Shown here: piece after piece, positions 1 to 37,606 of the stretch | Numbering within the stretch: the first letter of the stretch is position 1 | Layout: each line of letters opens with the position of its first letter | NCBI GenBank assembly: GCA_019428825.1 | Contig: JAHYJU010000003.1 | Coordinates: 1 to 37,606, forward strand | Direction: 5' to 3' | Source of the DNA: Patescibacteria group bacterium | Lineage (GTDB): Bacteria; Patescibacteriota; WWE3; UBA101185; UBA10185 | Length of the DNA stretch: 37,606 bases | The notes under the pieces: model-generated | What the model saw: only the letters and a program-made list of their open reading frames with translations | What the model was told of the DNA's origin: nothing | Database searches by the model: none | Position numbers and translations under genes: made by a program

Positions 1-2
1 AT

Positions 3-251
3 CGAGAAAAAGGCGAAAAATTAGTAAAGTATTTTGTCCAGAACAAATCCTTATCTAATTTTCCTGTTAATGCTGTTTGGGACTGTTTTGCTGGAAAATA
101 TTACGTGGATATTTCTATTTTGCACAGAGAAAAGTTCATTGGATTTTTAGAAGAGCATAGAGAGTCCTACAAGCACTCCAAGTTCAATTTGAAACTAGAA
201 TACTCACCAAGCGGCACAATCCTTGTCAGTTGGGTGAAAAAAAGGAGATAG
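3..251 (+). CDS. 3' end of a hypothetical protein (5' truncated by window edge)
   Basis: Open frame from window start: REKGEKLVKYFVQNKSLSNFPVNAVWDCFAGKYYVDISILHREKFIGFLEEHRESYKHSKFNLKLEYSPSGTILVSWVKKRR*, followed directly by a terminator. Confidence 0.6.
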   Translation, partial: REKGEKLVKYFVQNKSLSNFPVNAVWDCFAGKYYVDISILHREKFIGFLEEHRESYKHSKFNLKLEYSPSGTILVSWVKKRR

Positions 252-265
252 TATAGATTTATTCA

Positions 266-301
266 TCCCCCGTGTTATTTAAAAATGCGGGGGCTTTTTT
301 T
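266..301 (+). terminator. Rho-independent terminator
   Basis: CCCCCG (267-272) / CGGGGG (288-293) stem followed by C and a T-run, 15 bp after the TAG at 251. Confidence 0.8.
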
Positions 302-458
302 ATAGAAAAAGATAAGGAAGAATTGAAGTTAAAATCAAGGCTGAAGTAGCAAGAATAATAATGATTTTAGTTATTGTGTCCTTCTTGAATATTTTTTTAA
401 CTTTCTTCTTGAACGCCTTCTTTTTATCTTTTTTAAATAAATCAGATATTTTTTTCAT
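300..458 (-). CDS. small basic single-TM protein (52 aa), overlapping the tyrS stop codon
   Basis: Translates MKKISDLFKKDKKKAFKKKVKKIFKKDTITKIIIILATSALILTSILPYLFL*; ATGA overlap with the tyrS TGA (455-458); below the size cutoff of the ORF track. Confidence 0.55.
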   Translation of the reverse strand: MKKISDLFKKDKKKAFKKKVKKIFKKDTITKIIIILATSALILTSILPYLFL

Positions 459-1666
459 TTATTTACCTCATAAAACTTTCTTTTACCAAACTTAACTATA
501 GTACCTTCTTTAAAATCCACAACCAGGAACGGGTCTGTAATTTTATTACCATCTATCTCTACCCCACCCTGTTCAATAATTCTTCTAATATTACTTAATG
601 AATTTTCCTCGTTATCAACTTTTTTCAAAAATTCAATTATCTGGAGAGTTCCGTTTACATCTGTTTTTGTAGTCGCTTCAGAAGTAATATCTTTATTCTG
701 CACAGTTTTTTCAAAAAATTCTTCTGCATTCTTAGCTTCTTTATCTCCTTTAATCATCTTAGTTATTTCGTAGGCCATAATCTTTTTATATTTCATTGGA
801 TTTTCTTCGGTTTTAATTTTTTCTTGAATTTCCCATATCTCTTCCAAAGGCATGTCGGTTAATAAACGAAGTCCTTTTAGAATAAGTTCATCGGGATAAG
901 ACATAGCTTTTCCATAAATATCCTCAGGGGAATCATTTAGGTTGATACCATTACCTTTGGTTTTACTCATAGTGATTGCATCAGGGGCTTCCATAAGCTC
1001 GTGCCCTCTCACAAATTTTTCTTTATTTATCATTACACGGGATAAACTTCTTCCCATCAACATGTTGAATATTTGGTCATTACCACCGATCTCCAAATCT
1101 ACTTCCATGGCAACGGAGTCATATCCTTGCATCAATGGATAAATAAACTCCTGTAATCCTATGGGAGTTAGTTCTTTTAATTTTCTCTGAAAAAGATCTC
1201 TTTCAAGCATTTGTTGAACAGTTGTTTTGGACATTAGGTCGATAATATCTTTAAGACTAAGTTTTGAAAGCCATTCTGAATTTCTTTTAAAATAAGCAGG
1301 GTTATCCCCTTCGAAATCAATTAGTTGGGATGCTTGTTTTTGCCAACCTTCCATGTTTTTCAAAATATCTTCTTCGGTCATAATTTTTCTATGCTTACCG
1401 TCACTTGGGTCGCCGGCGATAGCGGTAAAATCACCAACTAAAAATATTACCTCGTGACCTAGTTGTTGAAGTATTCTCAACGCTCTTATACCCATTGCGT
1501 GCCCGATGTGTAGGTAGGGTCCCGTAGGGTCGAATCCTGAATAAGCCTTAATCCTTTCCCCGGACATCAATTTTTCTTTTAAAGCTTCGGGTGAGGGGAT
1601 TATAGTCTCAACACCCCTTGTTAGGAATTTTTCTATTAGTTTTTCATCTTTTAGAACTTTTGGCAT
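455..1666 (-). CDS. tyrS: tyrosyl-tRNA synthetase (start proposed at 1666, MPKVLKDEK..., rather than 1693)
   Basis: Class I motifs YSGFDPTGPYLHIGH and MSKTKGN; GGNDQ. A TGATATACT -10-like element at 1675-1683 lies inside the N-terminus of the longer ORF. Confidence 0.9.
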   Translation of the reverse strand: MPKVLKDEKLIEKFLTRGVETIIPSPEALKEKLMSGERIKAYSGFDPTGPYLHIGHAMGIRALRILQQLGHEVIFLVGDFTAIAGDPSDGKHRKIMTEEDILKNMEGWQKQASQLIDFEGDNPAYFKRNSEWLSKLSLKDIIDLMSKTTVQQMLERDLFQRKLKELTPIGLQEFIYPLMQGYDSVAMEVDLEIGGNDQIFNMLMGRSLSRVMINKEKFVRGHELMEAPDAITMSKTKGNGINLNDSPEDIYGKAMSYPDELILKGLRLLTDMPLEEIWEIQEKIKTEENPMKYKKIMAYEITKMIKGDKEAKNAEEFFEKTVQNKDITSEATTKTDVNGTLQIIEFLKKVDNEENSLSNIRRIIEQGGVEIDGNKITDPFLVVDFKEGTIVKFGKRKFYEVNK

Positions 1667-1693
1667 ATGTTGAAAGTATATCATCTTTTTCAA

Positions 1694-1742
1694 GGGCTCA
1701 GCCTAGGGCTGAGCCTAGGGCTGAGCCCGGGGCTCAGCCCTG
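1694..1742. repeat. GC-rich palindromic repeat array A, 12-bp period (4 units)
   Basis: GGGCTCAGCC-TA-GGGCTGAGCC-TA-GGGCTGAGCCC-G-GGGCTCAGCCC; unit starts at 1694, 1706, 1718, 1730. Confidence 0.9.
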
Positions 1743-1748
1743 AGAATA

Positions 1749-1787
1749 GAAAAACCCCCGGGGTCAATAAATGAAGCCGGGGGCCAA
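1749..1787 (-). terminator. Rho-independent terminator downstream of the 1799-2368 gene pair
   Basis: On the minus strand: GCCCCCGG CTTCATTTATTGA CCCCGGGGG TTTTTC. Confidence 0.8.
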
Positions 1788-1798
1788 AGTAATATTAA

Positions 1799-2065
1799 CT
1801 AACTAAAAGAAACTCTGTACTTGAAATCGTGTTTTCCTTTGCGACTTAATTCTTCCAATATGGTCATTTTGAAAAACTCTCCACTTTTGCGTGTTGAGTA
1901 GGAAAAATAGTAAGTTTTACCTATTTCTAGCTCCTTACCAACACTTACGCAGCCTTCTTTCAGTTCTGCTTTTGATTGTGCTTCAATCGAAATCGTTGCA
2001 GGAATTATTTTAATCGACTCTACATACTCTAATAAAATGGGAAAATTGTTACATCCCTTGCCCAT
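1799..2065 (-). CDS. hypothetical protein (88 aa)
   Basis: ORF with AGGAG-type SD upstream of ATG; terminator immediately downstream. Confidence 0.7.
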   Translation of the reverse strand: MGKGCNNFPILLEYVESIKIIPATISIEAQSKAELKEGCVSVGKELEIGKTYYFSYSTRKSGEFFKMTILEELSRKGKHDFKYRVSFS

Positions 2066-2098
2066 CTGTTCTCCTTTTTCTCTATTTTTATAAGTTTT

Positions 2099-2368
2099 TT
2101 ATTTTACTATCTTTTCTTTCACCGTAAATTCGACATCTACGTGGTGGTTTACTTGCTTTCCACAATCTTGAGTCAAATAGCGCCAGATAATTCTTCGCGT
2201 CTCTCTAATAATTTCGCAAGGTCCCTTTAGTGTAAAAGGCCCTTTGAAATATAATGATGCTCTGCCCGGTTCCAAAGATGTTATGCGTTTCGTAATCTTC
2301 ATTTCAACATCTTCTTGCCTTTTTCCATTAGAATCAACTAGCGTTACGGAAAAAGTTTTATTAGCCAT
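2099..2368 (-). CDS. hypothetical protein (89 aa)
   Basis: ORF with AGGAGAG SD upstream of ATG; co-directional with the next gene. Confidence 0.7.
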   Translation of the reverse strand: MANKTFSVTLVDSNGKRQEDVEMKITKRITSLEPGRASLYFKGPFTLKGPCEIIRETRRIIWRYLTQDCGKQVNHHVDVEFTVKEKIVK

Positions 2369-2444
2369 ATTACTCTCCTATACTCTATTAGTGAATTTGT
2401 CTAGTCAATATACTATAAGGTTCGAGGGAAATCAAATGATAAGA

Positions 2445-2503
2445 GGGCTCAGCCTAGGGCTGAGCCTAGGGCCCGGCCTAGGGCCCGGCCTAGGGCCGGG
2501 CCC
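2445..2503. repeat. GC-rich palindromic repeat array B, exact 12-bp period (5 units)
   Basis: GGGCTCAGCC TA GGGCTGAGCC TA GGGCCCGGCC TA GGGCCCGGCC TA GGGCCGGGCCC; unit starts at 2445, 2457, 2469, 2481, 2493. Confidence 0.9.
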
Positions 2504-2512
2504 TGCAATATC

Positions 2513-2527
2513 TGATATAATAAGTCG
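2513..2527 (+). promoter_or_regulatory. extended -10 element (TGATATAAT) 6 nt upstream of the PBP start
   Basis: TG-A-TATAAT (2513-2521), AAGTCG, ATG(2528). Confidence 0.65.
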
Positions 2528-5272
2528 ATGAAAAAAACGCGTGCGCCAAAATACAAATCAATGCAAAAATTAAAGGGTAAGAATAAATTTTTTAGTCGTG
2601 TTTTGAAAATAATAAAAGCTGTTTTTGGTTTTATTTTAAAGGTAATTCAGAAAATATTCGGAATGTTTGATCTTTCACAAAAAAACAAAGGCCTTACAAC
2701 GACACAGAGAAAAAAGAAGCTTTACACCATGTCTTATATAGCATCAATATTCCTCGGGGTGATAGTAGCAGGAATGTTTTTTGTAATTTTCATTTTTGCA
2801 TTTTTTTCAAGAGACCTTCCAAATCCTAATCAGCTTTTGGAAAGGACATTCGAACTTTCCACCCGTTTTTACGATAGAAACGACGTTCTCCTATATGAAG
2901 TTTATGGAGATAAAAATAGAACCCTAGTTCAACTTGCTGATGTTTCCCCCAACGTGGCACACGCAACCCTATCAGTTGAAGATTCGGAATTTTATTTACA
3001 TAAAGGTTATTCACTAAGAGGAATCGTAAGAGCCTTGAGAAACACAATTTTTGGCGGGGATCTGCAGGGTGGTTCTACCATAACTCAGCAAGCCATAAAG
3101 AATACTCTTTTAACCCAGGAAAGAACTGTTGTAAGAAAAATTAAAGAATTAATCCTCTCCTTACAGCTAGAGAATAGATACTCAAAAGATGAGATTTTGC
3201 AAATGTATCTTAATGAAAGTCCTTACGGAGGTATGAATTATGGAATTTATAGTGCCGCTAAAGCTTATTTTAATAAAGACCCAAAGGATTTGAGTTTGTC
3301 TGAGTCCGCTTATCTTGCGGGTCTAACTCAGAGTCCTTCCTATTATTCGCAGTTTGGGTCCAATCCGGAAGCTGGGATAGAAAGAAGAAACTATGTTTTG
3401 TATCTTATGAGAGAGCGTGGTTGGGTTGCTGCGGATGGTAAGAGATATTACATATCGGACGAAGAACACGAGCAGGCCAAAAATGAAGTATTGAAATTTG
3501 ATACTGCAAAAATTCCGCTAGAAGCACCCCATTTTACTTACTATGTTAAACAATATTTGGTTGAGATTCTTGGTCAGGAAGCTGTGGAGATGGGTGGTCT
3601 AAAAGTTAAAACTACCTTAGACCTTGAAACTCAAAAACTAGCTCAAAAAATCGTTGAAGAGGAAATTGATGATTCAAGTAATTTAAATATTCATAACGCC
3701 AGTATAGTTGTTATAGATCCTAAAGAGGGTGGTATTTTAGCAATGGTTGGTTCCAGAGGTTACAACCTAGACCCCTACCCCGAGGGTTGTGTGTCGGGAG
3801 CTACGGGAGAAGGAAGTTGTTTGTTCGATCCATATGTTAATGTAGCTTTAGCAAAAAGACAGCCTGGGTCAGCAATAAAGCCCATTACTTACGCCACCAT
3901 GCTTTCACAAGGTTACACCGTGGCTTATCCTTTTGTTGATGTCCCTACAAATTTTGAGGGTTCTGCCCCGAACAAACCATATCAACCTACAAACTACGAT
4001 GGTTCTTACCGAGGTGTAATGCCGCTAAGAAAATCTCTTGGAAACTCAATAAATGTAACAGCTGTTAAAGCCCTAAAGATTGTGGGCATAGATAACATGA
4101 TAGACCAGGCAGAAAAAATGGGCATAACGACATTTACTGATAGAGACCGCTATGGTTTAGCCCTAACTTTGGGTGGTGGTGAAACAAAGTTATTAGAACT
4201 CACAGGAGCTTTTTCTGTATTTGCTGCAAAGGGAATATATAGAGAGCCAAATCCAATAATTGAAGTTACCGATCAGAGAGGAAGAGTTGTTTACAAACCT
4301 TCAATGGCAGAAAAAAGAGCTTTAAGTGAGGAAGTAGCCTTTTTGATATCTGATATTTTATCCGACGACGGCGCCAGGTCCGATGTTTTTGGTGCCGGCT
4401 CCTTACTTAATGTACCCGGAAGACAGGTAGCAGTAAAAACAGGAACTACCGATGATAAAAGAGATAACTATGCTATCGGTTTCACTCCATCTGTGGTCGC
4501 AGGAGTATGGGTTGGTAATAGTAATAATGACAGAATGAATCCTTATGTGGCTTCAGGTATCTCAGGCGCTACACCGATATATAGAAGATTTATGATGGAA
4601 TATCTCGAAGGAAAGGAAGTTGAGAGATTTGAAAATCCCCCTACCGTTGAAAAAATGGAAGTTGATAGATTAACCGGTGGTCTTCCTTATAAAGATTTTG
4701 ATAGGAGAACCGAATGGTTCGCAAAAAATACCCAGCCGACTGCAGTTAGTGATTGGTATCAAAGAATAAGAATTTGCAAAATAGATGGAAGAATTGCTAA
4801 TGAGTCTTGTATTGAAGCCGATCAGTCTAAGGAAGCTGATTTTATTCGCATAAGAGCGGAGTTCAATGAATGGCAGAGTTCAGTTGATTCTTGGGTAAAG
4901 GGTGCTTATAAAGATGATGAAAAATATTTTCCTCCAGAAATGGTTTCAAGACTGGAATTTGATGAGGACGGTAAGGTTTCAAATAAGGATGATGTTTATG
5001 CTCAAATAGTAGGCTATAAAAATGGTGATTCAGTGAACTTGAATTTTAGATTGAATGTTGAAGTTTCAAGTTATAGAGATATCGAAAGAGTTACTTTCTA
5101 CATGGACGAAGAAAAGGTGTCTGAGGATAAAAACTCTCCTTATGGTTATACTTTCAGTTTAAGCGCGGATAAGATAGGTGAGCATACTTTTAAGGTTATT
5201 GCTACCGATGAAAAAGATAATAAAGGGAGCGATGAGATAAAGCTAAATGTTCGGGGTTATGCTGTCGACTAA
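2528..5272 (+). CDS. class A penicillin-binding protein (GT51 glycosyltransferase + transpeptidase), C-terminal Ig-like extension
   Basis: GT51 EDSEFYLHKGYS and GGSTITQQ; transpeptidase SAIKPITY (SxxK), SIN, KTGTT. Confidence 0.93.
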   Translation: MKKTRAPKYKSMQKLKGKNKFFSRVLKIIKAVFGFILKVIQKIFGMFDLSQKNKGLTTTQRKKKLYTMSYIASIFLGVIVAGMFFVIFIFAFFSRDLPNPNQLLERTFELSTRFYDRNDVLLYEVYGDKNRTLVQLADVSPNVAHATLSVEDSEFYLHKGYSLRGIVRALRNTIFGGDLQGGSTITQQAIKNTLLTQERTVVRKIKELILSLQLENRYSKDEILQMYLNESPYGGMNYGIYSAAKAYFNKDPKDLSLSESAYLAGLTQSPSYYSQFGSNPEAGIERRNYVLYLMRERGWVAADGKRYYISDEEHEQAKNEVLKFDTAKIPLEAPHFTYYVKQYLVEILGQEAVEMGGLKVKTTLDLETQKLAQKIVEEEIDDSSNLNIHNASIVVIDPKEGGILAMVGSRGYNLDPYPEGCVSGATGEGSCLFDPYVNVALAKRQPGSAIKPITYATMLSQGYTVAYPFVDVPTNFEGSAPNKPYQPTNYDGSYRGVMPLRKSLGNSINVTAVKALKIVGIDNMIDQAEKMGITTFTDRDRYGLALTLGGGETKLLELTGAFSVFAAKGIYREPNPIIEVTDQRGRVVYKPSMAEKRALSEEVAFLISDILSDDGARSDVFGAGSLLNVPGRQVAVKTGTTDDKRDNYAIGFTPSVVAGVWVGNSNNDRMNPYVASGISGATPIYRRFMMEYLEGKEVERFENPPTVEKMEVDRLTGGLPYKDFDRRTEWFAKNTQPTAVSDWYQRIRICKIDGRIANESCIEADQSKEADFIRIRAEFNEWQSSVDSWVKGAYKDDEKYFPPEMVSRLEFDEDGKVSNKDDVYAQIVGYKNGDSVNLNFRLNVEVSSYRDIERVTFYMDEEKVSEDKNSPYGYTFSLSADKIGEHTFKVIATDEKDNKGSDEIKLNVRGYAVD

Positions 5273-5350
5273 AATGATTCTGAATGAATGTTTATCTCAG
5301 CTTTTCGTTATTGGCACTTATCCTTGTAACTGATATATTTACATTATTCT

Positions 5351-6388
5351 ATGGACAATCCCAATGATATTGAGAATATAAAAAAATATTTGTCCGAAAA
5401 ACTTGAAACTGTTTCAAGTGTTGATGATATTTCAAAAATTAGAAACGAGTTCTTAGGGAAAAAAGGGTTTATCGGTAAAATGCTTTCCGATATGAGAAAT
5501 ATTTCTTCAGACCAAAGAAAGGATTACGGTGCAAAATTAAACTTATTGAAAATAGAGGTTGAAAACATGATAGATGAATACTCCGGGAAATTTGAAAACG
5601 ACAAAGATTCAATCTATACCGAACTTTATAAATCGTTGCCCGGGCGTAAGCCTGAAATTGGTCATATAAATATAATTACCCAAGCAATTTCTGAAATAAC
5701 CAAAGTATTTGCCCCACTGGGTTTTAACAGAGTTAGATACCCTGAAATTGATAGAGAATATTATGTTTTTGAAGCTCTTAATATGCCTGAAACTCACCCC
5801 GCAAGGGATGAGTGGGAAACTTTCTTTGTAGATAGTCCTAATGACGAAAAACTTGGAAGACTTGTTATTACGCCCCATACCTCAAGTGGTCAGGTTAGAG
5901 AAATGCTAAAAGGAGAATTACCTATAAGAATGTTAAATATCTCAAGATGCGGAAGAAGACAAATAGATGTTAGCCACGTTCCCAGTTTTTATCAATTTGA
6001 GGGTTTGGTTATTGATGAAAATATAAGCACAACCCATCTTATTGGAGTTTTGGACTATTTTGCAAAAAATTTCTTTGGGGCTGATAGAGAAACCAGGTTG
6101 CGACCTTATCACTTTAGATTCACAGAGCCCAGCTTTGAGGTTGATATTAACTGTGGAATATGTCATGGCAAGGGTTGTAAACTTTGTAAAGGTGGTTGGC
6201 TTGAACTTGGAGGTGCCGGAATGGTTCATCCTAATGTTTTAAAAGCCGGTGGTGTTGACACTGAAAAGTATTCGGGTTTTGCATTTGGTTGGGGAGTTGA
6301 AAGAACTTATATGATGAAATCAGGAACAAAAATTGATGATATAAGAAACCTTTTTTCAAATGATTTAAGATTTTTGGAGCAATTTTAA
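5351..6388 (+). CDS. pheS: phenylalanyl-tRNA synthetase alpha subunit
   Basis: Class II aaRS; PheS-type FEGLVID, GWLELGGAGMVHPNVL, GFAFGWGVER; followed by pheT. Confidence 0.93.
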   Translation: MDNPNDIENIKKYLSEKLETVSSVDDISKIRNEFLGKKGFIGKMLSDMRNISSDQRKDYGAKLNLLKIEVENMIDEYSGKFENDKDSIYTELYKSLPGRKPEIGHINIITQAISEITKVFAPLGFNRVRYPEIDREYYVFEALNMPETHPARDEWETFFVDSPNDEKLGRLVITPHTSSGQVREMLKGELPIRMLNISRCGRRQIDVSHVPSFYQFEGLVIDENISTTHLIGVLDYFAKNFFGADRETRLRPYHFRFTEPSFEVDINCGICHGKGCKLCKGGWLELGGAGMVHPNVLKAGGVDTEKYSGFAFGWGVERTYMMKSGTKIDDIRNLFSNDLRFLEQF

Positions 6389-6389
6389 T

Positions 6390-8294
6390 ATGAACATATC
6401 TATACCCTACTCTTGGATAAAAGATTATATAAAAACAGACGCTAAAGCAGAAGATATAGCTAGAATATTATCTTTGCATTCTTTTAGTGTGGATAAAATA
6501 ATTAAAGCCGGGGGCGATGAAATTTTTGAAATAGAAGTTACCCCGAATCGCGGAGATGCCTTATCTGTTTTGGGGATAGCAAGGGAACTAAAAGTACTTT
6601 TACCAAGACAGGGATTTAAATGTGAGTGGTTAAAAAAAGAATATGAAGAGCCTAAGAATTTGGACGTGCAGGATAATATTGAAGTTGTGATTAAAGATAA
6701 AACATTGGTGCCGAGATTTAGTGCGGTAATAATGGATAATGTAAAATTTGTCGAATCTCCGAAACTAATCAGAGAGCGTCTTGAAAATGTCGGTATTAGA
6801 CCTTTGGGCAATGTTATTGATGTTACTAACTATATGATGATAGACAAAGGCCAACCCATGCATGTTTTTGATTACGAAAAAATATTGGGTTCAAAGATGA
6901 TAGTAAGGGAGTCAACAGAAGGTGAGGTTATTTCAACTTTGGACGGTATAGATAGAAAACTTCCTTCGGGGGTTATTGTTATTGAAGATGAGGACGGACG
7001 TTTAATAGACTTGTGCGGAATCATGGGTGCAAAAAACAGCGAAGTTGATGAAAATACAAAGAAGATTCTTTTATTTGTTCAGGTTTACGACCCGGTTAAG
7101 ATAAGAAAAGCTTCTATGAGTTTAGGTCACAGGACCGATGCTGCTTTGAGATTTGAAAAAGGGATTGATTACGAAGGCGTTATCCCCGCACTTTGGGAAT
7201 CAGTTGAAATGATAAGTAAGCTTTCAGGTGCAAAATTATCATCGGGTCTTATTGATATTGTAAATTATGAAAGGGATCCCAAAGAAATACATATTGATTT
7301 TCAGAAGATAAATAAATTAGCCGGTATTGAGATAGAAAATCAAAAAGTTTCTTCAATTCTCTCTGACTTGGGTTTTGAAAAAGTTGGTGATGGCAACGTA
7401 ATGGTACCTTCATGGAGATATGAGGATATAAACATTATTGAGGATTTAGCTGAAGAAGTAATTAGGATTTACGGTTATTACAACTTACCTGCAAAACTTC
7501 CTTCGGGGGAAATTCCCGTGAGGGAAATTGATAAAACTTTTTATTGGGAAAAGGTTGTCAGGTATTTTCTTAAATACGTGGGATTTTTTGAATGTTATAC
7601 ATATTCCGCTACAGATAAAGAAAATGTAGATGAAAATGCATTGAATTTATCTAATCCTCTTAATGAAGATATGACCCATTTAAAAACTTCCCTACTCCCC
7701 CAGCTTTTGGATGTGGTTAATAAAAATCAGGGTTACTCCGAGAAAATAAAAATCTTTGAAATAGGGAGCGTCTATCTTTTAAGTGGGTTGAATAGTGAGG
7801 ATAAAATACCAGATCAACCACTGAGGCTCGGAATAGTAACAAAAGGTATAGATTACAATGAGTTAAAGGGAATTTTGAAGGGTATGTTTGATACTTTGGG
7901 AATTAAATATGGCTTAGAGGAGAGTTTAGGCATCAAATACGAGATAAAAGAGTATGGCGGGGAAAGACTTGGTGTTGAGTTTAATTTTGACGATTTAGTT
8001 CAAAAGGCCACTAAAGTAAGAGCTTACAAACCTCTGACCAGCTTTAACTCAATAAAGGAAGACCTTACTTTTGAGATTCCTCAGGGAGTTCTATATCCTC
8101 AAATTGAGAAGATTATTCTGGAAACTGATAAAAGAATTTTCAAACTTGAATTTAAGGATATATATAAAAATTACCTTACATTCTCTATTGAATATTTGGA
8201 TGATGAGAAGCAAATTTCTTCTGAAGATACCCAGGAGATTAGAAAAAAGATATTTAAAAATTTAGAAAAGCTCGGGGTTAAACTTAAAATTTAA
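6390..8294 (+). CDS. pheT: phenylalanyl-tRNA synthetase beta subunit, short form (634 aa)
   Basis: B1 N-terminus, EVTPNRGDALSVLGIARE, B3/B4 region and C-terminal FDX-ACB-like region; adjacent to pheS. Confidence 0.93.
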   Translation: MNISIPYSWIKDYIKTDAKAEDIARILSLHSFSVDKIIKAGGDEIFEIEVTPNRGDALSVLGIARELKVLLPRQGFKCEWLKKEYEEPKNLDVQDNIEVVIKDKTLVPRFSAVIMDNVKFVESPKLIRERLENVGIRPLGNVIDVTNYMMIDKGQPMHVFDYEKILGSKMIVRESTEGEVISTLDGIDRKLPSGVIVIEDEDGRLIDLCGIMGAKNSEVDENTKKILLFVQVYDPVKIRKASMSLGHRTDAALRFEKGIDYEGVIPALWESVEMISKLSGAKLSSGLIDIVNYERDPKEIHIDFQKINKLAGIEIENQKVSSILSDLGFEKVGDGNVMVPSWRYEDINIIEDLAEEVIRIYGYYNLPAKLPSGEIPVREIDKTFYWEKVVRYFLKYVGFFECYTYSATDKENVDENALNLSNPLNEDMTHLKTSLLPQLLDVVNKNQGYSEKIKIFEIGSVYLLSGLNSEDKIPDQPLRLGIVTKGIDYNELKGILKGMFDTLGIKYGLEESLGIKYEIKEYGGERLGVEFNFDDLVQKATKVRAYKPLTSFNSIKEDLTFEIPQGVLYPQIEKIILETDKRIFKLEFKDIYKNYLTFSIEYLDDEKQISSEDTQEIRKKIFKNLEKLGVKLKI

Positions 8295-8305
8295 TCTATT
8301 TTCAT

Positions 8306-9595
8306 ATGTTTCAATTAAAAGATTTTGGAGTAACTAAAAACACAGGTGTCTTAAAAAATGGTTCGAAGGTTTTTCATTTTTATAAACCTAATATGCCTGT
8401 TTCTACTGCTGTTATTTTTGATTCAGGTTCTAAATTTGATCCCGTTGGAAAAGAAGGACTTGCTCATTTTGTCGAACATATACTTTTTAAAAGCACTAAA
8501 AAATTTAAAGACGAGACGGAGGCCGGGCTTTTTTTAGAAAGTATCGGTGGTCAGGCTAATGCCTTTACGGGTGTTGACCTTCTTGGAGTAACTGCCGATA
8601 TCGGTATAGAATTAGATTATCCTAAGGTTGTTGATTTTATCCACGAGCTTACAAAAGAATCTTTATTTGAGGAACAGAAGATTGAGATTGAGAGAGGAAC
8701 TATTCTTGGTGAGATAGCCGATTATGAGTCAAACCCCGCACTTCATATTAGAGATTTAATGCAAGATGGTTTGTTCCAGGGTACTTATGCTGAAAGACCT
8801 ATTGCCGGAAATGCTGAAACTGTTATGGGCATATCACGCGATGACTTGTATAATTTTTACAAATCAAGGATAGCAGCAAAAAATATGTCTGTTGTTGTAG
8901 CAGGTGATATTGAGTTTGATAAAATCGTTGATTTGTTTGATGCTACATTTTCTGAAGCACTGCCCTTCGAAGAAAAATCGGATGCCGGGGATTTAGAGGT
9001 TATTAGGAAAGATCCTTTGGGTATAAAGGTTTACGAAGGTATTGACCATATATTTACGGGTTTTTCTTTTAGAACGGGCAGGTATACTAATCCTGATTCT
9101 AAGGTTTTGGATGTCATTGAAACACTTATGGGAGAGGGTTTTTCTTCGTCTCTTTTTAGAAAATTAAGGACTGAAAACGGATTGGTTTATTCTCTTAAGG
9201 TTATGTCGGGAAGTTATATAGACAGAGGTCATTTTTCTGTTGTAACCGCGACTTCGAAAGAAAAATTACAGTTAGTTCTTGATATTTTAACAAGTGAGTT
9301 TAAAAGATTGGAGAGTGGTGATGTTGATGAGGTTGAGTTAAATCTGGCAAAACAAAAAATAATTAGATCTAAAATAAGAGAAATGCAGGATTCTAACACT
9401 TGGGTTGGTTTTCATCTTTCTGATATTTTTTTTAATCCGGATAATCCTATTGACCTGGCAGGGTATTTGAATGAGATTGAAAATATTACACTAAAAGATG
9501 TAGTTGAAATTTCCAAAAAGTATTTTACTAAAAACAGTTGGTATTTGGCTCTGTGCGGTGATGTTAAGGAAAATGATTTTAAGATTGATTACTGA
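8306..9595 (+). CDS. M16 family zinc peptidase
   Basis: Inverted zinc motif HFVEH and downstream ERGTILGEI glutamate; GLVYSLKV in C-terminal half. Confidence 0.9.
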   Translation: MFQLKDFGVTKNTGVLKNGSKVFHFYKPNMPVSTAVIFDSGSKFDPVGKEGLAHFVEHILFKSTKKFKDETEAGLFLESIGGQANAFTGVDLLGVTADIGIELDYPKVVDFIHELTKESLFEEQKIEIERGTILGEIADYESNPALHIRDLMQDGLFQGTYAERPIAGNAETVMGISRDDLYNFYKSRIAAKNMSVVVAGDIEFDKIVDLFDATFSEALPFEEKSDAGDLEVIRKDPLGIKVYEGIDHIFTGFSFRTGRYTNPDSKVLDVIETLMGEGFSSSLFRKLRTENGLVYSLKVMSGSYIDRGHFSVVTATSKEKLQLVLDILTSEFKRLESGDVDEVELNLAKQKIIRSKIREMQDSNTWVGFHLSDIFFNPDNPIDLAGYLNEIENITLKDVVEISKKYFTKNSWYLALCGDVKENDFKIDY

Positions 9596-9601
9596 AAAAT
9601 A

Positions 9602-11449
9602 TTATTCTTTGTATCCCTCGGCTTGAATTCTAAACCCTTCTGTGTACTTTCCGTTTAATTTAAGTAATTCCTCATGGGTTCCCTGTTCTATTATTTTTCC
9701 GTCATCAAGAACAATTATCCTATCAGCGTTTCTTACTGTCGAGAACCTATGTGAAATTATTATTACTGTTTTATTTTCAAAGAATTCATATATTTTTGTA
9801 AATATTTTTGCTTCTGATGCGGTATCTATGGCTGCAGTAGGTTCATCAAATATTACCAAGGGGGCGTTTCTGTAGAAAAACCTTGCTAAAGCAATTTTTT
9901 GCCATTGACCTGTGCTGGGTCTGACACCTCCCTTAAACCTCTCACTTAAAATTGTATCGAATTTATTCGGATACTCTTCAATAAAGTCTAGGGCATCCGC
10001 GGTTTGTGCAGCATCTCTCATCTTTTTTTGGTCTATCTCGTCAACTTTACCTATCATAATATTCTCTTTAACACTTAGACTGCTGTAATTGTTAAAATCC
10101 TGAAATAACGTCCCAAAGTTTTTATATAGTGATTCTGATTTAATGTCAGAGATTTCTATATCATTAATAGTTATCTGTCCCTCAGATGCTTTATAAAACT
10201 TGCAAAGAAGCTTAACCAGTGTTGTTTTTCCGGCTCCGTTGTGACCTACTATTGCAATCTTCTCTCCCGATTTAATATTTAAAGATAGGTTTTTTATGAC
10301 CTTTTTATCATTTCTGGGGTAAGAGAAACTCACATCTTTGAAATCAATACTAGGGCCTTTATCCATCATAGGCAGTTCCTTATCTCCGTCATTTAAAACA
10401 GGTTCTGCCATAAAAAGATAGTATACATCTTTAATTTGTATTGCTGACTCTGAGACATCATTAAAGTTTTGTACTACTCTGGTAACGGAGGTTTCTAAAA
10501 TGTTTAGAGATCTCATCCAAAAAGCTACATTACCGATACTTAGAATTCTGTTAAGAAATCTTTTAAATATTTCCAAATATCCGTAGAAGGTTAGTAAATC
10601 CCGAAGAAAACCTATAAAGTGACTCCAAAATCTGGATTTCTGAGCGAATTTAAGATGTCGGTCGGTAAGCCAATTTGTAAACTTAGTGTACAAATCATCT
10701 ATATATTTAAATGACCCTGTAACTGTAACTTCTTGTAGGGGTGTTGGGTTTTGCAAGGTCCAAGCAGCTTCTGTTACCCTTCTATGTTTTTCTGTATTTT
10801 CAAAACGAAGTTTATATATTTTTCTTCTCATTACCCTATCAATAAACAAATATGGGATTGATATAATGAGTGTTAATACTACGAATTGGGGCATAAATCT
10901 TAGAACAAGAGTTAATGTTACAAACATCTTTACTACGTTGACAATAAAGTCGATACTAGTGTCTACATATCTGAAAACATTCCAAAGATAATTACCGGCT
11001 CTATAAACTTTGTCGCTTATTTCCGGTTGCTCTAGAGTCTGGATTCCTAATCGATTTAGTTTGTGATAGAGTTCCCTCCTTAAGAACACGTCGCTTTTTA
11101 ATCTAATTATGGATCCCGCATAGCTATTTACAAAAGCAAGGACAGTTTCAATAACACTGTATGTAAGGAGAACTGCTAGATAAGGATACATGCTTTGAAT
11201 AACAGCATTTGGTTCTTGTATGACCCTCGTTAACTCGTCTAAAGCTCTGGCGAATATCAGAGTATAGATAATGTCCTGAACTTTAAATATTGTTTGACCA
11301 ACAATATATACAGTGGTTGCATAAGGGTGGTTTTTGAAAAATAGTGATAAACCCCATTTAGATATTTTAAATGTTTCTAAGAAACTGACTTTTTGGTAAT
11401 CATCTGAATTATCAGGTTTATTAGAGGATGCAGATTCATTATCAGACAT
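9602..11449 (-). CDS. ABC transporter, fused permease and ATP-binding domains
   Basis: Walker A GHNGAGKTT, signature STGQWQKIALAR, Walker B LVIFDEPTAAID, H-loop ISHR; N-terminal TM domain. Confidence 0.93.
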   Translation of the reverse strand: MSDNESASSNKPDNSDDYQKVSFLETFKISKWGLSLFFKNHPYATTVYIVGQTIFKVQDIIYTLIFARALDELTRVIQEPNAVIQSMYPYLAVLLTYSVIETVLAFVNSYAGSIIRLKSDVFLRRELYHKLNRLGIQTLEQPEISDKVYRAGNYLWNVFRYVDTSIDFIVNVVKMFVTLTLVLRFMPQFVVLTLIISIPYLFIDRVMRRKIYKLRFENTEKHRRVTEAAWTLQNPTPLQEVTVTGSFKYIDDLYTKFTNWLTDRHLKFAQKSRFWSHFIGFLRDLLTFYGYLEIFKRFLNRILSIGNVAFWMRSLNILETSVTRVVQNFNDVSESAIQIKDVYYLFMAEPVLNDGDKELPMMDKGPSIDFKDVSFSYPRNDKKVIKNLSLNIKSGEKIAIVGHNGAGKTTLVKLLCKFYKASEGQITINDIEISDIKSESLYKNFGTLFQDFNNYSSLSVKENIMIGKVDEIDQKKMRDAAQTADALDFIEEYPNKFDTILSERFKGGVRPSTGQWQKIALARFFYRNAPLVIFDEPTAAIDTASEAKIFTKIYEFFENKTVIIISHRFSTVRNADRIIVLDDGKIIEQGTHEELLKLNGKYTEGFRIQAEGYKE

Positions 11450-11481
11450 AATACTTTATTCTAATTTGAAAAGAGTGAAAT

Positions 11482-11835
11482 TTAAAGGTTTTTCTTAACT
11501 TTATCCACTATCTCATCAAAAGATGCGGGGTCTTGAATAGCTATCTCCGATAACATTTTTCTGTTCAACTCAATTTTTGATTTTTTTAAGGCGTTAATAA
11601 ATCTGCTGTACATAATCTCATGTTTGGTTAAAGCTGAGTTTAATCTTGATATCCAAAGTCTCCTTAGATTACCGGGTCTTTTTCTTCTACCTCTAAAGGC
11701 ATGTTCCCCGGCTCTTAATACAGCCTCACTTGCCTTTTTATAATTTTTGCTTCTATTACCCCTATACCCTTTTGCAAGTTTTAATACTTTTTTATGTCTT
11801 TTTGCGGCGCTAGGCCCACCTTTTACTCTTGGCAT
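11482..11835 (-). CDS. rplT: 50S ribosomal protein L20
   Basis: Conserved L20 sequence (MPRVKGGPSAAKRHKKVLKLAKGYRGNRSKNYKKA...RRLWISRLN). Confidence 0.97.
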   Translation of the reverse strand: MPRVKGGPSAAKRHKKVLKLAKGYRGNRSKNYKKASEAVLRAGEHAFRGRRKRPGNLRRLWISRLNSALTKHEIMYSRFINALKKSKIELNRKMLSEIAIQDPASFDEIVDKVKKNL

Positions 11836-12053
11836 TATATTTCCTTTCCATGCTTGTTCAGCATCTTTTTAAACATTTTTTTATGACCTTTGTTTTTCTG
11901 TTCAGAAACACCTGTATTTCTGGTTTTATTAGGACTACTTTTTTTCTCTTTTAAGTGGCCCATACCTACACTTTTCTTCATTATTTTACCTGTTTTTGTT
12001 ATCTTTACTCTTCTAAGTAAAGTTTTTTTTGTTTTTATCTTTTGTTTTGCCAT
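11835..12053 (-). CDS. rpmI: 50S ribosomal protein L35
   Basis: Basic short protein with L35 pattern (MAKQKIKTKKTLLRRVKITKTGKI...); in infC-rpmI-rplT order. Confidence 0.93.
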   Translation of the reverse strand: MAKQKIKTKKTLLRRVKITKTGKIMKKSVGMGHLKEKKSSPNKTRNTGVSEQKNKGHKKMFKKMLNKHGKEI

Positions 12054-12059
12054 ATTAAT

Positions 12060-12566
12060 TCACTTTCCTACAAACATTGCCCAAACGGTATTACCCAATC
12101 TTTTGGGCTCTTCTTCAATTTTTGCTACTTCATTAAGTTCTTTTTCAATTTTCCTGATTTGATCTATTGCTACCTCAGGGAACATTGCTTCCCTACCCTT
12201 CATTTTTACTGTTATCTTAACTTTGTCTCCATCGTCAATAAATTCTTTTGCTCTTTTAACAAATCTTTGCATATCTCCTTCTCCTGTGGTTGGGCTCAAT
12301 CTAAGCTCCTTTACTTCAGTTTTTTTACTTTTTGCCTTTGCTGTGCTTTCTTTCTTTTTTTCGTCGTATAAAAACTTAGCAAAGTCTACTATCTTAGCCA
12401 CCGGGGGGTTGGCGTTTGGAACTACTAAAACAAGGTCCAAATCATCTTTTAAAGCTATACCCAATGCTTCACTTGTTTTCATCACACCTAAATTTTCGCC
12501 TTTAGTCGAAATTACTCTAACTTCTTCTGATTTTATCTGTTGGTTTTTTGTGTACCAGTTTGGTAT
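12060..12566 (-). CDS. infC: translation initiation factor IF-3, proposed AUA start at 12566
   Basis: IF-3 sequence SEEVRVISTKGENLGVMKTSEALGIALKDDLDLVLVVPNANPPVAKIVDF; the frame stays open upstream of the track's GTG start to an ATA placed 7 nt after AGGAGG. Confidence 0.9.
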   Translation of the reverse strand: MPNWYTKNQQIKSEEVRVISTKGENLGVMKTSEALGIALKDDLDLVLVVPNANPPVAKIVDFAKFLYDEKKKESTAKAKSKKTEVKELRLSPTTGEGDMQRFVKRAKEFIDDGDKVKITVKMKGREAMFPEVAIDQIRKIEKELNEVAKIEEEPKRLGNTVWAMFVGK

Positions 12567-12593
12567 ATGCTTTCCTCCTAAAACCTTAGTAAA

Positions 12594-14390
12594 TTACCAC
12601 AAATTGAGAGATTTGGTCAAATACATTTTTTCAATTTTCTCAATTACTTCATCAAGGGGTTTTAACCCAAGATTCTCTTCAGTGCGTAGTCTAACACTTA
12701 CTCCATTATTTTCAATCTCTTTATCCCCGATTATAAACATATAGGGAATTTTCTGCATTTGAGCATCTCTTATTTTTGCTTGCATTGTTTCAGATCTGTC
12801 GTCTATTTTTACTCTTATGTTTTTCTCTTTTAGCTTTTCGGAAACTTTTTGTGCGTATTCAATGTGTTTATCACCAATAGGTATTATTTGGACTTGTAAG
12901 GGACACATCCATACAGGAAACGCTCCGTTTGTATGCTCTATATAAACTCCCATGAATCTTTCAAGTGATCCTAAAAGTGCCCTGTGTATCATGAATGGTG
13001 TTTTTTGATCCCCACTGTTGTCTATGTAGGTCATGTTGAATTTGCTCGGAAGATTAAAATCTACTTGTATAGTTGAAAGTTGCCATTTTCTACCTATAGC
13101 ATCGGAAACTTTGATATCAATTTTTGGACCATAGAATACTGCCCCACCTACATCCGTAATGTAGTCTTCAAAACCAAAATTTTTGAGAACTAGTTTTAAT
13201 CCTTCTTCGGCTTTATCCCAATCTTTATCTCCCCCAATGTATTTTTCCTTGTTCTCAGGGTCTCTTACCGATAAATTAACTTCAAAATCGTCAAAACCGA
13301 ATGTTTTTAGGACGAACATAGTTAAGTCCATAGCTTCCATAAGTTCATCGTGAAGTTGTTCCTCGGTGCACATTATGTGGCCGTCGTCTTGGGTAAATCC
13401 TCTTACTCTGGTTAAACCTTGCAAAACTCCACTTTTTTCATATCTGTAAACTGTTCCCATCTCTGCTGTTCTGAATGGAAGTTCTTTATAACTTCTAGGT
13501 CTGTGATTGTAAATTTTAATATGCATAGGACAATTCATAGGTTTTAACCTGTATTGCTCATCTTCTATTCCAAAGGAGTTATACATGGCGTCTTTATAAA
13601 AATCCAAATGCCCGGAGTGTGACCATAGAGCTTCACTTGCAATATGAGGAGTTGTTACCGGTAAATACCCTCTTTCAAGATAAGTGTTAAAGGCAAACTC
13701 CATGGCTTTGTGTCGGACAAATGCCCCGTTAGGCATCCACAGAGGAAGTCCTTGACCAACCTCGTCGTCCATAAAGAAAAGTTCCATTTCTTTCGCTATA
13801 TTTCTGTGATCTCTTTCTTTGGCCTTTTCAATCATCTCAAGATATTCATCTAGTTCTTCTTGAGTTTCAAAAACAGTTGCATAGATTCTTGTGAGCATTT
13901 TGTTTTTTTCATCACCGTGCCAATAAGCTCCGGCAACACTTAAAAGTTTGAAAGCGCCGATGCTACTTGTTCTTCCAGTGTGGTTGCCCGCACACAGGTC
14001 AATATCATAGTATCTTCCCTCTTTGTTCCCTATTTCACAAACTGTCGGATTTCCTCCGTCTTTTTCAATTTCTCCTATCATTTCAAGTTTAAAAGGATTA
14101 TCTTTGAAAATTTCTTTTAATTCTTTGAAACCGGCATCTCTCATTAAAATAGGAAGATTTGCTTCTACAATATCTCTCATTCTTTCTTCTATTTTAGGAA
14201 AGTCCTCTTCTGTTATTTTTCCTTCGTAATCGAAATCACCGTAGAAACCATTTTCTATTGGAGGTCCCATTACTTTTTTTGCTCCCGGGAATAAACTTTC
14301 CACAGCCATATGCATGACATGTTCTGTGCTGTGCCTTAGAGGGTACAGCGGATTATCTTTGATTTTATCTATTACTTTTTGTTTTTTCAT
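12594..14390 (-). CDS. thrS: threonyl-tRNA synthetase (no TGS domain)
   Basis: Editing-domain RHSTEH and DLCAGNH; catalytic MNCPMHI, RTAEMGTVYRYEKSG, GFTQDDGHI. Confidence 0.95.
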   Translation of the reverse strand: MKKQKVIDKIKDNPLYPLRHSTEHVMHMAVESLFPGAKKVMGPPIENGFYGDFDYEGKITEEDFPKIEERMRDIVEANLPILMRDAGFKELKEIFKDNPFKLEMIGEIEKDGGNPTVCEIGNKEGRYYDIDLCAGNHTGRTSSIGAFKLLSVAGAYWHGDEKNKMLTRIYATVFETQEELDEYLEMIEKAKERDHRNIAKEMELFFMDDEVGQGLPLWMPNGAFVRHKAMEFAFNTYLERGYLPVTTPHIASEALWSHSGHLDFYKDAMYNSFGIEDEQYRLKPMNCPMHIKIYNHRPRSYKELPFRTAEMGTVYRYEKSGVLQGLTRVRGFTQDDGHIMCTEEQLHDELMEAMDLTMFVLKTFGFDDFEVNLSVRDPENKEKYIGGDKDWDKAEEGLKLVLKNFGFEDYITDVGGAVFYGPKIDIKVSDAIGRKWQLSTIQVDFNLPSKFNMTYIDNSGDQKTPFMIHRALLGSLERFMGVYIEHTNGAFPVWMCPLQVQIIPIGDKHIEYAQKVSEKLKEKNIRVKIDDRSETMQAKIRDAQMQKIPYMFIIGDKEIENNGVSVRLRTEENLGLKPLDEVIEKIEKMYLTKSLNLW

Positions 14391-14561
14391 ATATTTGTCT
14401 TTCTGATTATATCTGAATTTTGCTTAAATGAATACGTTTTATGAGTTTTAATAAGATTATTTCCCCGCTCTTGGCGAGGTTGTGGTTGTTGTAAAGATTG
14501 TGTAAAAAAGATTATTTTTCACTGTGTTTATTTTTACTACTTGAGATTGGGTGTGTCAATG

Positions 14562-14595
14562 AAAAAGCTTCACAAAATTTTTGTGAAGCTTTTGG
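14562..14595 (-). terminator. terminator-like hairpin overlapping the 3' end of the 14570-14968 CDS
   Basis: Minus strand: AAAAGCTTCACAAAAATTTTGTGAAGCTTTTTC inverted repeat with T-rich 3' side. Confidence 0.6.
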
Positions 14596-14968
14596 CAGTA
14601 GCTCTCTTCGATAATCTGTTTTCAATAAATGTGACCTTGTCGGAAAAAGACATTTCTAACCATTTTTCTTTTTCAGCCCCTTCATTGGGAACTCCAAAAT
14701 AGGCACAGAATATTGCGGCTTCGTAAAGATTTATAGGGGTTTTTTCTTCTTTGGGAATCGGAACGAATCCTCCATTTTTATCTTTTTTTACTCCGCAAAG
14801 TTTTTCTCCGATTGTTATAGTCCTTGGATCTTGTTTACCAACTTTCGTAGTTAAGAAGGTTAACTTACCTGATTCTTTATCAGTTTTGGTATTTTCTTCA
14901 TTTGGTACAAAATCCAAAATCTCGAACAAAGGTTTATCTGTCACATAATCGTTATTACTCTCAGCCAT
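14570..14968 (-). CDS. hypothetical protein (132 aa)
   Basis: ORF with AGGAG SD before ATG; hairpin at its 3' end. Confidence 0.7.
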   Translation of the reverse strand: MAESNNDYVTDKPLFEILDFVPNEENTKTDKESGKLTFLTTKVGKQDPRTITIGEKLCGVKKDKNGGFVPIPKEEKTPINLYEAAIFCAYFGVPNEGAEKEKWLEMSFSDKVTFIENRLSKRATAKSFTKIL

Positions 14969-15035
14969 TTTTACTCCTATCTATTTTTTCTTAAAGAATA
15001 TAGCAGAAGACTATAGCAGATTTGAATTAATGTCA

Positions 15036-15300
15036 AAAAAATGGCACGTAATATCTCAAAGTTTTTAACCTTGGTTTTATTACGTGCCTAAAACGATCAT
15101 TTTTTCCGCATAAAATTCTCAATGGCTTATAGAGTCCAGTTCCCTATGCCGTGAGATTATTAGCCCCACAGTTTCCTCCTTTCGGATTTGATAGAGATGA
15201 GATACTTGATTCCACAATGATTATAGAATCCCATCTCTTTCCGATGATATCTGTCCTCCTCCCTCTAAACCTACTCAATAAGCAAAGAGTAGCTAATGTA
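15036..15300 (-). ncRNA. candidate structured non-coding RNA with promoter and intrinsic terminator
   Basis: Minus-strand TATAAT (15307-15312); nested hairpins; terminal 11-bp stem GGCACGTAATA/TATTACGTGCC (15043-15088) followed by ATTTTTTT. Confidence 0.5.
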
Positions 15301-15349
15301 GGAAGTATTATACCTAAAATTTTTAAAAAGTCTATAAGTCTATTTGTAG

Positions 15350-16282
15350 CTATAATTCTAAAATTTCTTTCTCAACTGGTATTGTTTTTACATGAATAAG
15401 GCCAAATTTTTTTAAAAGAACTAGAATTAAAAATATTGTGTTTGTGTAGATAAAATATATTACAGAGTTATAAATTTGTAAGATTCCAAATACTAACAAA
15501 GCTAATGTAGGGCTAAAAAGATTTTTGTATGGTTCTACAACATTATTTATTTGTGTGGATATGGAATTTTTTATCGTTCCCGTAACGCTTTCTGTTGTGC
15601 TTTCAGGCAAGGATATGTTAGCGGGTAATTCAGTAATTCCGAAGCTGTTTAGAACAGCAGCTACTTGAGGATTTGATTCCTTAAGTGATTCAAGGTTTAA
15701 GGAAGTAATCTCCTCGGCTACCTGTTTTTCATATTCTTTCTCTACAGCTTCTTTTACGGGTTTTTCTACTATATCTGCGGCCCACTCCCCTACATTTATC
15801 GAAGAGATATTTTCAGACATAAGAAAAACCGACAATGCTGTAATTACACTTATAATAAGAAGAAATCCTTTTGTAGCAGACCTTCCGGAGTATCTAATTC
15901 TTATTTTAATTAAACTCTTACTTATGGAATTTGTTCTTTGAATTGAAAATAGAAAATAAAGAAACGAAAATACTGAGCCTACTATAGCCTCTTCTGTTTT
16001 AAATTTAGTCAAAAATATGAAAGATAAGATAAAAACTATCGAGGGTGCTATAAATATTTCCCATTTTTTATTTATGGAATGCGAGATTAATCCAATAGTC
16101 CAAAGAGTCGGTAGCAGGATTAAAGCAAAGGGAATTGCAAACTCGGGAGACAGGGAAAAATACCTTTGGTTTTCTACAAAGTTTGTAATTACTCTGCAAA
16201 GAAAAAACAACTCTATTGCAAAAAGAACATACAGTATTGATTTTTTTACAACAGAATATTTATTCAAGCCAACACTTTCCAT
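15350..16282 (-). CDS. hypothetical multi-pass membrane protein (310 aa)
   Basis: Several hydrophobic segments flanking a polar central region. Confidence 0.7.
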   Translation of the reverse strand: MESVGLNKYSVVKKSILYVLFAIELFFLCRVITNFVENQRYFSLSPEFAIPFALILLPTLWTIGLISHSINKKWEIFIAPSIVFILSFIFLTKFKTEEAIVGSVFSFLYFLFSIQRTNSISKSLIKIRIRYSGRSATKGFLLIISVITALSVFLMSENISSINVGEWAADIVEKPVKEAVEKEYEKQVAEEITSLNLESLKESNPQVAAVLNSFGITELPANISLPESTTESVTGTIKNSISTQINNVVEPYKNLFSPTLALLVFGILQIYNSVIYFIYTNTIFLILVLLKKFGLIHVKTIPVEKEILEL

Positions 16283-16321
16283 TGTTTAAGTATAGATTTT
16301 AGACTATTTTCTTACAAGTCT

Positions 16322-16711
16322 TTAGTCGTGATGATGAGATTTTTCGTATTCATCTGCTTCCGTCTTGGTTTCATGAATAGTCCCATCGGGATGATTTGCG
16401 GGGCTATAAACTGTGTAGAGTTTCAAGTCTTCTGTCTCACTTGTGTTTATGATATTGTGCTCTGTTCCCGCAGGAATGACTATTGCGAACCCGTCAGTAA
16501 TACTATATTCCTGACCTTCGGCAACTAATTTTCCTTCACCTGCGTCTATTCTGAAAAATTGATCTACATCACCGTGTATCTCCATCCCAATTTCCTCACC
16601 CGGTTTTAGACTCATAATGACAAGCTGGCTATGCTCGTTTGTTGACAGAACCTGTCTAAAATTACTATTTCCGAGAGTTAATTCTTCAATATTATCTACG
16701 AATATTGGCAT
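16322..16711 (-). CDS. cupin domain protein
   Basis: PGEEIGMEIHGDVDQFFRIDAGEGKL and PAGTEHNIINT cupin motifs; His-rich C-terminus. Confidence 0.88.
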   Translation of the reverse strand: MPIFVDNIEELTLGNSNFRQVLSTNEHSQLVIMSLKPGEEIGMEIHGDVDQFFRIDAGEGKLVAEGQEYSITDGFAIVIPAGTEHNIINTSETEDLKLYTVYSPANHPDGTIHETKTEADEYEKSHHHD

Positions 16712-16826
16712 AATATTTTTCCTTCCTTAAAATTATTATAACTATTTACTTATATTATTTTATTTATTATATATTAAACATTGGAAGTCGTTAATCTTAA
16801 CTGAGATCAAGATAAGTTACTCTACT

Positions 16827-17612
16827 CTAAGAGTGCCACTCTCGAATAGATATTTCGTGGATTATTGAATGTGTTTTTCCAAAGACTATCAACAAGTTGT
16901 ATCCCTTGTCCCACAATCTTTCCATGTTTTGAAGTGTTACTTTGTCTTTGTATTGTGATTTTGTGTTTATTACATCATTTATTATGTTTATTTCTTGATA
17001 AGGATTAGTCTCATTTTTTATATATTCCAAATTATTGTAATCAAGTTCAACCCCCGATATTTCCTGGTAGCACTTAGAAATATTACTTAATTCGAAGAAA
17101 TTAGCATCCCACCCCGATATTCCTTTAAGGTAATCCAGGTAGCTTCCAAGAGATGCCTCCATGTTGTCAGGTTTTATATAGTTACTTCTTATTGATATTT
17201 GCTCAACATAAAGACATGTTATTACTACATCTTTAGGGAATTTTTGAGCAAGGTGATTTAGTTGGTCAACTGTATCTGGCTCCGGGCTTGAAACTTGTAT
17301 GGCAGAAGCTTGTGCTAGAAACCAAGTGTAATAAGACTCACCCAGGGATTTTATCTGCTCCTTCCTGTTGTACGGAAGCATTTTTTCACCACCTTCTACA
17401 AGAACCATTCTTCTTTTTCCATCTGTTTTATCAATAAAATCTTGAAGATAGTTTTCTAAAACTCCCCAAGCAGGGTCTTTAGGATCGTATATGTGTTCAA
17501 AGCCTAAATAGTATAATATTTGCCCCCCTTTTCTTATATGAAAAAAGTACGGGGTTGGATAAGGCCCGAATTTTGTAAGTTCGAGATATTTTTTTTGAAG
17601 ATTGTTTAGCAC
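16827..17612 (-). CDS. hypothetical protein, possibly related to the TraB/GumN/ChaN-like (TIKI) superfamily
   Basis: 261-aa ORF; RRMVLVEGG glutamate motif and C-terminal LLIVFGKTHS histidine motif are suggestive only. Confidence 0.6.
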   Translation of the reverse strand: MLNNLQKKYLELTKFGPYPTPYFFHIRKGGQILYYLGFEHIYDPKDPAWGVLENYLQDFIDKTDGKRRMVLVEGGEKMLPYNRKEQIKSLGESYYTWFLAQASAIQVSSPEPDTVDQLNHLAQKFPKDVVITCLYVEQISIRSNYIKPDNMEASLGSYLDYLKGISGWDANFFELSNISKCYQEISGVELDYNNLEYIKNETNPYQEINIINDVINTKSQYKDKVTLQNMERLWDKGYNLLIVFGKTHSIIHEISIREWHS

Positions 17613-17631
17613 AGGTTAAGTATATATTAAA

Positions 17632-17753
17632 GGGCTCAGCCCTGTACAGGGCTGGGCCATCTGCTAGACTCAGTCTAGCATTTCTATTCTCACTAGAATT
17701 TACTTTATTACCAACTAAAAAACGGTTTAGTGGAATTTCCGGACTGAGTCCGG
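17632..17753. repeat. palindromic repeat cluster C upstream of ppdK
   Basis: GGGCTCAGCCCTGTACAGGGCTGGGCC (17632-17658), TGCTAGACT-C-AGTCTAGCA (17662-17680), CCGGACT-G-AGTCCGG (17739-17753). Confidence 0.85.
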
Positions 17754-17766
17754 CATACCCAAATAG

Positions 17767-17801
17767 TTGTCAAAAATCCCCCAAAAGTTTAAAGTATACC
17801 A
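17767..17801 (+). promoter_or_regulatory. ppdK promoter abutting the start codon
   Basis: TTGTCA (17767-17772), 17-bp spacer, TAAAGT (17790-17795), 6 nt, ATG 17802. Confidence 0.6.
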
Positions 17802-20441
17802 ATGAAAAAATACGTATACTTTTTTGGAAATAATAATACTGAAGGTTCCTCGGACATGAAATTTATATTGGGGGGTAAGGGTGCGAATCTTGCTGAAATG
17901 AGCAAGGTAGGAATTCCGGTTCCGTCTGGATTTACAATATCCACTGAAGTTTGCAGAGATTACAATCTAAATGGGGGTCAAATTCCCGAGGGTTTGGAGA
18001 AGCAGGTTGATGAATATTTAAAACAATTAGAAGAAGCTACAGGAAAAAAATTTGGAGATGATAGTAATCCTCTCCTTGTTTCTGTAAGGTCAGGGGCTGC
18101 TGCATCAATGCCGGGTATGATGGATACTATTTTGAATTTAGGTTTAAACGATTCTGTTGTGTCAAGAATTTCTGAAAATACAGGTAACCCAAGATTTGCT
18201 TGGGATTCGTACAGAAGATTTATTCAAATGTACGGGAACGTTGTTGAGAATATTGAGCACGAAAAATTTGAACATATTATTGATGAAGTTAAGTTATCAA
18301 AAGGTAAAAAAGAAGATACCGAAATGTCTTCCGATGATTGGCAAGAGGTTTCAAACGGATATAAAAAATTATTTAAGATAGAAAAAGGATATGATTTTCC
18401 CGATGACGCTAAAAAACAACTTTGGGGATCAATTTTGGCTGTTATAGGGTCTTGGAATAACACCAGGGCTGTTACTTACAGACAACTTAATAGGATTGAT
18501 GAGACAAAAGTATTTGGTACTGCTGTTAATGTTCAATCAATGGTTTTTGGAAATCTAGGTCCTGAATCAGGTACAGGTGTTGCCTTTACGAGAAATCCTT
18601 CCACAGGAGAAAATCTTCCTTATGGTGAGTATTTAATGAATGCTCAGGGTGAGGACGTAGTTGCAGGTATAAGGACTCCTAAACATCTTGATTCTTTAAA
18701 GCAGGAAAACGAGGAAATATATAATCAACTTATTGAGATTTTCTCTATTCTGGAAAAACATTACAAGGACATGCAGGATGTTGAGTTTACTATTGAGAAT
18801 GGAAAATTGTTTATCTTACAAACTAGAAGTGGAAAAAGAACCGCCCCGGCTTCAGTTAAAATTGCCGTAGATATGGTAAGTGAAAATTTAATTACCGAAA
18901 AAGAAGCGTTGCTAAGAATAGAGCCTGATAAATTAGATCAGCTTTTGCACCCAACACTTGATGAAAATGCTAAGTCTCAGTTTAAAGTTATAGCAAAAGG
19001 GCTACCCGCTTCCCCCGGGGCCGGTGTGGGTGAGGTTGTTTTTGATGCAGATACCGCAGTTGATTGGAAAAAGCAAGGAAAAAAGGTAATTTTAGTGCGT
19101 TTAGAGACATCTCCCGAGGACATTGCAGGTATGAACGCTGCAGTTGGTGTTTTAACTGCAAGAGGAGGTATGACTTCTCATGCCGCGGTTGTTGCCAGAG
19201 GTATGGGAAAGTGTTGTGTATCGGGTTGTGAGTCAATATCTGTGTCGGAAGCTAAAAAAGAGATGCATGTAGGTGATTTAGTAGTTTCTGAAGGTGATTT
19301 GATAACATTAGACGGTTCTACAGGTGAAGTTTTTTTAGGAGAAGTTCCTACAACCGATCCCGAACTTTCGGGCTATTTTGCAACTATAATGGAATGGTCG
19401 GACAAATATAAAAAGCTCGGAGTAAGAACTAATGCAGATACTCCAAAAGATTCCCAAGTTGCAAGGGATTTTGGAGCCCAGGGAATTGGTCTTTGCCGAA
19501 CCGAGCATATGTTTTTTGAAACTGATAGGATTTTTGCTGTCCGTCAGATGATTGTTTCTGATACAGTTGATCAAAGAAAAGCTGCTTTGGAAAAGATTTT
19601 TCCTATTCAGAAAAATGATTTCAAAGAGTTATTTCAAATTATGAGTGGCTTACCTGTTAAAATACGTTTACTAGATCCCCCACTTCATGAGTTTTTACCC
19701 AAGACAAAGGAAGATATAAAGGAAATTGCAGATGAAATGGAAATTTCGGAAGAAAAATTAACCGATAAAATTGAATTTTTGCACGAATTTAACCCTATGA
19801 TGGGTCATCGGGGGTGCCGTTTAGGAGTTACTTATCCTGAGATATTTGAAATGCAGGTTAGGGCAATATCAGAAGCTGCTTGTGAGTTTATTAAAGAGGG
19901 AAATTCTATTACTCCTGAAATTATGATTCCTCTTATAGGGGAGTTTAATGAGTTAAAGTGGTTAAAGGACCGTTTAGTTCCGGTAGTTGAGGAAACTATA
20001 AAAAAGTTCGGGGTTGAGATGAAGTATGAGATTGGAACTATGATAGAAATTCCCAGAGCAGCTTTAACTGCTGATAAAATAGCTCAGGAGGCTGATTTCT
20101 TTTCTTTTGGTACAAATGATTTAACACAGATGACTTATGGGTTTTCGAGAGATGATTCGGGTAAGTTTTTGAATGATTACATTGAAAAGAAAATTGTTGC
20201 TGAGGATCCTTTTAAGAGCTTGGATATTGATGGAGTTGGAAAATTGATGAAAATGGCTGTGGATTTGGGTCGTTCTACCAAAGAACACCTGCACATCGGG
20301 ATCTGTGGTGAGCAGGGTGGGGATCCTGCAACGATAAAATTTTGCCACGAAATTGGGTTGGATTATGTATCTTGCTCTCCTTATCGTGTTCCTATTGCAA
20401 GATTGTCCGCAGCTCAGGCAGCTATTGAGAGTGAGGAGTAA
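17802..20441 (+). CDS. ppdK: pyruvate, phosphate dikinase
   Basis: GGKGANLAEM N-terminus, phosphohistidine motif GGMTSHAAVVARGMGKCCVSGC, C-terminal GTMIEIPRAAL, SFGTNDLTQMTYGFSRDD. Confidence 0.97.
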   Translation: MKKYVYFFGNNNTEGSSDMKFILGGKGANLAEMSKVGIPVPSGFTISTEVCRDYNLNGGQIPEGLEKQVDEYLKQLEEATGKKFGDDSNPLLVSVRSGAAASMPGMMDTILNLGLNDSVVSRISENTGNPRFAWDSYRRFIQMYGNVVENIEHEKFEHIIDEVKLSKGKKEDTEMSSDDWQEVSNGYKKLFKIEKGYDFPDDAKKQLWGSILAVIGSWNNTRAVTYRQLNRIDETKVFGTAVNVQSMVFGNLGPESGTGVAFTRNPSTGENLPYGEYLMNAQGEDVVAGIRTPKHLDSLKQENEEIYNQLIEIFSILEKHYKDMQDVEFTIENGKLFILQTRSGKRTAPASVKIAVDMVSENLITEKEALLRIEPDKLDQLLHPTLDENAKSQFKVIAKGLPASPGAGVGEVVFDADTAVDWKKQGKKVILVRLETSPEDIAGMNAAVGVLTARGGMTSHAAVVARGMGKCCVSGCESISVSEAKKEMHVGDLVVSEGDLITLDGSTGEVFLGEVPTTDPELSGYFATIMEWSDKYKKLGVRTNADTPKDSQVARDFGAQGIGLCRTEHMFFETDRIFAVRQMIVSDTVDQRKAALEKIFPIQKNDFKELFQIMSGLPVKIRLLDPPLHEFLPKTKEDIKEIADEMEISEEKLTDKIEFLHEFNPMMGHRGCRLGVTYPEIFEMQVRAISEAACEFIKEGNSITPEIMIPLIGEFNELKWLKDRLVPVVEETIKKFGVEMKYEIGTMIEIPRAALTADKIAQEADFFSFGTNDLTQMTYGFSRDDSGKFLNDYIEKKIVAEDPFKSLDIDGVGKLMKMAVDLGRSTKEHLHIGICGEQGGDPATIKFCHEIGLDYVSCSPYRVPIARLSAAQAAIESEE

Positions 20442-20447
20442 GAATTT

Positions 20448-20505
20448 CCGGGCTGAGTCCTGCGCTAGACTGAGTCCGGCGGACTGAGTCTAGAAAATTC
20501 TAGAT
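20448..20505. repeat. palindromic repeat cluster D downstream of ppdK
   Basis: CCGGGCT-G-AGTCCTG, CTAGACT-G-AGTCCGG, GGACT-G-AGTCTAG, AGAAAATTCT. Confidence 0.85.
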
Positions 20506-20511
20506 AGTTAA

Positions 20512-20588
20512 TGGTGGGCGGTAAAGGAATCGAACCTATGACCTCCACAATGTCAATGTGGCGCTCTAACCGACTGAGCTAACCGCCC
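20512..20588 (-). tRNA. tRNA-Val (anticodon GAC), CCA encoded
   Basis: Acceptor stem GGGCGGT/ACCGCCC, D arm TAGCTCAGTCGGTTAGAGC, anticodon arm CCACA-TTGACAT-TGTGG, T arm GGTTCGATTCC, ACCA 3' end. Confidence 0.95.
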
Positions 20589-20807
20589 CTGCTTATATCT
20601 TATTCTATTTTCAATCTTTCTCACTCGGACAAGCCTCGTTTTATACCCCACTTAATTTCTTGTGTGTATGGCTAGCTCCGGATTTTCAATTAGGAGCTAA
20701 CCGCCCCTGTTTATATCTTATTCTATTTTCAATCTTTCTCACTCGGACAAGCCTCGTTTTATACTCCACTTAATTTCTTGTGTGTATGGCTAGCTCCGGA
20801 TTTTCAA
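20576..20807. repeat. two ~114-bp direct repeats at 118-bp spacing, including the 5' end of tRNA-Val
   Basis: 20576-20689 and 20694-20807 both read gagctaaccgcccctg[c/t]ttatatcttattc...tagctccggattttcaa with two visible mismatches. Confidence 0.95.
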
Positions 20808-20838
20808 GAATATTTTATCAATTTTCAAAGGTTTTTGT

Positions 20839-21435
20839 TTACTTTTTCTTAGGATTCATTACCTTATCAATAATCCCATATTTTACAGATTCTTGAGCGT
20901 CCATCCAATAATCTCTGTCCATGTCTCCCTTTACTTTATCAAGTTTTTGATTTGTTTCTTTAGATATAGCTCCTGCATACTGGTCTCGTAGTTTTAACAT
21001 ATGTTTAGCTGTAATTTCAACATCGCTGGCTTGTCCTTCTACCCCACCAATGACTTGATGAATCATTGTATGTGATCCCGGAAGTGCATACCTTTTACCT
21101 TTTGTTCCCGCAGCTAGTATTAAAGCCCCGGCTGATGCTGCTAACCCTACATTTATTGTAACTACGTCATTTTTAATGTGTTTTATAGTGTCATACATAG
21201 CAACTCCGGCATACACCTCTCCGCCCGGAGAGTTGATGTAAACACTAATATCTTTTTCAGGATTTTGGCTTTCTAAAAAAAGCAGTTGAGCGATAAAAGT
21301 GTTTGCAACTCCCATATCTATCGGTCCTGTAACAAAAACAACGTTGTCTTTTAGAAGTCTCGAATAAATATCATAAGACCTTTCCATTCCTGATTGGTCT
21401 TTTTCGATTACTATTGGTACTAATGTGTTTTTCAT
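20839..21435 (-). CDS. clpP: ATP-dependent Clp protease proteolytic subunit
   Basis: [52 protein letters not shown] (catalytic Ser), MIHQV (catalytic His). Confidence 0.95.
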
Positions 21436-22373
21436 TTTTCCTCCTTTTCTTCATTCTCACTATCATGAGTATGATTATGAGATCCTTGTGTTTCTTCAAT
21501 TAACATATTTAAAAGCTTATTTTTTTGCAAAATATTTTTGATATAAAGTTTCTGCATTGGGTCTTTCATTTGTTCTGCAACACTCGGGTCTCCGGATGCA
21601 TTTATCATTTCATCAATTTCATTATCATCTATTTCTATCTTTTCTTCAGTTATTAAATGAGAAAGTACAAATTCGGCCTTTATATTATTTTCCGCCATTT
21701 TTAAGTAATCGTATCTTATTTCTTCCGCTGTTTTTTCTTGTGCTTGAAGGTATTTATCTAGTGTTAATTTTATTGTTTGTAGCTGTTGCATCAACTGACC
21801 CATTAACCTATCCGCTTCTTCTTCTATTAAAATGTCAGCCATCTCAACTTCAGATTCTTTTAAAAGTACCTCTATTACTTCATTTGGACCAATATGGACA
21901 TGCTCGTGGCCTTCTTTTTCAATGTCCAACTCACCTTTCTGAAGTTTTTCTAACTTTTCTTTTTTAATTTTCTCCGTTTTTTCTTTGTAGTAATCCTTTA
22001 ATGCTTTTTTATAATCTTTCATCTTAACTTCGGGTTTTGTTGCGAATTCTGCTGTGAATTCCAGGTCTTTCTCTATATCAAATTCTTTTATTTCTACTTT
22101 AGGGTTAGATACAGGCATTAGCTTATTCTCTTTTAGAGCTTGGGGATAAAATGTTTGAAGAACCTCATTTATGGTATCTCCATAGAGTTTTGACTCCCCT
22201 ACCTTCTCTATTACCATTTCTCTTGGAGCTGTTCCTTTCCTAAAACCTTGTAACTCGGTATTTTCAACGGCTTTATCAACTTCTTTCTCGTAGAATTCTT
22301 TTACAGTGATGTTTTCTACGGTAATAGTAAGTTTCATGGCCGATTTTGGTAGTTTTTGTATTTGTGTTTTCAT
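21432..22373 (-). CDS. tig: trigger factor, apparently lacking the FKBP-type PPIase domain
   Basis: Ribosome-binding [14 protein letters not shown] signature, helical C-terminal domain, ATGA overlap with clpP. Confidence 0.88.
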
Positions 22374-22398
22374 AGCTTAGTTATTGTATCATAAGTTT

Positions 22399-23508
22399 TT
22401 AAGTAATTACTCCTGACCCTACACATAAATTTCTTATATAAAAAACACAATATTGCCCGGGAGTTACCCCTATCTTAGGTTCTCTAAACACTATTTTGTA
22501 CTCTTTATTAATTTCATTTATTGGAAAAAGCTCAGCCGAAGAACTTTTTTGTTGATATCTTATCTTTGACTTAACTTTTATTTTTTTTCCGTAGAAATCT
22601 TTGTTTGAAAAAAATACGTCCGAAAGCAATATTTCTGTTTTTCCTAGATCTTTTTTATCAGTAGAGACGATTATTTCGTTTTTAGAAATATCTTTTTTAA
22701 TTACATAATAAGGACCTCCTGCTAAACCTATCTTTTTTCTCTGTCCGATTGTGTAATATTGTAAACCTTTGTGATTACCTAAAACCTTTCCATTTTTATC
22801 AACTATATCACCGTTATTATTTCCAATTTCTTTTTCAATAAAACTGTCTAAAGATTTTTCTGAAACAAAGCAAAAATCCTGACTTTGTAAGATTTTTTCA
22901 TAGAAACCGAGACCTTTTTTTCTAACCATTTTATAAACCTCAGATTTTGTCATTTCTCCTAAAGGGAATATAATTCTTTCTAACCATTCTTGTGGTAACA
23001 AGCTTAGATTATATGTTTGATCCTTAGTTTCATCATTTGAATGTGAAATAAATAATGAGTTGTATTTTCTACTTTTAACAATCTTTGCGTAATGGCCGGT
23101 TGCTACGTATTTTATTCTCTTAGAGTCCGCAAAATTAATCAGCTGTTGAAATTTTGTATTACGATTACACACCATGCAAGGATTCGGGGTTTGGGATTTT
23201 TTCATTGAATCGACAAAATAGTTTATAACATTTTTTTGGAATTCATCCGTAATATCTAAAATATGGTGTTCGCATTCAAATTTATTGCAAATTTCTTTTG
23301 CTCTTTGAATTGAATCTACAGTACAACATGGGTTTTGATTTAAATTTGATTCGTCTTCCCAAACTGAAAATTTTAATGAGACTCCAATAGGTTTCCAGCC
23401 GTTTTCCTTTAAGAGAATTAGTGTAGCGGTTGAGTCGACACCTCCTGACATACCCACAACTATCTTTCTACCTTTTCCCTTGTCTATTCTTCTTGATGTT
23501 CCACCCAT
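22399..23508 (-). CDS. mnmA: tRNA-specific 2-thiouridylase MnmA
   Basis: PP-loop VVGMSGGVDSTATL, TPNPCMVCNRNTKF, GHYAKI, GQRKKIGLAGGPYYV. Confidence 0.94.
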   Translation of the reverse strand: MGGTSRRIDKGKGRKIVVGMSGGVDSTATLILLKENGWKPIGVSLKFSVWEDESNLNQNPCCTVDSIQRAKEICNKFECEHHILDITDEFQKNVINYFVDSMKKSQTPNPCMVCNRNTKFQQLINFADSKRIKYVATGHYAKIVKSRKYNSLFISHSNDETKDQTYNLSLLPQEWLERIIFPLGEMTKSEVYKMVRKKGLGFYEKILQSQDFCFVSEKSLDSFIEKEIGNNNGDIVDKNGKVLGNHKGLQYYTIGQRKKIGLAGGPYYVIKKDISKNEIIVSTDKKDLGKTEILLSDVFFSNKDFYGKKIKVKSKIRYQQKSSSAELFPINEINKEYKIVFREPKIGVTPGQYCVFYIRNLCVGSGVIT

Positions 23509-23981
23509 TCTTCGTATTTTTCCTCCAAAATCTCATTACTCTTTATAACTTGATCGTGTTTTTTTTGGAGAGATTCGGGAATTGGTCTTTTATTTTTGCT
23601 TAAATAATCGTAAATTGCTTCTGCTAAGGCTTCGGTGGCAAGAACTGAGCAGTGGATTTTTATGGGAGGAAGCCCGTCAAGTGACTCAATGATGCTGTCT
23701 TTACTTAATTCCAAGGCTTTTTCTATGGTTTTACCTTTTACCATATCGGTTATTGCGCTACTTGTAGCTATTGCAGCAACACATCCAAAGGTTTGGAATT
23801 TTACATCGGAGATTATCTCTTTTTTACCATCTTTTTTTATCTTGATGTAAAGATACATCATGTCACCGCAAGCTAGGTTTCCGACCTTTCCTACCCCATC
23901 GGCATCCTTTATTTTTCCGAGATTTTTTGGTTTTCTAAAATATTCTAAAACTTTATCTGTATACATATTTACATTTTCCAA
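23484..23981 (-). CDS. iscU: iron-sulfur cluster scaffold IscU/NifU-like
   Basis: GNLACGDMMYLYIKI, FQTFGCVAAIATSSAITDM, HCSVLATEALAEAI. Confidence 0.92.
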   Translation of the reverse strand: MENVNMYTDKVLEYFRKPKNLGKIKDADGVGKVGNLACGDMMYLYIKIKKDGKKEIISDVKFQTFGCVAAIATSSAITDMVKGKTIEKALELSKDSIIESLDGLPPIKIHCSVLATEALAEAIYDYLSKNKRPIPESLQKKHDQVIKSNEILEEKYEEWVEHQEE

Positions 23982-25162
23982 TTTTCTACATTTAAAGGAG
24001 ATATTTTTCTCATTTTCTCCACCGCTTTTGGTAACACTTCTAATAAATAATCTACATCTTTTTCAGTTGTGTACCTACCCAGTGATATTCTAATAGTTCC
24101 TTGTGCATACTTTTCCTCTATCCCACAGGCTAAGAGTACGTGGGAGAATTGCAGTGTCGAGGACGCACATGCGGAAACTGTTGAAACCTCAATTCCCTTG
24201 TTATCAAGTTCCATCATTAAAGCTTCCCCCTCTATAAAATCAAATCTCATATTTACATTGTTAAAGAGTCTATTCTTCGGATGTCCGTTTAGGTGGGAAT
24301 TAGGTATATTTTTTAATATATTTTTAATAATTTTATCTCTTAATTGAGTTTGCCTAAGTTTTTCATCCTGCATTTCTTTTAGACAAAGTTCCAATGCTTT
24401 TGCAAAACCCACTATCCCTGCTACATTTGAGGTTGAAGATCTTTTTCCTCTTTCGTGACCCCCTCCGTGCAAGAGCGGTTCTATCAAAGTTCCTTTTCTT
24501 ATGTATAAAAGTGCAACTCCCTTGGGTCCGTATATTTTGTGCGATGACGCTGTCAAAAGGTCGATATTTACTTTTTTCAAATTTATAGGCATTTTCCCAA
24601 AGCTTTGTGCCGCGTCCGTGTGGAATAAGACCCCTTTTTCTTTGCAGATTTCTCCTATTTCCTTTACCGGTTGAAGTGTTCCTATCTCATTGTTTGAGTG
24701 CATGATGGAGACTAAAATGGTTTCTTTTGTAATCATTTTTTTGAGTTTTTCCAAATCTACGGTTCCGAACTCATCCACGGGGGCGTATTCTATTTCAAAT
24801 CCGTTTTGTGATAACCATTTAGCGCTGTTTAAGACACAATCGTGCTCAACTGAAGAGACAATTATTTTATTTCCCTTGTTTTTATATGCTCTCGCTATTC
24901 CTTTTAATGCCCAGTTGTTGCTTTCTGTGGCTGAGGATGTAAAAAATATCTCACTTAGGTCGCAACTTAAATAATTTGCAAAAATTTCCCTGGCTTTTTC
25001 TAAAGCTTTATTTGCTTCCGTTCCCGCCGAATGAATTGATGCAGGATTCCCGAATTTTTCAGTAAAATAAGGGAGCATAGATTTTACAACGGCTTTGTCC
25101 ACAGGAGTTGTAGCCGCGTAATCCAGGTATACTCTTTTTTTCTTTGTTTTATTGTTTGTCAT
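23969..25162 (-). CDS. iscS: cysteine desulfurase (IscS/NifS family)
   Basis: VYLDYAATTPVD, SSVEHDCVLN, HTDAAQSFGK, SHKIYGPKG, STVSACASS. Confidence 0.95.
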   Translation of the reverse strand: MTNNKTKKKRVYLDYAATTPVDKAVVKSMLPYFTEKFGNPASIHSAGTEANKALEKAREIFANYLSCDLSEIFFTSSATESNNWALKGIARAYKNKGNKIIVSSVEHDCVLNSAKWLSQNGFEIEYAPVDEFGTVDLEKLKKMITKETILVSIMHSNNEIGTLQPVKEIGEICKEKGVLFHTDAAQSFGKMPINLKKVNIDLLTASSHKIYGPKGVALLYIRKGTLIEPLLHGGGHERGKRSSTSNVAGIVGFAKALELCLKEMQDEKLRQTQLRDKIIKNILKNIPNSHLNGHPKNRLFNNVNMRFDFIEGEALMMELDNKGIEVSTVSACASSTLQFSHVLLACGIEEKYAQGTIRISLGRYTTEKDVDYLLEVLPKAVEKMRKISPLNVENWKM

Positions 25163-25262
25163 AAGTTCCGTTATTCTAGCATAAGTAAGACGTGTTTTTA
25201 TCTCTTAGTTTGTAATTTTTCTTACATTTTTCTAGCTATTATAGTGGGTACTTTTTTAAATC

Positions 25263-25472
25263 TTATTCCTTACGAGTCATCGGGCCACCGCATTTCGGGC
25301 ACTTTATCTGATTACATGGCGTACCCGTGTAATGGGGAACTTCGTGTTGGCATTGTTCGTTTGTGCAAATACACGTACCACCAGGTCCCGCTGCATCAGG
25401 TCCGCCCATTCTCCCCCCGGGTTGTCCCCCTCTTCCTATTCCTACTCTACCGAGAAAGTCTTTTAGAGCCAT
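25263..25472 (-). CDS. small Gly-rich zinc-ribbon protein (69 aa)
   Basis: GPGGTCICTNEQCQHEVPHYTGTPCNQIKCPKCGGPMTRKE; Cys/His spacing of a zinc ribbon. Confidence 0.8.
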   Translation of the reverse strand: MALKDFLGRVGIGRGGQPGGRMGGPDAAGPGGTCICTNEQCQHEVPHYTGTPCNQIKCPKCGGPMTRKE

Positions 25473-25570
25473 AAAAACCTCCTTTTTAATGAAATACTTG
25501 TATATTTATATTAGCACTTATCGTGATTTATGTGAAAATATTTCTAAATAATAATGTTTAATAAATAGAG

Positions 25571-26191
25571 TTAAATGTTTAGAATCTCTTTTATTTTGTT
25601 TCTATCTCTTTCGCCTTTTGATATAACACAGTCAAATTGAAAAGTATTCCAATTAAGCTTCTTAGCGCCCTCACAATTTTCTTTAACGTCATCAATAAAA
25701 AATATTTCAGCACCACTATATCCAATTTCATTTTCAATGACTTTATAGATTTCTTCGTCAGGTTTTCTTATACCCATATAACAAGAATCGAAAATATGGT
25801 CGAAAAGAGAGAAGTCAGGATGAAACTCCATTTGCTTCTCTAACGTATCTTTCCAATTATTAGTGCAACAAACGGTCATCAAACCTGCTTTTTTAATTTC
25901 TTTCAGTAAACCCCACCCTGCTTCTATTCGAGGCTGTTCCTCTATCCATGTTTTTTTAAGAGACATCGGGTTTGCCTTAGGATTATATTTTTCCGATAAA
26001 TATTTCCAAAATTCATCCTGATGTTTTTTACCAAGATCCATATCAACATTGTGAGACCAAAGTTCTTCGAACATTTTTTCATCAGAGATATTTAAGAGTT
26101 TTGAGACTTTAGGCACAGCTGATTTCCAGTCAAGTACTACGCCACCGACATCAAAGATTACTGCCTTTGGTTTTTGAATTGTCTTTTTCAT
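25571..26191 (-). CDS. HAD-superfamily hydrolase
   Basis: FDVGGVVLDW (motif I variant), CCTNNW, GIRKPDEEIY, FFIDDVKENCEGAKKL. Confidence 0.88.
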   Translation of the reverse strand: MKKTIQKPKAVIFDVGGVVLDWKSAVPKVSKLLNISDEKMFEELWSHNVDMDLGKKHQDEFWKYLSEKYNPKANPMSLKKTWIEEQPRIEAGWGLLKEIKKAGLMTVCCTNNWKDTLEKQMEFHPDFSLFDHIFDSCYMGIRKPDEEIYKVIENEIGYSGAEIFFIDDVKENCEGAKKLNWNTFQFDCVISKGERDRNKIKEILNI

Positions 26192-26200
26192 TAGTAAAAA

Positions 26201-27508
26201 TTATTTTTCCAGAACTTTTATATTCGCTCCAAGCTTTGTGTAGTCTTTAATAATATTTGGATATCTTCTTAGTAAATATTCCGCGTTGTGAATTGTTGTT
26301 TCCACAGGATCACTTAGAGCAAGAAGAAATATTGCCATAATTGCCTGAATTACTCCCGGAGGATAAACTTCCGAATTTTTTAGTTCTGACGGTCCTGAAA
26401 TTATTACTCTTTGGGGGTCACATAAAAACACATTGGCTCCCATGGTTACCAGTTCTCTGGAAAATTCTAAGCCGGACTCGTACATCCAATTTTGAATTAG
26501 TATCCTCCCATTTAATTTGCACCCTAAGGCCACTACCTGAGGAAGTGCATCTACCGGAAAACCTGGCCAGGGTCTTGGAGAAAATTTAGGTAAGTCATTT
26601 CCTGCCAGGGGCATACTTGAATTTATTAGGTCTATCTTTATGGGTTTAGTCCCATCAACGATTAAATCATTTCCGCTTTTTTTAATTTTAATATTAAATT
26701 TTGATAAATTTTGAATTATTCCATCAACAATATCCGGAACATTTGCATTTTTGATTGTAATAGTACCCTTTGTTAATGCGGCTGCGGTTATGTACCCAAC
26801 TATGTCGATGGCGTCGGGGCCGGGAATGAAAGTCGTTTCTTTGAGCCCCTTTTTTCCTTTAATAGAGATTTTATTTGAACCTATTCCGCTTATCTCAGCA
26901 CCCATACTGCTTAAAAATTTAAGTATGTCAGTTACGTGAGGTTCACAAGCTGCGTCGGTTAGCTCAAAATGTGCTTCGGTTCCTGCTGAGTACATAGCAA
27001 AGTTCTCCGTAGCTGTTACGCTAGCTTCAAGTTGCCAAATTATAGCTTTATTAAATTTTTGTGTAACTTCGAAATTTACTGAATTGGATTTTATTTCAGT
27101 TTTAATACCACAGCCTTTAAAAACATCTATATGAGAGGAAATTGATCTTTTTCCCAGTACACATCCACCTGGAAGGGGGATTCTTGCTTTTCCGAAACGG
27201 GCTAAAAGAGGGCCTGCAAACATTATGGAGCCTCGGAATTTTTTAGATTCTTGGGAATCAATAACCCATTTATTTACTTTTGTACAATCAATTACCAAGT
27301 TATTGTAGTTTTTATCGTTAAATTCCGCTCCAAGATCTTTTAAAATTTGTAGTATTTTATCAACATCTGTAGATTTCGGAACATTTTTATAGATTGTTTT
27401 CCCTCTAACAAGAATACTTGCGGGAAGTGCTGCGACGATGGAGTTTTTATTTGCTATTGGAGTTACTTCTCCACTAAGTTTTTTACCGCCTGTTATCTTT
27501 ATTTTCAT
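26201..27508 (-). CDS. murA: UDP-N-acetylglucosamine 1-carboxyvinyltransferase
   Basis: ANKNSIVAALPASIL, LPGGCVLGKRSISSHI (catalytic Cys region), GPDAIDIVGYITAAALTKG. Confidence 0.92.
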   Translation of the reverse strand: MKIKITGGKKLSGEVTPIANKNSIVAALPASILVRGKTIYKNVPKSTDVDKILQILKDLGAEFNDKNYNNLVIDCTKVNKWVIDSQESKKFRGSIMFAGPLLARFGKARIPLPGGCVLGKRSISSHIDVFKGCGIKTEIKSNSVNFEVTQKFNKAIIWQLEASVTATENFAMYSAGTEAHFELTDAACEPHVTDILKFLSSMGAEISGIGSNKISIKGKKGLKETTFIPGPDAIDIVGYITAAALTKGTITIKNANVPDIVDGIIQNLSKFNIKIKKSGNDLIVDGTKPIKIDLINSSMPLAGNDLPKFSPRPWPGFPVDALPQVVALGCKLNGRILIQNWMYESGLEFSRELVTMGANVFLCDPQRVIISGPSELKNSEVYPPGVIQAIMAIFLLALSDPVETTIHNAEYLLRRYPNIIKDYTKLGANIKVLEK

Positions 27509-27524
27509 GGGATTAATTATAACA
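27509..27524 (-). promoter_or_regulatory. murA extended -10 (TGTTATAAT) 7 nt upstream of ATG
   Basis: Minus strand TG-T-TATAAT-TAATCCC-ATG. Confidence 0.6.
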
Positions 27525-27597
27525 GGTAAGAAAGGGGCTTGTTAGAAGCATTATTATAAAGATTTAGTTATGTTTTTTCTCTTGTTTAAGTAAACAA

Positions 27598-27634
27598 AAA
27601 AAGAAAAGGCCGCCTTGAAAAGGCGGCCTTCCCT
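27598..27634 (-). terminator. Rho-independent terminator of the LPXTG gene
   Basis: Minus strand GGCCGCC TTTTCAA GGCGGCC TTTTCTTTTTTT. Confidence 0.9.
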
Positions 27635-27642
27635 AAAATTAA

Positions 27643-28383
27643 TTACTTTCTTTTCTTAAATCCTACTGCGGACATTAAAAATCCAAATAATCCTACGATC
27701 AAATTCCCTGCTCCTGTTTCAGGTAGCTCAGTAATAGCAGCAAGCTCTTTTTCTGCAGCTTTTGCTTTTACTTCGGGAGCTAGTTCTTCAAAATATTCAT
27801 CTTCTTCCTCTTCCTCGTCCTCTTCAATATTCTCTACTTCATCGTTAGTGCTTTCCTCAGTTTCAATTACCGGATCTTCTATTATTTCTTCATTTTCTTC
27901 TTCAATTACATCCATAGTAATTATCTCTTCCTGTTTTTCCTCAACAGGTTCCTGCTCAATTATTTCTTCCTTGGGGTCTTCTTTAGGTGTCTCGATTATA
28001 GGGTCAGATGATTTTACGGAATTATATATATCTATGTGACTAACTTCTTTACAGGAATCCCCATCTTTTAACCTTGTTACAGAGATGTTGTCGGTTCCAA
28101 CACCTTTTACCTCGTAACAACCGTTTTCATATATACCGTTAGAAAGAACATCGCTGTGACCATCTCCAAACATGTCGTTTCCGGCTTTTATACAAATGCC
28201 GGTGATAATTGTTTTATCATAAGTCTTATAGTAAGCATTACCTTCTGTATTAGAAATCACGGATAGTTGTGCATCAGCACATTCCCCGTTTCTACCACCA
28301 AAGGCATAAACTTTATTACTGAGAGAAAAAACTATAGAAACAAGAGAAATCGATAATATTAGATTAAAAATATATTTATTCAT
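27643..28383 (-). CDS. secreted cell-surface protein with LPXTG sorting signal
   Basis: N-terminal signal peptide, Glu-rich stalk, C-terminal LPETG + hydrophobic segment + KKRK tail; AGGAGGAG SD. Confidence 0.85.
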   Translation of the reverse strand: MNKYIFNLILSISLVSIVFSLSNKVYAFGGRNGECADAQLSVISNTEGNAYYKTYDKTIITGICIKAGNDMFGDGHSDVLSNGIYENGCYEVKGVGTDNISVTRLKDGDSCKEVSHIDIYNSVKSSDPIIETPKEDPKEEIIEQEPVEEKQEEIITMDVIEEENEEIIEDPVIETEESTNDEVENIEEDEEEEEDEYFEELAPEVKAKAAEKELAAITELPETGAGNLIVGLFGFLMSAVGFKKRK

Positions 28384-28542
28384 TAGTACTCCTCCTTTTT
28401 AAATTTTTACTCTTATATTATATCCTATAGTAAAGGATTTGTCAATGTGGGGGGACGTAAAATTTTTGAAAAATGGGTATGAAATGATACCTAAGATTAT
28501 TTTATTGATGTCTTGTTTATTAATCTAGTATATAATTTTTGT

Positions 28543-29721
28543 ATGAGTGAAATACCAAATACACAAGAAATTACTGAACCTGTTGATAAGCCTGTATTGG
28601 CAGAAAAAGTTTACAGAGAACTAATTGATAATAAAGATAAAGGAGGGGAACTTTTATCTAAGATAAAGTGGTCTTTAAGTTTGCAAAAAAATCCTGATGT
28701 TCCCGACAGTGATGAGAGGAGACTCTCCAAGTTGGAGGGAAATCTTCGAGGTGCTGTTGCTGAGGAAGTTAGTAATTTATTAGGAATCGATAATTGCGAA
28801 ACAGTATTTATATCAGGTAACGTTTCTTTGGGTAAATGCTCTATATTATCCCCGCATGAATTTGTTGGTTCTGAGAAGAATACCAAGGCTAGTGTTATAT
28901 ATACAGCTTTGATAAAAGCTTTGGATTTAAAGCCTATTGAAATATTCGGGAAAGATATGAGTGATAGCGAAATTGTTTCCGAGTTCAAGGAGTCCCGAAA
29001 AGGTAAGGGGTACCTACCTAAGGAGAAATATGGTGAATTACTTAGATCCTATTTAGATCAGAAAAGAAAAGAGATTAAGGGGGGAGTAGGGGTCGATAGG
29101 AAAATAGAAGAAGAGTTGAGAGAGGATTATAGGTCGGTACCAAGAGGAGCTCCGGATGAGTATAGTACTTTAACTAGCGAAGCTTTTAATAAAACCGTCA
29201 TACCTGATGGTTTTCTTGTAAGAGAGGGTTCTCCAGTTGGGTTATTGGAAGTAAAGGCTTATGAACCGGATGAATTAGCTACTTTAATGCAAAAAATTAA
29301 GGAAACAGGCAAGCTTGGTACCCAATACAGAGGATTTGCCTCAGATTTTGGAAAAAATTATCTCGGAGCTGATAAAGATAAATTTGTTATGGGAGCGGAC
29401 TTCAATAAAGAGACAGAGTTTGTAGATTTTATTCGAGGGGTTTTAAATGGAGAGCCTAATAAAAATGAAGAGAATATTTTGGTTTTGAGGTTTCCGAATG
29501 ATATCCCTGATAACTTACTAAACCAATTTGGACAGATGATAGTTGATTATGGATATCCTAATGTGTTAATACAAAAATTACCCTTGTCTAACCAAGAACT
29601 TACAGTAATATCTAAAGAGATAGTTAATGCTAGTTATTCTTATATTCTTTTACAACTTGGAAAGGATAGAAAATTCTCTAATAAGGAGATTGACGTTTTG
29701 GATGGATTTAGGAAAAGTTAA
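28543..29721 (+). CDS. hypothetical protein with putative PD-(D/E)XK nuclease-like motif (start proposed at 28543)
   Basis: MSEIPNTQEITEP...; IPDGFLVREGSPVGLLEVKAY (PD...ExK pattern), upstream GNLRGAVAEEV; TATAAT at 28531-28536, 6 nt before ATG. Confidence 0.7.
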   Translation: MSEIPNTQEITEPVDKPVLAEKVYRELIDNKDKGGELLSKIKWSLSLQKNPDVPDSDERRLSKLEGNLRGAVAEEVSNLLGIDNCETVFISGNVSLGKCSILSPHEFVGSEKNTKASVIYTALIKALDLKPIEIFGKDMSDSEIVSEFKESRKGKGYLPKEKYGELLRSYLDQKRKEIKGGVGVDRKIEEELREDYRSVPRGAPDEYSTLTSEAFNKTVIPDGFLVREGSPVGLLEVKAYEPDELATLMQKIKETGKLGTQYRGFASDFGKNYLGADKDKFVMGADFNKETEFVDFIRGVLNGEPNKNEENILVLRFPNDIPDNLLNQFGQMIVDYGYPNVLIQKLPLSNQELTVISKEIVNASYSYILLQLGKDRKFSNKEIDVLDGFRKS

Positions 29722-29788
29722 GTATTTTAATGAAATTTAATATTAATATCTACCCAGAAGACTTATCAATCTCGTATCATAATGAATA

Positions 29789-29827
29789 GCGGCCCTAAAG
29801 TTTATTAAAATTTGACTTTAAGGCCAT
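29789..29827. terminator. hairpin between convergent genes
   Basis: GGCCcTAAAGT...ACTTTAaGGCC inverted repeat between 29721(+) and 29832(-) stop codons. Confidence 0.5.
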
Positions 29828-29831
29828 TTAT

Positions 29832-30131
29832 TTATAATTCTTCAGAAATAGTTATGGAGCCAATATCTCTTATAAATTGCTTAGAATTTTCTTTATACCT
29901 CTTGTATGTACTACTAAACATTCCTAATTTTGGATTTTCCTCGGTGGATAATCCTTGTCTAAAGATATATTTGCATAAACCGAAACCGCAAACAATTGCA
30001 AATCCTTCAGAATTTGGTAAAGGTTCTAAACCAAGAACAAGGGTAACCACGGAAGTTTTAGAAGTGGTAACCTTATAAGCTTTTCCAATTTCTAAAAAAT
30101 TTACTGCATCGCCGTATGTAATAATTTCCAC
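29832..30131 (-). CDS. hypothetical protein (99 aa)
   Basis: ORF with AGGAG upstream; convergent hairpin at 3' side; overlapping + ORF judged less likely. Confidence 0.55.
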   Translation of the reverse strand: MEIITYGDAVNFLEIGKAYKVTTSKTSVVTLVLGLEPLPNSEGFAIVCGFGLCKYIFRQGLSTEENPKLGMFSSTYKRYKENSKQFIRDIGSITISEEL

Positions 30132-30218
30132 TTTTCTCCTATCTGATAATGTATCTCTCCAGGTTAATTCAATTAAAGCGATTGTATATAAGGGTATAAT
30201 TTATGTCAAATATGTATA

Positions 30219-30710
30219 TTAGAATCCTCTGTAGTCCCTACTTTTCTCATATGGTTTTAACCTATCACTATGTTTTTCGTTATAGAAATTTTTCATAGGG
30301 CCTCTTCTTGACCATATTTCATTCAAGCCTAATACATTAATGATTTGTGCGGATAAAAAGATTGCAGTTAACAGAGTTATGATTATTAAGATAAAGTTCT
30401 TTTTATATGAAAAATCGTATTTTTTTAGTAACCATATTCCCACTAAGAAAAGCCCAAGAGCTACAATAGGTATCCAGATTGGGAATGATTGTAGCATCAT
30501 GTATATTCGTCCTGTTCCCGGTCCCCGTTTTCTGATTAAAAATAATGTTAAGTTGGTAAAAAAGATAGCTCCTATAATAGAACCTGTTAAACCGATGTAA
30601 GAAAGTATAGAACCCAATACAAAGTACCACTTTGGTTTCATTTTGACTTCGCCGGATAATATTTTATCCATTATTTTATTTTCTATGTTTACTTTATTTT
30701 TTCTTTGCAT
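30219..30710 (-). CDS. membrane protein (several TM), candidate regulatory partner of the adjacent sigma factor
   Basis: Start overlaps the sigma factor 3' end (30689-30710); hydrophobic segments. Confidence 0.65.
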   Translation of the reverse strand: MQRKNKVNIENKIMDKILSGEVKMKPKWYFVLGSILSYIGLTGSIIGAIFFTNLTLFLIRKRGPGTGRIYMMLQSFPIWIPIVALGLFLVGIWLLKKYDFSYKKNFILIIITLLTAIFLSAQIINVLGLNEIWSRRGPMKNFYNEKHSDRLKPYEKSRDYRGF

Positions 30711-31243
30711 ATTTTTTTTAAAATAATTTTTGCCCTTTTTATTCTAATTGAAACTGTACCTACAGGAATTCTTAAAATGTCACCTATTTCTTTGTAGGAT
30801 TTATCTTCTAAATAATAAAGAGATAGAGGTTCTCTGTAAATTAAATCCATATTTTTCAAACATTCGCGAGTATTTGATATAAGCTCTTTCTTTATGTATT
30901 CATCTTCAATATCTTCCCCACTTTCAAAATCAATATTCGGATCTATATTTACAGTCTTTTTATCCTTACTAATTAAATTAATAGATTCGTTATGTACTAT
31001 CCTATAAATCCAGTTAGAAAAGTTCTTTTTTAGGTCAAAGCTGTTCAGATTTATGTAAGATTTTATTAAAGATTGTTGTACTGCATCACTTGCCTTGTCG
31101 TAATCACCAATTAAATATTCCGCATATCTAATTAACTTATCTTGGTATCTTCTAACGATATATGCATATATTTCTTTATTATTATTTCTAACAATTTCGA
31201 CAATTTCTTCGTCTGTTTTTAATTTAATTTCACTATCTTTCAT
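30689..31243 (-). CDS. ECF-type RNA polymerase sigma factor
   Basis: Region 2 (YRRYQDKLIRYAEYLIGDYDKASDAVQQSLIKSYINLNSF...NWIYRIVHN) and region 4 (YLEDKSYKEIGDILRIPVGTVSIRIKRAK). Confidence 0.92.
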   Translation of the reverse strand: MKDSEIKLKTDEEIVEIVRNNNKEIYAYIVRRYQDKLIRYAEYLIGDYDKASDAVQQSLIKSYINLNSFDLKKNFSNWIYRIVHNESINLISKDKKTVNIDPNIDFESGEDIEDEYIKKELISNTRECLKNMDLIYREPLSLYYLEDKSYKEIGDILRIPVGTVSIRIKRAKIILKKICKEKIK

Positions 31244-31258
31244 AAAGCACCCATAATT

Positions 31259-31301
31259 TTACACTATGCCTAATCTGAATATTTGAATAGACATAGTGTA
31301 A
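31259..31301. promoter_or_regulatory. 10-bp inverted repeat upstream of the sigma factor gene
   Basis: TTACACTATG (31259-31268) / CATAGTGTAA (31292-31301). Confidence 0.5.
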
Positions 31302-31312
31302 TTTTTATGGAA

Positions 31313-31693
31313 TTATTTGGAATTTCTGCCAAAACCTCCGCCCATTCTTCTACCCGAACCGGTACCGTTACGAAGACCTAAACCTAGCTCCTCTCTTATT
31401 TGTTGTGCTTCCTCTGTTTTACCTTCTAAAGAGAGTCTGTGTGCTTCGCCAAATTTGGAAAAATTTTCCTCATTTATTACCTCTGTGACTCTTCCCTTAC
31501 CGTTCATAAGCTCTTTCCATGATTGATAATCATTGTTATCAAAAGCAGCTACCATTTTCTCGTGTCTTTCTTCTGTGCAGTCAGGGCCTTTAACTGATGC
31601 GTCTCCTCTGTATGCAAGAACTTTTGAAGGAACAATAAAAATAGCTCCTAATAAAAGACCTGCGGAACCCAGTACTATTAATTTTTTATTCAT
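31313..31693 (-). CDS. small secreted protein (126 aa)
   Basis: Signal peptide MNKKLIVLGSAGLLLGAIFIVPSKVLA; Gly/Arg-rich C-terminus; AAGGAGGTGAT SD. Confidence 0.75.
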   Translation of the reverse strand: MNKKLIVLGSAGLLLGAIFIVPSKVLAYRGDASVKGPDCTEERHEKMVAAFDNNDYQSWKELMNGKGRVTEVINEENFSKFGEAHRLSLEGKTEEAQQIREELGLGLRNGTGSGRRMGGGFGRNSK

Positions 31694-31813
31694 TTAAAAT
31701 CACCTCCTTAATTATTAACACTTACATATCTAATACAATCTGAGGTTGGGTTTTGTTTCATATGAAAATTTTTCTAGGGTAATTAAAGGTTGTTAGTTAC
31801 TTTATTTGCAGGT

Positions 31814-31844
31814 AGGTGTGGTTTATTTGTGAGAGTTCGCAAAA
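31814..31844 (+). repeat. degenerate copy of dispersed ~32-bp repeat
   Basis: GTGTGGTTTATTTGTGAGAGTTCGCAAAAGG resembles GTGGTGGGCCATTTGTGAGGATGTGCGAACCG. Confidence 0.4.
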
Positions 31845-31863
31845 GGTTGGCAAGTTGTGTGGA

Positions 31864-32250
31864 CTATTTACGAACCGAGTATTTTTTGAATACTGATGTA
31901 ATTTTTTTCAGATCCGCTTTTTTGTCAGCAATATCTAATCCTAGTTTTATCAATTTCTTTTGAGATATAGTAACTTTGTATCCGTTTAGTTCCAAAAAAG
32001 TCAGTGCTGCGTGTAATCCAGTTCTTTTGTTCCCATCTACAAAAGGATGGTTTCTAGTAATAGAATAAGTTAGAACAGCAGCTTTTTCATGAACAGATTT
32101 GTACATGTCTTTACCGGAAATGTTTGTAATGGGTCTATTGGCAGCTGATTCAAGGAGCGGGAGGTTTAGTACTCCTTTTGATCCTCCAAAACGTTGTATT
32201 TGATAATCGTGAAGAGCAAGAATTTCTTCAACACTTAGGTATCTCATCAT
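31864..32250 (-). CDS. doc: Doc/Fic-family toxin
   Basis: Doc-type motif HPFVDGNKRTGLHAA; gene pair with AbrB-like antitoxin, ATGA overlap. Confidence 0.92.
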   Translation of the reverse strand: MMRYLSVEEILALHDYQIQRFGGSKGVLNLPLLESAANRPITNISGKDMYKSVHEKAAVLTYSITRNHPFVDGNKRTGLHAALTFLELNGYKVTISQKKLIKLGLDIADKKADLKKITSVFKKYSVRK

Positions 32251-32480
32251 TTTGCCAATTCTCTAAATGCCTCTTGATACCTATCTGCTAATGAATCGGC
32301 AATTTTAAGAAACTCGGGTGAAATGTTACCTGAATTTTCTTTTTCTATTAAAAGTTTATCTTGTACTTGTTCTACAAATACCTCGGTTCCAACACCGATA
32401 TTTAATTTTTCCAGTATCTGACTTGGGATTATAATTCCTACCGAATTACCTATTTTTTTTAGTTTTTGAGTATATTTCAT
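32247..32480 (-). CDS. AbrB/MazE-like antitoxin
   Basis: KKIGNSVGIIIPSQILEKLNIGVGTEVFVEQVQDKLLIEK; directly upstream of doc. Confidence 0.88.
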   Translation of the reverse strand: MKYTQKLKKIGNSVGIIIPSQILEKLNIGVGTEVFVEQVQDKLLIEKENSGNISPEFLKIADSLADRYQEAFRELAK

Positions 32481-32481
32481 A

Positions 32482-32499
32482 GTTATAACATGTTATAAC
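32482..32499. promoter_or_regulatory. perfect 18-bp palindrome, candidate TA operator
   Basis: GTTATAACATGTTATAAC, 1 bp upstream of the antitoxin ATG; TTGACA on the minus strand at 32512-32517. Confidence 0.7.
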
Positions 32500-32523
32500 A
32501 TTATGTAATTTTGTCAAGAATTT

Positions 32524-32554
32524 GATGGGGGCACTTGTGATTATGTGCAATCCG
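32524..32554 (+). repeat. degenerate copy of dispersed ~32-bp repeat
   Basis: GATGGGGGCACTTGTGATTATGTGCAATCCG; 16/20 identity over the right part with the 37375 copy. Confidence 0.5.
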
Positions 32555-32658
32555 ATAAGGCTCTTCAATTTACCCTTCAAAAGATAAGTTAAATTTTTAT
32601 TACAATGTCTAAAACATTACCACGTTATTTCAGAATTTCTATTTTTGTAAAATTTCTA

Positions 32659-32799
32659 TCAAAGTCCAAATAATCTAACGATCAAGATTATTACGGCAAT
32701 AACGATTAGTATGTGAATCAACTCACCTCCAATATGAAAAGAGAATCCTCCTAGCCATGCGATTACTAATATTATTATTATAATATCTAACAAACCCAT
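32659..32799 (-). CDS. small membrane protein, lmo0937-like family (46 aa)
   Basis: MGLLDIIIIILVIAWLGGFSFHIGGELIHILIVIAVIILIVRLFGL*; GGAGGTGAT SD; missed by the ORF track because of length. Confidence 0.85.
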   Translation of the reverse strand: MGLLDIIIIILVIAWLGGFSFHIGGELIHILIVIAVIILIVRLFGL

Positions 32800-32867
32800 A
32801 CTTAATCACCTCCTAAGTTCCTACAACTATTTAAATTAAAACCAATACTCTCTCAATCTATCTATTT

Positions 32868-33281
32868 TTATTGCTGTTCCTTAGAAAATATTCTTACTAG
32901 CTTAACAAGTCCCCAGGCTAAGAGTGCGTATACTATCATTGCTACAAGTGTTGCCGGCTCAAGAACTGAGGTTGTTTCTATACCTTGGGACACGGAACTT
33001 TGGAATATTCCTTCAAAAGGAATTATGAACAACCCTGTTAATCCGTAAATAAAGCTCACAAAAGCACTCGATATACTAGCTCCCATCAACTTTAGAACAA
33101 GACGAAAAGCCAATAGAATTTCTACAGCCCCAAGTATGTAGTAAACCAAATATTCACTCGTTTGTGATTTAGTTGCCGATGTCTGGACTTGAGTCGTCAT
33201 AATCGGATCGTCACTATTATTTGAATTAGTTAACACACTATCATCTTCAGTAACTATCGTTTCTTTTAATATTTCTGCCAT
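32868..33281 (-). CDS. YggT-family membrane protein
   Basis: Hydrophobic YggT-like pattern (EILLAFRLVLKLMGAS...FIIPFEGIF); AGGTGA SD. Confidence 0.7.
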   Translation of the reverse strand: MAEILKETIVTEDDSVLTNSNNSDDPIMTTQVQTSATKSQTSEYLVYYILGAVEILLAFRLVLKLMGASISSAFVSFIYGLTGLFIIPFEGIFQSSVSQGIETTSVLEPATLVAMIVYALLAWGLVKLVRIFSKEQQ

Positions 33282-33325
33282 ATTTTCTCACCTACTTTCA
33301 ATTTTTAATTTATTACAAGTTATTT

Positions 33326-33580
33326 TTACTTACGTACAAGATGTACTAAGAAAATAACCACAATTGCTCCAATTATTGCTACAATCAGGCTATAAAGATT
33401 AAATCCGGTAACACCCGATTTTCCTAACAGATCCATTAAGAAACCTCCTACCACTGCTCCAACTATTCCCAAAATAATATCCGTGAGGGTTCCTTGTTCG
33501 GAATTGGTTTTCATTATTATTGATGCAATCCATCCGACCAATGCTCCAAAAACTATCCAAAGTAATATACCCATATTCAT
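33326..33580 (-). CDS. GlsB/YeaQ/YmgE-type stress-response membrane protein
   Basis: ILLWIVFGALVGWIASIIM...GTLTDIILGIVGAVVGGFLMDLLG; AGGTGA SD. Confidence 0.88.
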   Translation of the reverse strand: MNMGILLWIVFGALVGWIASIIMKTNSEQGTLTDIILGIVGAVVGGFLMDLLGKSGVTGFNLYSLIVAIIGAIVVIFLVHLVRK

Positions 33581-33611
33581 TCACCTACTTTCACGTTCTA
33601 AATTTTTATTT

Positions 33612-33683
33612 CTAAATCGAAATAATTACTGCCGTAATAGTTCCTAACAAAGCCCCAATTGTAGCCCAAAGTACTATATACAT
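33612..33683 (-). CDS. 23-aa single-TM micropeptide
   Basis: MYIVLWATIGALLGTITAVIISI* with GAGGTGA SD; resembles N-terminal half of the adjacent GlsB-type protein. Confidence 0.45.
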   Translation of the reverse strand: MYIVLWATIGALLGTITAVIISI

Positions 33684-33773
33684 ATTTATTCACCTCATTA
33701 CAAAAATTAATTAACTCTTGATCAGCAGTTTTAGTTTCTAACAAACTCTAACTCAGCCTTTATTCTGAAAACT

Positions 33774-34013
33774 TTATTCTGATGGAATATCCTCAGGCTG
33801 GGTATCAGGAATAACTACTTCCGGAGATTCCACATTAATTTCAGGAGTAGGCACGTTGATCTCAACCGGCTTCATATTTTTTATTGCCGGAATAGCAAAG
33901 TACAAAATAACTCCGAGAAATATAACTATAATTACAACACCTACTAGAAAGCCACTCCCTCCTCTATCCCCGTCTTCCTTTACAGGTGCTGGGTTGTTTA
34001 CCACTGTTGTCAT
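33774..34013 (-). CDS. single-TM hypothetical protein (79 aa)
   Basis: GFLVGVVIIVIFLGVILYFAI TM segment, Pro/Glu-rich tail; GGGTGA SD. Confidence 0.7.
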   Translation of the reverse strand: MTTVVNNPAPVKEDGDRGGSGFLVGVVIIVIFLGVILYFAIPAIKNMKPVEINVPTPEINVESPEVVIPDTQPEDIPSE

Positions 34014-34110
34014 ATATTATTCACCCACTTTCAGGTTCCTAAAATAATTACGTATTAAATTTTATAAATTGGTTAAAATAAACTAATCTAAAGGGTTAAG
34101 GAGTTATTTT

Positions 34111-34290
34111 TCAGCCTAACTTTTTAATTATCTTTTTTATGATAGTTTTCTCAGGTAGATATTTTACTAATGCTTGTTCGACAAGAGATGTCAGAGTTAT
34201 TTCCTCAACAACCGACTGAGCTTTTGCTTGTTTAGCTATAGAGGGATCAATGAATAAGGTAATTCGTTGTTTTTTAATTTGATTTGTCAT
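34111..34290 (-). CDS. small putative ribbon-helix-helix protein (59 aa)
   Basis: MTNQIKKQRITLFIDPSIAKQAKAQSVVEEITLTSLVEQALVKYLPEKTIIKKIIKKLG*; beta-strand + two-helix pattern typical of RHH; below track cutoff. Confidence 0.6.
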   Translation of the reverse strand: MTNQIKKQRITLFIDPSIAKQAKAQSVVEEITLTSLVEQALVKYLPEKTIIKKIIKKLG

Positions 34291-34313
34291 ACTTCATATA
34301 CTACACTTATTGT

Positions 34314-34337
34314 AGTGGTTGTCGATAGACAACCACT
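34314..34337. promoter_or_regulatory. perfect inverted repeat with 4-nt loop
   Basis: AGTGGTTGTC-GATA-GACAACCACT, in the divergent region between the RHH gene and M16 gene. Confidence 0.7.
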
Positions 34338-34408
34338 TTAACTATATGAAATATCGTTGAGTATATCTGAATGATTTTGAAAAAGAATGGAATGGATGTA
34401 TAGAAAAT

Positions 34409-34440
34409 GTGGTGGGCCATTTGTGAAGAAGTGAGAACCA
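34409..34440 (+). repeat. dispersed ~32-bp repeat copy
   Basis: GTGGTGGGCCATTTGTGAAGAAGTGAGAACCA; 28/32 identical to the copy at 37375. Confidence 0.85.
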
Positions 34441-34492
34441 TTTTTGAATAAATTTTAAATTATTTTGTTCTTAAATATGATATTATGTAAAA

Positions 34493-35785
34493 ATGATTAT
34501 CCTCAATGATTTCAACGTAAAAAGGGAGAGTATAAAGCTTCCAAATGGTTGCAATTTAACCCTTTTCAAACGTTCTAATACGCCAGTATATATGATGTTT
34601 TCACTAATTATTGGATCGAGATTCGACCCGGTAGGTAAGGAAGGATTGGCACATTTTTTTGAGCACATGCTTGTCGCCGGTACAAAAAATTTTTCAACAA
34701 AAGATCTTTTAGCAGGATATTTAGAGGATTTAGGGGGTTCAGTGGGAGCTTCTACAGATGTAGATATTTTAAAAATAAGACTTTCTCTTGGAGATCCAAA
34801 AGATATTGAGTCCGGGGTGTATCTTTTATCGGAAATACTTTTTAACTCGCTATTCGATGACAACACTATTGAGAATGAAAGAAAAGCAATATTAAGGGAA
34901 TTAGAGTCTAGTAATGCAAACCCCGCAAAAACAATATATGAGGTAAAAAGAAGATTGTTTTATCAAGATACCGAGGTGGGGAGATCTACACTTGGGACAG
35001 TTGAAAGCATAAATAATATTAATAAATCCGATCTACTAGACTATTTTAATAATAAAATTACAGCTTCATTATCCGATATAACTATCTCTGGGGATCTAGA
35101 TATTAATGAAATAAAGCCACTTTTTGAAAAGTATCTTTCGTTAGAAGAAGGAATCAAGCCTTTGTTTGAAGATAAATTACCAATAATTAGAAATAAACTT
35201 ACTGATTTCGAATATTTTGATAATGAGAGTATGGAGACGTTGTTGGGTTTTAGAACAGAAAATATTTTACACGAAGATACTAAGGCTCTAGATGTTCTTA
35301 CGAGTATTTTAACAGGAGGTAGAACCGGGTTGTTAATAAAAAAATTAAGGTATGAGAAGGGGTTGGTTTATTCTGTTAGATCTCGCAATGAATCTTCGTT
35401 TAATTTCGGAAGTACCTACATAAGTTGCCCGATATCTAAAGATAAAATACAAGAGGTGTTGGATACTATTTGTTTGGAGTTAAGAAGGATCTCAGAAAAG
35501 GGCCCTACCTTGGAAGAATTGCAGCTAGTTAAAAATAGGATTTTAAAATCTATTAATATTCGTATGCAAACCTCAGAGGCTTGGGTCTGGTTTCATTATT
35601 ATGAAAATCTATTTTTCCCTGAAGAAATTTGGACCATTGAGGATTATTTAAGTTCTATTGAAAAAACCTCAGCCGAGGATATTAAAAGGGTGGCAGAAAA
35701 ATATTTTACAAATGATAACTGGTACCTAGCTTTTGCAGGGCCTGTAGATGAATCCTTTATTGATAATATAAAAGTATCTTTGTAA
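34493..35785 (+). CDS. M16 family zinc peptidase (second paralog)
   Basis: AHFFEHMLV zinc motif, ERKAILREL glutamate; shares GS[KR]FDPVGKEGLAHF with the 8306 gene. Confidence 0.9.
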   Translation: MIILNDFNVKRESIKLPNGCNLTLFKRSNTPVYMMFSLIIGSRFDPVGKEGLAHFFEHMLVAGTKNFSTKDLLAGYLEDLGGSVGASTDVDILKIRLSLGDPKDIESGVYLLSEILFNSLFDDNTIENERKAILRELESSNANPAKTIYEVKRRLFYQDTEVGRSTLGTVESINNINKSDLLDYFNNKITASLSDITISGDLDINEIKPLFEKYLSLEEGIKPLFEDKLPIIRNKLTDFEYFDNESMETLLGFRTENILHEDTKALDVLTSILTGGRTGLLIKKLRYEKGLVYSVRSRNESSFNFGSTYISCPISKDKIQEVLDTICLELRRISEKGPTLEELQLVKNRILKSINIRMQTSEAWVWFHYYENLFFPEEIWTIEDYLSSIEKTSAEDIKRVAEKYFTNDNWYLAFAGPVDESFIDNIKVSL

Positions 35786-35815
35786 GCTTAGATATTTGAT
35801 TTAAATTGAAACGTC

Positions 35816-37297
35816 TTAATAATTTATAGAATATTCCAATTTGTTGAGACGATCCTCCATATTTAAGTACCCCATATCGATAGTATCTCTTCCCTTTGCA
35901 AACTCTATGTATTTTTTATTACCCATAGAATAGTCTTCGTGCATATGTATTCTCTCTTCTTTATTTCCGGGATTAATGGTGTACCATTTTTTCTCATCGT
36001 ATATATAAACATTTACAAAATAATGTCCAGAAACCGGAATTTTTTCATCGTTTTTCCAATTTGGGTTATCTTTTAACCAGTCTTCTTCTATTGTATCTAC
36101 TATTAAGGAGGGAACACCTTTTGCAAGTAATAAAGCTCTCGTAATATAGGAAATTTGAGTACATCCATTGATGTTTCTAACCCTTGTGTGGCCAGATATT
36201 AGATTATTTTCATCTAGAAGTTCGTCTGCACTTGTATCCCATTTATCTATTTTTGGAATTGGCCTATTTTCTCTCGCTTTATCTAGAATTTCTATAGAGG
36301 GCATCATAGATCTAATGTATCTACATACTTCTTCAACTAATTCTAACCCTGATAGTTTGTTTTTAGGGTCAATTTCTTTTGATATTTTTAATACGTTCTC
36401 TGTAATTTTTGTTCTTGGTCCTTCATCCTTAGCCCTACTAATTTGTTTGATGTAGTCTATAGAATACTGAATAATATCTTCTTTATCGTAGTAAATGTCC
36501 GGTTTTATTTTTGTTTCTTCAATCGGTCTTGTTTCTCCGGCTAAAACAAATCTCCACGTTGGAATTTTAACGATATAGGTTTCTCCGTCAATAACAACTT
36601 CGCTTTCTATGGGATTAGCACTACCTCCTTTTGTTTTTGTTCCAATCAAAACGCAGTTCGTTCCTGCTTTCATAGTTGCAATAAATCTTTCGGCTGAGCT
36701 AAATGTATTAGTTGATGTTAGGATAACAATAGGCTTGTAATAAGGATTTTCACTATTTGACTCTGTGGGTAAAGATACCCGTTGCAAACCTGTGTCCTCC
36801 GGTCCAAGAAAGATGTTTGTTCCCATATCATTGCTTTCAGGATTAATAAAATATTTCTGAGCAAAATTTCTTGCGGGCGCTTCTTGCCCACCCCCATTAT
36901 CACGAAGATCTATAATTATTCCGTCTGTAGAGTCCTTGTAAGGTAAAAATTGATCTTCTAGATCTGTTAACTTAATTCCTGATAGTGTAGGAATTTTGAT
37001 ATATAAGATATTATCGATAACTTCACTACTTGGCGCTCTTTCAGGATCTAAAGATCGTTTTTGTGTTTCATAATTTGAACTCTTTTTCCTTATACTTGCA
37101 TGGGGGTTGTTTAACAGCTCTATTAGTTCATTGATTTCTTCTAGTGCCCCCTCTTTTTCTATTTTAGTAGCCTTTTCCATGTATTTTTTATATTCCTCGT
37201 CATTTAGAAAGGGGTAGGTGGTTGCTATCTGCGTAAGTATTTGTGAGGGGTAGTCTTTTTCTTCTCTTTCAATTTCATATATGCGTTCAACACTCAT
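35816..37297 (-). CDS. S41-type serine protease fused to a transglutaminase-like domain
   Basis: S41: DGIIIDLRDNGGG, ILTSTNTFSSAERF, TKTKGGSA; transglutaminase-like: INGCTQISYITRALLLAKGVPSLIV...GHYFVNVYIYDEKKWYTINPG. Confidence 0.82.
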   Translation of the reverse strand: MSVERIYEIEREEKDYPSQILTQIATTYPFLNDEEYKKYMEKATKIEKEGALEEINELIELLNNPHASIRKKSSNYETQKRSLDPERAPSSEVIDNILYIKIPTLSGIKLTDLEDQFLPYKDSTDGIIIDLRDNGGGQEAPARNFAQKYFINPESNDMGTNIFLGPEDTGLQRVSLPTESNSENPYYKPIVILTSTNTFSSAERFIATMKAGTNCVLIGTKTKGGSANPIESEVVIDGETYIVKIPTWRFVLAGETRPIEETKIKPDIYYDKEDIIQYSIDYIKQISRAKDEGPRTKITENVLKISKEIDPKNKLSGLELVEEVCRYIRSMMPSIEILDKARENRPIPKIDKWDTSADELLDENNLISGHTRVRNINGCTQISYITRALLLAKGVPSLIVDTIEEDWLKDNPNWKNDEKIPVSGHYFVNVYIYDEKKWYTINPGNKEERIHMHEDYSMGNKKYIEFAKGRDTIDMGYLNMEDRLNKLEYSINY

Positions 37298-37374
37298 ACT
37301 ATAATTTTAGCATAAAAAATTGTTTACCCCTCCGTTTATACTTATGAAATAGATTGATATAACAACAAAAAAAC

Positions 37375-37406
37375 GTGGTGGGCCATTTGTGAGGATGTGC
37401 GAACCG
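37375..37406 (+). repeat. dispersed ~32-bp repeat copy
   Basis: GTGGTGGGCCATTTGTGAGGATGTGCGAACCG. Confidence 0.85.
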
Positions 37407-37426
37407 CATAATGATATAATTGCTAC

Positions 37427-37606
37427 ATGAACGATGAATCTTTTACTAAGAAGATAATTAGTGATGAAAAACCACAATCAATCGAAAAATCTGTGTCAGA
37501 TGAAATAAAAGCCCATGCATATAATATAGTTGAGAGGTTTGCAGAAGATAATAAAACCCCAGTTATTACAGATAAGTTACCAACTGAAATTGCCCCGTCG
37601 GGAGAT
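37427..37606 (+). CDS. 5' end of a hypothetical protein (truncated by window edge)
   Basis: MNDESFTKKIISDEKPQSIEKSVSDEIKAHAYNIVERFAEDNKTPVITDKLPTEIAPSGD...; TGATATAAT 6 nt upstream of ATG. Confidence 0.65.
   Translation, partial: MNDESFTKKIISDEKPQSIEKSVSDEIKAHAYNIVERFAEDNKTPVITDKLPTEIAPSGD

Follow-up and report, generated by a model that had tools for sequence, protein, structure and literature searches.

The window analysed here, the whole 37,606-nucleotide stretch, is contig 63 of a 71-contig, 842-kb genome (G000) of a Patescibacteria group bacterium. It contains an array of short palindromes lying between two divergent promoters, those of a PBP gene and of a small reverse open reading frame (ORF). 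A preliminary description recorded five GGGCYSRGCC units at exact 12-bp steps; these are seen in the sequence and are matched by TRF, which reports a period of 12 and 4.9 copies. The arms read T..A in units 1 and 2 and C..G in units 3 to 5, with the centres C, G, C, C and G, as described. The TA said to follow each unit is present after units 1 to 4, but CT follows unit 5. The array ends approximately 10 bp before the extended -10 element of the PBP gene, again as described.

The preliminary description missed a second array (1693-1740) as well as units at 17632-17753 and 20465-20493. A pattern of two successive units has six matches in the window, within the two arrays, versus none in 100 dinucleotide shuffles, and an Rfam search of the window returned a tRNA as its sole match. 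The -10 boxes of PBP (region 2513-2528) and tyrS (about 1666-1685) stop approximately 6-9 bp short of the ATG, which suggests that the mRNAs of both genes may be leaderless. Two 118-bp direct repeats, 98% alike (20576-20807), overlap the 5' end of the tRNA-Val gene (20512-20588, minus strand).

Table 1. Palindromic elements of the window, transposase genes of G000 and words flanking RAYT genes in related genomes. Positions without a prefix refer to the window.
Feature	Position	Strand	Sequence	Remarks
Family A tandem array, five units	2444..2503	.	GGGCYSRGCC, 12-bp period	sequence, TRF, shuffle test, fold
Array unit 1	2445		GGGCTCAGCC	
Array unit 2	2457		GGGCTGAGCC	
Array units 3 and 4	2469, 2481		GGGCCCGGCC (both)	
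Array unit 5	2493		GGGCCGGGCC	
Extended -10 of PBP	2513-2521		TGATATAAT	
Second family A array, four units	1693..1740	.		just upstream of tyrS; TRF, shuffle test
Family A inverted pair	17632..17659	.	GGGCTCAGCCCTGTACAGGGCTGGGCC	
Family B palindrome	17664..17678	.	CTAGACTCAGTCTAG	left end of ~90-bp composite element
Family B palindrome	17739..17753	.	CCGGACTGAGTCCGG	right end of same element
Family B inverted pair	20465..20493	.	CTAGACTGAGTCCGGCGGACTGAGTCTAG	adjoins tRNA-Val
Transposase R1	C25:2217-2816			inverted family B pairs directly upstream and across 3' end
Transposase R2	C30:11871-12500			family A palindromes on both sides
RAYT-flanking word	G035		CGGGTACTACCCGATTCGGGTAGTACCCG	
RAYT-flanking word	G027		TAGGGATTATCCCAAATTTGGGATAATCCCTA	
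RAYT-flanking word	G012		GGACAGTCC..GGACTGTCC	
RAYT-flanking word	G013		GGAGCTGCTCC..GAGCAGCTC	

How far does the repeat extend beyond these sites? The genome-wide search that the preliminary description proposed found 69 forward and 62 reverse matches to GGGCYSRGCC (family A) against 2 and 3 in the reversed control, and further arrays, on whose existence the description had staked its reading, are present. The total of about 131 counts both strands, so that many perfect palindromes are scored twice; a Markov-1 model of the same size yields 0-3 matches per strand. A second family (family B), with the core GACTSAGTC, often extended to CTAGACTSAGTC..GACTSAGTCTAG, has 74 copies versus 2 in the control. 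In seven relatives, including the congener G002, there are 0-3 copies each, and family B is effectively restricted to G000. High copy number of one palindrome, a property by which REP/RAYT systems are recognised, is thus found for both families (131 against 5; 74 against 2).

The palindromes of G000 occur as singles, as inverted pairs such as AGGGCTCAGCCCTGTACAGGGCTGAGCCCT and as tandem arrays. The earlier label of minisatellite therefore suits the tandem form, but not the many copies that are inverted pairs or singles. Among 57 genomes searched (G000 and relatives), the two-unit array pattern was found only in G000 and G002; three matches came from viral contigs, and in a scan of wider genome contigs the pattern was too degenerate and was swamped by GC-rich chance matches. 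At the G000 loci examined, which comprise stretches around matches and a few contigs, 104 units lie in 17 kb outside genes versus 26 in 99 kb of coding DNA. The non-coding 15% of this DNA holds 104 of the 130 units, a mostly extragenic placement that is also typical of REP/RAYT. Palindrome arrays within long ORFs (L043 6950-6982, L045 11614-11654) are possibly in-frame insertions. A composite element of approximately 90-110 bp, bounded on each side by family B palindromes and with a spacer that is conserved in part, occurs in the window (17664-17753) and at L042 2400-2536, L045 2099-2213 and L045 9594-9689, and by analogy looks like a long REPIN or MITE. In the window copy, the spacer is similar to the DNA immediately preceding the R1 gene (L045 2099-2213).

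That self-complementarity is kept rather than primary sequence had been proposed from the five units, and arm-pair counts across the genome bear this out. The count was anchored on the 5' half alone, with the 3' half read freely and palindromes scored on both strands. Within the 9-mer core, pair 2/8 is G-C in 149 cases, A-T in 90 and broken in 2; pair 4/6 is T-A in 218, C-G in 16 and broken in 7. A second, independent scan also supports kept self-complementarity. Families A and B are exactly one compensated base pair (2/8) apart, and pair 4/6 also varies between T-A and C-G. There are 13 distinct cores, and hence few independent compensatory events: as sequence comparisons, the arm pairs are strong evidence of kept symmetry and weak evidence of many separate compensations.

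As single strands, individual units form a triloop on a stem of 4 bp; inverted neighbours fold together into hairpins of 10-13 bp, a pairing overlooked by the earlier unit-by-unit reading. The single-strand fold of the array beside PBP has an energy of -28.8 kcal/mol (z -4.3). Strict alternation of the centre base in 12-bp arrays was considered and rejected, since 24 opposite versus 13 same neighbours (p 0.10) amount to a trend at most; alternation is clearer where pairs are spaced by 16-17 bp, with 9 of 10 such pairs in G000. In two similar coding regions (L045 215-235 and L050 204-224), a palindrome pair lies at the matching place in both. One of the copies has T changed to C in unit 1 and A changed to G in unit 2; these substitutions match across the units instead of inside each unit, as though the long hairpin formed between units had been maintained.

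Which proteins could act on such hairpins? Exactly two Y1_Tnp (IS200-like) genes were found in G000, R1 and R2. Each sits between palindrome clusters, mainly of family B at R1 and mainly of family A at R2, so that a low-copy Y1/HuH gene with cognate hairpins on both sides, as in REP/RAYT systems, is found in G000; the same holds at most of the loci in relatives. The best NCBIfam family for both proteins is REP_Tyr_transpos (REP-associated tyrosine transposase; 5e-9 and 9e-11), with scores of 36-42 bits that are under the curated cutoff of 80. A single-sequence search of the PDB gave no match, and a ten-sequence profile retrieved TnpA_REP first (4ER8, E 2.4e-4), followed by the IS200/IS605-type structures 2xm3 and 2xma. 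The HuH (NHIH and NHFH) and catalytic tyrosine (RYIH) motifs are intact in R1 and R2, as in REP/RAYT systems. The Y---NP signature of class 2 reads YIHFNA in R1 and YIHTNE in R2, both without the P, and YIHxNP in most relatives. R1 and R2 are divergent paralogues of approximately 55% identity and are sisters in a 78-row tree (support 100/99). Ahead of both genes (L045 2010-2220, L047 3020-3260) lies the same block. It contains the 3' end of a similar gene together with a terminator-like hairpin (GGCCGCC) and palindromes of family A, and suggests a duplicated module.

RAYT-like genes are present in 51 of 143 sampled genomes, about a third. At 78 distinct RAYT loci, the 250 bp upstream of the gene was compared, on either strand, with a stretch that begins 60 bp ahead of the stop and runs to 250 bp beyond it. 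The two sides of the gene had a word of 12 bp or longer in common at 83% of loci versus 1.3% in mismatched-locus controls. These words are genome-specific and mostly hairpins. When whole genomes were counted in one orientation, the RAYT-flanking palindrome was multicopy in four of the five tested: that of G035 has 26 copies in G035, 26 in G027 and 0-1 in others, that of G027 has 26 in G027, that of G012 has 47 in G012 (0-4 in others) and that of G013 has 31 in G013 (0-10 in others). In the fifth, G040, there are just six copies, four of them at the transposase gene. Among the G012 copies are tandem runs, four and five units long, in which the spacing is exactly 16 bp and the centres flip; a tandem palindromic array with alternating centres therefore recurs in another genome with an unrelated sequence. 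A second G012 palindrome, RGGATWATCCY, has 37 copies. On C1 of that genome (4859/4924, 76322/76386, 131819/131883), AGGATWATCCT pairs approximately 64 bp apart have a REPIN-like form and differ from the palindrome at the G012 transposase. Similar gene-plus-hairpin pairs of unrelated sequence are thus widespread in the phylum.

Could replication template switching (quasi-palindrome correction) alone, without a transposase, account for the origin of the palindromes and for their continued perfection? Template switching can make and repair perfect stems in one step (PMC8794818), and the mixed units within one array hint at copying between neighbours. The joint change of both arms is compatible with arm-to-arm template switching and with an enzyme's demand for a paired hairpin, and the present data do not separate the two. 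Nevertheless, template switching leaves unexplained the dispersal of one sequence to many sites, the matched palindromes flanking Y1 genes in most relatives and the genome-specific families. As the whole explanation it is improbable, though it may act as a helper process.

The preliminary description read the array as a repeat kept for hairpin formation or symmetric protein binding beside the PBP promoter, and its position between divergent promoters, approximately 10 bp from a -10 element, would suit a local operator or regulatory hairpin. The symmetry part of this reading holds, but specificity for the PBP promoter does not: the element is dispersed and linked to ssDNA-hairpin transposases, with about 131 family A matches and 74 family B units near unrelated genes. 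Upstream of PBP, both divergent -10 regions are retained in the congeners G001 and G003, where palindromes are absent. G002 does have a palindrome cluster there, which could be taken to favour an operator, but it differs in arrangement, unit number and sequence. The tyrS array is missing in all three congeners checked (G001, G002 and G003). The PBP and tyrS cases are presence/absence differences at orthologous sites, and after this comparison a promoter operator was rejected as the main explanation, being very unlikely. Least credible is that the hairpins are mainly transcription terminators or stabilisers of mRNA 3' ends: the hairpins are strong and some clusters lie between convergent genes close to stop codons, but they are not followed by a T tract (the DNA after the hairpin is often A-rich), the one site resembling a terminator at the tyrS array is a separate hairpin (1753-1765) and many clusters are upstream of starts, so that this reading was rejected.

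Matched flanks, multicopy palindromes and site differences among congeners together point therefore to a REP/RAYT system. The array is very likely a cluster of REP-type elements that are substrates of, and were probably spread by, the Y1/HuH RAYT/TnpA_REP of G000 itself. Transposition we infer from the enzyme family; no events were observed. The enzyme would bind an extruded single-strand hairpin, either the 4-bp stem with its triloop or the longer one formed by an inverted pair, and the asymmetric centre base would mark the strand. Cutting and rejoining of the hairpin would then produce additional copies as well as reiterated units, tandem or inverted. The two arms would change together because substrate selection favours a perfect hairpin, possibly aided by template-switch repair between arms; the link to ssDNA-hairpin transposases thus offers a concrete reason for the symmetry. 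If transcription of PBP or tyrS is affected at all, this would be a side effect of insertion beside their -10 boxes. G001, which has no copies of families A and B, and G003 gave no match to the RAYT protein family, and their palindromes are not above background. The main gap in the REP/RAYT reading is G002, which has approximately 46 family A matches and no RAYT detected in its fragmented assembly (130 contigs, 90% complete).

By analogy, the mode of the system works like that of REP/RAYT (REPtron, BIME, REPIN), with a hairpin, a cognate Y1 enzyme, a REPtron arrangement and BIME/REPIN-like pairs. The known systems share hairpins that are high-copy, mostly intergenic and grouped as inverted pairs or in tandem, together with a low-copy Y1/HuH gene that has cognate hairpins on its flanks; the hairpin sequence is specific to each genome and corresponds to its transposase (PMC2817692, PMC6006769, PMC8266576). 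In contrast to them, the elements described here are perfect odd-centred palindromes, often nested, with units down to 10-12 bp in head-to-tail arrays, a Patescibacteria host and no GT[AG]G foot. Among 74 hairpins flanking RAYT genes in relatives, 2 have this foot of canonical REPs, against a background of approximately 6%. The enzymes carry an FQ motif, which is listed solely for TnpA_Y1 subclass 2.1, where no REPs are reported (PMC6006769); this comparison is by motifs alone. A limited literature search found no work pairing RAYT with Patescibacteria.

Other known systems show partial likeness. TnpA_REP subclass 2.6 and class 3 have 'atypical secondary structures', with Y1 genes flanked by non-canonical hairpins that have copies elsewhere in the genome; they come from other phyla, a CnGA foot and a Y----Q motif characterise class 3, and both groups are set apart here by motifs and description (PMC6006769). 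IS200/IS605 transposases (TnpA_IS200) likewise act on subterminal ssDNA hairpins, but in G000 there are two divergent paralogues and the hairpins alone are high-copy. Mitochondrial GC clusters and repetitive hairpin-forming elements are also short dispersed palindromes, GC-rich in AT-rich DNA in yeast, with double hairpins and elements differing by complementary substitutions; they belong to different genomes, and the accounts considered here report no linked Y1 transposase (PMC2800124, PMC4478555).

A wider reading, for which the case falls just short of even, is that a widespread lineage of TnpA_REP enzymes in Patescibacteria needs no guide tetranucleotide to recognise perfect odd-centred palindromes, strand polarity coming from the lone centre base. 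Enzyme and repeat would co-diverge through compensated arm changes, giving each genome its own palindrome, and the duplicated transposase of one genome would already have split its repeat into two families one base pair apart. Patescibacteria genomes are small and compact, and dispersed repeats are unexpected there. The REP/RAYT reading accounts for GC-rich palindromes that otherwise resemble promoter elements. Since most of the genomes with RAYT-like genes have matched flanking hairpins, they offer dozens of naturally diverged enzyme-hairpin pairs. Hairpin choice by domesticated transposases thereby becomes testable, through covariation as well as swaps between purified enzymes.
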